Program-made: the position numbers and the translations under genes | The notes under the pieces: generated by a model | The model's input: only the letters and a program-made list of their open reading frames with translations | What the model was told of the DNA's origin: nothing | Database searches by the model: none | Origin: Sphingobacterium paludis | GTDB lineage: Bacteria; Bacteroidota; Bacteroidia; Sphingobacteriales; Sphingobacteriaceae | Assembly: GCF_004364125.1 (NCBI RefSeq) | Contig: NZ_SNZV01000004.1 | Coordinates: forward strand, 372,001 to 436,000 | DNA length: 64,000 bases | Direction of reading: 5' to 3' | Part shown: one piece after another, positions 1-64,000 of the stretch | How the letters are laid out: each line of letters opens with the position of its first letter | Numbering within the stretch: position 1 is the stretch's first letter

Positions 1-1547
1 AGACCGTTTAGCGGATCGCCTTCAATGGCAGCGCTTACAGGTTGTATGGCTTTTCGGATAAGCCCGATTTGGAAGAGGATCGATGTGTCGCCCATATTTT
101 CCATTCCCAGCTGGAGTTGGTTTAACACTTTCTTCGTTTCGACAAAGAGGTTGTTGTCAATTTGGTTGATGCGGTCTTGTTGATCGCTGGCCATAAGTAA
201 GCGGTCTAGGATACCAACAAGAATCGCGATGAGGTTGCTTTTGCTGCTAATGGGCGTAAAAAAGTCGGGCAGTATACTGCTGCTCACCGAAATATCCTGT
301 ATATCCACTTCAAACAATTGTTTGTCCGCAATGCTGTTTAAAAGCTGCCCGCGCTCCTCAGCGGACAACTTGGTCAGTGGATGATTGACAAATGTTTCTA
401 TATGTTGAAAGGCGATCTTTCGCTTTTTAAAGTGCGTGATTTCTTGTTGCACCTGCATCCATAGATCGAGCAAACCAAAAAGCGGCGACTGCACCAGCGG
501 ATAGCCAGTCGTGATATTTGCTTTTACGTCGGGAAGACTTTGCAATAGCGGTACGAGTAAACTTTCATCGGCCAATAAAATAGCGGCGCTTGTTTGCCGG
601 TCAGCTTGTTCCTGGATGATATCGTGGAGCAGCTTGGTTTGGCTATTTTTCCCCGAAGCGGCGAAAAGATGAACAGTGGAGGTTCTGTTACCCATGACAT
701 TTGGTGATTCGCCCAAGGCATTGATAAGGCCATGGACAAAAATATTACGACGGATGAAAAGACCCGCCTCCTGTTGATTATCGTCTAGATAATAGGCGTC
801 TGCATCGAAATAGAACAAAGCTTCATTTTCCGCTTGCCACTTTTTAAAAAGATGTACTTCGGCTTTGCTAAGGGCATTGAAACCTACAAAAAGTACTTTT
901 CTATAGCGCGTTATGAAATCAGGTTCTGCTATATTTCCATCCACAAGATTACGGTATAGGGTGGGATAATTGAGCTGCTTCTCCTTTTTAAGCTTTTCCT
1001 TAAATCGTCGGTAAAGTACAGGAAGGCGTTTCCACAGCTTCAGAAATCGTTGCTGTGTGCCGGTATGCCCAGCCGTACTAAAAGATTGCCAAAACTGCCG
1101 TATGAATTCTTGTTGCTCCACTGTGAAATGTTGAAAAGCAATCTCGATTTGCGTACTGTCATAAAGCTCCATATAAATATGATCAATATCAACCAATTCA
1201 TAATCCAGTTGACCAAAGTCAGCTAAAATGATTTCAGCGATCGGGTAAAATTCTTCCAACGTTTCCGGCTCCGATCCTTCCTGTTGTAGCAGCTCATTAT
1301 GCAATTCAAAGAGATAAAAAAACTGTTTCAGCTGTCCGGCTTCCATTTCGGTTGTCGCTTGCTTTAGGAATTCTTGAATTGTATAAAATTGCGGCGACCA
1401 AATCGCATGGCCGTACACTTCTGCGAGATGCTTTTTGAGATAGGCAATAGGTCGTTTGTTATTAAAAACAATCGCCACATCGGATAGATCTCGGCCAAAT
1501 CGTTTTTGGATATCTTCGGCAACCAGACGTAAGAAAGGAGCAATCAT
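1..1547 (-). CDS. AddB-like PD-(D/E)XK nuclease family protein, 3' end cut by window edge
   Basis: An open frame of 515 complete codons runs from the ATG at 1545-1547 off the left edge. The start reads MIAPFLRLVAEDIQKRFG, followed by a strand carrying VFNNKRP and then KKHLAEVYG. This resembles the degenerate Walker-type N-terminus (VFPNRR-like) of Bacteroidota AddB-type recombination proteins. The family runs to roughly 900-1000 residues with a C-terminal RecB-type nuclease, so that domain would lie outside the window and cannot be checked. The gene starts 69 bases after the stop of the RecB/AddA-like helicase on the same strand. The two are probably co-transcribed and form a heterodimer that resects double-strand breaks for RecA. 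No in-frame ATG exists between the helicase stop and this start. Assignment to AddB is by context plus the N-terminal motif; similarity in this group is weak. Confidence 0.8.
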   Translation of the reverse strand, partial: MIAPFLRLVAEDIQKRFGRDLSDVAIVFNNKRPIAYLKKHLAEVYGHAIWSPQFYTIQEFLKQATTEMEAGQLKQFFYLFELHNELLQQEGSEPETLEEFYPIAEIILADFGQLDYELVDIDHIYMELYDSTQIEIAFQHFTVEQQEFIRQFWQSFSTAGHTGTQQRFLKLWKRLPVLYRRFKEKLKKEKQLNYPTLYRNLVDGNIAEPDFITRYRKVLFVGFNALSKAEVHLFKKWQAENEALFYFDADAYYLDDNQQEAGLFIRRNIFVHGLINALGESPNVMGNRTSTVHLFAASGKNSQTKLLHDIIQEQADRQTSAAILLADESLLVPLLQSLPDVKANITTGYPLVQSPLFGLLDLWMQVQQEITHFKKRKIAFQHIETFVNHPLTKLSAEERGQLLNSIADKQLFEVDIQDISVSSSILPDFFTPISSKSNLIAILVGILDRLLMASDQQDRINQIDNNLFVETKKVLNQLQLGMENMGDTSILFQIGLIRKAIQPVSAAIEGDPLNG

Positions 1548-1616
1548 GTCGTGTATATATATAAGTATAGGGCTTGTGAATGATGAATAATGTTTTTCCG
1601 TACCGGGTGGAGCTTG

Positions 1617-4600
1617 TTAAGTTACTTCGACGAGTTCATTAAACTTCGCATAATAGAGGTAACCTCGCACGTTTTGATAGCCCAGATTGATTAATGCTTT
1701 TTTGTAACTATCGACCTGCCATTGATGGTCTGCGTAGTCTCCCTTGGTAAATTTAAAATCAAGGACAATGGTTTCTGTAGCACTGGTGAAAACTTTATCC
1801 GGCCGGATAGTCTCTCCGCTTTCCAAGATAATGCTCGCCTCGTTCCACGTTTTGAATGCACCCGTCAGCCATTGGTTTATCTGCGGATGATGCCAAATCC
1901 GTTGAATCTCCTCCAAAAGAAACGGCCGATCATCTGGTGTTAATATTCCCTCTTCAATATAGCGATCAATCATCGGAACGACCTCTTCTTCTTTGGAAAT
2001 TTCGGATAAAATTTCGTGCGCGAAAATGCCGTATTGCGTAGCTTTTTCCAGCATTAATATGTTGTTTACGGAGCGCTTAGCAGATTTTTCGAAAGCCTTT
2101 TGTAATTCGTGTGAGACCGGATAGGCGGATAAAGCAATACGTTCTTCTTTCGTTTTTGCTGAAACGCTTTCCCCCGGTTTTTCAGCCAATAGGGTTTCAG
2201 CTTCTGTAATGGGGGGATCGATAATGAGCTGTTTGTTTTCCAGGGGAAAGGGAGCGGTGCTTGTTGATAAGGCCTGAAACAACAAATCACTGATGTATTC
2301 GCTTTTCATATCCTCACCGATGATTTCGCCGGTTTTTTTGTCTACATTATCCTTAAATGCAGGGGCGAGGATGTATAGATGTTGGATGGCACGTGTCGTG
2401 GCTACATAAAACGTATTTAAAGCATCCATATAGTTAAACAGCATCTCCTCGTAATATTGTTTGTAAAAAATAGAGGTGCCTACGCTGCTGTTATACTTAA
2501 TCGGAATTTTCCCCAAGGTTTGAAACGGCGTTTCTTGGGTATCAACCCAAAAATCGCCATTTAGTTTTCCGTCTACATCCCACGAACAAAAAGGAATCAT
2601 AACAACATCATAGGCCAAGCCCTTGGATTTATGGATCGTGGTGACTTCAATGGCATCTACTTTCCCATTGAATGGAAGAGAAGCGGTATGGCCATCTTCT
2701 TCCCAATATTGCAAAAATTGGGTAATTCCACGTTCGCCGGCCGTAGAGAAATTGGATATCATATCCTTAAAGGCTAAGATGTAAGGCAGGTGTACATTGT
2801 CTTCTTTATGGAGCTCAAAAATTTCGATAAGCTGCTCCAGCAGATGGACCAGGGGCGACTGCTGTAAGCTAGCCCATTGGTCGATAAGTGCCGAAGGCAG
2901 GATGGCACGAATGGCCTGCAGATCATTGCTTTTAAAATCTAGCCAATAGCTGCTATCAAAATGCCCCTCATTTCTGATCAGTTGGAATAGGTAAGCCATT
3001 TTTGCCCGGTGGATCATATGTTTATCAGAACTATAAACAAGGGCTTTTAGCGTTTCCAAGAGCAAAAGGATAGCGTCGTTGGACGCAAGAGAGAGTGCAT
3101 CGCCAGAGATGACTTCAAAATTGACGCCGCTCATGTTTTTATAGATCATCAATTGCTGGATAACGAGCTTTGCCTGAGCGTTGCTTCGCACCAGGATACC
3201 GATCTGTCGGGCCTTATAGCGGCCTGTTGACAGCCATGCACCTATTTTTTCGCAAAGTAAATCTAGCGCAGTATCTGTAACTTGATTCCGTCGCCAGCGC
3301 CCATCCGTCACAGGTAAGTATTGTATTTCTACAGCACCTTGCCTGCCTTTATTCTCAAGACGATGGCTCGGGATCTGCTGTTCACTATTGGCGTAAGCCT
3401 TGACCAACATCTCGCTGTTGCCTGAAGCTATCCACCATTGTTGCGCCTCCGCTTGCAAGTTGTCCATCACTTTGTCGTTTAGCACCTCTTGCAACATCTT
3501 GGGGATGCTGCTAAATAGATAATTGTTTAGGGTGATGATGTTCGGATAACTCCGAAAGTTCACATCTAACGAGCCATTTTCTATAAAGTTAGGGCGCTCC
3601 TCAGGAGAAAGATGAAAGGCTTGCCCCACCTGCTCTTCCACCTGTTGCAAGAGAATACGCCAGTCACCATTTCGCCAGCGGTAAATGCTTTGTTTGACAT
3701 CGCCTACAATCAGGTGTTCACTTATTTTTTGTTGTGCCTGTCCCAGGGCGTTGATCAGGAGCGGGCTGTAGTTTTTCCACTGTATCCGCGACGTATCTTG
3801 AAACTCATCAAAAAGGAAATACGTATAACGATTTCCGATTTTTTCCCATATAAAAGTGGGATCTTGCTGTTCATCCAGCCCTAAGCGGTTTAGCAAGATT
3901 TGCGAATCAGAAATGAGTTGGGCGCCATTTTCCTTTCGCCACAAACTTAACAGGTCGCTCATTTCCTTCAATAACCGGAGGTAATACAGATTATTTTGAA
4001 CAGCTTGGTAAGCGATAAAAGTAGGAAAGAAGGTATATAGCTCGCTAATCTGTTGCAATATGGGTGCGAGTGCTTGCCGGATATCTTCGCGAACGGATTT
4101 GTCGGTCAGCGTAAAAGCATCATCATCCTCGGGCAGTTGCAGGTACTTATCAAAGATCTTTTGCAGATCGCTAGATGATTTTTTGTGTATTTTTGGGTGT
4201 ATCTTGCTTGCCGCAAACAGCTTGTTTCGCGATTTGCCTTTCAGCTCGTCTGCCGTTAGCTGGAAGCCGTGAAAAATTTGCGCAAAAGCCGCTATGCTGT
4301 GGCTTAATGTGTCTAAGAAAATGCTGGTTTTTCCTTGGATGTCTTTGTTAAGCAGATGAAAAAGCTCGTTGGGTTTGGCAACAGTCAGGTGCGCATTAAA
4401 TTCTTGAAAATTTTCGGTGAATATCAAGCCAGCCAAGCTTAAGAGCTGTTGGCGATAATTCCAATTTTCATTGTTCGCGATTTTTTTATCCGCATAGTCC
4501 ATGATCCAGGTCAGAAGATCTGGCCGCTCATCCAACAGTTGGTTGAGCATGATAGAAAGGTCTTGCTTCACCTTATTGGTGTTCATTTCAATTTTGTAGG

Positions 4601-5003
4601 CCGCATCGAGATTAAGCTCATAGGTAAAGGCACGGATAACCTTCTGGGAGAAACCATCAATAGTGCTGATGGTGAAATGTCCGTAGTTATGCAAAATTTT
4701 GCGGTAAATGCGATACGCCTTTTCTTGGATCTGCGCTGCTGTCCACGATGAAGACTGCGCGATCAGCAATTGCCGGAAATCGTCGATCTTAGGATTGGAA
4801 TTCCCAAGGGCTAATCCGTGCAATACCGTCAGGATGCGCTCCTTCATTTCTGCTGTCGCTTTGTTGGTAAACGTTACCGCCAAAATTTCGCGATAGCTGT
4901 TTTCATTCGTCAGCAGCAGGGTGATGTAATGCAGCGTTAAGCTGAAAGTCTTACCGGATCCGGCAGAAGCCTTTAATATTTTTAGTGGAGCAACAGCATT
5001 CAT
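1617..5003 (-). CDS. UvrD/RecB-family helicase-nuclease, AddA-like
   Basis: Cytoplasmic superfamily 1 helicase of 1128 residues with a C-terminal nuclease, the likely AddA partner of the downstream AddB-like protein in break resection. Visible motifs, numbered from the chosen ATG at 5003: Walker A ASAGSGKT near 12-19, Walker B DEFQD near 399-403, GDVKQSIYRWR shortly after, TTIHKSKG near 788 and YVATTRA near 868. The C-terminus keeps a RecB-type nuclease signature: RPD near 1068, LDFK near 1082 and QVDSYK near 1096, so both activities look intact. The frame is open upstream to an ATG at 5066 (21 more residues), but the ATG at 5003 puts the P-loop near the N-terminus as is usual in the family. 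The gene is divergent from the LRR protein gene. Confidence 0.92.
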   Translation of the reverse strand: MNAVAPLKILKASAGSGKTFSLTLHYITLLLTNENSYREILAVTFTNKATAEMKERILTVLHGLALGNSNPKIDDFRQLLIAQSSSWTAAQIQEKAYRIYRKILHNYGHFTISTIDGFSQKVIRAFTYELNLDAAYKIEMNTNKVKQDLSIMLNQLLDERPDLLTWIMDYADKKIANNENWNYRQQLLSLAGLIFTENFQEFNAHLTVAKPNELFHLLNKDIQGKTSIFLDTLSHSIAAFAQIFHGFQLTADELKGKSRNKLFAASKIHPKIHKKSSSDLQKIFDKYLQLPEDDDAFTLTDKSVREDIRQALAPILQQISELYTFFPTFIAYQAVQNNLYYLRLLKEMSDLLSLWRKENGAQLISDSQILLNRLGLDEQQDPTFIWEKIGNRYTYFLFDEFQDTSRIQWKNYSPLLINALGQAQQKISEHLIVGDVKQSIYRWRNGDWRILLQQVEEQVGQAFHLSPEERPNFIENGSLDVNFRSYPNIITLNNYLFSSIPKMLQEVLNDKVMDNLQAEAQQWWIASGNSEMLVKAYANSEQQIPSHRLENKGRQGAVEIQYLPVTDGRWRRNQVTDTALDLLCEKIGAWLSTGRYKARQIGILVRSNAQAKLVIQQLMIYKNMSGVNFEVISGDALSLASNDAILLLLETLKALVYSSDKHMIHRAKMAYLFQLIRNEGHFDSSYWLDFKSNDLQAIRAILPSALIDQWASLQQSPLVHLLEQLIEIFELHKEDNVHLPYILAFKDMISNFSTAGERGITQFLQYWEEDGHTASLPFNGKVDAIEVTTIHKSKGLAYDVVMIPFCSWDVDGKLNGDFWVDTQETPFQTLGKIPIKYNSSVGTSIFYKQYYEEMLFNYMDALNTFYVATTRAIQHLYILAPAFKDNVDKKTGEIIGEDMKSEYISDLLFQALSTSTAPFPLENKQLIIDPPITEAETLLAEKPGESVSAKTKEERIALSAYPVSHELQKAFEKSAKRSVNNILMLEKATQYGIFAHEILSEISKEEEVVPMIDRYIEEGILTPDDRPFLLEEIQRIWHHPQINQWLTGAFKTWNEASIILESGETIRPDKVFTSATETIVLDFKFTKGDYADHQWQVDSYKKALINLGYQNVRGYLYYAKFNELVEVT

Positions 5004-5102
5004 GCTATGAAGGTAAGAAGTAAACAGGGGAATGGGAAACGGGTAGCCCTCAAAGTTATTCAACATTTGTCAACATTCGCCGCGATAGAATGACGCGCGA
5101 GG

Positions 5103-5126
5103 CCTTGGAAGGATAATCCTCCAAGG
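5103..5126. other. Imperfect hairpin in divergent spacer
   Basis: CCTTGG and AGG pair with CCT and CCAAGG across a short AT-rich loop, with one bulged A. It lies between the two divergent genes and upstream of a possible -7 box (TAGTTTTG, 5134-5141). Function unknown. Confidence 0.4.
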
Positions 5127-5133
5127 GGGAAAG

Positions 5134-5141
5134 TAGTTTTG
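5134..5141 (+). promoter_or_regulatory. Candidate -7 box for the LRR/TPR gene
   Basis: TAGTTTTG matches the Bacteroidota -7 consensus TAnnTTTG. A clear -33 TTTG at the usual 19-21 base distance is not seen. If used, the leader would be about 70 bases and would include the 14-bp hairpin at 5161-5197. Confidence 0.4.
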
Positions 5142-5160
5142 GCGCATAGGTAATAAACTG

Positions 5161-5197
5161 AAATAGTTCTTTCCGTTTTAGAGGGAAAGAACTATTT
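5161..5197 (+). promoter_or_regulatory. Perfect 14-bp hairpin in the leader of the LRR/TPR gene
   Basis: AAATAGTTCTTTCC (5161-5174) is the exact reverse complement of 5184-5197, with a 9-base loop; the 3' arm continues into two more Ts. It ends 21 bases before the ATG at 5219. It has terminator shape, but no plus-strand gene precedes it, so it is either a leader attenuator or a stand-alone dyad. Confidence 0.6.
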
Positions 5198-5218
5198 TTA
5201 GCGTGACAAACTGCAATT

Positions 5219-8110
5219 ATGAATTTTCCAAAAGCTTCTCCTTTTCTATTTATCGGTATTGTACTATCGTCCTTACTAAGTTTTGTGGTCAATGCGCAAA
5301 GCCTGTTGGATTATCGAAATACACTGGAAAATTTTTCCGGTTCAATTCAGGTTATTAAAAACCACCACCCTAACGATGTTCTTCGCAAAACGGAGTTAGC
5401 GATTCATGACATACCCCATATTTTGGACGTTAAAGATAGTTTACCAAAGATTGAATACTTAAGGCTGAAATTCAAAACACAGAAGGAACTCGATAGCCTC
5501 TGCAGTTTTTTACCTTTATTTCCGAATCTCAAAGCGATATCATTTGATGAATGGTTTTATCGAGACAACGCGCACAAACAAATGGCATTGGTCTTGCCTG
5601 AGGCGTGTTATACGCTTCACAAGCTGGTGGCGATAGAATTTAGAGGACAGTCAAAAATTAATGTAGAACAGGAACTCGCACGGATATCCAAATTGCCCAA
5701 TTTCCGTTATCTTATATGCACCGCATTTAATCCGGATGATTTCCCGCGAAATATCGCAGCTTTGAAAAAGCTGCGGGGAATTTCCTTTACGTATGATGCA
5801 ACATTAAAAGGCATCAAGTTACCTGCTAATTTGGAAGAGATCGATATAGTCGCACTGAGAGATAGCGCTAGTCTAGCGGACGCCTTCGGGATGGTTACTA
5901 ACCCCAAAAAAGTAAAGCAGCTGGCCATTTCATACTTTCGACTCGGAAAGGACTTCAAAAGCTCCGTCAAATTCCCTGCACTCGATAGTATTTATCTGTA
6001 TGCCAACGAGTTTCAAGATCTCGGTGCTTTCCTTTCCAACTTTAATGCGAGCAGGCATCTGCGCAGCCTTGTCGTGGAGCGTGGAAAAATAGCCATGATC
6101 TCCAGCGCGATCTATGACTTCCGCAACCTTCGAAAATTAAAGATCTATAACACACGTGGTGGCTTGACAATCCCTGATGGGATTGCTAAATTAAGACACC
6201 TTGCGCGTTTGGATTTATCCGCTAATGGAAGGGCGGACATCCCAAAGGATCTGTACAAGCTTAAAAGCCTGCAGCAACTTGACTTATCGTACATTGGGCT
6301 AGCGAGCTTAACAGAAGATATCGGTTTACTGGCCAATCTTCGTTATTTAAAATTGCAAGGCAATCGTTTAGTGAAGCTTCCAAATAGTATAAATAAGCTT
6401 CATGGGTTAACAACATTGGACGTGCAGGGCAATTTGCTGACACAGATTCCTTCCCTAAGCAATTTGACGAGCCTTGATTCGCTTAATCTTTCAGGCTGCA
6501 GACTCACAACATTGCCTACAGATATCGGCGCGTTGCAAAGCTTGCGGTACCTTTCTGTCGGAGATAATTTTATAGAAAGGCTTCCGTCCAGCATGACGCA
6601 ATTGATGCTGTTGAGCGAACTGCTGTTAGCGGGAAACCTGTTATCGGAACTGATGGACGATATTGGCTCGCTGGAGCAGTTGGAACAGCTTAATCTCAGC
6701 CTCAACCATTTAAAAACCTTACCCATCTCTATGGGTCGTCTTAAAAGATTAAAGACGTTGAATCTAAGCCAAAATGTATTGACAACTATACCAGAAGAAA
6801 TTGGAACGCTTTCAAATCTGGAGTATTTCTATGCACAAAATAACGTTCCAACGCGTGATCCGCTGCTCGATTCGTTTGGAGAGGATGATCGAAAAAGAGA
6901 AAGACAGATGGCCGTTAGCCGACTGCATACTTTTCCGAAAGACCTAAGCGCATGGCGCAACATTAAAGAAATCGACCTTTCCTATAACGACTTTTCATCG
7001 TTCGATATTCTGCAATCTGTTTTCACGATTCCTACAAAAGATTTTGAGCTTAATTTAAGTGATTCTCGCCTAAAAACGTTGCCGGTCAGTGGATGGCGTA
7101 ATTTTCGCGGTAGAAAACTTGACCTCCTTAATAATGACATTGGTGAGCTGCCAGAGAAAATCGCTGAAGCACCACAGTTATCTGTGTTAGATTTGCGAAG
7201 GAACCGCTTACCTGAACGACCGAAAAATCAGAATACCTATGCTGGAAAAAGAAACGATGTATTGCTGTACTTTGAACAGGCAGGGCTGATTGATGAAGAC
7301 GATCTGCCGAAAAATAAAGACATGGCCCTGGCGTTGATGGAAAAAAGTTCCCGCTATTATTATGAAAAAGATTATAAATCCAGCCTCGAAATGCATTCGA
7401 GAGCTCTCGCTACCGATTCCACTTTGGTGTTTGCGCGTTGCAATGCTCAATATATAGGGGAGGCGAACTACTATATACATAATTACACAGCAGCCATTGA
7501 TTACTTAACACGGGCTATTCAGCGAGATACGGTAGGGCCGGTTCGAATTATGAACTTCGTCGTTCCTGAATTTAAGTATCGGGCAAAAAGCTACTTGGCA
7601 CGGAAAGATACCAGCAAGGCGCTAGCGGATTATTTAGCGCTAGCCAATCGTTTTGACGAAACTTTTTGGACACAGGTTGCAATGCTTTACGGACAAACTT
7701 CACAGGTAGATGATGCACAAGAGGCATTACAAAAAGCGGTTGATTATTATGAACGTCAAGTCAATGGTCAGGATGTGCGAAAGGATCAAAAAGAATTGTC
7801 AATGCTTTGTATCCTTGAGCTTTATATCGTCTGCAATCAATTCGAGAGGGCGGCAGCTTATGCCCAAGCGATTGAAAGTAGCTTAACGGAGGATAATCTC
7901 CAGCCGATCTTTCATTATCTTTGCGCTATTAATGACATCGTTTCGGGGAAACCTGGCCACTTTTCTCCCGATGTGTTTAAGCGGCAAATCAGTAATCTTT
8001 GGGGCTACGATCTCGTATTGGAGTGGCTATCTACTGCTCCGCTGGACAAAAAGCAAGCCTCTGTCATTGGCGATATGACATCAGGTATGGTCGCCAATCG
8101 AATGAAATAA
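5219..8110 (+). CDS. Exported leucine-rich-repeat protein with C-terminal TPR-like region
   Basis: A 963-residue protein of unknown function. Residues 1-26 form a signal peptide (FLFIGIVLSSLLSFVVNA, then Q) with no lipobox Cys, so it should be periplasmic or secreted. Residues about 300-540 hold around ten LRRs of the bacterial LxxLxLSxNxLxxLPxxI type, starting near LRKLKIY and continuing through LRYLKLQGNRL and LKTLNLSQNVL. A further less regular block lies near 585-680. Residues about 700-930 are helical with TPR-like repeats (YYYEKDYKSSLEMHSRAL; YTAAIDYLTRAI). The first 290 residues carry degenerate LRR-like strands. LRR and TPR regions both bind proteins, so it is probably a scaffold or surface/periplasmic binding protein. 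There is no enzyme motif. It is monocistronic; the next gene is rpsP. Confidence 0.75.
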   Translation: MNFPKASPFLFIGIVLSSLLSFVVNAQSLLDYRNTLENFSGSIQVIKNHHPNDVLRKTELAIHDIPHILDVKDSLPKIEYLRLKFKTQKELDSLCSFLPLFPNLKAISFDEWFYRDNAHKQMALVLPEACYTLHKLVAIEFRGQSKINVEQELARISKLPNFRYLICTAFNPDDFPRNIAALKKLRGISFTYDATLKGIKLPANLEEIDIVALRDSASLADAFGMVTNPKKVKQLAISYFRLGKDFKSSVKFPALDSIYLYANEFQDLGAFLSNFNASRHLRSLVVERGKIAMISSAIYDFRNLRKLKIYNTRGGLTIPDGIAKLRHLARLDLSANGRADIPKDLYKLKSLQQLDLSYIGLASLTEDIGLLANLRYLKLQGNRLVKLPNSINKLHGLTTLDVQGNLLTQIPSLSNLTSLDSLNLSGCRLTTLPTDIGALQSLRYLSVGDNFIERLPSSMTQLMLLSELLLAGNLLSELMDDIGSLEQLEQLNLSLNHLKTLPISMGRLKRLKTLNLSQNVLTTIPEEIGTLSNLEYFYAQNNVPTRDPLLDSFGEDDRKRERQMAVSRLHTFPKDLSAWRNIKEIDLSYNDFSSFDILQSVFTIPTKDFELNLSDSRLKTLPVSGWRNFRGRKLDLLNNDIGELPEKIAEAPQLSVLDLRRNRLPERPKNQNTYAGKRNDVLLYFEQAGLIDEDDLPKNKDMALALMEKSSRYYYEKDYKSSLEMHSRALATDSTLVFARCNAQYIGEANYYIHNYTAAIDYLTRAIQRDTVGPVRIMNFVVPEFKYRAKSYLARKDTSKALADYLALANRFDETFWTQVAMLYGQTSQVDDAQEALQKAVDYYERQVNGQDVRKDQKELSMLCILELYIVCNQFERAAAYAQAIESSLTEDNLQPIFHYLCAINDIVSGKPGHFSPDVFKRQISNLWGYDLVLEWLSTAPLDKKQASVIGDMTSGMVANRMK

Positions 8111-8249
8111 CGCGATAGTAGAGAACAGGCGCTTTATCCGAATCTTGATGATTATCCAATTGGAGGGCATGGGCCGCGTTGTCTGCTCCGATTTGTTCCA
8201 TTGGACCCATCGCTCAAGGTTTTAGTCTCTTCTGTATCGTAGCTTCGCT

Positions 8250-8280
8250 GTTTTTACTTTTTAATTTTTCCTTTTTAATT
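8250..8280 (+). repeat. T-rich CTTTTTA-type intergenic repeat
   Basis: A run of TTTTTACTTTTTAATTTTT type directly upstream of the rpsP -7 box. The same kind of sequence recurs at 8925-8962, 9575-9680, 58533-58552 and 60529-60565. Confidence 0.5.
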
Positions 8281-8282
8281 AT

Positions 8283-8290
8283 TATCTTTG
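8283..8290 (+). promoter_or_regulatory. -7 box of rpsP promoter
   Basis: TATCTTTG matches TAnnTTTG exactly and lies 56 bases before the rpsP ATG. The -33 region is T-rich without a clear TTTG. Confidence 0.6.
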
Positions 8291-8346
8291 CATCCCCTCT
8301 TGCACGAAGCACGGGGGATATGTTGAATACATAACAAAAAGAAAAC

Positions 8347-8877
8347 ATGGCAACTAAAATCAGATTGCAAAGACACGGTAAAAAAGGGAAACCTTTTTAC
8401 CACGTAGTAGTAGCAGATTCACGTGCTCCACGTGATGGTAAATTTATCGAGCGTATCGGTTCTTACAACCCTAACACAAACCCTGCAACAATCATCTTAG
8501 ATTTTGACAAGGCTTTGGATTGGATGAACAAAGGTGCACAACCTACGGACACTGCTCGTGCCATCCTTTCTTACAAAGGTGTACTTTACAAAAAACACTT
8601 ACAAGGTGGTGTGAAAAAAGGTGCATTCGATGATGCTAAAGCTGAAGAACTATTCACGAAGTGGGTAGAAGGCAAAGATGCACAAATCGAAGGTAAGAAA
8701 TCAGGCTTAGCGCAAACGAAAGATGAAGCTAAGAAAGCTGCTCTTACTGCTGAAGCTAAGAAAAATGCAGACAAAGCTGCTGCGGTAGCTGCTAAAAATG
8801 CACCTGTTGCTGAAGAGGCTCCAGCTGCTGAAGAAGCAGAAACTGAAGCACCTGCATCAGAAGAAACTGAAGGATAA
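8347..8877 (+). CDS. rpsP: 30S ribosomal protein S16
   Basis: Small-subunit protein that binds 16S rRNA during assembly of the 30S body. The N-terminal 80 residues are typical S16: [21 protein letters not shown], then [19 protein letters not shown] and VLYKKHL. The protein is 176 residues, about twice the size of E. coli S16. The extra part is a lysine/alanine-rich stretch ending in an acidic [10 protein letters not shown]-type tail, a low-complexity extension I believe is common in Bacteroidota but which has no known function. It is followed by its own intrinsic terminator, so rimM is transcribed separately. Confidence 0.97.
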
Positions 8878-8899
8878 TCACTATTCATACAGATTCAAG

Positions 8900-8928
8900 A
8901 AAGCCGAACCCTCTGGATTCGGCTTTTT
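8900..8928 (+). terminator. Intrinsic terminator after rpsP
   Basis: AAAGCCGAA (8900-8908) pairs with TTCGGCTTT (8918-8926), 9-base loop, followed by a T run. Confidence 0.85.
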
Positions 8929-8935
8929 TACTGCT

Positions 8936-8943
8936 TACTTTTG
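8936..8943 (+). promoter_or_regulatory. -7 box of rimM promoter
   Basis: TACTTTTG matches the consensus and sits 21 bases before the ATG at 8965. It overlaps the upstream TTG (8941) that would otherwise extend the frame, which argues for the ATG as true start. Confidence 0.6.
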
Positions 8944-8964
8944 AACTTAATTTTTACTTCTACC

Positions 8965-9501
8965 ATGGAATTAAACGACGCTTTTTATATTGGATACATC
9001 ACCAAAACACGCGGACTTAAAGGAGAGTTACAGCTTTTTTTTGAATTCGAAGACTACATGGATCTTGAATTCGACGTGTTATTTCTTGAAATGAATAAAA
9101 AGCTTGTCCCTTATTTTGTAGATACCATTAAATTGCAGAAAAATAGTACCGCCTATCTTAACCTGGAGGATGTCGATCATATTGATAAAGCGCAATTATT
9201 GATTCGGAAAAAAGTGTATCTACCGAACGACAAAATGCCTGAGCGCGATCCCGACGATTTCCGATACTCCGATTTGATAGGTTATCTGGTTGTCGATGAG
9301 GAGGAAGGCGAAATAGGGGAGATTACGCATGTACAAGAACTTCCGCAGCAGTTTATTGCGACAGTAAATTTTAATGGGCACGAGCTGTTGTTTCCACTTA
9401 ACGAAGACCTGATCTTGGCCATTGACGCCGAAGAACATGTTCTGGAGGTTGATCTGCCCGAAGGTTTAGTAGACCTTTACAGGGGAACAGAAGAGTCTTA
9501 G
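8965..9501 (+). CDS. rimM: Ribosome maturation factor RimM
   Basis: Assembly factor for the head of the 30S subunit that binds S19 and acts on pre-16S rRNA. The 178-residue protein has the usual two parts: an N-terminal beta-barrel (YIGYITKTRGLKGELQL near residues 8-25) and a C-terminal PRC-barrel (DLIGYLVVDEEEGEIGEI near 105-122; HELLFPLNEDLI). The ATG at 8965 was chosen because the -7 box ends 21 bases upstream of it; the frame is open to a TTG at 8941. In many bacteria trmD follows rimM; here a terminator and the metF riboswitch follow instead. Confidence 0.93.
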   Translation: MELNDAFYIGYITKTRGLKGELQLFFEFEDYMDLEFDVLFLEMNKKLVPYFVDTIKLQKNSTAYLNLEDVDHIDKAQLLIRKKVYLPNDKMPERDPDDFRYSDLIGYLVVDEEEGEIGEITHVQELPQQFIATVNFNGHELLFPLNEDLILAIDAEEHVLEVDLPEGLVDLYRGTEES

Positions 9502-9531
9502 TGTATCTTATTGGAAATGCAAAAACAAATC

Positions 9532-9559
9532 AAGGGCGGTATGAACGCCCTTTTCTTTT
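9532..9559 (+). terminator. Intrinsic terminator after rimM
   Basis: AAGGGCG (9532-9538) pairs with CGCCCTT (9546-9552), 7-base loop, then TTCTTTTG. Confidence 0.75.
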
Positions 9560-9574
9560 GTAGTTCTGCCTTAT

Positions 9575-9680
9575 GACTTAACTTCTCGCTTTTGAATTAT
9601 AACTTTTGACTTCTTACTTTTGACTTTTCAATTTTAACTTCTCACTTTTGAATTTTAAATTTTTACTTTTTACTTTTTAA
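9575..9680 (+). repeat. T-rich ACTTTTGA/ACTTTTTA array upstream of the metF riboswitch
   Basis: About 105 bases made of variants of ACTTYTNACTTTTGA and ACTTTTT. CTTTTGA occurs four times, and the copy at 9615-9622 (TACTTTTG) is an exact -7 box match. It fills the spacer between the rimM terminator and the S-box, so it is either the metF promoter region or a simple-sequence expansion with promoter-like content. Confidence 0.6.
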
Positions 9681-9697
9681 TCCCGATATTAGCCCTC

Positions 9698-9799
9698 GCT
9701 TATAGAGAAAGGCAGAGGGAATAGACCCGCTGAAGCCTTAGCAACCTGATACCGTATCAAGGTGCTGCATTCTACTCGCCCATGTCGAGAAAGATAAGC
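9698..9799 (+). promoter_or_regulatory. SAM-I (S-box) riboswitch of metF
   Basis: The order of conserved elements fits the S-box. P1 is GCTTAT (9698-9703) pairing with ATAAGC (9794-9799). Then come AGAGAAAGGCAGAGGGA, CCCGCTGAAGCCTTAGCAACC (kink-turn and P2 side), a P3 stem around GATACCGTATC, AAGGTGCT and the P4 region CATGTCGAGAAAGAT. It lies just upstream of metF, a methionine-cycle gene, as expected for SAM feedback. Downstream, GAAAAC and GTTTTC form a weak hairpin (9801-9825), and a second TAAGC (9828-9832) could replace the 3' strand of P1. There is no U run, so control at the level of translation is more likely than termination. Confidence 0.9.
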
Positions 9800-9846
9800 T
9801 GAAAACACCATACCCGTGCGTTTTCTGTAAGCCTAAAAAGACAAAC

Positions 9847-10803
9847 ATGAAAATTGTAGATCATATAAAAAACGCAAAGGGAAATCCGTTGTTTTCGTTT
9901 GAATTGTTGCCACCAGCTAAAGGGCAGGGTATTAAAAGTATCTTCAGCACGATGGACGAGCTCATGGAGTTTAAGCCGCCATTTATTGATGTTACGTATC
10001 ACCGGGAGGATTACCTTTACAAACAGCACGATAATGGGCTCTTGGAGCGTGTAGCTTATCGGAAGCGCCCCGGAACCGTAGCGATTTGCGCCGCTATCAT
10101 GAGTAAATATAAGGTAGATGCTGTGCCGCATTTGATCTGCGGTGGATTCACCAAAGAGGAGACAGAAAATGCACTGATTGATCTTAACTTCTTAGGCATC
10201 GATAATGTATTGGTTTTACGTGGTGATGCTCGAAAAGGAGATCCCGATTTTATCCCAACACCAGGAGGTCATGCCTTTGCGACAGATTTATTGCAACAGG
10301 TCGTCGATATGAACCAAGGGCAGTATTTGCATGAAGATATAGAAAGCTCAGCGAAGACTAACTTTTGCATTGGTGTCGCCGGCTATCCGGAGAAACATTT
10401 TGAAGCGCCAAATTTCAATACCGACTTTAAATGGCTGAAGAAGAAGGTAGAGATGGGCGCTGAATTTATCGTGACGCAGATGTTTTTTAACGTTGAGAAA
10501 TACAAGGAGTTTGTAACCAAATGTCGGGAGAACGATATTCATGTTCCTATTATACCCGGGCTGAAGCCTTTAACCACCAAAAAGCAACTGATCACCCTGC
10601 CAAAAATATTTCATCTGGATATTCCAGAGGAGCTAAGCGATGCCGTAGATAGTTGCAAAACAAATGCTGATGTTAGACAAGTGGGCGAGGAGTGGTTGGT
10701 TAACCAATGTAAAGAGCTGATCAAGTTTGGAGCTCCGGTATTGCATTTTTACACCATGAGTAACCCCGGGCCCACAAAGAAAATCGTGGAGCGGCTAGCA
10801 TAA
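9847..10803 (+). CDS. metF: 5,10-methylenetetrahydrofolate reductase
   Basis: Flavoprotein reducing 5,10-methylene-THF to 5-methyl-THF, the methyl donor for methionine synthesis. It is 318 residues, a single TIM-barrel domain of the bacterial MetF type without the eukaryotic regulatory half. Visible motifs: FSFELLPP near residues 16-23, whose Glu matches the catalytic Glu of the FEFFPP motif in E. coli MetF; PHLICGG near 95; VLRGDARKGDP near 123-133; GVAGYPEKH near 176-184; and VTQMFFN near 211-217. It stands alone behind the S-box and ends in a strong terminator, so SAM level is probably its main control. Confidence 0.97.
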   Translation: MKIVDHIKNAKGNPLFSFELLPPAKGQGIKSIFSTMDELMEFKPPFIDVTYHREDYLYKQHDNGLLERVAYRKRPGTVAICAAIMSKYKVDAVPHLICGGFTKEETENALIDLNFLGIDNVLVLRGDARKGDPDFIPTPGGHAFATDLLQQVVDMNQGQYLHEDIESSAKTNFCIGVAGYPEKHFEAPNFNTDFKWLKKKVEMGAEFIVTQMFFNVEKYKEFVTKCRENDIHVPIIPGLKPLTTKKQLITLPKIFHLDIPEELSDAVDSCKTNADVRQVGEEWLVNQCKELIKFGAPVLHFYTMSNPGPTKKIVERLA

Positions 10804-10835
10804 GCAAGACAAGCCATTCTAGGTTCTGAGCCATA

Positions 10836-10878
10836 CGTGGGATTGTTAAATAATGTTAACGATCCCGCGCTTTTTTTT
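10836..10878 (+). terminator. Intrinsic terminator after metF
   Basis: A 14-bp stem (10836-10849 with 10856-10869, two G-T wobbles), 6-base loop, then eight Ts at 10871-10878. Confidence 0.9.
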
Positions 10879-11014
10879 ATAGTTCGTAATTTAATGTTCA
10901 ATATAGCCTTAACGCATTAATTATGAGCTGTCCATGTTTGCAAACCCGAACATTGGTGAATAAACGGAGGATCGCCAGCTGGCGGATGACAATCGAAAAA
11001 TAAATTCTATACAT

Positions 11015-14000
11015 ATGAAATATGAAAAGGTCAACACGCTAGTTGGGTGGATGGTTGCCGCATTCGCTACAGCAGTTTACATCGCTACGGCCGATCGGTT
11101 TAACAGTTGGTGGGATACTGGCGAATTTATCGCATCAGCCTATAAGCTACAGATTGTGCATCAACCTGGTGCTCCACTTTTCCTCATGATTCAGAATATA
11201 TTTTCCAACCTCGCCTTTGGCGATGTCACACGTATAGCCTTTTTTATGAATGTCGGTTCTGCCGTGTGCAGCGGATTAACCGTCTTGTTCTTGTTCTGGA
11301 CGATAACCGCGCTGGCGCGGAAGACGCTTGTCAAAAAGGATGGCAACGTGGTGTATGGACAAACGTTGCAAATTATGATTGGCGGGATAGTCGGTGCTGG
11401 CGCCTATGCGTTTACCGATTCCTTTTGGTATTCTGCGGTAGAATCGGAAGTGTATGCCATGTCTTCCCTCTGCACGGCGTTAGTATTTTGGCTAGTGTTG
11501 AAATGGGACAGACGCGCTGATGAAAAAGGCGCCGATCGCTGGTTATTAGTCATCATGTATATTATGGGACTCTCCATCGGTGTGCATCTGCTGAACCTGT
11601 TAACCATTCCGGCTATCGCACTGGTTGTGTATTTCCGAAAGAGCGAAAAAGTTACGATGAAAGGCATGGTTGTCGCGCTTTTTCTTGGTATGGGCATATT
11701 GGCCTTTATTCTATGGGGTGTTATCCAATATTTGATACGATTCGCCGCACAGTTCGACCTTTTCTTTGTCAATAAACTAGGTCTTGGATTTGGCACAGGC
11801 GTCCTATTCTTTGCACTTTTATTGGTATCCGCACTCATTTACGGCATGCATTACAGCGTAAAAAGGCAGCGCCCACTATTGAACGTGGTGCTATTGGGGG
11901 TTTGTCTTTTGCTATTTGGCTATTCCTCCTTCGCTATGATCGTCATACGTGCCCATGCAGACCCCTCGCTAAATAATAATGCGCCTGACAATGTGTACTC
12001 GTTCCTAGGCTATCTAAGCCGTGAGCAGTACGGCACAGAGCCGCTGATAAAGGGACCATCATTCGATGCTAAAATTGTTGATGTACAATATAACAGCACC
12101 TATAAAAAGGGGAATTCCACCTACGAGAAGATGAGCGCTGCGCCCGACTACACCTATGACAAAGAAATGCTCCTGCCACGTTTATACAGCGAGAAGCATC
12201 AAGATTACTATCGTGCGTACCTCGGTCTTCAAGCCAATGAGTCGCCAAGTTTCGTCGATAACTTACGCTTTCTATTCGCTTACCAACTAAGCGATATGTA
12301 TGGGCGGTATTTTATGTGGAACTTCGTCGGGCGGGAAAATGACAAGCCACAATATGGAAATGGATCAAATGGAAATTGGCTCTCCGGAATCAATAGCATA
12401 GACCGTGGCCGGCTAGCTGGCGAAGCTAGCCTCTCTGCCGATATGCGTGTAAACCCCGCACGGAACAGTTACTACTATCTTCCGTTACTAATCGGTATTT
12501 TGGGGATGCTTTGGCACATGCGGCGAGACCGAAGGCAAGCGGCTATTGTTGGATTTCTGTTTTTCTTTACCGGCATTGCGATTGTGCTCTACCTTAACCA
12601 AACGCCCATGCAGCCGCGGGAGCGCGACTACGCCTATGCTGGATCCTTCTATGCCTTTTCCATTTGGATAGGGTTTGGGACATTGGGCGCGGCGGATGTG
12701 CTGCGCAGAAAACTAACGTTACCCACCTCCTCGCTCGCAGCAGGAATAGTATGTGCTGCTGCGGCGCCTGTTCTGTTGTTTTGCGAAAACTTCGACGACC
12801 ATGATCGCTCTGAACGCGACTTTGCTAGACAGGTCGCCCATAACTACTTGAAATCGTGCGAGCCAAATGCCATTTTGTTTTCCTATGCAGATAATGATAC
12901 CTTCCCCTTGTGGTATGCACAGGAAGTGGAAGGCATTCGTCAAGATGTTCGCATCGTTAACGTGAGCTATTTAGCCTCGCATTGGTATGTCAACCAACTG
13001 AAGAACAAAGTTAACGATGCCGCTCCCGTCGATACATCCATTGCGTCGGAAAAACTTGCGCAAGGTGTGCGCGACTACCTGCCTTTTGTCGATCAAGGAA
13101 TTACGGAAGCTGTGGATTTGGATATGCTCTTGACCTTCCTGTTATCTGACAACCCTACGAATAAGTTGCCCATGCAAGATGGGAGCTTAATGAATTTCTT
13201 GCCTGCCAAGAACATCAAGATGGCCGTTGACCGGCAGTCGGTATTGGCCAATAAGGTCGTACCCAAGGGCTGGGAAGGCAGGGTGCTCGACGAGATGGAC
13301 TGGACCTACAATGGGAACTATATAACGAGGGCAGAGATTGCACTGCTCGGTATTGTTAAAGCCAATAATTGGAAGCGACCCATTTATTTTACAAACTATA
13401 CCCCCGAAGATAAAATGGCAGGTTTGGGTAAGTATTTGGTTGATGAAGGATTAGTAAAGAAACTCATGCCCGTTTCCAGAAGTACACAGGAAGCTAAAGA
13501 TGGGCTGGTGAATGTGGAGAAACTTTACAAAAACGCCAGGTATAACTTTGACTGGGGCAACTACGGCCATCAACGCTTTGTCGATGTGGATTCGCGGAAC
13601 TATATGTCCAATTTTGTCGTACCGCAGATCTACGAACGCGCCACGCAGCTGCTGAAGGCAGAAGGAGAGTGGGCGAAGGCAAAAGAAGTGGCGATCGTGG
13701 CCGCTTCCATTCTACCGCAACGTGTCTATGACGTAGAAGAAACCTATCATTATGGCGATATTGTGGATACGCTATACAAAGTCAAAGAAAACAAGTTAGC
13801 GAATCGTATCGTAAATCGGCATTTAAATTTTTTGCAAGACAACCTGCCTTATCAAGTGACGCTCGCAAGAGACCAACAAGCAGCTGTTGATATTCGCGGA
13901 ATACAATACAGCCTTGCTGCCTTGGAGCGCTACCGTGCTATCCTTGAACCCTTGGGCGATAAGGCGCTTTTGGCACGAGCCACTCAGCTTGAAGTGCAAT

Positions 14001-14026
14001 ACCGGAAAAGCTTTTTCGAAGATTAA
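11015..14026 (+). CDS. DUF2723 / GT117-type multi-spanning membrane protein
   Basis: Inner-membrane protein of 1003 residues. The first 105 residues are the DUF2723 domain: an N-terminal membrane segment, then DRFNSWWDTGEFIASAYKLQ and HQPGAPLFLMIQNIF. These acidic and His/Pro motifs in the first loop recall GT-C mannosyltransferases, and the family includes human TMEM260, a protein O-mannosyltransferase. Roughly ten more hydrophobic segments reach to about residue 595. The C-terminal 400 residues are soluble and presumably periplasmic (FSYADNDTFPLWYAQEVEG; RPIYFTNYTP). A role in protein O-glycosylation is an inference from the family; substrate and linkage are unknown. It is monocistronic and converges on glnS over a shared terminator. 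Confidence 0.85.
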   Translation: MKYEKVNTLVGWMVAAFATAVYIATADRFNSWWDTGEFIASAYKLQIVHQPGAPLFLMIQNIFSNLAFGDVTRIAFFMNVGSAVCSGLTVLFLFWTITALARKTLVKKDGNVVYGQTLQIMIGGIVGAGAYAFTDSFWYSAVESEVYAMSSLCTALVFWLVLKWDRRADEKGADRWLLVIMYIMGLSIGVHLLNLLTIPAIALVVYFRKSEKVTMKGMVVALFLGMGILAFILWGVIQYLIRFAAQFDLFFVNKLGLGFGTGVLFFALLLVSALIYGMHYSVKRQRPLLNVVLLGVCLLLFGYSSFAMIVIRAHADPSLNNNAPDNVYSFLGYLSREQYGTEPLIKGPSFDAKIVDVQYNSTYKKGNSTYEKMSAAPDYTYDKEMLLPRLYSEKHQDYYRAYLGLQANESPSFVDNLRFLFAYQLSDMYGRYFMWNFVGRENDKPQYGNGSNGNWLSGINSIDRGRLAGEASLSADMRVNPARNSYYYLPLLIGILGMLWHMRRDRRQAAIVGFLFFFTGIAIVLYLNQTPMQPRERDYAYAGSFYAFSIWIGFGTLGAADVLRRKLTLPTSSLAAGIVCAAAAPVLLFCENFDDHDRSERDFARQVAHNYLKSCEPNAILFSYADNDTFPLWYAQEVEGIRQDVRIVNVSYLASHWYVNQLKNKVNDAAPVDTSIASEKLAQGVRDYLPFVDQGITEAVDLDMLLTFLLSDNPTNKLPMQDGSLMNFLPAKNIKMAVDRQSVLANKVVPKGWEGRVLDEMDWTYNGNYITRAEIALLGIVKANNWKRPIYFTNYTPEDKMAGLGKYLVDEGLVKKLMPVSRSTQEAKDGLVNVEKLYKNARYNFDWGNYGHQRFVDVDSRNYMSNFVVPQIYERATQLLKAEGEWAKAKEVAIVAASILPQRVYDVEETYHYGDIVDTLYKVKENKLANRIVNRHLNFLQDNLPYQVTLARDQQAAVDIRGIQYSLAALERYRAILEPLGDKALLARATQLEVQYRKSFFED

Positions 14027-14051
14027 GTAGCGTGCATCGTCAGATAAAAAT

Positions 14052-14091
14052 ATGCCCTTCCAGTTTTGTTTAGCACAAACTGGAAGGGCAT
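14052..14091. terminator. Bidirectional terminator between DUF2723 gene and glnS
   Basis: ATGCCCTTCCAGTTT (14052-14066) pairs perfectly with 14077-14091. It lies between converging genes, with flanking A and T tracts on both sides. Confidence 0.85.
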
Positions 14092-14122
14092 TTGTCGTAG
14101 ATAGCTACCGCTGTACGCTATT

Positions 14123-15793
14123 TTAGCCTTTTTTAACCTCTTTTGCCCAAGAGTCTTTCAAGGTGACCGTCCGGTTGAACACCAGCTTCTCTGCCGTGGA
14201 TTTGCTATCCAGCGTGAAGTAGCCCAAACGTATAAATTGATAGCCCCGTTGTGGTGTAGCGTGAATCAGATCAGCTTCAATATATGCCTTTTCAATAATG
14301 GACAAACTATTGGGGTTGATCGATTGCTTGAAATCTTCTGCGGCAGCAGGGTTTTCATCGTTGAACAAACGGTCGTAAAGACGCACTTGCGCTTCTTTGG
14401 CGTGGGGTACGGATACCCAATGGATCGTGCCCTTTACCTTTAAACCCGATGTATCTTCGCCTGATTTGGAATTGGGCACGTATGTACAATGGATTTCTGT
14501 AACTTTTCCGCTTTCGTCTTTCACGAAATCATGGCATTCAACGATGTATGCGTGTTTAAGACGCACGGATAAGCCCGGCCCTAATCGGAAAAATTTCTTA
14601 GGGGGTTCTTCCATAAAATCATCGCGCTCGATCCACAACTCTTTGCTGAATGGAATGATACGACTTCCTTCACCGCCCTCTACTTCCGGATTATTCTCGC
14701 CGACTAATTCCTCGACTTGCCCATCGGGATAGTTCGTGATGACCATCTTAATTGGGTCTAGCACCGCCATGCGGCGCCAAGCAGATTGATTCAAGTCTTC
14801 GCGGATGCAAAACTCCAAAAGACTGACATCGATCATGTTTTCGCGCTTTTGTACACCAATACGCTCGCAAAAATTGCGGATCGAAGCCGGCGTGTAGCCC
14901 CTTCTGCGCAAACCCGAGATGGTAGGCATACGCGGATCATCCCAACTTTCTACAAACTTTTCGTTCACCAACTGTAATAATTTACGTTTGCTCATTACAG
15001 TATAGGTCATGTTCAAGCGTGCAAATTCGTATTGTTTCGAAGGAAATATTTCGAGCTTATCAATACACCAGTCGTATAACGGACGGTGGGGAATAAATTC
15101 AAGCGTACAGATAGAATGTGTAATTTGCTCAATGGCATCAGACTGTCCATGCGCGAAATCATACATCGGATAAATACACCATTTATCTCCCGTACGGTGA
15201 TGATGCGCATGTTTTATACGGTATAGTAACGGATCGCGAAGGTGCATATTCGGATTGGCCAAATCAATTTTAGCACGAAGAACTTTCTCCCCATCTTGGT
15301 ATTTGCCATCACGCATTTCTTGAAAGAGGCGCAAATTCTCGGCTATAGAACGATCGCGAAACGGAGTGGGTATGCCGGGTTCTGTCGGTGTACCTTTTGC
15401 AGCAGCAATTTCTTCTGCCGTGCTATCGTCTACATAGGCCAGCCCCTTTTCAATCAACGCTACCGCGTAGCTGTATAATGTTTCGAAATAGTCGGAAGTA
15501 TAAAGTTCTTGTGCCCATTGGAAACCCAACCACTGTATATCCTGCTTGATGCTATCCACATATTCCGTGTCTTCAGTCACCGGATTGGTGTCATCGAAAC
15601 GAAGATTGGTTTGGCCATTGTATTTTTGACCCAGCCCAAAATTTAGGCAGATGGATTTCGCATGGCCAATATGGAGGTATCCATTTGGCTCAGGAGGGAA
15701 GCGCGTCAGAACCCGTCCGTCGTGCTTGCCTGATCGGAGATCCTCTTCGATAATCTCCTCGATAAAATTCAGTGGTTTTTCTTCATTTAACAT
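14123..15793 (-). CDS. glnS: Glutamine--tRNA ligase
   Basis: Class I synthetase charging tRNA-Gln with glutamine. It is 556 residues, the standard bacterial GlnRS length. Motifs: [16 protein letters not shown] with HIGH at 41-44, and VMSKRKL (KMSKS equivalent) near residue 268. The anticodon-binding beta-barrels follow, with [16 protein letters not shown] near 450. The ATG is the only one before the conserved [15 protein letters not shown] motif that preserves the usual [12 protein letters not shown] start. The promoter -7 box TAACTTTG ends 4 bases before this ATG, so the transcript probably has no 5' leader. Confidence 0.97.
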
Positions 15794-15797
15794 AGCA

Positions 15798-15805
15798 CAA
15801 AGTTA
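15798..15805 (-). promoter_or_regulatory. -7 box of glnS, leaderless arrangement
   Basis: On the minus strand the sequence reads TAACTTTG-TGCT-ATG. Only four bases separate the box from the start codon, placing the expected transcription start at or next to the A of ATG. No TTTG is seen at -33. Confidence 0.6.
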
Positions 15806-15880
15806 AAGATTTATGCCCGATTTGGCATGCTCTCTTAAAATTAATATAGCGCCTGAAAACGGGCGGCAATCCGAAGAGCT

Positions 15881-15900
15881 GATCAGCGTTTCCGCTGATT
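15881..15900 (+). other. Tetraloop hairpin upstream of the FAD oxidoreductase gene
   Basis: GATCAGCG pairs with CGCTGATT across a TTTC loop (8 bp, one wobble), about 120 bases before the ATG at 16023. Role unknown. Confidence 0.4.
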
Positions 15901-16022
15901 CATATTGCGCCAGAGCCACCCGTTTAGGCATGCATTGCAGCGTAATGCAAGGTTTTAATCTATCTTTTCGGCAATACAAACTAGTTTTATGTACATTTAA
16001 ATTCCTAAAACAGGCAATACAT

Positions 16023-17300
16023 ATGAAGTTTATGCTTACCGCTCTTATCGGCTTATTATTTATACCATTTCCATTCTGCTATGCTCAAAAAAGCAAAAAG
16101 CCTCAATTGCTGGTATATGGTACAGGGATTTCAGCCTACACCGCCGCTTTGCAGTCCGCCAAATCTGGCGTTCCGACGTTATGGGTGGCCGATACCGATA
16201 CGCTATTGCCTGCTTTTTCCAAACGTAGCGTAGCGCTGGAAAAGAAGCCTGACCTTGATGGGGGACTGTGGCTTGATGTATTGATGCATATGGCTCAATC
16301 CACCACCGCGAATGATTCGCTAGCTCAACAGGTGAAGAACGATATGAATCCGCGTTTATTTATGAATGCTATAGCGAGCAGTCTAGCAGAAACCGCCAAT
16401 TTAACCGTGATCCGTAAGCAAAACGTGGAAGACATTAAAGCGCATAGTAAGGGATGGCATATTACGTTGGCAAGTAAACAAAAGTACAATTTGCCTCTCG
16501 TCGTCGATGCGTCCAATGGCGAAGAGTTGATCAAGCTGCTGCCACAGCACGTTCGCTCGAAAGAAAATCCATTATCGCCAGTTTCGATTATGAAAACAGC
16601 AAATATGCGTACTGCTGTCGCTACTGGCTTCATTGCCGATACCTTGTACGCATGGACATTGGCGGATGTGTTGTCTTCAGAAAGAAATGGCCTTTTCCAG
16701 ATGAATGACTGGCAACATGCTTATGGGGATGACGTGCGCTTTACCGCCGCAAAGGCCGCAATAGGACAAGCCGTCGGCGCTACGGCCGCTTACCTCGCTT
16801 TCTTTAAAACTACCCCCGATAAAATTGATGTACGCAAGTTGCAGTCTGAAATGATGAACTATGGAATGCGTATCATGCCATATGCGGATATCGCCGTAAG
16901 CGATCCTCATTTTTATGCTATCCAGCGTTTTGGTCTGTCGGGCATCATAGCAGGCGATAAGGAAAATGGTACCTACCTATTTAATGGCGACGCGCATGTG
17001 CGGTATGCAGAGATTCAGCCGATATTACACCGTCTGTTTTCTCGCAGTCAACTTTGGTTTGCTGATCATCAAGGCGAATTTTTTACTTGGGGAGATTTTC
17101 TGTCGCTCGTTAAGTTTGTAGGATTGCGCGGTAATGAAGTGGATAAAGCAATCGAGCGGGAATGGCATACTAAATTGAAGTTTGCTGGTGAGTTCGATAC
17201 AACGAAACGGGTGACGCGTTATCAATTTGCGGTTATCCTGGACCGATATGCAAGTCCGTACGTCAAAGCTGTAAATCAAGAAGGGACGTTCGTTAATTAG
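16023..17300 (+). CDS. Exported FAD-dependent oxidoreductase-like protein
   Basis: A 425-residue protein. MKFMLTALIGLLFIPFPFCYA is a signal peptide, followed by a Rossmann start LLVYGTGISAYTAALQSAKSG near residues 29-49 and VPTLWVAD. This resembles the FAD-binding start of the FAD_oxidored group (xanthan-lyase-like and related exported proteins), but the third Gly of GxGxxG is replaced, so dinucleotide binding may be altered or lost. VVDASNGEEL near 160 looks like the second FAD contact strand. The C-terminus (GDFLSLVKFVG, RYQFAVILDRY) may be a separate small domain. The frame is open upstream to 15813, but that stretch has no signal-like start. The substrate is unknown. A weak dyad separates it from the converging carbonic anhydrase gene. 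Confidence 0.65.
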   Translation: MKFMLTALIGLLFIPFPFCYAQKSKKPQLLVYGTGISAYTAALQSAKSGVPTLWVADTDTLLPAFSKRSVALEKKPDLDGGLWLDVLMHMAQSTTANDSLAQQVKNDMNPRLFMNAIASSLAETANLTVIRKQNVEDIKAHSKGWHITLASKQKYNLPLVVDASNGEELIKLLPQHVRSKENPLSPVSIMKTANMRTAVATGFIADTLYAWTLADVLSSERNGLFQMNDWQHAYGDDVRFTAAKAAIGQAVGATAAYLAFFKTTPDKIDVRKLQSEMMNYGMRIMPYADIAVSDPHFYAIQRFGLSGIIAGDKENGTYLFNGDAHVRYAEIQPILHRLFSRSQLWFADHQGEFFTWGDFLSLVKFVGLRGNEVDKAIEREWHTKLKFAGEFDTTKRVTRYQFAVILDRYASPYVKAVNQEGTFVN

Positions 17301-17306
17301 AGAAAA

Positions 17307-17377
17307 GAGAGCGACGATTTCCATGTTTCCCACCATCTTTTTGAGATATGGGTATAACACCGTTTATCGTCGCTCTC
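17307..17377. other. 12-bp inverted repeat with 47-base loop at a convergent junction
   Basis: GAGAGCGACGAT (17307-17318) is exactly complementary to 17366-17377. It lies between convergent genes where a bidirectional terminator would be expected, but it has a long loop and no T run. Confidence 0.6.
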
Positions 17378-17385
17378 CGCTTGTC

Positions 17386-18033
17386 TTATACGAAAGCAAA
17401 TACCTCGCCTAATGACTCGTTGCTGGTAATGGAGTTTTCTAGATTAACCAGTTCGCCGGTACCGATATTGATAACCACACCATGTACGGCAAGATCCTGA
17501 CCATTTTTCCATGCATTTTGCACGATGGAGGTGGTGCCTAGGTTAAAAACTTGCTCTTTTACATTCAGTTCAATGAGGCGGTTCACTTTATCTTCTTCGT
17601 TTTCAAGCGCATCGATCTCCTTTGCATGTAAACGATAAACGTCTTTAATGTGACACAGCCAGTTATCAATAATCCCAAACTGCTTCCGACTTAAAGACGC
17701 CGCCACGCCTCCGCAACCGTAGTGACCTGCTACGACGATATGCTTTACTTTCAACACGTTTACCGCATAGTCTAATACAGATAACATGCTCATGTCAGAA
17801 TGTACGCACATGTTTGCGATGTTACGGTGCACAAAAACTTCACCAGGCTTGCGACCGGTCACTTCATTTGCCGGAACGCGGCTATCCGCGCAACCGATCC
17901 ATAGAATTTCGGGGTTCTGCCCTTTGGCTAGCTGTTCGAATCTTCCGGTTGTATCTTTTGCTACAAAATCTACCCAGCCTTTGTTACCATCTAATATTCG
18001 CTGAAAACCTAATTCTAATTCTTTATTTCCCAT
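17386..18033 (-). CDS. Beta-class carbonic anhydrase
   Basis: Zinc enzyme interconverting CO2 and bicarbonate, 215 residues. Zinc and active-site residues are visible, numbered from the ATG at 18033: C48 and the CADSR motif (D50, R52), and HYGCGG with H104 and C107. The frame is open upstream by 14 more residues to 18075, but MGNKELELGFQRILDGN is the normal family start. It lies 68 bases downstream of a SulP transporter on the same strand, which suggests that the transporter imports bicarbonate and this enzyme equilibrates it with CO2 for carboxylation or pH control. There is no signal peptide, so it is cytoplasmic. Confidence 0.95.
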   Translation of the reverse strand: MGNKELELGFQRILDGNKGWVDFVAKDTTGRFEQLAKGQNPEILWIGCADSRVPANEVTGRKPGEVFVHRNIANMCVHSDMSMLSVLDYAVNVLKVKHIVVAGHYGCGGVAASLSRKQFGIIDNWLCHIKDVYRLHAKEIDALENEEDKVNRLIELNVKEQVFNLGTTSIVQNAWKNGQDLAVHGVVINIGTGELVNLENSITSNESLGEVFAFV

Positions 18034-18101
18034 GTTTGATGTAATTAAGGTAGCTGGTCTTTTAAAACCAACCAAGTTAATAGTTTATTTATCTGTTCTT
18101 T

Positions 18102-19637
18102 TTATTTTTTATATGTAATTGACTGCAATTCGATCGCTATGCCTTTGCTTGACGCGTTAAGCTCAAAATCTTTTAAAACTTCGATCACATCCTTATCAAT
18201 AAATTTGCTGTGCTGGCCATCGATTTTGATTGCTTCCACGTTCTTTGGGAGGCTGTACAGCATCTGCTGGATAGGCACTTTATTTAAAAAAGAGACCTCT
18301 TCTGCCAATGTCATGATAACAGTTTTTCCTCCGTTTTGTTCTTGAATCTCCATTTTAAACGCATTTTGCATATTGGCCCGTATAATATAGAATATAGCGA
18401 CCAATATCCCGATGCCAACACCCATTAACAGGTCTGTAAACACAATGGCTACAACGGTGATTGCAAACGGCACGAATTGATCCAACCCTTTCCGAAACAT
18501 TTGCTTGAAGAGGGTAGGGTTTGCTAATTTATACCCGGTATGCAATAGAATAGCCGCTAGACAGGATAGGGGTATAAGATTAATTGCGGTAGGAATGGCC
18601 AACAATGCGACCAGTAACCATAGACCGTGCAGCATAGCTGATTGACGCGTACGACCGCCCGCTTGCACATTTGCCGACGAGCGCACAATCACGGAAGTCA
18701 TAGGCAGACCGCCTAAAAAGCCGCTCGTCACATTGCCTATTCCCTGCGCAATCAATTCCCGATTCGTGGGGGTATTTCTCTTCAAGGGGTCGAGTTTGTC
18801 AATCGCTTCGATACTCAACAGTGTCTCCAAACTTGCGATGATCGCAATGGTAAGCGCGACGATCCAAACCTGTTTATTGACTACTTGTGAAAAATCCGGA
18901 AAAACGAATAGACCGGAAAACTCTTGGAACGAACTGACAATGGGTATTTCTACGAAATGCTGCGCGGTAAGCTGCATCGCTCCACCTCGAAAGAGCACAG
19001 CAGCTACAATACCCAACACCACAACAACCAAAGGGGCTGGTATTTTATTAGCACCTTTTATTTTGGGCCAATAGATCAGTGTAGCCAAAGAGAGCAAACA
19101 AATGAACGTAGCGCCCCAGTTAATGCTGGATAGTATGGTGTCTTTGAAAGCAGCAATACCGCCCCCATTTTCAACCTCAAACGCATGTGTCTCCGTCATG
19201 CCAAAGGCCAACGGAATTTGTTTTAAAATAATGGTTATGCCAATAGCCGCAAGCATACCCAGAATAACGGCTGACGGAAAGTAGTTTCCAATAACACCGG
19301 CCCTGATAATCCCCAATATGAGCTGCATGATGCCCGCGATGACGACCGCGAGTAAAAAGGTTTCATAAGCGCCTAATTTTTCGATGGCACTTAAAACAAT
19401 AACCGTTAATCCGGCAGCGGGTCCACTAACGCTAAGCGGAGATTTGCTAATGGATGCCACGACTAAACCACCAATTATTCCGGTAATAATACCGGCAAAC
19501 AATGGCGCTCCTGAAGCCATTGCTATTCCCAGACACAGTGGTAGCGCAACCAGGAACACCACTACACTAGATGGGAAATCATATTTTAAGTCTCTTTTTG
19601 ATAATTTCAAAAAGGCCGACGTACGAGTTCCTAACAT
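18102..19637 (-). CDS. SulP family inorganic anion transporter, probable bicarbonate transporter
   Basis: Inner-membrane transporter of 511 residues. It starts with KYDFPSSVVVFLVALPLCLGIA, the first transmembrane helix with the family Pro-rich turn, and continues with GIITGIIGGLVVASISKSPLSVSGPAAG near 48-75. That SVSGPAAG motif matches the anion-binding region of SulP proteins. About 12-14 hydrophobic segments reach to near residue 425. The last 80 residues form a short STAS-like domain (KVPIQQMLYSLPKNVEAIKIDG; VIEVLKDFE). The downstream carbonic anhydrase on the same strand favours bicarbonate over sulfate as substrate; this is inferred from context only. Confidence 0.9.
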   Translation of the reverse strand: MLGTRTSAFLKLSKRDLKYDFPSSVVVFLVALPLCLGIAMASGAPLFAGIITGIIGGLVVASISKSPLSVSGPAAGLTVIVLSAIEKLGAYETFLLAVVIAGIMQLILGIIRAGVIGNYFPSAVILGMLAAIGITIILKQIPLAFGMTETHAFEVENGGGIAAFKDTILSSINWGATFICLLSLATLIYWPKIKGANKIPAPLVVVVLGIVAAVLFRGGAMQLTAQHFVEIPIVSSFQEFSGLFVFPDFSQVVNKQVWIVALTIAIIASLETLLSIEAIDKLDPLKRNTPTNRELIAQGIGNVTSGFLGGLPMTSVIVRSSANVQAGGRTRQSAMLHGLWLLVALLAIPTAINLIPLSCLAAILLHTGYKLANPTLFKQMFRKGLDQFVPFAITVVAIVFTDLLMGVGIGILVAIFYIIRANMQNAFKMEIQEQNGGKTVIMTLAEEVSFLNKVPIQQMLYSLPKNVEAIKIDGQHSKFIDKDVIEVLKDFELNASSKGIAIELQSITYKK

Positions 19638-19741
19638 AAGATTAAACTTAAAGTCTTTATACCTGTATTAATTTACGTTCCATATTCGAAGTCGCAAACG
19701 GCGTACAGCCATGCGGATAGGCTATGGATGCCCGGACGGGC

Positions 19742-20083
19742 TTAGCAATTAGGAGGAGGTGTGGGTACAGACGGATTAAAAGCCTGTATTAATTTTTCAT
19801 TATTCAAATAATGCTTCTGTTTTCCACTGATTTCCTGTTGAGCGAAGGAAAATAGGTAGTCGGAAGCACTTGCATTAAAAAACTTGGAGGTCGCTTCGTG
19901 AAGATCCTCGTAGATATTACTTCCTTTTGCGTTGTTTTCTATTTCAAGCTGAAGCACGACCTGCAATATCGTTCCCCTATCCAATACATCCACAAACACA
20001 GGCGTAGCCGAGATCAGCATCTTCATCAGGAAGATGGCAAAACACAGCTTAGCCGCAGTTATTTGTGTAATCTTGTTTAACAC
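19742..20083 (-). CDS. Small membrane or exported protein upstream of SulP
   Basis: Unrecognised protein of 113 residues. Start chosen at a GTG (20081-20083): a -7 box TATTTTTG lies 21 bases upstream, at 20105-20112, and inside the longer TTG-started frame that reaches 20152. The N-terminus (MLNKITQITAAKLCFAIFLMKMLISATPVFV) is a membrane segment or uncleaved signal. The rest is soluble and slightly acidic, and it ends in a Pro-rich tail with Cys as last residue (PTPPPNC). It is followed after 104 bases by the SulP gene on the same strand and so may belong to the same unit. Function unknown. Confidence 0.55.
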   Translation of the reverse strand: MLNKITQITAAKLCFAIFLMKMLISATPVFVDVLDRGTILQVVLQLEIENNAKGSNIYEDLHEATSKFFNASASDYLFSFAQQEISGKQKHYLNNEKLIQAFNPSVPTPPPNC

Positions 20084-20104
20084 GATAGTTACTTTTGTTT
20101 CTAT

Positions 20105-20112
20105 CAAAAATA
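20105..20112 (-). promoter_or_regulatory. -7 box for the small membrane protein (and possibly sulP-carbonic anhydrase)
   Basis: The minus strand reads TATTTTTG, an exact consensus match, 21 bases before the GTG at 20083. Confidence 0.55.
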
Positions 20113-20249
20113 CAATTTTTTCTTTGGATAATACATAGCTTTTTAAGGGCAATGCAACTTTTTTTTATTAACTATCAATATATCGTTATATTTAGCTGTG
20201 ATTGTTAGCTGGCGATGCCATAAAAATAACATGCTTACGGTTTAGAACG

Positions 20250-21800
20250 ATGGAAGATACGCAACAAGAGTTTATTAAGAAAGTTACGGCCTCTTACAGT
20301 CCGAAAGGGGCATATATACAGTTGGGTTCTGCTATATGGAATGGCGAGGTATTGTCGCCGGCGAGGGTGAACCTAGCGCTCAAGGTAATGAATAGACACG
20401 GCCTGATTGCCGGAGCAACGGGTACTGGTAAAACGCGTACGCTGCAGTTGATCGCCGAGCAGCTTGCTGATGCTGCTGTGCCCGTTTTTATGCTAGATGT
20501 AAAAGGTGACCTCTCCGGACTTAGCGAACCCGGCGTATCCAACGATGCGTTGATTGAGCGCGGAAACCTCGTAGGCGTGCCTTTCGAAGCAACAGCTTTC
20601 CCGGTAGCGTTTTTCTCGCTGAGTGGTAAGCTGGGCATCCCCATGCGTATCACCGTAGGAGAATTCGGACCCCTTATGTTAGCGCGTATACTCGATTTGA
20701 ACGATACGCAAGCAGGGGTTCTGGCAGCCGTATTTAAATATGCGGATGATCAGCAATGGCCCATGATTAAGTTGGACGACCTGAAGAAGCTGCTTACCTA
20801 TTTAACAGAAGGCCCTGGAGCTGCCGAGATAAAAGATGATTATGGTAAGATTAGCGCAGCAACCTCTGGTACGATCTTACGTAAGATAGTGGCCGTCGAA
20901 CAGCAAGGCGTAGACCATATATTTGGCGAACGTGCCTTTGATATCCAAGACCTATTTCAAAAAGTCGATGGCAAGGGCGTTATAAGTCTCTTGAACATCG
21001 CCGACATTCAAGATCAACCTTTACTGTATTCTACCTTCCTCCTTAGCCTATTAGCTCAGTTATTTAAAAAGCTACCGGAAGTCGGCGACTTAGATAAACC
21101 TAAGCTTGTATTTTTCTTTGATGAAGCGCACCTGCTCTTTAACGGTGCATCAAAAGCATTTTTGGGGCAAGTGGAGCAAATTGTACGCTTGATACGTTCC
21201 AAAGGCATTGGCATTTTCTTTTGCACGCAAGCCGCAACAGATATTCCGGAATCTGTTTTGGGGCAATTGGGCAACCGTGTACAACACGCGTTACGCGCAT
21301 TCACCCCCAATGACGCAGAAAACCTGCGCAAGACAGTAAAGACCTACCCCAGATCTGCTTTTTATGAGATCGACAAAGTTTTGACGACGCTCGGAACAGG
21401 ACAGGCCATGGTTACTGTTTTAAATGAAAAAGGAATACCCACCGAGGTCGTCGCTACACACCTAGTGGCCGCGAGATCCATCATGGGCCCTTGTTCACCG
21501 CAGCATTATGCCGATGTTATTAAGCAATCGGATGTTGCAGCAAAATATCAAGTACCGATAGACAGCCGCAGTGCAGCCGATATTATTGAGGAAAAGATGA
21601 GCGCCTTCGAAGCGCAAAAAATGCAGGAAAAAAGCAGGAAGGAAACATCCGGCACGGCAAACGGCAGAGCAAGAAGCAGGCGCCAGACGCCGTTGGAAGC
21701 TGCACAGACGCAAGCATCCCGTACACTCGCCAGAGAGGGGGTGAAGCTACTTGGGAAGATCGCAAATGGCATCCTCGGCGCCATCTTTAAGAAGAAGTAA
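20250..21800 (+). CDS. HerA-like P-loop ATPase (DUF853/YjgR type)
   Basis: Cytoplasmic ATPase of 516 residues in the HerA/FtsK-like superfamily, related to E. coli YjgR. Walker A GATGTGKT is at 55-62, preceded by MNRHGLIA. Walker B reads KLVFFFDEAHLL near 289. A sensor-like KGIGIFFCTQAATDIPESVLGQLGNRVQHALR follows. The C-terminus has a Lys/Arg-rich linker and then KLLGKIANGILGAIFKKK, a possible amphipathic helix. The ATG at 20250 was preferred over an upstream TTG (20202) because MEDTQQEFIKKV is a normal family start. No nuclease partner (NurA) lies nearby, so a role in end resection is not supported. Function in bacteria is unknown. Confidence 0.88.
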   Translation: MEDTQQEFIKKVTASYSPKGAYIQLGSAIWNGEVLSPARVNLALKVMNRHGLIAGATGTGKTRTLQLIAEQLADAAVPVFMLDVKGDLSGLSEPGVSNDALIERGNLVGVPFEATAFPVAFFSLSGKLGIPMRITVGEFGPLMLARILDLNDTQAGVLAAVFKYADDQQWPMIKLDDLKKLLTYLTEGPGAAEIKDDYGKISAATSGTILRKIVAVEQQGVDHIFGERAFDIQDLFQKVDGKGVISLLNIADIQDQPLLYSTFLLSLLAQLFKKLPEVGDLDKPKLVFFFDEAHLLFNGASKAFLGQVEQIVRLIRSKGIGIFFCTQAATDIPESVLGQLGNRVQHALRAFTPNDAENLRKTVKTYPRSAFYEIDKVLTTLGTGQAMVTVLNEKGIPTEVVATHLVAARSIMGPCSPQHYADVIKQSDVAAKYQVPIDSRSAADIIEEKMSAFEAQKMQEKSRKETSGTANGRARSRRQTPLEAAQTQASRTLAREGVKLLGKIANGILGAIFKKK

Positions 21801-21810
21801 ATAATATGTC

Positions 21811-21818
21811 TATCTTTG
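21811..21818 (+). promoter_or_regulatory. -7 box of the nucleotidyltransferase gene
   Basis: TATCTTTG, exact match to TAnnTTTG, 40 bases before the ATG at 21859. Confidence 0.6.
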
Positions 21819-21858
21819 CGAAGGTCACAATGCAATCATTACTAAAATAAAATACATA

Positions 21859-22773
21859 ATGAGTAAACCAACGTTGTTAATTCTTGCCGCCGGTATGGCA
21901 AGTCGATATGGATCCCTAAAACAAATCGATTCTTTCGGCCCTCATGGTGAAACCATCATTGATTATTCAATTTATGATGCGATTCAGGCAGGGTTTGGTA
22001 AAATCGTGTTCATCATTCGTGAAGAGTTTCTGGAAAAAATGCGCAGTGTATTTGATGAGAAGCTTCAAGGGAAAATCGAAGTCGACTATGCCTTCCAAAG
22101 TTATGATTTAAGCAAGTTTGGAATAGAGCAAACCATAGAACGGAGCAAGCCATGGGGGACGGCACACGCCGTGATGAGTGCAAAGGAAAAGATCAACGAG
22201 CCATTCTGCGTCATCAATGCGGATGATTTTTATGGAACTGACTCTTTTGTTAAAATGGCAAAGTTTCTGACCAATGAGGTAGCTGACGATAAAATGTCGC
22301 TTATGGGTTTTCAAGTAGGCAATACCATGTCCGATCATGGGTATGTTTCACGTGGGATCTGTGAGGTAGATGAAGACGGACACATGGAGTCGGTTACAGA
22401 GCGGACCAATATATATTATGTTACTGACGACGAAGGGCATAGAAAAATCGTGTACGAGGAAGATGGCGTACAGCACGATTTGGATCCTGAAACGCGGGTA
22501 TCGATGAATTTTTGGGGATTTACGCCGAAGATTTTTGACGTTGCTGAAAGCATGTTTACCGACTTCGTCGCGAAGAACGCGGATAATCCTAAATCGGAAT
22601 TTTTCATTCCTACCGTCCCTGACTATATGGTGAAACATGGCATGGCAAATTTCAAAGTCATACCGACAGCATCTAAATGGTTTGGTGTGACGTATAAGGA
22701 AGATAAAGAGAACGTACAACAGTCGATTTCGCAGTTGGTGGAGCAGGGTGCCTATCCAACAAAATTGTTCTAA
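21859..22773 (+). CDS. Sugar-phosphate nucleotidyltransferase family protein
   Basis: A 304-residue GT-A-fold nucleotidyltransferase. The start LLILAAGMASRYGSLKQ (near 5-21) is the nucleotide-binding signature, in which the usual GxGTRL reads G-M-A-S-R-Y-G. FCVINADDFYG near 114-124 supplies the metal-binding Asp. It is related to glucose-1-phosphate thymidylyl/uridylyltransferases, but the signature is divergent and the sugar cannot be named. It has its own promoter and terminator. Confidence 0.85.
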   Translation: MSKPTLLILAAGMASRYGSLKQIDSFGPHGETIIDYSIYDAIQAGFGKIVFIIREEFLEKMRSVFDEKLQGKIEVDYAFQSYDLSKFGIEQTIERSKPWGTAHAVMSAKEKINEPFCVINADDFYGTDSFVKMAKFLTNEVADDKMSLMGFQVGNTMSDHGYVSRGICEVDEDGHMESVTERTNIYYVTDDEGHRKIVYEEDGVQHDLDPETRVSMNFWGFTPKIFDVAESMFTDFVAKNADNPKSEFFIPTVPDYMVKHGMANFKVIPTASKWFGVTYKEDKENVQQSISQLVEQGAYPTKLF

Positions 22774-22795
22774 GGTTTTTTAAGATATTGGGGTT

Positions 22796-22833
22796 AAGCT
22801 GTCTTCCTTCGTAGTAGGGGAGACAGCTTTTTT
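22796..22833 (+). terminator. Intrinsic terminator after the nucleotidyltransferase gene
   Basis: AAGCTGTCT (22796-22804) pairs with AGACAGCTT (22821-22829), followed by a T run. Confidence 0.85.
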
Positions 22834-22853
22834 ATTCATCTATTTGCTTAACC

Positions 22854-23555
22854 ATGCCTATACGAATCAAAAAGACAATGAGCATATTGGGGTATTTTTT
22901 GTTGGGAATTATTCTTTTTGTTGTGCTCTACTTTTCGGCCGACTTCCTTTTGTCCCGTATTCCAGCAACGCGAGCGCCTATGGCATATGCGGACAACGGC
23001 GTAAAGGTTTTTCTGCTATCAAATGGCGTTCACACCGATATCGTATTGCCTATACAGCATAAAGGTATGGACTGGAGTGAAGTCTTTCCTTACGCCAATA
23101 CCAAAGGACGAGATACCATCCAAAATTGGATAGCGATAGGTTGGGGCGACAAGGGCTTTTATTTGCATACGCCTGAATGGAAAGATCTGAAGCTCAAAAC
23201 TGCTCTGGTGGCGGGGTTAGGGATTGGAGAATCGGCGCTGCATGTTACGTATTACAAAGCGTTGGAGGAGGATACCTATTGTCGAGCAACGAAGATCACA
23301 GAAGCGCAATATCAACGGCTTATCGACTATGTTATGCAAAGTCTAGAAAAAGATGCGCAGGGCCGGGCCATGCTGATCACTACAGAAGCTCAATATAACG
23401 AGCATGATGCTTTTTATGAAGCCATGGGTGCGTATAACATGCTGTTTTCCTGTAATACTTGGACCAACAACGCATTGAAGTATGCCAACATGCCTGCCGG
23501 AATATGGACAGTTTTTGATAAAGGTATACTACGGCATTATCCCCCGCGCAGATAA
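22854..23555 (+). CDS. TIGR02117 / DUF2459 family protein
   Basis: A 233-residue protein with one N-terminal membrane helix (ILGYFLLGIILFVVLYFSADFLL, residues about 11-33) and a periplasmic domain carrying the family motifs VFLLSNGVHTDIVLP near 51-65, WIAIGWGDKGFYLHTPEW near 90-107 and NMLFSCNTWTNNALK near 198-212. The conserved His, Asp and Cys residues recall papain-like/NlpC folds, but no activity is established for the family. Homologues sometimes sit near urease genes; none are here. A second in-frame Met exists 8 residues in. It converges on dnaK over a shared terminator. Confidence 0.85.
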   Translation: MPIRIKKTMSILGYFLLGIILFVVLYFSADFLLSRIPATRAPMAYADNGVKVFLLSNGVHTDIVLPIQHKGMDWSEVFPYANTKGRDTIQNWIAIGWGDKGFYLHTPEWKDLKLKTALVAGLGIGESALHVTYYKALEEDTYCRATKITEAQYQRLIDYVMQSLEKDAQGRAMLITTEAQYNEHDAFYEAMGAYNMLFSCNTWTNNALKYANMPAGIWTVFDKGILRHYPPRR

Positions 23556-23567
23556 TCGATACAATAG

Positions 23568-23602
23568 AAAAGCCCGAAGTCAGACGACTTCGGGCTTTTT
23601 CT
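23568..23602. terminator. Bidirectional terminator between TIGR02117 gene and dnaK
   Basis: AAAAGCCCGAAGTC (23568-23581) pairs perfectly with 23586-23599 across a 4-base loop, with T tracts on both strands. Confidence 0.92.
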
Positions 23603-23620
23603 TATAGCGTATGTTCTTGC

Positions 23621-25528
23621 TTATTTGACTTCTTCAAATTCCACATCCTGAACATCGTCACCACCTTGCTTGCCATCTTGCGGTTGGCCAGCGTCACCTT
23701 GCGGTTGTTGTGCGCCCCCTTGCTGAGAAGCAGCATACATCTCTTCAGATGCCGCATTCCAAGCATTTTGTAGCTCAGCAGATGCGGTATCGATATCTGC
23801 AAAATTGCGAGCTGCGTAAGCCGCTTTCAATTTTTCTAAACCAGCTTCGATAGGCGCCTTTTTATCAGCAGATATTTTATCACCGTATTCTTTAAGTTGT
23901 TTTTCCGTAGAGAATACCAATGCATCAGCAGCGTTGATTTTATCGGCTTCTTCTTTGACTTTTTTATCGGCTTCAGCGTTCGCTTCCGCTTCTTGTTTCA
24001 TCTTCTGGATTTCTTCGTCAGATAAACCTGATGATGCCTCAATACGGATGTTTTGCTCTTTGCCGGTTGCTTTATCTTTGGCAGAAACCTTGATAATACC
24101 ATTGGCATCAATATCAAACGTTACCTCAATTTGTGGTACACCACGAGGGGCAGCAGGAATTCCATCTAAGTGAAAACGACCAATGGTGCGGTTTTGCGAG
24201 GCCATAGGACGCTCACCTTGTAAGATGTGGATTTCTACAGAAGGTTGGCTGTCAGATGCAGTCGAGAATACCTCAGATTTTTTCGTTGGGATCGTGGTAT
24301 TCGATTCGATCAATTTCGTCATCACCCCACCCATCGTTTCAATACCTAGGGATAATGGAGTAACATCTAATAACAATACATCTTTTACTTCACCAGTCAA
24401 TACACCACCTTGGATCGCTGCTCCTAACGCAACAACCTCATCTGGGTTAACACCTTTTGAAGGCTCTTTCCCGAAGAAGCTTTTCACGGCGTCAACAATT
24501 GCTGGGATCCGTGTCGAACCACCAACCAATATAATCTCGTCGATATCAGAAGTGGAGTAACCTGCATTTTTCAAAGCAGATTTACAAGGATCGATTGTGC
24601 GTTTGATTAAGTCGGCCGCTAACGATTCGAATTTAGCGCGTGACAATGAACGTACTAAGTGTTTCGGTCCTGTGGCATCAGCCGTGATATATGGAAGGTT
24701 GATCTCAGTCGATGTCGTGCTCGATAACTCAATCTTTGCTTTCTCTGCAGCTTCTTTTAAACGTTGCAAAGCCATAGCATCTTTTTTCAAATCAAAACCG
24801 CCATTCTCGTTGGCAAACTCTTCCGCTAACCAGTTGATGATAACGTTATCAAAGTCGTCACCACCTAAGTGCGTATCGCCATCCGTAGATTTTACTTCAA
24901 ATACACCATCGCCTAACTCCAGCACAGAAACGTCATGCGTACCACCACCACAGTCAAATACAACGATTTTCATGTCTTTGTGTGCTTTATCAAGTCCGTA
25001 TGCTAAAGCAGCAGCTGTAGGTTCGTTGATAATACGCTTTACATTTAAACCGGCAATTTCACCTGCCTCTTTTGTTGCTTGGCGCTGCGCATCGTTAAAA
25101 TAAGCAGGTACCGTAATAACCGCTTCCGTCACTTCTTGACCCAAGAAATCTTCAGCAGTTTTCTTCATCTTCTGAAGGATCATTGCAGATACTTCTTGCG
25201 GTGTATATTTACGATCGTCAATTTCTACACGTGGCGTGTTATTGTCTCCCTTAACAATGTTGTAAGGAACTTGTTGCGATTCTTTAACAGATTCATCGTA
25301 TGATAAACCCATGAAACGCTTGATAGAATAAACTGTTTTATGCGGGTTTGTTATTGCTTGACGCTTCGCAGGATCTCCTACTTTACGCTCACCTCCCTCA
25401 ACAAAAGCCACAATAGAAGGCGTTGTACGTTTTCCTTCATTGTTTGCAATCACTACGGGCTCGTTACCTTCCATCACAGCAACACAGGAGTTCGTAGTAC
25501 CTAAGTCGATTCCTATAATTTTTGACAT
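23621..25528 (-). CDS. dnaK: Chaperone protein DnaK (Hsp70)
   Basis: ATP-dependent chaperone of 635 residues. The ATPase domain opens with [18 protein letters not shown] (DLGTTNS at 8-14) and contains [15 protein letters not shown] near 195-209 and the GGSTRIPA motif near 337. The substrate-binding domain begins after [18 protein letters not shown] near 388. The C-terminal lid ends in a Gln/Gly-rich linker and [12 protein letters not shown], the acidic C-terminus typical of DnaK. GrpE and DnaJ genes are not adjacent. No CIRCE element is visible upstream; instead the leader carries repeated TGYCA/ACTGGC boxes (25630-25683). Confidence 0.98.
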
Positions 25529-25629
25529 ATCTTGTTTTTTATTATTTACTAATTTAACTCGCTATCTTCTTATCAACAGCTATGCCAACCTTCAAATCGT
25601 CATTAAAACGTAATTTATGTCGTTTTTTA

Positions 25630-25683
25630 TGACTGGCTGTTCTGCCAAACTGTCATTTTCGTTAGCAGTCCGTCATAACTGGC
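25630..25683 (-). promoter_or_regulatory. Repeated boxes upstream of dnaK, candidate heat-shock control region
   Basis: Within 54 bases there are two copies of an ACTGGC box (25632-25637 and 25678-25683, the first preceded by ATG, the second by CATA) and a TGYCA pair TGCCAAACTGTCA (25643-25655). CIRCE (TTAGCACTC-N9-GAGTGCTAA) is absent. A regulatory role is inferred from position. Confidence 0.4.
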
Positions 25684-25750
25684 GCCGAATTTAGCTGCCT
25701 TTTTCATTAGCAAAAATTAATTGTTAAATTCGTGCTGTAACACACATGAC

Positions 25751-26302
25751 ATGACCTTTCAGGAATACTTAGATTATTTCGAACAAATTCTTGCATCTCC
25801 CCAAGACTACGATCCTTACGGTGATGAAGAATATTTCAATTATACGAAACTTAATTGGTCTCGTATGAACCGTTGGCTGAAACGATTTGAACCTAATGAT
25901 GAGATGAAAAATCTCATTGCTTCCATTACCGAGCAACAACATTGGATCGTAATCACCGAACCTTGGTGTGGAGATGCTGCCCACTCGGTAGCTCAATTGT
26001 ACCAAATGGTTAAAAACAACCCGAATATAGATTTTGAAATTCAATTGCGCGATGCCGCTCCGTTTTTGATTGACGACTACCTTACTGATGGCGGGAAATC
26101 TATTCCAAAATTGATTATCCGAAACGATGTGGGCCATGATAAAATAATATGGGGACCGCGGCCGCAGGCCTTACAAGCAATCTTCTCGAGCATGAAACAA
26201 GAAGGCACTACTTTTGAAGAAATCAAGGAAACGATGCAAAAGTGGTATAATGAGGATAAGGGGGAAGAAATTCAGCGCGAATTAATCGACGTATTGAGCT
26301 AG
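25751..26302 (+). CDS. Thioredoxin-fold protein with WCGD active-site variant
   Basis: A 183-residue cytoplasmic protein. The thioredoxin-like core runs from about residue 60 to 165, with the active-site loop PWCGDAAHSV (WCGD at 72-75) in place of WCGPC, and a cis-Pro region KSIPKLIIR. The resolving Cys is absent, so a classic dithiol reductase cycle is not possible; the single Cys could act alone or as a peroxide or thiolate sensor. This WCGD form is known in the Thioredoxin_9-type family. The ATG at 25751 was preferred to a TTG at 25721 that adds ten non-family residues. It is divergent from dnaK, so the spacer may serve both, but a joint stress response is only a suggestion. Confidence 0.82.
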   Translation: MTFQEYLDYFEQILASPQDYDPYGDEEYFNYTKLNWSRMNRWLKRFEPNDEMKNLIASITEQQHWIVITEPWCGDAAHSVAQLYQMVKNNPNIDFEIQLRDAAPFLIDDYLTDGGKSIPKLIIRNDVGHDKIIWGPRPQALQAIFSSMKQEGTTFEEIKETMQKWYNEDKGEEIQRELIDVLS

Positions 26303-26325
26303 TCGTTGCTGCGATAGCTTCAGCT

Positions 26326-26371
26326 AAAAGCAGAAATGTTTCGCAATGCTGCGTAAAATTTCTGCTTTTTA
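26326..26371. terminator. Terminator hairpin after the thioredoxin-like gene
   Basis: AAAAGCAGAAAT (26326-26337) pairs with ATTTCTGCTTTT (26358-26369). Inner bases (CGCA with TGCG) extend the stem. It has T runs in both directions and lies between convergent genes. Confidence 0.8.
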
Positions 26372-26396
26372 GGTAGAGCTAGGTGTAAATCGTTAT

Positions 26397-27068
26397 CTAT
26401 TGCGAACCGGCACGCTCAAGGATCTGGACAATCGCAGCATACCCTCTTGCTCGCGCATGCTCCAAAGCGGATATATTATCCTTGTCCGTGATGTTGACGT
26501 CGCAACCCGCTATTACCAATGTATTTACAATATCGACATATACCTGACTCCCATTACCAAGGACAACGGCCTCCATTAGAGCTGTCCATCCAAGTCTGTT
26601 AACATGGTCAATGGGAAAACTAGGATTTTCCGAGAGTAATTTCACCACATCCAAATGCCCTCTTTCACAGGCAGGAATTAAAGCTGTGCCGTGGTAGCGA
26701 TTGTATACATCAAAACGTGCACCATGTCGAAGAAAAAGCTCCACTAACGTCGTGTATCCCGCTGCGCCGGCATAAAGAAATGGGCTATCGAAAATATCAT
26801 CTTGTAAATTGACGTCAGCGCCGTTCTCAACGAGTAATCTAGCCATCTCGACGTGTAGGGATTGTGTGGCAATCAATAACAAAGATTTCCCGTTTTTATC
26901 TTTGGAATTGACATTGGCCTTTTTTTTCAAAAGAGATTTTACGGCTGTCAGTCGATTTGCTTTAACCGCCTCAACAATAGCCTCGCGAAGTTGCAAAGCG
27001 TCTGTTTTGTTATCGGCGTTGCCAGCATTGAAGAAGATTGCCGAAAAGATAAGTAAGAAAGAATGCAT
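26397..27068 (-). CDS. Exported ankyrin-repeat protein
   Basis: A 223-residue protein. MHSFLLIFSAIFFNAGNA is a signal peptide, so the repeats lie in the periplasm. About five ankyrin repeats follow, in order: LREAIVEAVKANRLTAVKSLL, GKSLLLIATQSLHVEMARLLVENGADVN, DSPFLYAGAAGYTTLVELFLRHGA, GTALIPACERGHLDVVKLL and LGWTALMEAVVLGNG. The partner protein is unknown. An in-frame ATG at 27101 is also possible and lies 25 bases after a consensus -7 box (27126-27133), but it would add a charged stretch before the hydrophobic core. Confidence 0.85.
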   Translation of the reverse strand: MHSFLLIFSAIFFNAGNADNKTDALQLREAIVEAVKANRLTAVKSLLKKKANVNSKDKNGKSLLLIATQSLHVEMARLLVENGADVNLQDDIFDSPFLYAGAAGYTTLVELFLRHGARFDVYNRYHGTALIPACERGHLDVVKLLSENPSFPIDHVNRLGWTALMEAVVLGNGSQVYVDIVNTLVIAGCDVNITDKDNISALEHARARGYAAIVQILERAGSQ

Positions 27069-27125
27069 AGGTATAATGTCTTTTCTGGATAGAGCATCCA
27101 TAAGAATGTCTGTTATCTGTTTTAT

Positions 27126-27133
27126 CAAAGATA
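27126..27133 (-). promoter_or_regulatory. -7 box of the ankyrin protein gene
   Basis: The minus strand reads TATCTTTG, an exact consensus match. It overlaps the TTG that would extend the frame, ruling out that start. Confidence 0.55.
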
Positions 27134-27184
27134 AGGACCTAAGAAATTGAATTGATGTGATATTTATCCCGGAACTTGGGAAAA

Positions 27185-28033
27185 TTATAAATGCTCCCGA
27201 AATTGACGTGGTGAAACGCCCGTTTGGCCTTTAAAGAAGTTCGAAAAATAAGCAATGTCCTTGAATCCAAGCTCGAATGTAATCTCTTTTATCGATTTCC
27301 AAGTGTTGTGTAACAAGCGTTTTGCTTCGAGGGTGGTGCGCGTCTGTATCAAGTACAAAGCCGTTACCTGCAGGTTGTTCTTGCAAAGAATATTCAAGTA
27401 ATTAGCAGAAATATTTAATTTACTTGCATAGAAGGTAACCGTCTTTTCCTCTTTGAAATGATAATCTATAAGGGCGTGATATCGTAATAAAATAGGATTC
27501 GTTCGGTATAAAGAAATCGCTTCAAATTTGCGTTCTACTTCACGGTTTACCAGCTGCGTGATGAGTTTACTTTTGGAGTATACGATATCCCAATATACCG
27601 GGAGCAAAGCAAGTTCGCGCTTCAAGCTTTCATACTCAAATAGGAGATCGTGAAAGAGCGGTTGCGATAGTTGAATGACGGGATACCCCTGATACAGTAA
27701 AAACGAAAATTGCATGGAAGTAGAGAACGTTTCAAATATACGCTTACTGATCATCAATTGGTAACCGCAGGTTTCTTCTCCCAGTTCCCATTTGTGAAGC
27801 TGATCGGGAAAAAGGATATGTATCTGAAAATCGGATACGGGATGATCAACAAAATCTATATTATGTACACCGCTACCCTTCTCGATAAGGAAGAGCAGAA
27901 AAAAGTCATGCTTGTGCGCTTTCTCAATTTTATTTTTGCCGTGCGAACCATGATAAAGTAAGCTGTAATCTGAGCTTGAATCAAGTTGAAAGTCTTTCAG
28001 TTCCAGTGTTGTGAAGATCTCCTTCTTTACCAT
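27185..28033 (-). CDS. AraC-family transcriptional regulator
   Basis: A 282-residue DNA-binding regulator. The N-terminal half looks like a cupin ligand-sensing domain (KAHKHDFFLLFLIEKGSG near 38-55; ILFPDQLHKWELG). The C-terminal 100 residues hold the two helix-turn-helix units: VTFYASKLNISANYLNILCK and SIKEITFELGFKDIAYFSNFFKGQTGVSPRQFREHL, the latter a full AraC signature. Many Bacteroidota regulators of this layout control a neighbouring transporter or efflux gene. Here the flanks are an ankyrin protein and a DUF4822 lipoprotein, both on the same strand, so the target is not obvious. Confidence 0.93.
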   Translation of the reverse strand: MVKKEIFTTLELKDFQLDSSSDYSLLYHGSHGKNKIEKAHKHDFFLLFLIEKGSGVHNIDFVDHPVSDFQIHILFPDQLHKWELGEETCGYQLMISKRIFETFSTSMQFSFLLYQGYPVIQLSQPLFHDLLFEYESLKRELALLPVYWDIVYSKSKLITQLVNREVERKFEAISLYRTNPILLRYHALIDYHFKEEKTVTFYASKLNISANYLNILCKNNLQVTALYLIQTRTTLEAKRLLHNTWKSIKEITFELGFKDIAYFSNFFKGQTGVSPRQFREHL

Positions 28034-28068
28034 ATATGGAAATTACAAATTATTCCGTTAATCCAGTA

Positions 28069-28105
28069 AAAATGGCCGATCCAAAAATTGAAGAGCGGCC
28101 ATTTT
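28069..28105 (-). terminator. Terminator after the DUF4822 lipoprotein gene
   Basis: AAAATGGCCG (28069-28078) pairs with CGGCCATTTT (28096-28105). On the minus strand the hairpin is followed by TTTT, just before the AraC start. Confidence 0.75.
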
Positions 28106-28115
28106 GATGCTGCAG

Positions 28116-28601
28116 TTACTTGTTAGGCCGGGTGTGGGTCGTTGGGGTATGTATAATATCATAATACACCGTACGATCACTATTGTTCGGATATAAACGA
28201 TAGGTGAATTCTTGTTTTGTCAAGACGGTAATATCGACAACCCGTGTAAATAGCACATCTTGGGTTTCTGGATTTTTGGCAATAAGCGTACGTGTTCTGC
28301 CGTCTGCCGATACAGACCAATCTCCCTGAATCCGAAGTACATCATTCAGGTCATAGATCACAAATGTACCATTCATGGTATAGTAAGCATAACCCACTGC
28401 GCCCGCAACGTTCGGATGAGTAAGGGGAACATTTTCTCCTGCGTTATTTCTTGCTCCCGTAGTCTTCCATGCAGTACTTGCCAATATTTCGCTCGGTGTG
28501 AGGGCAGGGGCGACCTCCTCACGGTTTTTACGACAGCTAAAAACTAGCGTAGTGAAGATCAGTGATAGGAGGATGAAACTCAAGTTTTTTAAATTATTCA
28601 T
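28116..28601 (-). CDS. DUF4822 domain lipoprotein
   Basis: A 161-residue lipoprotein: signal NLSFILLSLIFTTLVFSC with lipobox LVFSC and acylated C23. The domain from about residue 38 (EILASTAWKTTGARN...ENVPLTHPNVAGAVGYAYY; GTFVIYDLNDVLRIQGDWSVSADGRTRTL) matches what I know of DUF4822, a lipocalin-like small beta-barrel of unknown function. There is no charged residue at +2 of the mature protein that would fix its sorting. A consensus -7 box lies 22 bases upstream (28624-28631). Confidence 0.85.
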   Translation of the reverse strand: MNNLKNLSFILLSLIFTTLVFSCRKNREEVAPALTPSEILASTAWKTTGARNNAGENVPLTHPNVAGAVGYAYYTMNGTFVIYDLNDVLRIQGDWSVSADGRTRTLIAKNPETQDVLFTRVVDITVLTKQEFTYRLYPNNSDRTVYYDIIHTPTTHTRPNK

Positions 28602-28623
28602 AATTAGTAGTGTATGTGTCTTA

Positions 28624-28631
28624 CAAAAATA
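28624..28631 (-). promoter_or_regulatory. -7 box of the DUF4822 gene
   Basis: The minus strand reads TATTTTTG, 22 bases before the ATG at 28601. Confidence 0.55.
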
Positions 28632-28793
28632 TCTTTATCCGTATGTTCGGTTTTGCGAAAAGCGGGCGTAAAGTTGTAAATTTTATTGATACGAGCTATT
28701 TATGCGTAAGCCTTTCTTCTACACATTTTAAGTTCAGGTTCCGATCGTAAGATTCGCTTAGAATAGCTAATTTAGTAGGCAAATTCCCAGGAA

Positions 28794-29156
28794 ATGAACA
28801 TCGAACAACTACGTGAATATTGCATAGCTAAAAATGGCGTTACCGAAGAGTTGCCTTTTGGTCCGGACACCCTTGTGTTTAAAGTGGGCGGCAAAGTATT
28901 TTTGTTGCTGGGTCTGGATCAGGTCAGTCAACTCGCGTTTAATGTTAAGTGTGATCCGGATCGCGCAGTAGAATTACGAACGGATTATCCCCATACGGTG
29001 TTACCGGGCTACCATATGAATAAGAAACATTGGAATACTGTACATTGCAATCAAGCGCTGTCGGATGCAGCTGTAGAAGAATTGATTGATCATAGTTACG
29101 ATCTGGTGTTTAAATCGTTAACCAGATCCATCAAAGATCAAATATCGTCCCGATAG
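28794..29156 (+). CDS. MmcQ/YjbR family protein
   Basis: A 120-residue single-domain protein of the YjbR fold (double-wing/CyaY-like). Motifs: LREYCIAKNGVTEELPFGPDTLVFKVGGKVFLLL near 5-38, the usual first half of the family, and PGYHMNKKHWNTVHC near 71-85. A DNA-binding role is assumed from the fold; it has not been established for this branch. It is monocistronic and convergent with the GLPGLI gene. A weak dyad in the spacer (29206-29232) may end both transcripts. Confidence 0.9.
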   Translation: MNIEQLREYCIAKNGVTEELPFGPDTLVFKVGGKVFLLLGLDQVSQLAFNVKCDPDRAVELRTDYPHTVLPGYHMNKKHWNTVHCNQALSDAAVEELIDHSYDLVFKSLTRSIKDQISSR

Positions 29157-29205
29157 CGTTGCCATGCCGCGGGTATGTGCGCATTCTGGCTGATCCAATA
29201 ACGTT

Positions 29206-29232
29206 GGACGTATTATAGCAGGAATACGTGCC
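29206..29232. terminator. Weak dyad between convergent YjbR and GLPGLI genes
   Basis: GGACGTATT pairs with AATACGTGCC with one bulge. No T run, so it is a poor terminator. Confidence 0.3.
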
Positions 29233-29239
29233 TAAGGCA

Positions 29240-30100
29240 TTAATAGATTAAGTTTTCGAGCAGATTCCTTTTCATTTGATTGCGGTTATTTCCACCTCCA
29301 AAAAAGCGATTTTTTCCTAAGGATTCAAACAACTCCTGCATGTTCATTTCCTTTGCCTTTTTATCCTTCCAGTTTTGCGGGACATTGTCTGTCACAAAGT
29401 CTACTTTTTGTGCCCAATAATTGATGTGCATCTCCGGTATGGCCAATCCAAGAATCATACCGGGCAATCCATGTACAAGGGCGGGCCCGCCAGACACCGG
29501 GATCTGATCGGTATAGAATGCGACGATGTAAAGAGAATCTGGTGTGGCACCATTCACACGCCTGCATTCATAACCCGCTATCTGCCGATATTCATCTGTA
29601 AAACGCCAAGTGATTCGCTGAAGGGAGTCTTCCAATACATATTTCTCGTCAAGCTCCATCTGAACTAGAGAACTGCCCTGTGTCAGATTCTGATAAAAAA
29701 TTTTATCAGGCGAACCGCCGCGCATGGCCGATCTGCCCATTCTTTCCGGTCGGCCACTGTTGGGTCTGCGCCCGCCCCGGGATGGGGTGCGCGACGGCGT
29801 CGAGGTGCTTGTGGCCGATTCCTCATCGACGGCGCTCATCAAGGTTGCAGTTTGATCAAATTGCAAGGTAAAAAAAGATGAATTTTTCTCGGGGATATCA
29901 TCTACGTTGCTATTATAGCGCATCATCATGCCTCTATTTTGGCCGCTCGATTTGCTAGACATTTCGCGCATCCGCGCGCGCAGGTACACTTCCCGCTCAA
30001 AGCTGATGATCCCTTTTGTTGGGAAGTATGCATGTTGTGCATACAGCCCACAGAAGAGGCTGCAAACGAACATAAATAATAGGAGGGTGAATCTAATCAT
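29240..30100 (-). CDS. GLPGLI family protein
   Basis: A 286-residue exported protein with a signal peptide (FTLLLFMFVCSLFCGLYAQ). The family signature appears as HGLPGMILGLAIPE near residues 209-222. The order YVLEDSLQRITWRF, ...IAGYECRRV and YIVAFYTDQIPVSGGP before it is the normal GLPGLI layout. A low-complexity insert rich in Ser, Thr, Arg and Gly (STSTPSRTPSRGGRRP, near 96-130) is unusual. It overlaps the preceding outer-membrane barrel gene by 8 bases, so the two are translationally coupled and probably act together at the outer membrane. The family has no known biochemical role. Confidence 0.9.
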   Translation of the reverse strand: MIRFTLLLFMFVCSLFCGLYAQHAYFPTKGIISFEREVYLRARMREMSSKSSGQNRGMMMRYNSNVDDIPEKNSSFFTLQFDQTATLMSAVDEESATSTSTPSRTPSRGGRRPNSGRPERMGRSAMRGGSPDKIFYQNLTQGSSLVQMELDEKYVLEDSLQRITWRFTDEYRQIAGYECRRVNGATPDSLYIVAFYTDQIPVSGGPALVHGLPGMILGLAIPEMHINYWAQKVDFVTDNVPQNWKDKKAKEMNMQELFESLGKNRFFGGGNNRNQMKRNLLENLIY

Positions 30101-32771
30101 TTTTCTTGCCTAAATTTTTGTTGAAATCCCACTTCAATCCGACCATAAGATATTGCGACAGCGTCTGTTGTTGAGATTCGGAAAAGTTGCTGTTACCAAC
30201 TGTTCGATTGGTGTTGTTAAAGCTATTGAAAACATCAAATGCTTTCAAACTAAGCAGTAGGGATTCGCTGCTGAGCAATTTGCGGGTAAGTTCCAGGTTC
30301 ATATAGAACTGTTGAATGGGCTGCGGGAATACTTTTGTTTTACCGGTGTAACTGTAGAAAATAACCTGCGTGAGGCTGAATTTATAGGGAAGGAAATATT
30401 TGAGGTCGGCATTTGTCGAGGAACGGAATGCGGTATTGTCAAATTGTGGCTGTATCGAATTTGCTTCCTGATTGAGCCCTAAGCCAATGTTTACATTGAA
30501 ATCAACATGTTTGGAACTTTGTTTATTGGCGTTGATCCCGATAGTTGCATTCGCCGTGTTATTTCGGTTCAAGTCACCGTTGATAAACTGATAATTGTTA
30601 TCGTAAAATAAGGATGCAAACGGCCCAAATTGCACAAGACCATTCAGGATAGGCTTGCCGTAATTGATATTGACGCGGGCATTCCAGTTGCTGTTGTCCT
30701 GGATGTTCACATAGGTAGCGGTAGTGCGGCCTAACGAGTCAATTATAGACTTATTCACAATAGCACTATTAACGATGTTGGCATTCGCGTTGATGTTTAA
30801 TGAGGAGGCCTTTAGCAAACTGAATTTGCTGAAATTCACGTTGATGGCGTTGTTCGTCTCTCTTTTCAAATCAGGATTTCCCAGCTGCCTATAGAGGTCA
30901 TTTGTTGGTGGTTGCAAAGGCTGCAGCTGTGCAAAGCTCGGTACATTCGTATTGTTTTGGTAACCCAACGTTACATGCTGGCTGTTACTTATTCGGTAGG
31001 ACACATTCGCCTGAAGATTGTTTTGCCAAAAGTTACGGTTCAACGCGATTTGTCTATAGCTGTCGGTCAGCTCCTGGTATTTGTAGATGGTCTTGTTGGA
31101 GAAATTAATGTTGATTTTGTCGCGGTTGTAGTTCAGGTTGATATCTAGCCCATTGTTGCGGGCGAGGCTTTGTTGATCCTGCGAATAAAGCGTGTCACGG
31201 ATTGGCTCTTGCCCGTTAGGCATATTGGTGTAAGCATTGATTAGCGCGGATTGTTTAGCGGTACTGAAAGAATAGCCAAAAGTAAGATAAAGGTCTTTCG
31301 TAATCGGTTCGTTGATGTTTAACGATCCGCTGAGCCTGTTGTTTTTATTATCGGTAATCCGGGTTTGATCCACAATAACCGAACGTTCGTATTGCCCTAA
31401 GCTATCGTAGTAATTCGTTGTCTCGTCGATCAAGTTGGTACCTTTTGTGTTGTCGATATTGGTGTTGAGGTGGATATTCATGCTACGGCCAGATTTGTTC
31501 AAGCGCCGGCGGTAGTCTAGGCGTAAGTCCATCCCATCTTTTTCGGAGCTTCTGCTGTTATCTCTGCTGAAATCATTCGCTTTTCTATTTTCATTTCTGA
31601 AGGTTGTGCTGTTTGATGTGTTGGCAGAACTGGTCGTGCCGGTATTACCGTTTAGCTGCACATTAAGATTGCTGACAGAATCCAATTTGTATTTTACTTG
31701 AGCACGTAACACATTGTTTGTATTGTCTGACATCGAGCGTTCTTCCTGGGTGGTTTCTTGGGTGATACCGTTGTTCAGAACCCTTTTATTATAACTGCTT
31801 GACTCGTTAGCTAAGCTGTTATTATTGAAATTGTAGTTGGATGTGAGGTGAAGTTTGCGCTGTAGGAAATTGTTTTCGTAGTTTACGCCAGCACTTTTAT
31901 AGCGGGGGTCGCCTATGATCTGGTTGTTCATACGGATTCGGCTAGCGTCTCCGGAACTGCCCATATTGTTCCAACTTCCGGTTACACCGATACGCTCTGT
32001 CTGATCAAATTTTGCAGAAAATAGATTGGCATCAAAAAGTCCTTGTGTACCTACGCTGGCATTGGCATTCCCAAAAACACCCTTTCGGGCTTCTTCTTTG
32101 AGCACTACATTGACCGTTTGCAGGCGTACCCCATCGTCAATGCCAGTTAGTTCCGCTTCTTCGGATTTACGTTCATATACCTGTACCTTGTCAATGGCAT
32201 CTGCACGGACATTCCGGATCGCGATCTTTGGATCATAACCAAAAAATTCTTCGCCGTCTATCAAAACTTTCGAAACCGTTTTTCCTTGAGCTGTGATTTC
32301 GCCGGAAGCCGATACCGTTAGACCCGGTAAACGGCGTAGCAGATCTTCCAGTTTCGCATTTTTTTCCGTTTCAAAGCTACCTGCATCATACTCTATCGTG
32401 TCGCCTTTGATCTTTATTGGTATCTTTTGGTTGATCACGACTTCTTCCAACAGGTTGGATTGTGAATTGATTTGTATACGATCCAGCACGATGGGTTTCT
32501 GATCGACGACCAGTTTTTGGCTATAAATCTCAAATTTCGGATAAGTAGCGATCAGGATGTAACTGCCTTTTGCAACCTTACCAAACTGAAAAGCCCCGTT
32601 TTCATCAGCACGTGTAAAGTAGCGCATAATAGAATCCGTGTCGAGTAAAACGATAGAAGCATTGGTCAATGCGGCATTATCCGACTGATCAGCCACCGCA
32701 CCTTTAATAGACTGTTGTGCAAATAATTGGTGTACAAGAAGAAATGAAAATAAAAGAATAACTCTTTTCAT
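30093..32771 (-). CDS. Outer-membrane beta-barrel protein with carboxypeptidase-like N-domain
   Basis: An 892-residue outer-membrane protein. Order: signal peptide MKRVILLFSFLLVHQLFA, a CarboxypepD_reg-like beta-sandwich (SIKGAVADQSDNAALTNASIVLLD...GAFQFGKVAKGSYILIATYP, residues 22-85), a plug domain (LEDLLRRLPGLTVSASGEITAQGKTVSKVLIDGEEFF near 142-178) and a long barrel of the OMP_b-brl_3 type ending in an aromatic-rich strand (LMVGLKWDFNKNLG). It resembles TonB-dependent receptors, but I see no TonB box and no SusD partner; instead the overlapping gene encodes a GLPGLI protein, a pairing that recurs in Bacteroidota. The substrate is unknown. Confidence 0.9.
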   Translation of the reverse strand: MKRVILLFSFLLVHQLFAQQSIKGAVADQSDNAALTNASIVLLDTDSIMRYFTRADENGAFQFGKVAKGSYILIATYPKFEIYSQKLVVDQKPIVLDRIQINSQSNLLEEVVINQKIPIKIKGDTIEYDAGSFETEKNAKLEDLLRRLPGLTVSASGEITAQGKTVSKVLIDGEEFFGYDPKIAIRNVRADAIDKVQVYERKSEEAELTGIDDGVRLQTVNVVLKEEARKGVFGNANASVGTQGLFDANLFSAKFDQTERIGVTGSWNNMGSSGDASRIRMNNQIIGDPRYKSAGVNYENNFLQRKLHLTSNYNFNNNSLANESSSYNKRVLNNGITQETTQEERSMSDNTNNVLRAQVKYKLDSVSNLNVQLNGNTGTTSSANTSNSTTFRNENRKANDFSRDNSRSSEKDGMDLRLDYRRRLNKSGRSMNIHLNTNIDNTKGTNLIDETTNYYDSLGQYERSVIVDQTRITDNKNNRLSGSLNINEPITKDLYLTFGYSFSTAKQSALINAYTNMPNGQEPIRDTLYSQDQQSLARNNGLDINLNYNRDKININFSNKTIYKYQELTDSYRQIALNRNFWQNNLQANVSYRISNSQHVTLGYQNNTNVPSFAQLQPLQPPTNDLYRQLGNPDLKRETNNAINVNFSKFSLLKASSLNINANANIVNSAIVNKSIIDSLGRTTATYVNIQDNSNWNARVNINYGKPILNGLVQFGPFASLFYDNNYQFINGDLNRNNTANATIGINANKQSSKHVDFNVNIGLGLNQEANSIQPQFDNTAFRSSTNADLKYFLPYKFSLTQVIFYSYTGKTKVFPQPIQQFYMNLELTRKLLSSESLLLSLKAFDVFNSFNNTNRTVGNSNFSESQQQTLSQYLMVGLKWDFNKNLGKKND

Positions 32772-32865
32772 GATGAATGCTAGCTGAGCAAAGAAAAGAA
32801 GAAATAGAGTAAATGAACGTTAAAAGTGTGTATGTAATTAATTTGATACATTGCATATTAGGAGC

Positions 32866-32907
32866 AAAAAAAAGCGGCTCCTGAAATACAGGTCGCCGCT
32901 TTTTTTT
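32866..32907. terminator. Terminator between pyk and the outer-membrane barrel gene
   Basis: GCGGC (32874-32878) pairs with GCCGC (32895-32899), extended by inner CCTG/CAGG. Eight As before and eight Ts after allow action on either strand; on the minus strand it ends pyk. Confidence 0.85.
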
Positions 32908-32924
32908 GATGTCATAGACAGGAG

Positions 32925-34355
32925 TTATTTCACTTCGGATACACGAATGGTATTCGTTCTTCCTTTTTCGTGAAGCGGTGTCGATGATGTATTGATTACA
33001 ATTTGGCCAGAAGTTACCAAGTTGTGTTCTTTCAACAGTCTGTTTACGTCTTGAATAGTGCCATCGGTGCTTTCAAACTTTTCATAGATAAACACGCGCA
33101 CGCCCCATACCAGGCTTAATAGATTTAATAAATTTTTGTTGCCGGTGAACACGTAAATATCCGCATTAGGGCGATAGCTGGAGATTTCAAACGCCGTATA
33201 GCCGGATGAAGTCATGACAGCAATAGCTGATGCTTCTGTGTGTGCCGCTAAGTGAATAGAGGAACCGCAAATCGCATCAGGAATTCTGGTTTTCGTCTCA
33301 TGCACACTCTGTTTACTGCTGTAATACGGATACGATGTTTGCTCAACGTGTGTGATGATTTTTGCCATGGTCTCGATAACGATCTCCGGAAATTCACCTA
33401 CTGAAGTTTCGCCACTTAACATAACAGCATCCGCGCCATCCAATACCGAGTTTGCCACATCATTCACCTCTGCACGCGTAGGGCGAGGCGTCGTAATCAT
33501 GCTTTCCAACATCTGCGTGGCGATGATAACCGGTTTTGATAGGTCACGACATTTCTGAACGATTACTTTTTGCAAACCTGGAACTTCTTCCATAGGCATT
33601 TCTACGCCCAAGTCACCACGAGCAACCATGACCGCGTCTGTCGCTTCGATGATAGCGTCGATGTTTTCAATGGCTTCTGGCTTTTCCACCTTCGCAATCA
33701 CCAACGCGTGGCTTCCTTTAGCTTTAATAATTTCCTTACACTGGTAGATGTCTTCGGCAGAACGCACGAAAGACATAGCGATCCAATCTGCACCGTTATC
33801 GAGGGCAAAGTTCAGGTTGTCTAAATCTTCTTCTGTTAGCGAAGGAATGGATACTTTCGTATTGGGAAGATTGACGCCTTTCCGCGATGTCAATACACCA
33901 CCATGCACCACTTCACATTTTACGGTATCTTTGTGGTTGGTGTGCAATACACGCAATTGTAACTTTCCATCATCCAAAAGAATGATTTCGCCGTCTTTAA
34001 CATCGTTCGGGAAGTTCTCGTAAGTGATGTAGATACGATTTTCATCGCCGATAAGTTCTTCTGTTGTGATTTCCACTTCGGAACCGTTAATCAATACAGC
34101 GCCGCCTTCCTTCATCTTTCCGATACGGATTTTAGGCCCTTGTAAATCCGCTAATATTCCGACATTGAAAGGGTGCTCACTATTAATTTCTTTGATGGTA
34201 TTGATCACTTTTAAGTGGTCTTCCTGACTTCCATGAGAGAAGTTCAAGCGACACACATCCACACCTTTGGCAATCAAATTGGTCAATATAGTTTTGTCCG
34301 AGGATGCTGGACCCAGTGTGGCTACAATTTTAGTCCTTTTTTGAATCTTGTTCAT
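32925..34355 (-). CDS. pyk: Pyruvate kinase
   Basis: Glycolytic enzyme making pyruvate and ATP from phosphoenolpyruvate and ADP, 476 residues. Motifs: RTKIVATLGPAS near 7-18 and CRLNFSHG near 35-42 (nucleotide and PEP binding); ILADLQGPKIRIG near 66-78; IAKVEKPEAIENID near 219-232, containing the catalytic Lys of the IxKIE motif; and ARGDLGVEMP near 244-253. The C-terminal domain ends RTNTIRVSEVK. It lies downstream of the IPExxxVDY gene on the same strand but has its own -7 box. Confidence 0.98.
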   Translation of the reverse strand: MNKIQKRTKIVATLGPASSDKTILTNLIAKGVDVCRLNFSHGSQEDHLKVINTIKEINSEHPFNVGILADLQGPKIRIGKMKEGGAVLINGSEVEITTEELIGDENRIYITYENFPNDVKDGEIILLDDGKLQLRVLHTNHKDTVKCEVVHGGVLTSRKGVNLPNTKVSIPSLTEEDLDNLNFALDNGADWIAMSFVRSAEDIYQCKEIIKAKGSHALVIAKVEKPEAIENIDAIIEATDAVMVARGDLGVEMPMEEVPGLQKVIVQKCRDLSKPVIIATQMLESMITTPRPTRAEVNDVANSVLDGADAVMLSGETSVGEFPEIVIETMAKIITHVEQTSYPYYSSKQSVHETKTRIPDAICGSSIHLAAHTEASAIAVMTSSGYTAFEISSYRPNADIYVFTGNKNLLNLLSLVWGVRVFIYEKFESTDGTIQDVNRLLKEHNLVTSGQIVINTSSTPLHEKGRTNTIRVSEVK

Positions 34356-34413
34356 TTACAATATTTTATTTATGTACGTCTGTTTGTGTTCTCTTTTATA
34401 AAAACCTGTGCCG

Positions 34414-34421
34414 CAAAAATA
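34414..34421 (-). promoter_or_regulatory. -7 box of pyk
   Basis: The minus strand reads TATTTTTG, 58 bases before the ATG at 34355. Confidence 0.55.
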
Positions 34422-34484
34422 GCAATCTGTTTTTAAGTTAGGTTTACTAAAGTGTAAAATTTACACTTTGCTATAGCTAAAGCA

Positions 34485-34991
34485 CTAAAATATAAGATTT
34501 TCTTTGGATTTCAATGAAGTTGGGTCTAATTCTTTCGTTAACATCACTTCATTGATGGCCTTCACTTCATCCATAAGTGCTTTCAAATCTTCCGGATCGA
34601 TATAGTGTTTGACGATGAGGAAGTAATCAAAATTTGGGAGTTCGGGTACCAATAGTCCACCTTCGCTGCTTCGATTGTTTAGCAAGTAGAATTCAAATTC
34701 GAAATTTACATCACAATAGCGGTAAATCGTAAAATAATGCTTCAGCGTGCCTTTTTGCTTCGTTTTTTCAAAGATGATGTGGTAATCCATCTCATCCCGA
34801 TCTTTCTCCTTGACATAGCCTTTATGATCCAGATAATCCTCTTTACCTCTTTTGAAAGCAAGGCCCGTATTTTTTGAAATAAAGTGACAAAGCCTGTAGT
34901 CACGGAGCGAAGAACTAATGCCCACCAACACAAAATCGAGCTCCAAATCGAAGTCGAGGTCTAGCGTTAAATGTCGTTTTGTTATGCTCAC
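34485..34991 (-). CDS. IPExxxVDY family protein
   Basis: A 168-residue protein of a Bacteroidota-restricted family named for a motif seen here as VPELPNFDY (near 117-125), preceded by FYLLNNRSSEGGLL. The N-terminus LDLDFDLELDFVLVGISSSLRDYRLCHFI is also typical. No function is known. A GTG at 34989-34991 is taken as start (MSITKRHLTL...); the frame is open to a TTG at 35000 but there is no nearby ATG. The position next to pyk and divergent from acpP-fabF-rnc is, to my knowledge, conserved in the phylum and suggests a link to lipid or RNA metabolism without proving it. Confidence 0.8.
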   Translation of the reverse strand: MSITKRHLTLDLDFDLELDFVLVGISSSLRDYRLCHFISKNTGLAFKRGKEDYLDHKGYVKEKDRDEMDYHIIFEKTKQKGTLKHYFTIYRYCDVNFEFEFYLLNNRSSEGGLLVPELPNFDYFLIVKHYIDPEDLKALMDEVKAINEVMLTKELDPTSLKSKENLIF

Positions 34992-35188
34992 AGCTGTCAA
35001 AAATTAATGTCGAAAATAAGAAAAAAATACCTAACAAATCGTTTTTTATACCTGAAGTCGAATGTTGGACAAAGTTCTTGGTAGATAAAAAAATAATTAT
35101 TAATATTGAATATGTGGCTAATAGCGGCCGTTTTCAAAACAAAGCCTAAATAAAAACGTTCTTATTTCAAATCTTCAATCCAAAAAGG

Positions 35189-35219
35189 TTTGATATTTGG
35201 GGAAATTTATTTTTCTTTG
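35189..35219 (+). promoter_or_regulatory. Promoter of acpP
   Basis: TTTG (35189-35192), a 19-base spacer, then TTTCTTTG (35212-35219), which is one mismatch from TAnnTTTG. It lies 33 bases before the acpP ATG. Confidence 0.6.
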
Positions 35220-35252
35220 CACAGATTTATTAAACAATTAAACTATAAAATC

Positions 35253-35492
35253 ATGTCAGATATCGCATCAAGAGTAAAAGCAATTATCGTTGAAAAGTTA
35301 GGTGTAGACGAAAACGAAGTGACACCAGAAGCTTCCTTCACGAATGATTTAGGTGCAGACTCACTTGATACAGTTGAGTTGATCATGGAATTCGAAAAAG
35401 AATTTAACGTAGCTATTCCTGACGACCAAGCTGAAAACATCAGTACTGTAGGTCAAGCTATCTCTTACTTAGAAAAGAACGTTAATAACTAA
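35253..35492 (+). CDS. acpP: Acyl carrier protein
   Basis: Carrier of growing acyl chains in type II fatty acid synthesis, 79 residues and strongly acidic. The phosphopantetheine site is S37 in [12 protein letters not shown]. The ATG at 35253 gives the normal [12 protein letters not shown] start; a longer TTG-started frame from 35190 runs through the promoter and is rejected. fabF starts 22 bases after its stop, so the two are co-transcribed. Confidence 0.98.
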
Positions 35493-35514
35493 TTTATTAG
35501 GCCAAACATATTTA

Positions 35515-36768
35515 ATGGAGCTTAAAAGAGTAGTTGTAACAGGGTTAGGCGCTCTTACACCACTAGGTAATACCGTCCCAGCATACTGGGATGGGTTGAT
35601 TAATGGTGTAAGCGGCGCTGCTCCTATTACGCATTTCGATGCATCAAAATTTAAGACCCAATTCGCTTGTGAAGTGAAGGGATTTGATCCACATGATTTT
35701 ATGGATCGTAAGGAGGCTCGCAAAGTCGATCCTTTTGTACAGTATGCTATCGCTTCCACAGACGAAGCCGTTAAGGATGCTGCACTAGAATTTGATAAAT
35801 TAGATACCAACCGAATTGGTGTCATTTGGGGGTCGGGAATTGGTGGTTTAAAAACATTTCTGGACGAAGTTGTAACCTACGCGAAGGGAGACGGTACGCC
35901 GCGATTCAATCCGTTCTTTATTCCAAAGATGCTTGTTGATATTGCTCCCGGGCATATTTCTATGCGTCATGGCTTAAGAGGTCCCAATTTCTCCGCAGTT
36001 TCAGCCTGTGCTTCGGCCACCAACGCGATGATAGATGCGTTCAACTATATTCGGATGGGTATGGCAGACGTGATCATTACCGGCGGCTCAGAGGCTACTG
36101 TAAACGAAGCTGGAATCGGTGGTTTTAATGCTATGCATGCGTTATCGACGAGAAATGACGATCCAAAAACGGCATCACGCCCTTTTGATAAAGACCGTGA
36201 TGGTTTTGTTTCAGGAGAAGGTTCTGGCGCCATTATTTTGGAAAGTTTGGAACACGCTCTAGCACGGGGTGCCAAGATCTATGCGGAAGTGGCCGGTGGA
36301 GGAATGAGTGCAGATGCTTACCATATTACCGCTTCGCACCCAGAAGGGCTAGGCGCTAAACTGGCGATGAGTAAGGCGATTACCGACGCAAGTTTCACCT
36401 TCGCAGATGTGGATTATATCAACGTACACGGTACCTCAACCCCAGTCGGAGACATCAGCGAAACAAAGGCAATCATTGATCTTTTCGGAGAACAAGCTTA
36501 TAAACTGAACATAAGCTCTACAAAGTCGATGACAGGGCATTTGCTAGGCGCGGCAGGGGCTATCGAAGCTATCGCTTCGATCCTTTCTGTGAAAAACGAT
36601 ATTGTGCCTCCAACAATTAACCATTTCACCGACGATCCACAAATCGACAATAACCTTAATTTTACATTCAATACGGCTCAACAGCGCGTGGTGAATGCAG
36701 CATTAAGTAATACCTTCGGTTTTGGTGGGCATAATGCTTCCATCATTGTGAAAAAGTATCATGCTTAA
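35515..36768 (+). CDS. fabF: Beta-ketoacyl-ACP synthase II
   Basis: Condensing enzyme that elongates acyl-ACP with malonyl-ACP, 417 residues, thiolase fold. The catalytic triad is visible: C165 in AVSACASATNAM, H305 in VHGTSTPVGD and H342 in MTGHLLGAAGA, with K337 nearby. The start MELKRVVVTGLGALTPLGN is standard. It shares a transcript with acpP upstream and probably with rnc, which starts 81 bases downstream. Confidence 0.98.
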   Translation: MELKRVVVTGLGALTPLGNTVPAYWDGLINGVSGAAPITHFDASKFKTQFACEVKGFDPHDFMDRKEARKVDPFVQYAIASTDEAVKDAALEFDKLDTNRIGVIWGSGIGGLKTFLDEVVTYAKGDGTPRFNPFFIPKMLVDIAPGHISMRHGLRGPNFSAVSACASATNAMIDAFNYIRMGMADVIITGGSEATVNEAGIGGFNAMHALSTRNDDPKTASRPFDKDRDGFVSGEGSGAIILESLEHALARGAKIYAEVAGGGMSADAYHITASHPEGLGAKLAMSKAITDASFTFADVDYINVHGTSTPVGDISETKAIIDLFGEQAYKLNISSTKSMTGHLLGAAGAIEAIASILSVKNDIVPPTINHFTDDPQIDNNLNFTFNTAQQRVVNAALSNTFGFGGHNASIIVKKYHA

Positions 36769-36849
36769 TTTCGTTAAGATGATCATGTAGATACAGTGAA
36801 ATAGGTAGTTTTGATGAGGAACTACCTATTTCCTATTTTAAATTACAGG

Positions 36850-37602
36850 ATGCCTTTTTCAAGGATTTATTATTTATATCTTTCTCCCAACCGAGCTTAC
36901 ATCCGTAAACTTAAGAATGTTCTTGGCTTTGTGCCTGGAAATATAAAGTTGTACAGGATGGCGTTTCGGCATAAATCTGTCGCCACGACAATCAAGGATG
37001 GTGTGAAGAATAGTAATGAACGTCTCGAATTTCTCGGCGATGCGGTGCTGGGATCTGTGGTGGCCGAACTGTTGTTTAAGCTGTACCCCTATAAAGATGA
37101 GGGCTTTCTTACCGAACTTCGTTCCAAAATTGTGAGCCGTGTCAATCTAAATCAGCTGTCTCGCAAGTTGGGCCTCAACGAATTTATAGAGTATGATGCC
37201 CGCATGATTAGCTACCCCAATAAGCAGAGCTCTCTTCTAGGCGACGCCTTTGAGGCCGTGATTGGCGCCGTTTACATGGACAAAGGCTATGCTTTTACCC
37301 GCGAATTTTTATTAACCCGCATCATTAAGCCGCACGTGGACATCCATATGCTCGAAGTGACGGAAACGAATTTCAAAAGTAGACTTATCGAGTGGTGCCA
37401 GCATTACGGCAAGGAAATACAATTCGTACAGGTTGCTAACCCACCCGGAGATTCTTCGAAGCTATTTCATGTCGAGGTCGTGATTGATGGGGAAACCTGT
37501 GGCTTCGGTAAAGATTTCAATAAAAAAAGTGCAGAAAAGCTAGCCGCAGAGAAAGCCTGTGAGCTGCTTAAAATATTCGAAGTCGAAGAGTTTTCGCGCT
37601 AA
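36850..37602 (+). CDS. rnc: Ribonuclease III
   Basis: Double-strand-specific endoribonuclease that processes rRNA precursors and mRNAs, 250 residues. The signature NERLEFLGDAVL is at 56-67 with E60 and D64; the second pair of catalytic acids is D132 and E135 in GDAFEAVIGAVYMD. A dsRNA-binding domain occupies about 178-247 (NFKSRLIEWCQHYGKEIQF; KSAEKLAAEKACELL). The start at MPFSRIYYLYLSPNR was chosen as the usual Bacteroidota N-terminus; ATG/TTG codons at 36811-36816 would add 12-13 residues. Gene order fabF-rnc is common in many phyla. Confidence 0.95.
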   Translation: MPFSRIYYLYLSPNRAYIRKLKNVLGFVPGNIKLYRMAFRHKSVATTIKDGVKNSNERLEFLGDAVLGSVVAELLFKLYPYKDEGFLTELRSKIVSRVNLNQLSRKLGLNEFIEYDARMISYPNKQSSLLGDAFEAVIGAVYMDKGYAFTREFLLTRIIKPHVDIHMLEVTETNFKSRLIEWCQHYGKEIQFVQVANPPGDSSKLFHVEVVIDGETCGFGKDFNKKSAEKLAAEKACELLKIFEVEEFSR

Positions 37603-37632
37603 ACTAACCTTTCTCTTTTCGTTCCTATATAG

Positions 37633-37640
37633 TACCTTTG
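37633..37640 (+). promoter_or_regulatory. -7 box of hisS, leaderless arrangement
   Basis: Reads TACCTTTG-CCGT-ATG: the consensus box ends 4 bases before the start codon, as for glnS. The -33 region (CTTTCTCTTTTC) is T-rich. Confidence 0.6.
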
Positions 37641-37644
37641 CCGT

Positions 37645-39027
37645 ATGGCAAATATCAAACCTTCCTTAGCTAAAGGAACCCGCGATTTTTCCCCTCGGGA
37701 GATGGAAAAGCGGAACCATATTTTTAACACCCTGAAAGCTGTTTTCAAAAAATTTGGATACAGTGAAATCCAAACGCCTTCCTTCGAAAATCTTTCTACA
37801 CTAACCGGTAAGTACGGGGAAGAAGGAGATAAGCTGATTTTTAAGATCCTGAATTCAGGGGATTACCTTGCTAAGGCGCCCGCTGACCTGCTGGATAGCA
37901 GAAATGCGAACAGCCTGACTAAGCATATATCAGAGAAGGCTTTGCGCTATGACCTGACTGTTCCCTTCGCGCGTTACGTTGTGATGCACCAACATGAATT
38001 GACACTCCCTTTTAAACGTTTCCAAATACAGCCCGTATGGCGAGCCGATCGCCCGCAGCGTGGTCGATATAGAGAATTCTTTCAGTGTGATGTCGATGTC
38101 GTGGGGTCGCCCTCTTTACTTAACGAAGCTGAATTTATATTGATCTATCACGAGGCGCTTTCTGCATTGGGTTTGCGGGATTTTACAGTGAAAATCAACA
38201 ACCGGAAGATATTGTCGGGTATTGCTGAAGTAATCGGTAAGCCGGCACTGATCGTAGATATGACCGTGGCTATCGATAAGCTTGACAAGATTGGCTTGGA
38301 GGGTGTAAATAAGGAGCTTTTGGAGCGTGGTTTTACGAGCGAGGATTTGGATATACTCAAGCCGATAATTCTATTGGAAGGTAATAATGAGCAGAAGCTT
38401 GCTGCGTTAAAATCTGTTTTGCAATCCTCGACTCAAGGACTGGCTGGTGTTGCCGAGATCGAAGAAGTGTTTGCCTACTTGGAATCTTTTGGCGCCACAG
38501 ATTTGCTGCGCGAACGCGTGGAAGTCGACATTACGCTTGCGCGCGGTCTGAATTACTACACCGGCTGTATTTTTGAAGTAAAAACCAATGAGGTGGCTAT
38601 GGGAAGCATCGGGGGCGGCGGCCGTTATGATGATTTGACGGGTATGTTTGGCCTCAAAGACCTCACAGGCGTTGGCGTCTCTTTTGGGGCAGATCGTATC
38701 TACGATGTTTTGGAAGAATTGAACCTTTTTCCATCGTCAGCAAATGCATCGACCACCGTCCTGATCATTAATTTTGACAAGACGATAGAAGCCTATTCCC
38801 TTCGTTTGCTGGCCAATTTGCGTGCGCAAGGTATTGCCGCTGAGCTCTATCCTGCGGCGGTGAAGTTGAAGAAGCAAATGAGCTATGCAGATGATAAGAA
38901 TATCCCCTATGTATTACTCGTTGGCGATGAAGAAATGAATTCGGGCAATCTATCGTTAAAAAACATGAAAACCGGTGAGCAGGGAACGATGCGCTTAGAA
39001 GATTTAGTGCTGTTCCTAAAAAAGTGA
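37645..39027 (+). CDS. hisS: Histidine--tRNA ligase
   Basis: Class II synthetase charging tRNA-His, 460 residues. Motifs: KGTRDFSP near 10-17; [10 protein letters not shown] near 99-108 with [25 protein letters not shown] near 128-152 (motif 2 region); [15 protein letters not shown] near 305-319 (the HisA-type histidine-binding RGLNYY motif); and GGGRYDDL with [13 protein letters not shown] (motif 3). The C-terminal anticodon domain begins near 375. The ATG is fixed by the conserved KGTRDFSP near the N-terminus, so the very short distance to the -7 box is not a start-calling error. It is probably transcribed apart from rnc. Confidence 0.97.
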
Positions 39028-39139
39028 ATGCTGCAGCGGCTTCGATCCGATGCTTAAAAGCCACATCTGGGAAATATTATTTTGACAAAAAAGCCCCATT
39101 TCATAGCTATATTTTATCTGAAATATCGTTATAAATGAT

Positions 39140-39147
39140 TAGATTTG
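39140..39147 (+). promoter_or_regulatory. -7 box of pdhA
   Basis: TAGATTTG, exact consensus, 34 bases before the pdhA ATG. Confidence 0.55.
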
Positions 39148-39181
39148 TGGTCGTATTAGTAAAGAAATTCAATACTTTAAA

Positions 39182-40177
39182 ATGAGTTCAACACCTATAA
39201 CAAAAGAAACATATCTAGAGTGGTATAAATCTATGCTGCTTATGCGTAAGTTCGAAGAGAAGACAGGACAGCTCTACGGGCAACAAAAAATTCGTGGCTT
39301 TTGTCACTTGTATATCGGCCAGGAGGCTGTCATGGCGGGCACCATGTCTGTTATTGGCGCCGAAGATTCCGTTATTACGGCTTACAGAGATCACGCGCAT
39401 GCATTGGCAAAAGGTGTTTCTGCGAACGAATGTATGGCAGAGATGTTTGGCAAGATTACAGGTTGTTCAAAAGGTAAAGGTGGTTCGATGCACTTTTTCT
39501 CTAAAGAGCATAAGATGATGGGTGGTCACGGTATCGTTGGTGGCCAGATTCCATTGGGCGCGGGTATCGCTTTCGCAGAAAAGTATCTAGGTAATACCAA
39601 TGTGAATGTTTGTTATATGGGTGATGGTGCCGTGCGTCAAGGTGCGTTCAACGAGACGTTGAACATGGCTATGACATGGAAACTGCCTGTTATTTTTGTT
39701 TGTGAAAACAACGGATATGCCATGGGCACGTCTGTAGCGCGTACGACGAACATGATGGACATCTACAAAATGGGTCATGGCTTTGATATGCCAAGTGCGC
39801 CGGTAGATGGCATGGATGTTGTCGCTGTACACAATGCAATGGATGAAGCTGTTCAGCGCGCTCGTGCAGGTGAAGGGCCAACATTCCTTGAAATTCGTAC
39901 ATACCGTTACAAAGGACACTCGATGTCAGATCCTGCGAAATACCGTACAAAAGAAGAGCTAGAAGAATTCAAAGGAAGAGATCCATTATTGTCGACAAAG
40001 GCAGCCATCGTAGAAAATAAATATGCAGATGATGCTTGGTTTGCAGAAGTGGATGCAGAAATCAAGAAAATTGTGGACGAGTCTGTTAAATTCGCAGAGG
40101 AGTCAGAATATCCAGATGCTTCTGAAATCTACAAAGATGTCTATGTTCAAGAGGATTACCCTTTTATAATGGACTAA
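39182..40177 (+). CDS. pdhA: Pyruvate dehydrogenase E1 component, alpha subunit
   Basis: Thiamine-diphosphate-dependent subunit that decarboxylates pyruvate, 331 residues. The TPP-binding motif is GDGAVRQGAFNETLNMAM...VCENN near 143-172. The phosphorylation-loop-like YKGHSMSDPAKYRTKEEL is also present. E1-beta (pdhB) is not adjacent, so the alpha and beta genes are separated in this genome, while E2 follows 45 bases downstream on the same strand. Confidence 0.97.
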   Translation: MSSTPITKETYLEWYKSMLLMRKFEEKTGQLYGQQKIRGFCHLYIGQEAVMAGTMSVIGAEDSVITAYRDHAHALAKGVSANECMAEMFGKITGCSKGKGGSMHFFSKEHKMMGGHGIVGGQIPLGAGIAFAEKYLGNTNVNVCYMGDGAVRQGAFNETLNMAMTWKLPVIFVCENNGYAMGTSVARTTNMMDIYKMGHGFDMPSAPVDGMDVVAVHNAMDEAVQRARAGEGPTFLEIRTYRYKGHSMSDPAKYRTKEELEEFKGRDPLLSTKAAIVENKYADDAWFAEVDAEIKKIVDESVKFAEESEYPDASEIYKDVYVQEDYPFIMD

Positions 40178-40222
40178 TTTCACAGAATTACTTTAACTTA
40201 AAGATATAATCTACTATAACAA

Positions 40223-41884
40223 ATGGCTGAAGTAGTAAGAATGCCGAAAATGAGCGACACCATGACCGAAGGTGTTATCGCTAAATGGCACAAAAAAGTC
40301 GGTGATAAGGTAAACTCAGGCGATTTAGTTGCTGAAGTTGAAACAGATAAAGCAACGATGGATTTCGAATCGTATCAAGAGGGAACTTTGTTGTACATCG
40401 GCCCGAAAGAGGGCGAAGCAGTTGCTATTGATGCCGTGATCGCCGTGTTGGGTGAAGAGGGTGAAGATTACCAAGCTTTATTGGACGGGGGAGATGCTCC
40501 AGCGGACAACGAAGAGGCGAAGGAAGAAAAAGCGCCTGAAGCAAAAGAAGAAAAAGCAGATGCAGACGCTGGTTCTAGCGATGAGTCGGTATCGGCAGAA
40601 GATTTAGACTGCACCGTTATTACGATGCCTTTACTAAGCGATACCATGACTGAAGGGGTCATTGCACAGTGGAACTTCAAAGTGGGCGATACCATTAAAT
40701 CTGACGATGCGATCGCTGACGTAGAGACGGATAAAGCGACCATGGAAGTTACGGCCTACGCAGATGGAACATTGTTACATATTGGTGTTGAAGCCGGACA
40801 GGCAGCCAAAGTCAACGATATCATAGCCATCGTTGGTCCGGAAGGGACAGATGTGACACCTTTGTTGAACCAGAAATCAGGATCAGCATCGAAGGCAAAA
40901 ACAGAAACGAAGAGCGAAGATAAACCTGCTGCGAAAGAAGAAGCAAAAGCAGAGTCTACAGCGACTTCCGGTGAAGAGGATGATGCGCGCGTGAAAGCGT
41001 CGCCTTTGGCTCGTAAGATAGCAAAAGATAAAGGTATCAATTTAAACGATGTGAAAGGATCGGCAGATGGCGGTCGTATCGTGAAAAAAGATGTCGAAAG
41101 CTTCAAACCTGCTGAAAAAGCCGAAGCTCCAAAGGCTTCAGCTGCTCCGTCTGCCGGAACGACAGAAACAAAATCGATCACTTTACCACAATATATTGGT
41201 GAAGAGAAATATACAGAGCAAGGCATTTCGCAAATGCGTAAAACAATCGCTCGCCGTTTAGGGGAGTCGTTGTTCACAGCGCCGCATTTTTACCTAACGA
41301 TTTCTATCGATATGGATAATGCTATCGAAGCCCGCGGACAGATCAATACAGTGGCACCGGTAAAGGTATCTTTCAATGACATCGTCATCAAAGCTGTAGC
41401 CGTAGCATTGAAACAACACCCAGCGGTAAACTCGTCTTGGAAAGGTGATAAAATCCGATTCAACGAGCACGTAAACGTTGGTGTGGCTATGGCTGTCGAA
41501 GACGGCTTGCTTGTGCCGGTTGTTCGTTTTGCAGATGGCAAGTCATTGTCCCATATCTCTGCGGAAGTTAAGGAGTATGGGCAAAAAGCAAAAGCCAAGA
41601 AATTGCAACCTGCCGATTGGGAGGGATCAACTTTCACCGTGTCTAACCTAGGTATGTTCGGTATTGATGAATTTACATCAATTATCAACTCTCCAGATGG
41701 CGCTATTCTATCGGTTGGTGCTATCCAACAAATTCCTGTTGTTAAAAACGGTGCGATAGTTCCGGGTAACATCATGAAGTTGACGCTAGGCTGTGACCAC
41801 CGTGTGGTAGATGGTGCTACAGGTGCTGCATTCCTTCAAACATTGAAAGGTTTGCTAGAGGCTCCGATTCGCTTATTAGCATAA
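40223..41884 (+). CDS. pdhC: Pyruvate dehydrogenase E2, dihydrolipoamide acetyltransferase
   Basis: Core of the pyruvate dehydrogenase complex; transfers acetyl from lipoyl-lysine to CoA. It is 553 residues. Two lipoyl domains are visible, at 1-78 (lipoyl K43 in ETDKATMDF) and about 130-207 (K171 in ETDKATMEV), joined by Ala/Glu/Lys-rich linkers. A peripheral-subunit-binding domain follows near 254-292 (ASPLARKIAKDKGINLNDV). The catalytic domain begins near 325 and ends with CDHRVVDGATGAAF, containing catalytic H526 and D530. A strong terminator follows. The gene is often labelled aceF in other phyla. Confidence 0.97.
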   Translation: MAEVVRMPKMSDTMTEGVIAKWHKKVGDKVNSGDLVAEVETDKATMDFESYQEGTLLYIGPKEGEAVAIDAVIAVLGEEGEDYQALLDGGDAPADNEEAKEEKAPEAKEEKADADAGSSDESVSAEDLDCTVITMPLLSDTMTEGVIAQWNFKVGDTIKSDDAIADVETDKATMEVTAYADGTLLHIGVEAGQAAKVNDIIAIVGPEGTDVTPLLNQKSGSASKAKTETKSEDKPAAKEEAKAESTATSGEEDDARVKASPLARKIAKDKGINLNDVKGSADGGRIVKKDVESFKPAEKAEAPKASAAPSAGTTETKSITLPQYIGEEKYTEQGISQMRKTIARRLGESLFTAPHFYLTISIDMDNAIEARGQINTVAPVKVSFNDIVIKAVAVALKQHPAVNSSWKGDKIRFNEHVNVGVAMAVEDGLLVPVVRFADGKSLSHISAEVKEYGQKAKAKKLQPADWEGSTFTVSNLGMFGIDEFTSIINSPDGAILSVGAIQQIPVVKNGAIVPGNIMKLTLGCDHRVVDGATGAAFLQTLKGLLEAPIRLLA

Positions 41885-41902
41885 TATTTAATACATATTT
41901 GT

Positions 41903-41933
41903 AAAGCACTTTGGGCGACCAAAGTGCTTTTTT
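41903..41933 (+). terminator. Intrinsic terminator after pdhC
   Basis: A perfect 12-bp stem (41903-41914 with 41919-41930) closed by a GCGA tetraloop, then six Ts. Confidence 0.93.
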
Positions 41934-42016
41934 CGTTTGGTGTATGTCGGTTTTCAGCCTCGTCTCGGCTTTAATTGCAACAAGCTTGTTTTAAATAACG
42001 TCAAATTATTTTTTTA

Positions 42017-42047
42017 TTGATTTTTCTGGGAATAAGTGCTATTTTGG
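42017..42047 (+). promoter_or_regulatory. Promoter of the serine hydrolase gene
   Basis: TTG (42017-42019), a 20-base spacer, then TATTTTGG (42040-42047), one mismatch from consensus. Confidence 0.5.
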
Positions 42048-42095
42048 AAAAATACATAAGTAGATAGTACGAACGATATAGACAAAAGGTAAATA

Positions 42096-43283
42096 GTGAA
42101 ATTTAAAATTTTTAACGCAATATATTTTGCGGCAATAGTTGGCGTGGTAGGCTGTTCATCCCCGGAAGCAAAACAAAAAGAGATTATACAAAAACAAGGA
42201 GAAAAAGATAGTGTTTCATTGGTTTATGACCCCGCTAGTGCTGACAGGGAGATCGACGCCTTTATGCAAAACCTTCATAAGAAATCGGCCTTTAACGGTG
42301 CCGTACTCGTTGCTAGAAAGGGTAAAATTTTATATCAAAATACGTTTGGCTGGGCAGATTATCTCTTGAAAGATAGTCTTACTATTCAGTCAAAATTCGA
42401 GTTGGCTTCTCTCTCCAAACCCCTTACGGCGATAGGGATTTTAAAGCTTGTTGAGAACGGGAAGCTTAATCTAGATCAAACGGTAAACGATTTTTTTCCG
42501 GATTTTCCCTATCCCGGTGTCACCATGAAGATGTTACTGTCTCATCGCAGCGGTTTACCCAATTACGTTTATTTCGCCGAGGATGTGTGGCCGGACAAGA
42601 AAAAGGCGATGAGTAATATGGATGCAATGAGCCTCTTGACGCAGCATAAGCCTGCTCGTTATGGCGCACCAGATGGACGTTTTCTATACAATAATTCCAA
42701 CTTTATGGTACTGGCATCGGTCATCGAGAAAATTACGGGGCAAGATTTTGGTGTGTACATGAAGGAAACCGTGTTTGATCCGGCCGGAATGAAACACACG
42801 GCGGTATTATCCAAAGCGGTGTATGAGAAAATCCCTACCAATGTGATCGGTCACGATAAAGTGTGGAGAAGATCGGTCGTGCAAAATTTTCTAGATGGCC
42901 CTGTCGGTGATAAAGGTATTTACAGTACGGTGCAAGACCTATATCTGCTGGACATTGCGTTGAAAGACGGCCGTGTCGTAGATAAAGCCTTGCTCGATTC
43001 TGCTTATATACCACGTAGCGATGCGAAACGTAGCTTATTTAGCTACGGATATGGATGGCGTACGTTCTCTCCAAAAGAAGCGCAGATTGTATACCACACC
43101 GGTTGGTGGCATGGGTTCAGAAACTTGTACGTGCGCGATTTGACCGATGACATTACGATAGTATTGCTTTCGAACATGGCGAATGGAAGTTTGGTCAAGC
43201 TTGACGACTTGTATAAGATCTTAAAAATGCCTATTTTGAGGCAAAACGCCTACAATGCGAACGGCGATTTTATCGTTAATTAA
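42096..43283 (+). CDS. Serine hydrolase lipoprotein, class C beta-lactamase fold
   Basis: A 395-residue lipoprotein: MKFKIFNAIYFAAIVGVVGC with lipobox VVGC and acylated C20. The start is a GTG; no ATG fits the signal peptide. The penicillin-binding fold shows S105-x-x-K108 (SLSK), Y198-x-N200 (YNN) and H334-T-G (HTG, equivalent to KTG). The family includes class C beta-lactamases, D-aminopeptidases and esterases; antibiotic hydrolysis cannot be claimed from these motifs. It may act on peptidoglycan peptides or small esters in the periplasm. The CoA-binding protein gene follows after 14 bases. Confidence 0.9.
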   Translation: MKFKIFNAIYFAAIVGVVGCSSPEAKQKEIIQKQGEKDSVSLVYDPASADREIDAFMQNLHKKSAFNGAVLVARKGKILYQNTFGWADYLLKDSLTIQSKFELASLSKPLTAIGILKLVENGKLNLDQTVNDFFPDFPYPGVTMKMLLSHRSGLPNYVYFAEDVWPDKKKAMSNMDAMSLLTQHKPARYGAPDGRFLYNNSNFMVLASVIEKITGQDFGVYMKETVFDPAGMKHTAVLSKAVYEKIPTNVIGHDKVWRRSVVQNFLDGPVGDKGIYSTVQDLYLLDIALKDGRVVDKALLDSAYIPRSDAKRSLFSYGYGWRTFSPKEAQIVYHTGWWHGFRNLYVRDLTDDITIVLLSNMANGSLVKLDDLYKILKMPILRQNAYNANGDFIVN

Positions 43284-43297
43284 TTTATAGAGAAGCT

Positions 43298-43657
43298 ATG
43301 AAAAGGACATTGATATTAGGAGCCAGCACAAACCCTGCACGATATTCCTATTTAGTTGCCAATAAGTTGGTAAGAAAAGGGCATGAGATCGTAAATATCG
43401 GGCGTAAAGTTGGGAAAGTTGCGGGTGTAGAAATTGAGGAAATGCAAAAGCCCTATAGTGATATTGATACAATCACCTTATACGTCGGGCCGCAAAATCA
43501 ACCACCGTATTACGATTATATTTTACAGACGAAGCCCAAACGTGTTATCTTCAATCCGGGTACGGAAAATGAAGAACTGCGTTCGAAGTTAAACCATGCT
43601 GGGATCGAAAGCATTGAAGCGTGCACACTCGTGATGTTAAATACCGGTCAGTACTAA
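43298..43657 (+). CDS. CoA-binding domain protein
   Basis: A 119-residue Rossmann-fold protein of the CoA_binding_2 (YccU-like) family. TLILGASTNPARYSYLVANKLVRKGHEIVNIGRK near 4-37 is the nucleotide-binding half, and KPKRVIFNPGTENEEL near 80-95 the second. Shorter than E. coli YccU. No reaction is known. It is co-transcribed with the serine hydrolase. Confidence 0.9.
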   Translation: MKRTLILGASTNPARYSYLVANKLVRKGHEIVNIGRKVGKVAGVEIEEMQKPYSDIDTITLYVGPQNQPPYYDYILQTKPKRVIFNPGTENEELRSKLNHAGIESIEACTLVMLNTGQY

Positions 43658-43677
43658 CGTATTGTACCCTACCATTT

Positions 43678-43715
43678 AAAAACACCTAACGCCAAAAACC
43701 GTTAGGTGTTTTTTT
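43678..43715 (+). terminator. Intrinsic terminator after the CoA-binding gene
   Basis: AAACACCTAACG (43680-43691) pairs with CGTTAGGTGTTT (43700-43711), 8-base loop, then a T run. Confidence 0.92.
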
Positions 43716-43919
43716 ATGTGGGGGCGGGTACAACGCCGATGGAATGCGGAAAGGGCGTATTTGTCGATTCGAGCAACGAAATGTACAGGTATTCACGAAC
43801 GATGTTTCGACGATAGCGACGGCTCGAGACACTTTTAGAAGGAACGTTGTAAGGAGGTGGAAGGTAAACGATGCCAACTATGCCCGGTCTAAAGAAATTA
43901 AAAAATAATCCACTAACTC
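43716..43919. other. Spacer without recognisable gene
   Basis: About 200 bases between the CoA-binding gene terminator and the rplC promoter. A 63-codon minus-strand frame (43686-43877) runs into the terminator and has no family resemblance. I see no RNA gene. Confidence 0.5.
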
Positions 43920-43951
43920 TTTGATAGTTACAAAAAACTTATTTACCTTTG
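43920..43951 (+). promoter_or_regulatory. Promoter of the rplC ribosomal protein operon
   Basis: TTTG (43920-43923), a 20-base spacer and TACCTTTG (43944-43951): both elements match the Bacteroidota consensus exactly, the best promoter in the window. The leader is about 70 bases and contains CGAAGC-CCTACT-GCTTCG (43981-43998), a 6-bp hairpin. Confidence 0.8.
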
Positions 43952-43980
43952 CAATCCCTTAGGGGGAATTGTGTCTTGAG

Positions 43981-43998
43981 CGAAGCCCTACTGCTTCG
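43981..43998 (+). promoter_or_regulatory. Hairpin in the rplC leader
   Basis: CGAAGC pairs with GCTTCG, 6-base loop, 29 bases before the rplC ATG. Possibly a site for autogenous control by an operon product; inferred from position only. Confidence 0.4.
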
Positions 43999-44026
43999 AA
44001 GGACGTTTAATTAATTTATTTATAAC

Positions 44027-44644
44027 ATGTCAGGAATTATTGGTAAAAAAGTAGGAATGACCAGCCTGTTCGATGCGGAAGGGAAGAATATCCCTTGTAC
44101 AGTAATTGAGGCTGGGCCGTGCGTGGTAACGCATATACGTACGGTAGAGAAGGATGGCTATGCGGCTCTTCAACTTGGCTATGATGATGCTAAGGAAAAG
44201 AACACGACAGCGCCTTTAAAAGGACACTTCGCGAAAGCGGGCGTGACTCCTAAGCGTAAACTAGTTGAGTTCAAAACTTTCGAGGATGAGAAACAACTAG
44301 GTGACATCGTGGATGTAACTATTTTTGCTGAAGGCGAGTATGTAGACGTAGTCGGTACTTCCAAAGGTAAAGGTTTCCAAGGTGTAATGAAGCGTCACGG
44401 ATTTGGTGGTGTAGGTGGTGCGACTCACGGTCAGCACAACAGACTACGTGCTCCAGGTTCATTGGGTGCTTCTTCTTGGCCTTCACGTGTATTCAAAGGA
44501 ATGCGCATGGCGGGTCGTACAGGTGGTGAGCGCGTGAAGGTTCAAAATTTACAAATTTTGAAAGTTTATGCCGATCAAAACCTAATTGTTGTTAGTGGTT
44601 CCATTCCAGGAGCTAAAGGTTCATATGTAATCGTAGACAAATAG
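44027..44644 (+). CDS. rplC: 50S ribosomal protein L3
   Basis: Assembly-initiating large-subunit protein, 205 residues. [15 protein letters not shown] is the conserved start, and [32 protein letters not shown] (about 117-148) is the long loop that reaches toward the peptidyl transferase centre. It is the first gene of the operon here; rpsJ, which normally precedes it, is not upstream. Confidence 0.98.
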
Positions 44645-44649
44645 TAGAG

Positions 44650-45279
44650 ATGGAAGTTAACGTATTAAATTTATCAGGTAAAGAAACAGGTGCCAAGGTG
44701 CAACTGCCTGAGTCAGTATTCGGTGTAAAGCCTAACGACCATGCGATCTATTTGGATGTGAAACAATACCTAGCGAACCAACGCCAAGGAACTCACAAAT
44801 CCAAACAACGTAATGAAATCGCGGGTTCTACGCGTAAATTACACAAACAAAAAGGTACAGGTGGAGCTCGTGCGGGTTCTATCAAATCTCCATTGTTTAA
44901 CGGTGGTGGTCGTGTATTCGGTCCTCAACCGCGTGACTACAGCTTTAAATTGAACAAAAAATTAAAGCAAGTAGCCCGTAAATCAGCATTGAGCTACAAA
45001 GCACAAGAAAACAATATTTTGGTATTGGATGAAGTAAACTTCGAATCTATCAAAACAAAGAATTATGTGTCTTTGATCAACGCGTTGAACGTAGCTGACG
45101 AGAAAACATTATTGGTTTTGCCAGCATACGATAACAATGTTTATTTATCAAGCAGAAATTTGAAGAAAACAAAAGTAATCGCAGCATCAGATTTGAACAC
45201 GTATGACGTGTTGAACGCTACAAAACTTTTGTTAACTGCAGATACTGTTAAAACTTTGGAGGAAGCATTCGCTAAGTAA
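44650..45279 (+). CDS. rplD: 50S ribosomal protein L4
   Basis: A 209-residue protein. The loop [32 protein letters not shown] (about 73-104) lines the exit tunnel. In E. coli L4 represses its own operon; whether it does so here is unknown, but the rplC leader hairpin would be the place to look. Confidence 0.98.
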
Positions 45280-45280
45280 T

Positions 45281-45571
45281 ATGGAAATTATCAAAAAACC
45301 TATTTTGACTGAGAAAGCTTCGTTGTTAACGGAGAAATTAAACCGTTACTCTTTCAAGGTTGATCACAGAGCTAATAAGATCCAGATCAAACAAGCTGTT
45401 GAAGAAATGTTCGGTGTAACTGTATTAGCAGTAAACACATCGGTTGTAGCTGGTAAAGCAAAGAGCCGTTACACGAAAGCTGGTTTCGTTTCTGGAAGAA
45501 GCCCTAAGTATAAAAAAGCCATCATCACGGTGAAAGATGGCGAAACTATTGACTTTTACAGTACACTATAA
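45281..45571 (+). CDS. rplW: 50S ribosomal protein L23
   Basis: A 96-residue protein at the tunnel exit, docking site for trigger factor and SRP. It begins MEIIKKPILTEKASLL and contains the RRNA-binding stretch ANKIQIKQAVEEMFGV. It starts one base after the rplD stop. Confidence 0.97.
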   Translation: MEIIKKPILTEKASLLTEKLNRYSFKVDHRANKIQIKQAVEEMFGVTVLAVNTSVVAGKAKSRYTKAGFVSGRSPKYKKAIITVKDGETIDFYSTL

Positions 45572-45577
45572 TAAGAA

Positions 45578-46405
45578 ATGGCAGTTAAAAGATTCAAACC
45601 GGTTACCCCTGGTACGCGATTCAGAGTAGGTGCAGACTACTCTGATGTTACTACAAACGTTCCTGAAAAGTCGTTAGTAGTAGGAAGCAATAAAAGATCA
45701 GGCGGACGTAATAAATCCGGTAAAATGACTATGCGTTACATCGGTGGGGGACACAAAAAATCATACCGATTGATAGATTTTAAACGCGATAAAAAAGATG
45801 TCCCTGCAAAAGTTGCTACCATTGAGTACGATCCAAATCGTACAGCACGTATTGCTTTGTTGCACTACGCAGATGGTGAGAAACGCTATATCGTTGCTCC
45901 AGCTGGTTTAACAGTTGGCCAAACGGTTATTGCAGGAGAATCAGTAGCCCCAGAAGTTGGTAATACATTACCATTAGCAAACATTCCACTTGGTTCGATC
46001 ATTCATAACATCGAGTTGAATCCAGGCCAAGGCGGATCTATCGCGCGTTCTGCAGGAACATATGCGCAGTTGTCTGCTCGTGACGGTAAGTATGCCATCA
46101 TCAAATTGCCTTCAGGCGAGACTCGTATGATCTTGTTAACTTGTGTTGCGACAATAGGTTCGGTATCGAATGCTGAGAAAGCAAACCAAGTGCTAGGTAA
46201 AGCAGGTCGTAAGCGCCACTTAGGTCGTCGTCCTCGCGTTCGTGGTGTTGCCATGAACCCGGTTGATCACCCTATGGGTGGTGGTGAAGGCCGTACATCC
46301 GGAGGTCACCCTCGCTCACGCACAGGTGTGTTAGCTAAAGGCTTCAAGACACGCTACAAGAAGAAAACATCGAATCGTTACATCATTGAGAGAAGGAAAA
46401 AATAA
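45578..46405 (+). CDS. rplB: 50S ribosomal protein L2
   Basis: A 275-residue protein needed for subunit association and peptidyl transfer. [21 protein letters not shown] (about 47-67) is the RNA-binding region, and [15 protein letters not shown]-like sequence near 226-239 keeps the conserved His of the DHP motif. Its stop overlaps the start of rpsS by one base (TAATG). Confidence 0.98.
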
Positions 46406-46671
46406 TGGCTCGTTCAATTAAAAAAGGTCCTTATATCGATCACAACTTAGAGAGAAAAGTTCTTTCTATGAATGAAACAAACAAAAAATCAGTTATCAAA
46501 ACTTGGTCACGTAGATCAATGATTTCTCCTGATTTTGTTGGCCATACCTTCGCAGTGCACAACGGGAACAAATTTATTCCTGTGTATGTAACGGAGAATA
46601 TGGTTGGTCACAAGCTTGGTGAATTTGCGCCTACGCGTACATTCAAAGGCCACGCAGAAAAGAAAAAATAA
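46405..46671 (+). CDS. rpsS: 30S ribosomal protein S19
   Basis: An 88-residue head protein bound with S13 near the A-site finger. [17 protein letters not shown] is the conserved start, with [24 protein letters not shown] the core. Coupled to rplB by the one-base overlap. Confidence 0.98.
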
Positions 46672-46678
46672 TTAGGTA

Positions 46679-47110
46679 ATGGAAGCAACAAAAAAACTGA
46701 AAAAATCTGTCCTTATCAGACAGCGCAAAGAGCAGGAAAAAGCTCAAGTAGGAGGAGCTTCTACTGCCAAGTTATTGAACTGCCCTACTTCGCCTCGTAA
46801 AATGCGTTTAGTGGTAGATCTTATCCGTGGCGAAAAAGTAGAGACCGCTCTTTACATCTTGAAGCACACAGGTAAAGAAGCAGCTGCTCGTGTTGAGAAA
46901 CTGTTATTATCAGCAATCAAAAACTGGGAAGCTAGCAACGAAGGTGCATCTTTGGAAAACAGCGCTTTGTTTGTAAAAGAGATATCTGTTGGTGGTGGTC
47001 GTCAATTGAAAAGATTGCGTCCGGCTCCTCAAGGCCGTGGATACAGAATTCGTAAACGTTCAAACCACGTAACCTTGGTCGTAGATAGTTTAAACAACGT
47101 AAACAACTAA
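46679..47110 (+). CDS. rplV: 50S ribosomal protein L22
   Basis: A 143-residue protein whose beta-hairpin ([28 protein letters not shown], about 101-128) lines the exit tunnel beside L4. The first 30 residues ([22 protein letters not shown]) are an extra Lys-rich N-terminal extension compared with the E. coli protein. Confidence 0.97.
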
Positions 47111-47122
47111 TTTAGAATAAGA

Positions 47123-47923
47123 ATGGGACAAAAAGCAAATCCAATAGGTAGCAGATTAGGGATCATCAAAGGATGGGATTCTAACTGGTTCGGAGGCAAC
47201 AACTATTCTGATAAGTTAGTTGAAGACGAAAAAATCAGAAAATATCTGTCTGTACGTATCGCAAAAGGTGGTGTAGCAAAAGTTGTTATCGAAAGAACGT
47301 TAAAGCGTATCACGGTAACTATCCATACTGCACGTCCAGGTATCGTTATCGGTAAAGGCGGTCAAGAAGTTGACAAGATCAAAGAAGAGTTGAAAAAACT
47401 GACTAAAAAGGATGTTCAAATCAACATTTTTGAGATCAAACGCCCAGAGCTTGATGCGAAGCTAGTAGCAGAAGGTATCGCTAAGCAACTTGAAGCACGT
47501 ATTTCATTCCGTCGTGCGATGAAAACAACCATCGCTTCGACTATGCGCATGGGTGCTGAAGGTATCAAGGTAATGTGTTCTGGTCGTTTAGGCGGTGCTG
47601 AAATGGCACGTACTGAGCAGTACAAAGAAGGAAGAACTCCTTTGCACACATTGCGTGCTGATATCGATTATGCACTTGCAGAAGCATTGACTACTTACGG
47701 TAAAATCGGTGTTAAAGTTTGGATCTGTAAAGGTGAAGTTTACGGTAAACGTGATCTATCTCCAAACATCGGCCAAACATCAAACACGAAAACCCGTGGC
47801 GGAAATGAAGGTGCTGGCGAACGTCGTGAGCGCGATAACCGCAAAGGTGGACGTGGCGGTAACAACCGTGGTGGCAACAACAACCGTGGTGGCAACAACC
47901 GCGGTGGTTCAAACAGAGGATAA
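47123..47923 (+). CDS. rpsC: 30S ribosomal protein S3 with Gly/Asn/Arg-rich tail
   Basis: A 266-residue head protein forming part of the mRNA entry channel. The KH domain contains [18 protein letters not shown] near 74-91. The normal fold ends near residue 215. The last 40 or so residues are [16 protein letters not shown]-type repeats encoded by a tandem DNA repeat (about 47845-47920). This RGG-like tail could add RNA contacts and is variable between relatives, as far as I know. Confidence 0.97.
47845..47920 (+). repeat. Tandem repeat encoding the S3 tail
   Basis: Copies of AACCGTGGTGGCAAC and near variants, in frame with rpsC, giving NRGGN repeats. Prone to length change. Confidence 0.7.
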
Positions 47924-47982
47924 TAAGTTTAATAGATTACAACAGATGTTCGCCGTTGAGGTGAATTAAATAAAATACGAAC

Positions 47983-48405
47983 ATGTTACAGCCAAAAAGA
48001 ACAAAGTTCAGAAAGATGCAGAAAGGCCGCATGAAAGGTAACGCTTCCCGTGGAGCGGATTTAGCTTTCGGTTCTTTCGGTATCAAGTCAATGGAGCCAG
48101 CATGGATCACGAGTCGCCAGATTGAGGCAGCACGTATCGCCGTAACACGTTATATGAAACGTGAAGGTCAAGTGTGGATCCGTATTTTCCCTGACAAGCC
48201 TGTTACCAAAAAACCTGCAGAGGTACGTATGGGTAAAGGTAAAGGTGCTCCAGAATACTGGGTAGCGGTAGTGCGCCCGGGCCGCATGTTATTTGAAGCA
48301 GAAGGTGTGCCTTTGGAAATTGCCAAAGAAGCATTGCGTTTAGCTGCTCAAAAATTGCCGGTTCAAACTAAGTTTGTTATACGTAGAGATTACGTAGAAG
48401 CATAA
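47983..48405 (+). CDS. rplP: 50S ribosomal protein L16
   Basis: A 140-residue protein at the A-site tRNA elbow. It begins [19 protein letters not shown] and contains [18 protein letters not shown] and [27 protein letters not shown], the glycine-rich conserved loop. A hairpin follows in the spacer before rpmC. Confidence 0.98.
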
Positions 48406-48431
48406 AAATCGTTGGTAATGTCAATAGTTTA

Positions 48432-48456
48432 GCCTTGTGGCCGTTACCCACAAGGC
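48432..48456 (+). other. Hairpin between rplP and rpmC
   Basis: GCCTTGTGG (48432-48440) pairs perfectly with CCACAAGGC (48448-48456), 7-base loop. No U run, so it is more likely an RNA processing, stability or regulatory element than a terminator. Confidence 0.6.
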
Positions 48457-48500
48457 ACTTTATAAACAGAATTGATAACCCAGCATAACACTGAAAGAAA

Positions 48501-48722
48501 ATGAAAAATTCAGAAATCATCGAATTATCACAAGAGGAACTTACAGCACGTCTGAAAGAAGAGAAAGCTGCCCTCAACAAGTTGAAATTTGCACATGCTG
48601 TTTCTGCTGTAGAGAATCCTAATGTTATCAAAGCTGCGCGCAGAAATATCGCGCGTATCGCGACAGAGGTTTCCAAGCGTAAAAACGAAGCTAAATCACA
48701 AGAAACAGCCTCTGAGGCGTAA
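48501..48722 (+). CDS. rpmC: 50S ribosomal protein L29
   Basis: A 73-residue two-helix protein at the tunnel exit next to L23. It begins [30 protein letters not shown], with the conserved [15 protein letters not shown] helix. Preceded by a 95-base spacer, long for this operon. Confidence 0.96.
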
Positions 48723-48736
48723 AAAGCAAAGTCGAA

Positions 48737-48991
48737 ATGGAAAGAAAATTAAGAAAAACAAGAATCGGCTTAGTAGTTAGCAACAAGATGGACAAATCTA
48801 TCGTGGTAACGGTTGAACGTAAAGTAAAGCACCCTATCTACGGTAAGTTCGTTAAAAAAACTACTAAATTTAAAGCTCATGACGAAACTAATACCTGCGG
48901 TATCGGCGATACGGTATTAATCATGGAAACTCGTCCGCTGAGTAAGACAAAGAACTGGAGATTAGTTGAAATTTTAGAAAGAGCTAAATAA
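48737..48991 (+). CDS. rpsQ: 30S ribosomal protein S17
   Basis: An 84-residue OB-fold protein binding 16S helix 11. It begins [36 protein letters not shown]. Its stop overlaps the rplN start by one base. Confidence 0.97.
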
Positions 48992-49359
48992 TGGTACAAC
49001 AGGAATCAAGATTAAATGTGGCCGACAACTCAGGAGCTAAAGAAGTTTTAGTAATCCGTGTATTGGGCGGTACGCGCAAGCGTTATGCATCTATCGGTGA
49101 TAAAATCGTTGTTACCGTGAAAAGCGCTATACCTTCAGGAAACGTAAAAAAAGGATCCGTTTCTAAAGCAGTTGTTGTTCGTACGAAAAAAGAAATCCGT
49201 CGTAAAGATGGTTCTTACATTCGTTTCGATGACAACGCAGCAGTATTGTTGAATAATAATGATGAACCACGTGGAACGCGTATTTTCGGGCCAGTAGCTC
49301 GTGAATTACGGGAGAAGCAGTTCATGAAGATTGTATCACTAGCACCGGAGGTTTTATAA
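48991..49359 (+). CDS. rplN: 50S ribosomal protein L14
   Basis: A 122-residue protein at the subunit interface (bridge B8). It begins [27 protein letters not shown] and contains [20 protein letters not shown] near the C-terminus; length and motifs are standard. Confidence 0.98.
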
Positions 49360-49361
49360 TT

Positions 49362-49703
49362 ATGGCACAGAAAACAAAAACAACTCACAAAATCAAAATC
49401 AAAAAAGGTGATTTAGTGAAAGTTATCGCTGGTAACTCCAAAGGTAAGCAAGGAAAAGTATTGCAAATTTTGGTGGACTCGAATAGAGCTGTCGTAGAAG
49501 GCGCTAACATCGTAAAAAAACACACTAAACCTAGCGCAGCTAACCCTAATGGTGGTATCATCGAGAAAGAAGCTGCAATCACGATCTCTAATTTAGCTTT
49601 GATCGACCCTAAAACAGGAGAAACTACTCGTGTTGGTCGTCGGGTTAATGCGGATGGTAAAATTGTTCGTTACGCAAAAAAATCAGGGGAGGAAATTAAA
49701 TAA
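49362..49703 (+). CDS. rplX: 50S ribosomal protein L24
   Basis: A 113-residue assembly-initiator protein. The KOW motif is [25 protein letters not shown] near 12-36. [24 protein letters not shown] follows. Its stop overlaps the rplE start by one base. Confidence 0.97.
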
Positions 49704-50272
49704 TGACTTACGTACCAAGATTAAAAGCGAAATACGCGGAAGAAATCCGTACAGCGCTTAAAGATAAATTCCAGTATAAAAGCGTTATGCAAGTTCCTAA
49801 ACTGGAGAAAATTGTAGTGTCCCAAGGTGTGGGTGCAGCTACAGCAGACAAAAAGTTGATCGATGCTTCTATTTCGGAGCTTACAACGATCACCGGTCAG
49901 CAAGCTGTTGCAACCAAATCTAAAAAGGATATCTCGAACTTCAAATTGCGTAAAGGTATGCCTGTTGGTGCACGTGTTACACTACGCGACAACAACATGT
50001 ATGAGTTCTTAGATCGTTTGATCTCTGTATCGTTGCCTCGTATCCGTGATTTCCGCGGTATCAACGATAAAGGTTTCGACGGAAGAGGTAACTATAACCT
50101 TGGTATTACGGAGCAAATTATCTTCCCAGAAATCAACATTGACAAGATCAACAAGATTCAGGGTATGGATATTACTTTTGTAACTTCAGCAGGTAACGAT
50201 ATCGAAGCATTGGAGTTATTGAAACAATTCGGTTTACCGTTCAAAAATCAAAACACAAACAACAATGGCTAA
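49703..50272 (+). CDS. rplE: 50S ribosomal protein L5
   Basis: A 189-residue protein that binds 5S rRNA and contacts P-site t[24 protein letters not shown] and [28 protein letters not shown] are the conserved blocks. It overlaps rpsN by 8 bases. Confidence 0.98.
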
Positions 50273-50534
50273 AGAAGGATTAAAAGCACGCGAAGTAAAG
50301 CGTCAGAAATTGGTCGCTAAGTTTGCTGAGAAACGTGCCGCTTTAAAAGAGGCAGGTGATTATGCAGCTTTAGATAAATTACCAAAGAATGCTTCACCAG
50401 TACGTTTACACAACCGTTGTAAGTTAACTGGTCGTCCAAGAGGGTATATGCGTCAATTCGGTATTTCACGTGTTACATTCCGTGAGATGGCATTAGACGG
50501 CAAGATCCCGGGAGTGAAAAAAGCTTCTTGGTAA
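50265..50534 (+). CDS. rpsN: 30S ribosomal protein S14 (zinc-free long form)
   Basis: An 89-residue protein of the 30S head. It has a single Cys in [29 protein letters not shown], so it is the longer form without the CxxC zinc ribbon. Followed by a terminator-like hairpin, an unusual break inside the spc cluster. Confidence 0.97.
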
Positions 50535-50550
50535 TCAGAAAAAAAACTTT

Positions 50551-50558
50551 TACTTTTG
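50551..50558 (+). promoter_or_regulatory. -7-like box directly upstream of the rpsN/rpsH hairpin
   Basis: TACTTTTG matches consensus; it lies immediately before the terminator stem, so any transcript begun here would open with that hairpin. Confidence 0.35.
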
Positions 50559-50595
50559 CCCGGATAAACCCGCTAAGGGTTTATCGGGTTTTTTT
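50559..50595 (+). terminator. Terminator-like hairpin between rpsN and rpsH
   Basis: CCCGGATAAACCC (50559-50571) pairs with GGGTTTATCGGG (50577-50588) with one bulged G, followed by seven Ts (50589-50595). It has full intrinsic-terminator form inside a ribosomal operon. Confidence 0.8.
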
Positions 50596-50676
50596 CGTAT
50601 TGCACAATTTATGTACAGACAACAGGTCCGGGAGTTAGGTTAGTCCAGGAAACCATTGTCATAATTTTAATATCTA

Positions 50677-51075
50677 ATGAATACAGATCCAATAGCGGAT
50701 TACCTTACACGAGTAAGGAATGCCATTAAGGCCAACCACAGGGTTGTTGAAATTCCTGCATCGAACCTTAAAAAAGAGATCACTAAAGTTCTTTTTGACA
50801 AAGGTTACATTGCTAACTACAAATTCGAAGAAAACGGTCCACAAGGATCGATCAAAGTTGCTTTGAAGTACCACCCAGTTAGCAAAATTCCGGCTATTCG
50901 CACATTGACACGTGTGAGTAAACCTGGTTTAAGAAAGTATGCAAGTGTAGGAGACATGCCTCGCGTTTTGAACGGTTTGGGTATTGCTATCTTGTCAACC
51001 TCTAAAGGTGTAATGACAGATAAAGAAGCCCGCGTACAGAATGTAGGTGGCGAAGTTTTATGTTACGTTTATTAA
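50677..51075 (+). CDS. rpsH: 30S ribosomal protein S8
   Basis: A 132-residue central-domain protein. It begins MNTDPIADYLTRVRNAIKANHRVVEIPAS and ends GGEVLCYVY. In E. coli S8 represses the spc operon; here it is the first gene after the intra-operon terminator, 142 bases from rpsN. Confidence 0.98.
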   Translation: MNTDPIADYLTRVRNAIKANHRVVEIPASNLKKEITKVLFDKGYIANYKFEENGPQGSIKVALKYHPVSKIPAIRTLTRVSKPGLRKYASVGDMPRVLNGLGIAILSTSKGVMTDKEARVQNVGGEVLCYVY

Positions 51076-51098
51076 TCTAGGTAAAAAACACAAAAGAA

Positions 51099-51653
51099 AT
51101 GTCAAGAATTGGAAAAGCGCCTATCGCTATTCCCTCGGGAGTAACGATTACTGTATCAGATAAAAATCTGGTTACGGTTAAAGGACCAAAGGGCGAACTA
51201 ACACAACAGGTAGATCGTGACATTACCATTCAACAAGAAGAAGGTAATGTACTTGTAACACGTCCTACTGAACAAAAGAAACACAAAGCATTACATGGAT
51301 TGTACCGCGCCTTGATCAATAACATGGTTGTAGGTGTTACAGAAGGTTACAAAACTACACAAGAATTAGTTGGTGTGGGTTACCGTGCTTCAAACACAGG
51401 TAATACATTAGAGCTAACCTTAGGTTTCTCTCACCAGATTGTTTTCGTATTGCCAAAGGAAATTACAGTATCAACTACAGCTGAAAAAGGTAAAAACCCA
51501 ACCATCATTTTGGAATCTGCGGATAAACAATTGATCGGACAGGTTGCAGCAAAAATCCGTAGCTTCCGTAAGCCAGAGCCGTACAAAGGTAAAGGTGTTA
51601 AGTTTGCGGGTGAAGTATTGAGAAGAAAAGCAGGTAAATCAGCTAAAAAATAA
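51099..51653 (+). CDS. rplF: 50S ribosomal protein L6
   Basis: A 184-residue protein near the GTPase centre. [16 protein letters not shown] is the start; the C-terminal signature [27 protein letters not shown] is intact. Confidence 0.98.
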
Positions 51654-51658
51654 TAACC

Positions 51659-52012
51659 ATGGCAGCAAATAAAACATCTCGCAGAGAGCGAATCAAAAAA
51701 GGAATCAGAAAGAACCTTGCTGGGTCGGTTGAACGTCCACGGTTATCTGTTTTCAGAAGCAACAAAGGCATCTACGCACAAATTATCGACGATACAAACG
51801 GCAAAACATTAGTTTCTGCATCTTCAATTTCTAAAGATTTTGCAGCATCAGGAACAAAGATCGAGCAGTCTAAAGCCGTTGGTAAATTGGTTGCAGAGAA
51901 AGCTGTAGCAGCAGGAATTAGCAAAGTAGTTTTTGACCGTAATGGGTACTTATACCATGGCCGTGTAAAATCATTGGCTGAAGGTGCTCGCGAGGGCGGT
52001 TTAGACTTTTAA
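51659..52012 (+). CDS. rplR: 50S ribosomal protein L18
   Basis: A 117-residue 5S rRNA-binding protein. [37 protein letters not shown] is the conserved N-terminal block; [26 protein letters not shown] the C-terminus. Confidence 0.98.
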
Positions 52013-52024
52013 TCAAGAGAAAAC

Positions 52025-52543
52025 ATGGCATTAAGCAATATAAAAAGAGTAAAATCAAGCGAGATTGAATTGAAAGATCGCTTAGTTAGTATTCAACGCG
52101 TGGCGAAAGTAACAAAAGGTGGTCGTACCTTCAGCTTTTCCGCTATTGTCGTTGTTGGTGATGAAAATGGTATCGTAGGCTATGGTCTAGGAAAAGCGAA
52201 AGAGGTTACAGAAGCGATCACGAAAGGTATCGATGACGCAAAGAAAAACTTGATCAAAGTTCCTATCATCAACGGTACTGTTCCTCACGAACAATATGGT
52301 AAGTATTCTGGTGGACGCGTGTTGGTTCAGCCAGCTGTTCACGGTACAGGTGTACTTGCAGGTGGCGCGATGCGTGCCGTACTGGAAAGTGCTGGTATCA
52401 AAGACGTATTGGCAAAATCATTAGGCTCATCCAATCCGCATAACGTGGTGAAAGCAACAATCGATGCATTGGGAAGCCTTCGTGATGCCTATACGGTTGC
52501 ACAGAACCGCGGCGTCGATTTAAATAAAGTATTTAACGGTTAA
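52025..52543 (+). CDS. rpsE: 30S ribosomal protein S5
   Basis: A 172-residue protein involved in decoding fidelity and the mRNA entry channel. [31 protein letters not shown] is the dsRNA-binding-like half; [19 protein letters not shown] near 108-126 the conserved loop. Confidence 0.98.
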
Positions 52544-52548
52544 TTATC

Positions 52549-52728
52549 ATGGCAAAAATTAAAATCACCCAGATAAAGAGCGTTATCGACAGAAGCGAGC
52601 GCCAAAAGAAAACTATCGAAGCATTGGGTTTGAAAAAAATCAATCATTCGGTAGAAGTTGAAGCTACTCCAGCCGTAATCGGTATGGTTAGAAAAGTGAA
52701 CCACTTAGTAGCTATCGAAACTATCTAA
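52549..52728 (+). CDS. rpmD: 50S ribosomal protein L30
   Basis: Identified by direct translation: 59 residues, MAKIKITQIKSVIDRSERQ then KTIEALGLKKINHSVEVE and AVIGMVRKVNHLVAIETI. Length and the QKKTIEALGLKKI block are standard for L30. Five bases after rpsE. Confidence 0.96.
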   Translation: MAKIKITQIKSVIDRSERQKKTIEALGLKKINHSVEVEATPAVIGMVRKVNHLVAIETI

Positions 52729-52731
52729 TAC

Positions 52732-52765
52732 GATATGGAAAGCGTCTGCGGATGCTTTCCATATC
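52732..52765 (+). other. 12-bp hairpin between rpmD and rplO
   Basis: GATATGGAAAGC (52732-52743) pairs perfectly with 52754-52765, 10-base loop, followed by CGTTTTAT. It begins 3 bases after the rpmD stop; it could be a weak terminator or a processing site. Confidence 0.6.
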
Positions 52766-52789
52766 CGTTTTATATTTCTATTTTTAATC

Positions 52790-52823
52790 GTTACGACCTG
52801 TTTAGTGAGAGCGAAGGCGTAAC
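52790..52823 (+). promoter_or_regulatory. Second hairpin in the rplO leader
   Basis: GTTACG-A-CCT pairs with AGG-CGTAAC (9 bp, one bulge), 15-base loop, ending 15 bases before the rplO ATG, close enough to affect translation start. Confidence 0.45.
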
Positions 52824-52838
52824 ACAATCTTAAACAAA

Positions 52839-53285
52839 ATGAATTTAAGTAATTTAAGACCAGCTAAAGGTTCCGTAAAAAACAAAAAACGTATCGGTAG
52901 AGGTCAAGGTTCTGGTCGTGGTGGTACATCCACTCGTGGTCACAAAGGAGCTGGTTCACGTTCAGGTACATCAACGAAGATTGGCTTCGAAGGTGGTCAA
53001 ATGCCTTTGCAACGTCGTGTGCCTAAATTTGGTTTCAAGAACATTAACCGTGTAGAATATGTAGGTGTTAACTTAGATGTTCTTCAAGCGTTGGTAGAGA
53101 AACACAACCTAACAGTTGTTGATTTCGAAGCGTTACGTGTTCATGGCCTAGCTTCTAAAAATGACTTGATCAAGATCTTAGGTCGTGGCGAGTTTACGGC
53201 TAAAATCGAAGTAAGCGCACATGCGTTTTCTGCGTCAGCACAACAAGCTATAGAAGCTGCAGGTGGTTCTATCGTAAAACTTTAA
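52839..53285 (+). CDS. rplO: 50S ribosomal protein L15
   Basis: A 148-residue protein with the long Gly/Arg-rich N-terminal arm ([26 protein letters not shown], about 19-44) that threads into 23S rRNA. Preceded by a 110-base structured spacer. Confidence 0.98.
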
Positions 53286-53291
53286 TACTAC

Positions 53292-54638
53292 ATGAAGAAA
53301 CTAATCACAACCTTAACCAATATTTGGAAAATCGAAGATTTACGTAATCGTATCATTACGACTTTACTACTTCTTCTAATCTATCGTATCGGTTGTCACG
53401 TGGTTTTACCAGGTGTCAATCCCGATGCATTAGGCGCAAAAGGTAACGATGGTAATAGCATATTAGACTTGATCAATATGTTTGCCGGAGGATCGTTCTC
53501 GCGCTCGGCAATATTTGCTTTGGGCGTGATGCCTTATATCTCTGCGTCGATCGTTGTTCAGTTATTGGGGATTGCGGTTCCTGCGTTTCAGAAGATGCAA
53601 AAAGAAGGCGAATCTGGTCGTAAGAAAATGAACCAGATTACGCGCTACCTGACATTGGCCATCACGTTGGTGCAAGCTGTCGCTTATGTGAAAACACAAG
53701 TTCCAGCGGAAGCGAAAACGCTTGCTGAGCCTTTGTTTACCGTTCTTTCTGCTATTGTTTTGACTGCAGGTACTTTGTTTGTGATGTGGCTCGGTGAAAA
53801 GATTACCGATAAAGGTATTGGGAATGGTATTTCGTTGATCATTATGGCGGGTATCATTGCACAATTACCAGCTGGTATTGTGGCCGAATGGGGATCGCGT
53901 ATGAGTCCTAGTGGTGGTGGACCTATTCCATTGCTATTGGAATTCGTGGCACTGTTCTTCGTCGTGATTTTTGCTATATTAGTTGTGCAAGGTATCCGTA
54001 AGGTTCCTGTGCAGTATGCAAAGAAAATTGTCGGGAACAAGCAAGTTGGCGGTGTTCGTCAGTACATTCCTTTGAAAGTGAATGCTGCAGGTGTAATGCC
54101 GATCATCTTTGCGCAAGCGATCATGTTTTTACCCATGGCTTTATCGCAATTTTTTCCAAATTTACAGTCTGACTTTTTAGCTTCATTAAGTAACTATACA
54201 TCGGTAGCATATAACGTGACCTTTGCGGTACTTATTATTGCATTCACGTTCTTTTATACCGCCATTATGGTTAATCCGCAGCAAATGTCTGAGGATATGA
54301 AGAAAAACGGTGGATTTATCCCCGGCATTAAGCCAGGTTACGACACTAATATTTTTATTGACAATGTAATTTCCAGAATTACCTTCCCTGGTGCTATATT
54401 CATTGCTATTATAGCAATTATGCCCGCACTGGCCGGTAAGCTTGGCGTGAACAATCAGTTTGCCCATTTCTATGGAGGTACATCATTGTTGATTTTGGTG
54501 GGTGTGGTATTAGATACACTTCAACAAATCGAAAGCCATTTATTGATGCGTCATTACGACGGCTTGATGAAGACCGGTAGAGTAAAGGGCCGTTCAACAG
54601 CGGCACCCGTTGAAGGAATCGATCAATCAGCAATTTAA
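53292..54638 (+). CDS. secY: Protein translocase subunit SecY
   Basis: Channel subunit of the Sec translocon, 448 residues and ten transmembrane helices. NIWKIEDLRNRIITTLLLLLIYRIGCHVVLPGVNP is the N-terminal start and first helix; GIMPYISASIVVQLL-type sequence (here GVMPYISASIVVQLL near 78-92) is the second signature; LGEKITDKGIGNGISLIIMAGI is the third. The C-terminal cytoplasmic loop contains the HYDGLMKTGRVKGR segment. adk, often next in other bacteria, is absent here. Confidence 0.98.
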   Translation: MKKLITTLTNIWKIEDLRNRIITTLLLLLIYRIGCHVVLPGVNPDALGAKGNDGNSILDLINMFAGGSFSRSAIFALGVMPYISASIVVQLLGIAVPAFQKMQKEGESGRKKMNQITRYLTLAITLVQAVAYVKTQVPAEAKTLAEPLFTVLSAIVLTAGTLFVMWLGEKITDKGIGNGISLIIMAGIIAQLPAGIVAEWGSRMSPSGGGPIPLLLEFVALFFVVIFAILVVQGIRKVPVQYAKKIVGNKQVGGVRQYIPLKVNAAGVMPIIFAQAIMFLPMALSQFFPNLQSDFLASLSNYTSVAYNVTFAVLIIAFTFFYTAIMVNPQQMSEDMKKNGGFIPGIKPGYDTNIFIDNVISRITFPGAIFIAIIAIMPALAGKLGVNNQFAHFYGGTSLLILVGVVLDTLQQIESHLLMRHYDGLMKTGRVKGRSTAAPVEGIDQSAI

Positions 54639-54641
54639 TAA

Positions 54642-55424
54642 ATGTCTAAAGTTTATTATAAAACAGAAGATCAAATCGAGCAAATACGAGAGTCAGCAAA
54701 TGTACTCTCGTTATTGCTTGCTGAGATAGCAAAGGAAATAAAGCCAGGCATTACCACCTTATCTTTAGATAAACTAGCTTACGATTATATTCATGATCAT
54801 GGCGGTACACCAGCATTCCTAAACTACCACGGTTTCCCTTATTCACTTTGTATTTCCGTTAATGACCAAATCGTACATGGCTTTCCAAGTGATTATGTGA
54901 TCAAAGACGGTGATTTGGTATCAGTCGATGGAGGTGTTAACCTTAACGGCTTTATCAGCGATTCGGCGTATACCTTCGGAGTAGGTGAAGTTTCTGCGGA
55001 AGCGCAACAATTGTTGGATGTTACTAAAGCGTCGTTATTCAAAGGCGTAGAGCAGGCCGTTGCCGGCAAGCGTGTTGGTGATATATCTGCGGCAGTACAG
55101 GAACATGTTGCTCCCTTTAACTATGGTATCGTCCGTGAATTAGTTGGTCATGGCGTAGGTTTACATTTACACGAGAAGCCCGAGGTTCCTAATTATGGAA
55201 AACGTGGCGCAGGGCCAAAACTGGAAACAGGGTTGGTGATCTGTATCGAACCTATGATTAATGCGGGAAAAGCCGGGGTTAAATTTTGGGATGATGGATG
55301 GACGGTGAGTACAATCGATGGCAAACTGTCAGCGCATTTTGAGCAGATGGTAGCTATTCGAAAAGGGCAGCCGGACGTACTGCTCACGTTCGAGCATGTC
55401 GAGAAAGTTTTGGATAAAAAGTAA
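54642..55424 (+). CDS. map: Methionine aminopeptidase, type I
   Basis: Removes the initiator Met from nascent proteins, 260 residues. Metal ligands are in VSVDGGVNLNGFISDSAYTFGV (two Asp), ELVGHGVGLHLHEKPEVPNYG (His), VICIEPMINAG (Glu) and SAHFEQMVAI (Glu). Three bases after secY, on the same transcript. Confidence 0.98.
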   Translation: MSKVYYKTEDQIEQIRESANVLSLLLAEIAKEIKPGITTLSLDKLAYDYIHDHGGTPAFLNYHGFPYSLCISVNDQIVHGFPSDYVIKDGDLVSVDGGVNLNGFISDSAYTFGVGEVSAEAQQLLDVTKASLFKGVEQAVAGKRVGDISAAVQEHVAPFNYGIVRELVGHGVGLHLHEKPEVPNYGKRGAGPKLETGLVICIEPMINAGKAGVKFWDDGWTVSTIDGKLSAHFEQMVAIRKGQPDVLLTFEHVEKVLDKK

Positions 55425-55445
55425 TTGGTTTTCAATATTTTTATT

Positions 55446-55453
55446 TATCTTTG
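55446..55453 (+). promoter_or_regulatory. -7 box upstream of infA
   Basis: TATCTTTG, exact consensus, 44 bases before the infA ATG. It suggests an internal promoter for infA-rpmJ-rpsM-rpsK-rpsD-rpoA-rplQ. Confidence 0.55.
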
Positions 55454-55497
55454 CACTCCTGTTTGTGCAGGCTAAAATGTAAATTAAGTTAGAGCAT

Positions 55498-55716
55498 ATG
55501 GCTAAACAAGCCTCAATAGAACAAGACGGTATAATTAGGGAAGCACTTTCTAACGCCATGTTTCGGGTAGAATTGGAAAATGGGCACGAAATTATCGCGC
55601 ACATTTCTGGTAAAATGCGGATGCATTATATCAAGATTCTCCCTGGGGATAAGGTGAAGTTGGAGATGTCTCCCTACGATTTAACAAAGGGGCGAATTAC
55701 ATACCGTTACAAATAG
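55498..55716 (+). CDS. infA: Translation initiation factor IF-1
   Basis: A 72-residue OB-fold factor blocking the A site during initiation. [41 protein letters not shown] is standard; ends [12 protein letters not shown]. Confidence 0.98.
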
Positions 55717-55762
55717 GCGGCTTGTCTTTTTCTCTATTCACAGCTTTTAAAATATTAATACA

Positions 55763-55879
55763 ATGAAAGTTAGAGCATCTATAAAAAAACGCAGCGCGGA
55801 TTGCAAGATCATTCGTCGCAAAGGTAAAGTTTTTGTAATCAACAAAAAGAACCCTAAGTTCAAGCAACGTCAGGGCTAA
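55763..55879 (+). CDS. rpmJ: 50S ribosomal protein L36, zinc-free form
   Basis: Identified by direct translation: 38 residues starting [21 protein letters not shown] and ending [10 protein letters not shown]36 normally binds zinc through three Cys and one His. Here only the second Cys (C14) remains; the others are S11, N27 and a Lys/Phe region, so this is a C-minus form that cannot hold zinc by the usual site. Confidence 0.95.
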
Positions 55880-55910
55880 TTAAGAATCAAATAATCGCAT
55901 AAAGTATACT

Positions 55911-56288
55911 ATGGCAAGGATATCAGGTATAGATTTACCTAAAAACAAAAGAGGCGTTATTGGCCTTACCTACATATTCGGTATCGGTCGTTCTACTGCT
56001 GCTTATATCTTAGAAAAAGCAGGTATCAGTGAAGACGTAAAGGTTTCTGAATGGAATGATGATCAATTAGCAGCTATTCGTACCATCATCAACGATGAAG
56101 TTAAAGTTGAAGGCGCGTTGCGTTCGGAAGTTCAGTTGAACATTAAGCGTTTAATGGATATTGGTTGTTACCGTGGTCTACGTCACCGTAAGCATTTACC
56201 AGTTCGTGGCCAACGCACAAAAAACAACACGCGTACTCGTAAAGGTAAACGTAAAACAGTTGCAAACAAGAAAAAAGCTACTAAATAA
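55911..56288 (+). CDS. rpsM: 30S ribosomal protein S13
   Basis: A 125-residue head protein contacting P-site tRNA and L5. [30 protein letters not shown] is the start; [26 protein letters not shown] the basic C-terminal tail. Confidence 0.98.
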
Positions 56289-56298
56289 TAATTAAGAA

Positions 56299-56688
56299 AT
56301 GGCTAAGAGTAAAAAGGTTACTAAAAAGCGTATCGTCGTTATCGAGCCTGTTGGTCAAGCTCATATCAACGCTACCTTTAACAACATCATCATCACGTTA
56401 ACAAACAATCAAGGACAAACTATTTCTTGGTCTTCAGCTGGTAAAATGGGCTTCAGAGGTTCGAAAAAGAACACACCATACGCAGCAGGTCAAGCCGCAA
56501 ATGACTGTGGTAAAGTTGCTCACGATTTGGGTTTACGCAAAGTTGAAGTTTTTGTAAAAGGTCCGGGTGCTGGACGTGAGTCGGCTATTCGTACATTACA
56601 AACTGTTGGAATCGACGTGACTACGATCAAAGATATCACTCCGCTTCCACACAACGGTTGTCGTCCTCCAAAACGCAGAAGAGTTTAA
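56299..56688 (+). CDS. rpsK: 30S ribosomal protein S11
   Basis: A 129-residue platform protein. [30 protein letters not shown] and [18 protein letters not shown] are conserved; ends [13 protein letters not shown]. Confidence 0.98.
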
Positions 56689-56754
56689 TTAGTTTATTGT
56701 TTAAGATAAGATTCTCCAGCTATAGGCTGACAGATACTTCAAACAGAAAAGAAA

Positions 56755-57363
56755 ATGGCAAGATATACAGGACCTAAGTCCAAAATAGCTCGTAAATTCA
56801 GAGAACCAATTTTTGGACCTGATAAGGCACTAGAAAAAAAGAATTATCCTCCCGGACAACACGGTCCATCAAAAAGAAGAGGTAAACAATCTGAATACGC
56901 TATTCAGTTGTTAGAAAAACAAAAAGCGAAATACACATACGGTGTGTTGGAGCGTCAATTCCGTACATTGTTCGGAAAAGCTTCTGCTAAACAAGGTATT
57001 ACAGGGGAGAACTTCCTAAGATTATTGGAAGCTCGTTTGGATAACGTTGTTTACCGTTTAGGTATCGCGCCAACACGTTCAGGAGCACGTCAGTTGGTAT
57101 CCCATAAGCACATTACTGTTAACGGCGAAGTTGTTAACATCCCATCATATAGCTTACGTCCAGGCGACGTAATCGCAGTTCGCGAGCGTTCAAAATCTCT
57201 TGAAGCGATCTCTACTTCTGTAGAAGGCAGAAAGATCAACAAATTCAATTGGTTAGAGTGGAATGCGAACGAGTTACAAGGTACATTTGTTACTTTCCCG
57301 GAAAGAGCAGACATCCCTGAAAACATTAAAGAGAATTTAATCGTAGAGTTGTACTCTAAATAA
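56755..57363 (+). CDS. rpsD: 30S ribosomal protein S4
   Basis: A 202-residue primary assembly protein of the 30S body. [27 protein letters not shown] starts it; the S4 RNA-binding motif [31 protein letters not shown] is near 93-123. In E. coli S4 represses the alpha operon. A strong hairpin lies between rpsD and rpoA. Confidence 0.98.
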
Positions 57364-57373
57364 TAAGTAATTT

Positions 57374-57412
57374 AAGTAAGCGGAATTCTTCATCGAATTG
57401 CGCTTACTTTTG
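57374..57412 (+). promoter_or_regulatory. Hairpin with embedded -7 box between rpsD and rpoA
   Basis: 57374-57388 pairs with 57395-57409 (14 pairs, one G-G mismatch, 6-base loop). The 3' arm ends in TACTTTTG (57405-57412), a consensus -7 box. The element could be a partial terminator, an internal promoter for rpoA, or both. Confidence 0.6.
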
Positions 57413-57454
57413 TTATGTTTTACGTTATTAATAAAAACTTTTAAAAAGAAATAA

Positions 57455-58447
57455 ATGGCAATTTTAGCATTTCAAAGACCGGATAAAGTTATCATGCAAA
57501 AATCAACGGATTTTGATGGTACTTTCGAATTTCGTCCATTAGAGCCAGGTTTTGGTGTAACTATTGGTAATGCTTTGCGCCGTATTTTATTGTCCTCCTT
57601 AGAAGGATATGCAATTACGTCGGTAAGGTTTTCAGGCGTTTCCCACGAATTCTCTACGATAAAAGGTGTTGTTGAAGATGTTACCGAGATCATTTTGAAT
57701 TTGAAACAAGTGCGTTTCAAAAAAACAGGTGAGCAAGGTGATAGCGAGAAGATTTTTGTAGTGATCAATGGTCAGGAACAATTTAAAGCCGGTGACATTA
57801 CTAAGTTTTCCAATAACTTTACAGTTCTAAATCCTGAGTTGGTCATCTGCAACATGGATACTGCGGTAACTATCGAGGTAGAGCTGTCCGTATCAAAAGG
57901 ACGTGGTTATGTAAATGCTGAAGAAAATAAAGTTACTGATGGTCCTGTAGGTTTGATCGCCGTAGATTCAATCTATACGCCTATTAAGAATGTAAAATAT
58001 ACTATAGAAAACTATCGTGTAGAACAGAAGACTGACTACGAGAAATTGTTGTTAGACATCTCTACTGATGGTTCTATTCATCCGGAAGAAGCTTTGAAAG
58101 AGGCTGCGAAAATTTTGATTCAACACTTCATGTTGTTTTCTGACGAGAACATGTTGTTGGAATCTCAAACGAAAGAAGAGACGAAAGTAGTAGACGAGGA
58201 AATCTTACATATGCGTAAGATCTTGAAAACTGAGTTAGTTGACCTTGATCTTTCTGTTCGTGCATTGAACTGCTTGAAAGCTGCTGATATCCGTACGTTA
58301 GCCGAATTGGTAACATACGATGTGGCTGATATGTTGAAGTTCCGTAACTTCGGTAAAAAATCATTGAGCGAGATCCAAGAATTGGTGAAATCAAAAGGTT
58401 TGTCATTCGGAATGAATTTGTCTAAGTACAAACTTGACGAAGAATAA
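57455..58447 (+). CDS. rpoA: DNA-directed RNA polymerase subunit alpha
   Basis: A 330-residue subunit that dimerises to nucleate RNA polymerase and contacts upstream DNA and activators. The N-terminal domain contains [29 protein letters not shown] near 28-56. A linker follows near 230-250, then the C-terminal domain with [23 protein letters not shown] and [19 protein letters not shown]. All regions are of normal length. Confidence 0.98.
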
Positions 58448-58495
58448 TAAGTAATTTATAAATAAAGCGACCTGTTGCGTAATTCCCTAGAGAAG

Positions 58496-58552
58496 TAAAA
58501 ATTCAAAATTAAAAATTCAAAAGACTGTAGCGGTTTTTTACTTTTTACTTTC
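58496..58552. repeat. A-rich and T-rich repeat pair in the rpoA-rplQ spacer
   Basis: 58496-58523 has two AAAAATTCAAAA-like copies; its reverse complement resembles the CTTTTGAATTTT units at 9575-9680. 58533-58552 is TTTTTTACTTTTTACTTT. The two halves look like the same repeat family in opposite orientations. Confidence 0.5.
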
Positions 58553-58583
58553 TTCAGACGGTACGCACAAAACAAATTAAAAC

Positions 58584-59126
58584 ATGAGACACGGAAAAAA
58601 AGTAAACCACTTAGGCCGCACTGACAGTCACCGTAAGGCGATGTTAGCTAATATGGCGACTTCATTGATCAAACACAAACGTATTACAACAACGTTAGCT
58701 AAGGCAAAAGCGTTACGTACTTACGTTGAGCCATTGATCACCAAATCAAAAAATGACACGACGCATTCACGCCGTACCGTATTTGCTTACTTGAAAGATA
58801 AAGAAGCGGTAACAATCTTGTTCCGCGAAATTTCAGAGAAAGTAGCTACACGTCCAGGCGGATACACACGTATCATCAAAATGGAGAATCGTTTAGGGGA
58901 TAATGCAGAGATGGCTTTCGTGGAATTAGTTGATTACAACGAAGTTTACGGACAAACCGCGAAGACCGAGAAAAAAGCTACACGTCGTCGTGGATCTGCT
59001 AAAAAGAAAGCTACCGAAACGCCTGAAGCAGCAGCTCCTGCTGAAGAAGTAGTGGAAGATGTAAAAGCTGAAGAAGTTGCTCCAGCGGAAGAAGCTCCAG
59101 CAACGGAAGAGAAGAAAGAAGACTAA
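58584..59126 (+). CDS. rplQ: 50S ribosomal protein L17 with acidic tail
   Basis: A 180-residue protein near the tunnel exit. [53 protein letters not shown] is the conserved fold, which ends near residue 128. The remaining 50 residues are a basic stretch and then an Ala/Glu-rich tail ([18 protein letters not shown]), similar in type to the S16 tail. It is the last gene of the supercluster. Confidence 0.97.
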
Positions 59127-59157
59127 TTTTTAAAAAAGATCTTTTTCAACTATAACT

Positions 59158-59188
59158 AATCCCCAACCGTACAGTTGGGGATTTTTTT
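59158..59188 (+). terminator. Intrinsic terminator ending the ribosomal supercluster
   Basis: AATCCCCAAC (59158-59167) pairs with GTTGGGGATT (59174-59183), 6-base loop, seven Ts. Confidence 0.93.
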
Positions 59189-59244
59189 GTGCCTAGCGTC
59201 TGGATTTTGTTGCTTTTTATTGGCTTATTCCCCGACGTCTTACT

Positions 59245-59252
59245 TATATTTG
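59245..59252 (+). promoter_or_regulatory. -7 box of the arginine operon
   Basis: TATATTTG, exact consensus, 38 bases before the argD ATG; TTG at 59220-59222 is a possible -33 element (22-base spacer). Confidence 0.6.
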
Positions 59253-59290
59253 TCTACAGGACTTTTAACTCCTTTCATATCTTATCATAC

Positions 59291-60427
59291 ATGGACTTAT
59301 TTAACGTTTATCCTATTAATCCCATTAATATTGTGCGCGCCAAAGGCTCCACAATATGGGATGCTGATGGTAATGAATACCTTGATCTATACGGTGGGCA
59401 TGCCGTAATATCGATCGGCCATACGCATCCGCGCTATGTCGAAGCGTTGACCGCGCAATTAAGCAAAATTGGTTTTTATTCAAATTCGATTGAAATACCA
59501 ATTCAAAAGCAGTTGGCTCGACGATTGGGGGAGGTATCCGGTAAGGTCGATTATACATTGTTTCTGTGCAATTCAGGTGCAGAAGCGAATGAGAATGCAT
59601 TGAAGCTTGCTTCCTTTCATAATGGCAGAAAAAAGGTTATCGCGTTTAGCAAAGCGTTCCACGGTCGCACGTCGTTGGCGGTGGCCGCTACGGACAACCC
59701 GTCTATTGTTGCTCCTGTCAATGAGACCGATAATATAGTGTTTCTTCCTTTCAATGATGAGGAAGCATTGCGTAATACTTTCGCAACGATAGGTGATGAA
59801 ATTTCATCGGTTATCATAGAAGGGATACAAGGAGTGGGGGGTATACGTGAGGCCTCCGTTGATTTTTTAGCATTGATCCGCCAGTTGTGCGATCAGTACA
59901 ATAGTGTTTTTATAGCAGATTCCGTGCAATGCGGTTACGGCCGTACAGGCGATTTCTTTTCGCATGATTATGCCGGCGCTCAAGCGGATATTTATACGAT
60001 GGCCAAGGGCATGGGAAATGGATTTCCGATCGGAGGCATTGCGATTGCACCGCAGTTTAAAGCCTCCTTTGGTTTATTGGGTACCACGTTTGGTGGCAAC
60101 CACTTGGCATGCGCTGCCGCAGTTGCCGTATTGGATGTTATCGACGAAGAGGGCCTACTGCAGAACGCCCGCGTCGTCGGCGATTATTTGATCCACGAGT
60201 TGAATAAATTTGATAAGGTAAAAGAGGTGCGTGGAAGGGGGTTGATGATTGGCATCGATCTGCCTGAAGAGCTCGCCCAGGTCAAGAAGGATCTTTTGAT
60301 AAAAAACAGGATTTTTACTGGCGAGGCCAAGCCAAATGTGATCCGAATTCTTCCTGCCCTAAATATCACCAAAGAAATCGCGGATCGATTTTTAACCGCT
60401 TTCGATGAACGGTTGAAGTCGTGCTAA
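59291..60427 (+). CDS. argD: Acylornithine aminotransferase (ArgD)
   Basis: PLP enzyme converting N-acylglutamate semialdehyde to N-acylornithine, 378 residues, class III aminotransferase. Motifs: LFLCNSGAEANENALKLA near 95-112 (phosphate binding), AFHGRTSLAVAAT near 125-137, and the PLP lysine K239 in TMAKGMGNGFPIGG. The ATG at 59291 gives the family start MDLFNVYPINPINIVRAKG; an upstream ATG-like start at 59189 would place a spurious hydrophobic stretch in front and overlap the promoter. It heads the arginine operon in this window; argC and argG are not upstream. Confidence 0.94.
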   Translation: MDLFNVYPINPINIVRAKGSTIWDADGNEYLDLYGGHAVISIGHTHPRYVEALTAQLSKIGFYSNSIEIPIQKQLARRLGEVSGKVDYTLFLCNSGAEANENALKLASFHNGRKKVIAFSKAFHGRTSLAVAATDNPSIVAPVNETDNIVFLPFNDEEALRNTFATIGDEISSVIIEGIQGVGGIREASVDFLALIRQLCDQYNSVFIADSVQCGYGRTGDFFSHDYAGAQADIYTMAKGMGNGFPIGGIAIAPQFKASFGLLGTTFGGNHLACAAAVAVLDVIDEEGLLQNARVVGDYLIHELNKFDKVKEVRGRGLMIGIDLPEELAQVKKDLLIKNRIFTGEAKPNVIRILPALNITKEIADRFLTAFDERLKSC

Positions 60428-60528
60428 ATCGCGCGTGTAGCGTATTGAACGAAGGCTGGCTATACTTTAGCATAAAGACATAAGAAACTGATAATATAGA
60501 ATAATGAATCATAGATAGTCAGTAGCAC

Positions 60529-60565
60529 GTTTTTTAACTTTCTACTTTCTATTTTTTACTTTATT
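60529..60565 (+). repeat. T-rich repeat upstream of argF'
   Basis: GTTTTTTAACTTTCTACTTTC-type sequence with four ACTTT copies, ending 4 bases before the argF' ATG. Same family as the repeats at 8250 and 9575. Confidence 0.5.
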
Positions 60566-60569
60566 AAAG

Positions 60570-61532
60570 ATGCAGAAATTTTTCTCGGTAGCAGATGTAG
60601 ATGATCTCGCCCAAGTGGTCGATGATGCACTAGCTTTGAAAAAGAGTCCCTATGATTCAAAAGATTTAGGGAAAAATAGGACGTTAGGTTTGGTCTTTTT
60701 AAACCCAAGTTTGCGTACACGGATGAGTACGCAAAAGGCCGCGATGAATTTGGGCATGAACGTCATGGTCATGAACATGGACAAGGACGGTTGGGCTTTG
60801 GAAACTCAGGATGGTGTCGTTATGGACGGTACCACGGTAGAGCACATCCGTGAGGCGGCAGCCGTTATGGGTGAATATTGCGATATCTTGGGACTTCGGT
60901 CTTTTCCGAGCTTGAAAGATAAGGAAGCGGATTATACCGAAGATCTATTCAACAAGTTTGTGAAATTTTGTGCTGTGCCTGTCATTTCTTTAGAAAGCGC
61001 AACCCGACACCCGCTGCAAAGTTTGACCGACTTGATTACCATAACCGAACACAAACAGGTAAAGAAGCCCAAAGTTGTTTTAGCGTGGGCACCACATGTA
61101 AAAGCTCTTCCGCAGGCTGTTCCCAACTCCTTTTCCGAATGGATGTGCAAAGCACAGGAGCAGGGGCTTGTTGATTTCACGATAGCTCATCCTATGGGCT
61201 ATGAGCTTAGCGAAGAGTTTACCAAGGGGGCAAACATTTCTGACAATTTGGAAGAAAGTCTTCAAGGTGCGGATTTTGTGTATGTTAAAAATTGGTCATC
61301 CTTTGCTGAGTATGGCGAAGTATATCCTGTTGCGCAGAACTGGATGATGGATAATGAAAAACTAAAATTGACCAACGATGCGAAGGTGATGCATTGCCTA
61401 CCTGTAAGGCGCGATCTGGAACTCTCGTCTGAGATACTGGATGGGCCAAACTCCTTGGTTATAAAAGAAGCGAGCAACAGGGTTTGGGCAGCGCAGGTGG
61501 TTTTGAAACGTATGTTGGAAAAATTAAACTAG
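60570..61532 (+). CDS. argF': N-acylornithine carbamoyltransferase, probably N-succinylornithine type
   Basis: A 320-residue transcarbamylase. The carbamoyl-phosphate motif FLNPSLRTRMST (S-L-R-T-R near 47-51) replaces the STRT of ordinary OTCase. WAPHVKALPQAVPNSFSEWM near 172-191, MHCLPVRRDLEL and the C-terminal half match the Bacteroides fragilis succinylornithine enzyme. Residue 90, in DGTTVEHI, is Val. At this position the B. fragilis succinylornithine enzyme has Pro90 and the Xanthomonas acetylornithine enzyme has Glu92, and this residue is known to set acyl specificity. Val lacks the Glu needed for acetylornithine, so N-succinylornithine is the likelier substrate. It is followed after 21 bases by argB. 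Confidence 0.93.
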   Translation: MQKFFSVADVDDLAQVVDDALALKKSPYDSKDLGKNRTLGLVFLNPSLRTRMSTQKAAMNLGMNVMVMNMDKDGWALETQDGVVMDGTTVEHIREAAAVMGEYCDILGLRSFPSLKDKEADYTEDLFNKFVKFCAVPVISLESATRHPLQSLTDLITITEHKQVKKPKVVLAWAPHVKALPQAVPNSFSEWMCKAQEQGLVDFTIAHPMGYELSEEFTKGANISDNLEESLQGADFVYVKNWSSFAEYGEVYPVAQNWMMDNEKLKLTNDAKVMHCLPVRRDLELSSEILDGPNSLVIKEASNRVWAAQVVLKRMLEKLN

Positions 61533-61553
61533 ATAAAAAAGATAGGCTAATCG

Positions 61554-62348
61554 ATGGGAAGTGTGTTGAATGTGATAAAAATAGGAGGCAATGTAATTGA
61601 TGATGAGAGTCAATTGGAGAGCTTTTTAGAGAAATTTGCCGCGTTGCAGGGTAAAAAAATCTTGGTCCATGGCGGAGGAAAGGTGGCTACGCGTACGGCC
61701 GCTGGCCTTGGAATTGAGGCAAAAATGATCGATGGCAGGCGGGTTACCGATGCAGCCATGCTGGATGTTGTAACGATGGTGTATGCCGGACTCACCAATA
61801 AAAAGATTGTCTCGTTGTTGCAAAAATTTGATTGCGATGCGTTGGGATTGAGTGGTGCAGATGGCAATGCGATCAAAGCGGTGAAACGACCAGTAAGGGA
61901 AGTGGATTACGGCTATGTAGGCGATATCTTGGTGGATAGTGTCAATACCCTGAGCATTAAAAAGTTTTTGGAAGCAGGATTCACGCCGGTGTTCTCCGCT
62001 ATTACACACAATGGGCTAGGACAATTGCTGAATACGAATGCAGACACCATAGCCTCTGCTTTGGCCGTCTCCCTTTCAAAAATATACGATACCCGTCTTA
62101 TTTATTGTTTCGAAAAAGATGGGGTGCTGCGTGATGTTAACAACGAGCGATCAGTCATCAAATCCATTACCCCGGACGAATTTGAAACCCTAAAAAGCGC
62201 TGGCGTTATCTATGAGGGTATGATTCCTAAGTTAGACAATGCATTTCATGCTATTGGCAAAGGTGTTAAAAATGTATATATTGGTAACGCTTTAAACCTC
62301 CATTTATACCAGCAAGGAGAGTTTGGTACCTGTATGTTAGCAAAGTAA
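61554..62348 (+). CDS. argB: N-acylglutamate kinase (ArgB)
   Basis: Second enzyme of arginine synthesis, phosphorylating N-acylglutamate, 264 residues, amino-acid kinase fold. Motifs: VIKIGGNVID near 6-15, ILVHGGGKVATRTAAGLGI near 36-54 and MIDGRRVTDAAMLDVV near 58-73. The long N-terminal helix of arginine-inhibited kinases is absent, so feedback by the usual mechanism is not expected. If the transcarbamylase uses succinylornithine, this enzyme would act on N-succinylglutamate; that is an inference. proC starts 4 bases after its stop. Confidence 0.95.
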   Translation: MGSVLNVIKIGGNVIDDESQLESFLEKFAALQGKKILVHGGGKVATRTAAGLGIEAKMIDGRRVTDAAMLDVVTMVYAGLTNKKIVSLLQKFDCDALGLSGADGNAIKAVKRPVREVDYGYVGDILVDSVNTLSIKKFLEAGFTPVFSAITHNGLGQLLNTNADTIASALAVSLSKIYDTRLIYCFEKDGVLRDVNNERSVIKSITPDEFETLKSAGVIYEGMIPKLDNAFHAIGKGVKNVYIGNALNLHLYQQGEFGTCMLAK

Positions 62349-62352
62349 GATC

Positions 62353-63153
62353 ATGAGCAAAATAACGATAATCGGTAGCGGAAACATCGGTTTTTCCTTG
62401 GCCAAGGGTTTGGTTAAATCAGCGCAGTATGCGCCAGCCGACATTACCTTGACGAGGCGGAGCGTAGCCGCGTTAAAGGAAGAAGCAAGTTTAGGATTTA
62501 ATACAAGTGATCAGAATGCTGTCGCTGTAGCGTCTGCCGATATCGTGGTACTTGCCATTCTGCCCCAGCAATTAAAAAAGGTGATGGAAGAGATCAAGAC
62601 CGCTGTTCACGCTGGACAAATCGTAGTCTCCGTGGTATCGGGCGTCAGTTGTGCTGATGTCAAAGCCGTTTTGGGCGAAGACATTCCTGTAGTACGGGCG
62701 ATGCCTAATACGGCTATAGCCATCGGCCAGTCGATGACCTGTATCGCAACGGATAGCGCAACGGAAGAACAAGTTGCTCGCGTAGAAGCTTTGTTCGAAT
62801 CCGTAGGGTCGGTTGTGGTTATTCAAGAGGATCTTATGACCTCCGCAACCGCGTTATGTGCTTGCGGTATAGCCTTCTTTTTAAGAGCTATTCGGGCAGC
62901 ATCACAAGGCGGCGTTGAGATCGGATTTCATGCCCATGATGCCCTGAAGATGGCTGTGCAAACAGCGAAAGGTGCCGCCGACTTGTTGTTGCAAACGCAA
63001 AATCATCCAGAGGGAGAAATCGATAAGGTGACGTCGCCCAAGGGATGTACCATTGCGGGCCTGAATGAAATGGAACATAACGGGTTTAGTTCGGCTTTTA
63101 TTAAAGGGATCAAACTTTCTGCAAAGAAAGCAGGAGGACTTTACAATGAATAA
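62353..63153 (+). CDS. proC: Pyrroline-5-carboxylate reductase
   Basis: NAD(P)H-dependent last step of proline synthesis, 266 residues. ITIIGSGNIGFSLAKGL near 4-20 is the Rossmann motif; VRAMPNTAIAIGQSMTCI near 113-130 and the C-terminal dimerisation region with TSPKGCTIAGLNEME near 227-241 complete the family pattern. It lies inside the arginine operon, where its substrate can also arise from ornithine, so the operon may share flux between arginine and proline. The following gene overlaps its end by 8 bases. Confidence 0.96.
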   Translation: MSKITIIGSGNIGFSLAKGLVKSAQYAPADITLTRRSVAALKEEASLGFNTSDQNAVAVASADIVVLAILPQQLKKVMEEIKTAVHAGQIVVSVVSGVSCADVKAVLGEDIPVVRAMPNTAIAIGQSMTCIATDSATEEQVARVEALFESVGSVVVIQEDLMTSATALCACGIAFFLRAIRAASQGGVEIGFHAHDALKMAVQTAKGAADLLLQTQNHPEGEIDKVTSPKGCTIAGLNEMEHNGFSSAFIKGIKLSAKKAGGLYNE

Positions 63154-64000
63154 ATCTATAAACGCGTTGGTTGAGGAAAGTAAGGCTCTTTTAAAAGGCC
63201 TTATCGCATTGCCCTCCTACAGTCGAGAAGAGCATGACACAGCAAATTTGTTGTGTCATTTTTTTGATAGCCACGCTGTTGTTTACGAACGAATAGAAAA
63301 CAACGTCTGGGCGTACAATTCTTTTTTTGATCCCGATAAGCCTACTATACTCCTCAATTCCCATCATGATACGGTAAAGCCCAACCCGGGTTATACTCGA
63401 GATCCATTTTTGGCAAGCGAAGAGGATGGAAAAATATATGGGCTGGGCAGTAATGATGCGGGCGGATGTTTGGTATCGCTAATTGCTGCTTTCTTATTCT
63501 ATTACGATCGTACGGATCTGCGTTACAACCTTTGTGTATTGGCATCGGGTGAAGAGGAAGTTTCCGGGCGAAACGGAGTTGAAGAAGCATTAAAACATGT
63601 TCATCCCATCGCTTTCGCAATTGTTGGCGAGCCCACCTTACTGGATCTGGCGATAGCCGAGAAGGGACTCATGGTATTAGACTGTGAAGCGGAAGGTGTG
63701 GCCGGTCATGCGGCGCGAGAGGAAGGAGAAAATGCGATCTACAAAGCGTTAGATGCCATCAACTGGTTCAAGTCCTATCAATTTCCGAAAACATCCGAAT
63801 ATCTGGGGCCGGTAAAGATGTCGGTGACGATGATTAGCGCAGGTTCGCAGCATAATGTGGTGCCCGCATCCTGCAAATTTGTGGTTGACGTGCGAACGAC
63901 AGACGCTTATAATAATGAGCAAGTCCTAGAGACGATACGTCAAAGCGTTCAAGTAAAGGTTGAGCCTCGTTCTACACGGCTTAATCCATCAACGATAGCA
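63146..64000 (+). CDS. M20 family deacylase (ArgE-like), 3' end cut by window edge
   Basis: 285 codons to the right edge. The co-catalytic metal site of M20 peptidases is visible: H73 and D75 (NSHHDTV), bridging D104 (GSNDAGG), E136/E137 (ASGEEE) and E162 (GEPT); H188 (GHAA) is the dimerisation-domain His that binds the substrate carboxylate. In this operon it most likely removes the acyl group from N-acylornithine or N-acylcitrulline. With a carbamoylating enzyme acting on acylornithine, the substrate would be N-acylcitrulline. Which acyl group is removed cannot be read from the sequence. Confidence 0.9.
   Translation, partial: MNKSINALVEESKALLKGLIALPSYSREEHDTANLLCHFFDSHAVVYERIENNVWAYNSFFDPDKPTILLNSHHDTVKPNPGYTRDPFLASEEDGKIYGLGSNDAGGCLVSLIAAFLFYYDRTDLRYNLCVLASGEEEVSGRNGVEEALKHVHPIAFAIVGEPTLLDLAIAEKGLMVLDCEAEGVAGHAAREEGENAIYKALDAINWFKSYQFPKTSEYLGPVKMSVTMISAGSQHNVVPASCKFVVDVRTTDAYNNEQVLETIRQSVQVKVEPRSTRLNPSTIA

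Follow-up and report, generated by a model that had tools for sequence, protein, structure and literature searches.

Predicted terminator with an overlapping promoter-like box, followed by a candidate S8 leader, between rpsN and rpsH of Sphingobacterium paludis

The spc operon of Sphingobacterium paludis appears to be cut between rpsN (S14) and rpsH (S8) by an intrinsic terminator and an overlapping promoter of the sigma-ABfr type, with the distal unit under translational repression through an S8-type leader, a reading to which we give roughly three chances in four. From the sequence, its conservation and covariation, the match to the 16S rRNA core, and the placement of the elements, we infer that the promoter and the terminator are active, where the local transcript starts, that S8 binds, and at which step repression would act.

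The S. paludis assembly (Bacteroidota; 4.78 Mb in 27 contigs) has as its closest named relatives by S14 Sphingobacterium pedocola (99%), Parapedobacter sp. SGR-10 (96%), and other Sphingobacterium. In the window, meaning the whole 64,000-nucleotide stretch that was analyzed, the ribosomal block starts with rplC, continues with the spc genes, and closes with rpsM-rplQ (gene names were assigned from the translations). A gap of 142 bases separates the end of rpsN at 50534 from the start of rpsH at 50677, and the distal genes follow in the order rpsH-rplF-rplR-rpsE-rpmD-rplO-secY. A first-pass annotation had described a box, TACTTTTG, a hairpin, and seven Ts in this gap, and sequence, folding, and genus-wide conservation confirm all three at 50551 to 50595. 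The features discussed below are as follows.

50265 to 50534, + strand: rpsN (S14), the upstream gene, from the open reading frame list; its Ser-Trp codons TCT-TGG provide the TTG of the -33 element
50528 to 50530, + strand: TTG, candidate -33 element, 20 nt 5' of the box
50551 to 50558, + strand: TACTTTTG, candidate -7 box (TAnnTTTG), present in 87/87 genus genomes
50558 to 50595, + strand: predicted intrinsic terminator, from folding and genus conservation; stem 50558-50589, T run 50589-50595
50558 to 50562 with 50585 to 50589, + strand: outer pairs of the terminator; inner stem 50564-50571 with 50577-50584
50563, + strand: G50563, predicted transcription start (+1), from a box at -12 to -5 and the truncated fold
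50618 to 50660, + strand: predicted S8-type leader; P1 50618-50622 with 50656-50660, upper stem from 50628-50629 with 50648-50649
50624 to 50627 and 50650 to 50654, + strand: leader core A50624 G50625 G50626 U50627 and A50650 A50651 A50652 C50653 C50654, corresponding to 16S 595-598 and 640-644
50677 to 51075, + strand: rpsH (S8), which opens the proposed distal unit, from the open reading frame list; start codon 16 nt 3' of the leader

For comparison within the genus, a search of 90 genomes located S14 in 87, the S. paludis genome included, and the gap after rpsN was taken from all 87 (30 loci from the S14 search and 57 fetched in addition).

The hairpin at 50558 to 50595

Like an ordinary intrinsic terminator, the segment at 50558 to 50595 has a stable GC-rich stem and then a U-tract, and it is predicted to act as one. 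RNAfold gives the hairpin 13 pairs and one bulge at -19.7 kcal/mol, or 12 pairs without the terminal G-U, which bears out the 12 pairs with one bulge first described; the T run consists of seven Ts, the first of which is able to pair with G50558. The hairpin has a z of -3.3, with 1 of 200 shuffles equally stable, and the bare stem-loop alone has a z of -4.5. A pattern scan of 18 kb returned 21 terminator-like sites, including this one, versus 15.1 +/- 4.6 in shuffles; thus, the scan by itself is no proof of the hairpin. We accept the hairpin as real because its stem is conserved across the genus with compensatory changes.

Conservation of the hairpin had been proposed as a check in the first-pass annotation, and the stem proved to be kept genus-wide. 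In 82 of the 87 gaps, the local fold has the final G of the box as its first base; in 4, it is shifted by two bases in the 3' direction, and in 1 (L148, which bears a long insertion) by five. In an alignment of 40 sequences (A2, hand-chosen for diversity out of 61 distinct strings, with L148, L205, and L206 excluded earlier), 97.8% of the cells in the nine inner pairs were standard, and 8 of the 9 pairs showed two-sided changes; slid controls did not exceed 48.6%. The outer pairs are also kept across the genus relatives, most of which have a bulge or mismatch separating outer from inner stem near the predicted start. With L148 excluded, at least five Ts occur among the eight bases 3' of the stem in all 86 gaps, and the longest T run is at least four in 78 of the 86 hairpins. 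In the other eight it is only three, and these hairpins count against a purely terminating role.

Alternatively, the hairpin may be mainly a stabilizer of mRNA 5' or 3' ends, or a processing site, and no terminator. Retention of the stem in the eight species with the shorter T run speaks for this, as does a local transcript that would start on the first base of the inner stem. The longer T run in the large majority of relatives, however, and the conservation of outer pairs that a local transcript would lack both argue for termination, and we consider the stabilizer reading unlikely.

Other searches concerned the identity of the element. A genome-wide search with the pattern TTTGCCC...GGGTTTTT gave three matches, among which the rpsN-rpsH site alone was a hairpin by eye. 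A known Rfam element was excluded: the 4227 covariance models of Rfam release 15, run on the window, matched neither the hairpin nor the leader and gave one unrelated weak match at 43675 (E up to 5). Two loci of the Parapedobacter sp. SGR-10 type (L003 and L148) carry a palindromic insertion of ~130 nt within the terminator hairpin and retain the outer CCC/GGG arms and the T run despite it.

The promoter-like box and its overlap with the hairpin

Together, TACTTTTG and the TTG at 50528 fit a Bacteroidota promoter, the activity and start position of which are predictions. As in an ordinary promoter of the primary sigma factor of this phylum (sigma-ABfr), TAnnTTTG lies ~19 nt 3' of a TTG or TTTG. 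In F. psychrophilum, the TAnnTTTG box is described at -12 to -5 (PMC9723704), and applying that position to TACTTTTG places the start at G50563, where the inner nine-pair hairpin begins. An additional TTTG near -33 is described for B. fragilis promoters, and the same source reports that no -33 motif was seen at those of F. johnsoniae (PMC7366714).

The box takes the form TACTTTTG in 54 of the 87 genus gaps, TAATTTTG in 25, TATTTTTG in 7, and TACATTTG in 1. Its distance from the TTG in the Ser-Trp codons of rpsN is 19 nt in 58 gaps, 20 nt in 25, and 18 nt in 4 (n = 87). The promoter-like box first described is thus borne out as a conserved element, present throughout the genus at 18 to 20 nt from the TTG. 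Outside the genus, of 63 gaps exceeding 60 nt, 16 contained TAnnTTTGC, compared with 0.59 (sd 0.78, maximum 4) in 200 shuffles, an excess that suggests that a promoter in the rpsN-rpsH gap is widespread. Four Flavobacterium loci (L051, L056, L059, and L081) have the box at the same position without the hairpin.

These data also bear on the possibility that the box is no working promoter and that rpsH is supplied solely by read-through of a leaky terminator. The TTG sits in codons and could be conserved for coding (the rpsN Ser codon is TCT in 87/87 genus genomes). The box itself is invariably present at a fixed spacing, however, boxes recur in the same gap of other loci far more often than in shuffles, and the four Flavobacterium loci use the same position with no hairpin at all; supply by read-through only seems distinctly unlikely to us.

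Relative to an ordinary sigma-ABfr promoter or an intrinsic terminator, the site differs in that the two overlap, the final G of the -7 box being, in most relatives, also the first base of the hairpin's 5' arm. Across 464 kb of S. paludis DNA, 544 TAnnTTTG sites were counted, 4 of them with a terminator-like hairpin directly 3', and the rpsN-rpsH site was the strongest of the four. Four scrambled-motif controls had an adjoining hairpin at 3 to 6 of 355 to 467 sites, the real motif giving no more than these, and box-hairpin adjacency was therefore rejected as a common genomic architecture. Beyond the genus, terminator-like hairpins were found in 8 of the 63 gaps longer than 60 nt, compared with 0 to 1 in three shuffles; in one locus (L065), the box lies within such a hairpin. 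In four Flavobacteriaceae-type loci (L039, L060, L065, and L066), a TAnnTTTG box lies inside a different hairpin 5' of the leader, possibly an independent promoter-in-hairpin arrangement.

The overlap has consequences for the two kinds of RNA that would cross the site. A transcript started at the box had been expected to begin with the hairpin. This holds for the inner nine pairs, which fold at -13.7 kcal/mol in RNA from 50563, with GGG between hairpin and U-tract. It does not hold for the outer GCCCG/CGGGU pairs, whose 5' side is upstream of the predicted start and which are available only to RNA arriving from upstream. Since the promoter would start inside the 5' arm of the terminator and only read-through RNA would have the full stem, the spc operon is probably divided here into two transcription units. 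The conserved terminator-like hairpin and promoter-like box thus support the earlier suggestion that the operon is really two units.

The leader before rpsH

Just 5' of rpsH, a covarying element was found in 62 of 81 loci (60 by pattern and two by eye), the loci being 80 relatives found by S14 and S. paludis itself, and in a comparison of these 81 gaps it was better conserved than the terminator hairpin. The 19 loci without it comprise nine with gaps of 7 to 22 nt, six with a different Bacteroidales element, and four with neither. An alignment of 58 of the 62 leader-bearing loci (A1) excluded L043, L065, L067, and L069, which have long upper stems; L037 and L046 were added by eye, and the start of L002 was set by hand. 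In this alignment, standard pairs filled 95.4% of the cells of the ten-pair structure, compared with 32 to 53% in slid controls, and two-sided changes occurred at 8 of the 10 pairs. RNAalifold, with no structure supplied, returned the same helices, one core pair apart (U15 with A46, not A44), and the S. paludis leader folds into the same structure unaided.

A covariance model of the leader (R1) gave one strong match in the window, at 50613-50678 (E 8.6e-10), a match by construction, as the sequence is in the training set. In a coarse first pass against 247 genomes of the phylum, 29 were matched, once each, and all 29 matches lie directly 5' of rpsH and 3' of rpsN. They are confined to two families (f1 and f4), which we take to be Sphingobacteriaceae and Flavobacteriaceae, judging from named S14 loci. 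Recruitment through S14, independent of the leader, gave 28 phylum loci, of which 10 carry the leader.

The S8 binding core of 16S rRNA is described as A595-(A596-U644), (G597-C643)-U641, and the invariant A642 (PMC4176348); that U598 and A640 also belong to it is our own reading. E. coli 16S has AAGU at 595-598 and AUACU at 640-644, and the leader core corresponds to these position for position, without loop indels, in the 58-sequence alignment. On the 5' side, it reads A-R-G-U (A in 58, G in 55 and A in 3, G in 58, U in 58), and on the 3' side, it reads A-N-A-C-Y (A in 58, A in 56 and U in 2, A in 58, C in 57, C in 56 and U in 2). These columns and an AA 3' of P1 rank among the best-conserved positions of the leader, and the core is present in 87/87 genus gaps. 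Thus, the element combines a covarying structure 5' of the S8 gene with the full set expected of an S8 ribosomal leader, A595-(596-644), (G597-C643)-641, U598-A640, and the invariant A642, all at the same offsets as in helix 21. It differs from helix 21 in that the 596-644 pair is mostly G-C and not A-U (two rows of A1 have A-U, as in E. coli rRNA) and in that the upper stem is short and variable. Position 641 is A in 56 of 58 leaders and U in E. coli and Sphingobacterium 16S, a point against the match. A search for 16S in the S. paludis assembly gave no match; the assembly therefore seems to lack 16S, and that of relatives was used instead.

A descriptor of the core (A-R-G-U and A-N-A-C-Y with stems on both sides) marked a single site, helix 21, in each of five 16S genes (E. 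coli and four others, one of them, L086, an apparent contaminant). Required to have five lower and at least two upper pairs, it marked four sites on both strands of 464 kb of the S. paludis genome, the rpsH leader among them. Of the 58 leaders, 24 were recovered when three upper pairs were demanded (the strict form), and 39 and 46 by looser forms, many being missed because the upper stem is variable. The rpsH product retains an S-T-S tripeptide, and a tripeptide of this kind is said to stack on A642 (PMC4176348). The 16S helix 21 of L086 (genome G001, contig 130) looks gamma-proteobacterial and has A at 641, like most leaders; the contig is probably a contaminant of that genome and was counted as a 16S example only.

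Collectively, these features suggest that the leader is an S8 feedback site through which S8 would repress its own production. The leader could instead serve another protein (e.g., S14 or L5) or translation in general, its likeness to the S8 site being accidental. The A at 641 is in keeping with this, as is the different conserved leader that Bacteroidales have at the same place. Against it, all specified S8-core positions are present and nearly all invariant, every match of the model lies directly 5' of the S8 gene, and the descriptor marks nothing but helix 21 in the five 16S genes. We judge an accidental likeness quite improbable.

Very improbable, finally, is control of read-through at 50558 to 50595 by S8 or another factor, with the hairpin attenuating the distal genes. 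In its favor are the classical role of S8 as repressor of spc (PMC10931766) and the proximity of an S8-like site, but that site is 3' of the terminator and made later, and the many leader-bearing loci with gaps of 61 to 77 nt lack room for both, so that the leader works without the terminator. Regulated read-through had been the other option of the first-pass annotation; it is not supported, and S8-controlled attenuation at this hairpin was rejected from the order of the elements along the RNA, since the leader at 50618 to 50660 is transcribed after the terminator decision and S8 cannot act on the terminator through it.

At the six Bacteroidales or Rikenellaceae-type loci, the position directly 5' of rpsH is taken by a conserved hairpin of another kind (L023:3309-3364, L030:3293-3348, L049:3294-3349, L050:2318-2377, L055:3299-3354, and L070:3299-3357). 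Its motif in the six aligned sequences (A3) is AATCGGATATCGGGCG...CGCCGGTYC. A second type of S8 leader, with the strands exchanged, is possible: GAUA...GGU(C/U) recalls 639-642 and 597-598, but the geometry of the loop is not a clean fit and the additional base lies on the wrong strand.

Proposed regulation and relation to known systems

Feedback by S8 on the spc operon is a textbook case. In the split operon proposed here, polymerase coming from the upstream ribosomal genes would meet the terminator at 50558-50595, where upstream transcripts would end at least partly. A new transcript would start at G50563, inside the 5' arm of the terminator, from the TTG at 50528 and the box at 50551. Lacking the outer CCC/GGG pairs and carrying the nine-pair hairpin at its extreme 5' end, three bases from the U-tract, this local RNA should escape termination. 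The distal unit would carry its own leader, with 50618-50660 folding as a copy of the helix 21 S8 core. Free S8 would bind there, cover the region just 5' of the rpsH start, and block initiation of its own unit, so that S8 and the following proteins would be translated until free S8 occupies the leader. S8 is thus a probable translational repressor at rpsH.

The E. coli spc operator at rplE (uL5) shares with the leader an mRNA copy of the helix 21 core, with two base triples and a bulged A, and translational feedback by S8, as at the E. coli operator, would be expected likewise for the rpsH leader. The leader differs in location, lying 5' of rpsH and not at rplE, where the E. coli operator is located (PMC10931766), and in occurring in other bacterial families. 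It differs also in strand order, which is that of 16S; the E. coli mRNA triple A+80-(A+81-U+11) implies, by our reasoning, swapped strands (PMC4176348). Helix 21 mimicry may have arisen or relocated independently of the E. coli site, as an exact S8 core 5' of rpsH in two large families suggests. Autoregulation of the yeast S8 homologue Rps22 through a two-bulge intron structure, likened by its authors to the S8 site (PMC13232506), is a precedent for S8 mimicry outside E. coli.

Structured leaders 5' of ribosomal genes are described in Bacteroidia or Flavobacteria for L13, S4, S15, and S16 (Eckert and Weinberg 2020), and Table 1 of that work lists none for S8 or 5' of rpsH. In the portion available, a human-microbiome survey names ribosomal leaders for L7/L12, L20, and L10 only (PMC8040213). 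No Bacteroidota S8 leader was found in Rfam or in the searchable main text of open papers. According to a 2024 review, it is not known how spc is regulated in B. subtilis or other species, and phylogenetic work has brought no advance (PMC10931766). With an exact S8 core 5' of rpsH in two large families, spc regulation outside E. coli becomes directly testable.

To a bolder reading we give even odds: a two-in-one boundary, in which the start region is the 5' arm of a terminator that would act on read-through RNA only, leave local RNA immune, and insulate the unit under S8 feedback from the remaining spc genes, and a previously undescribed S8 leader family, common to Sphingobacteriaceae and Flavobacteriaceae, in which the S8 site has been transferred to rpsH and keeps the strand order of 16S. 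If true, overlapping terminator and promoter would be a compact means to split an operon.

Two further hairpins were seen in the ribosomal block. At 52732-52765, between rpmD and rplO, a perfect 15-pair hairpin with a weak T tail is a possible further boundary in the spc operon. A strong hairpin at 59158-59183, 3' of rplQ, is followed on the + strand by a T run and on the - strand by a T-rich tail that is weaker, and is likely the end of the ribosomal block.
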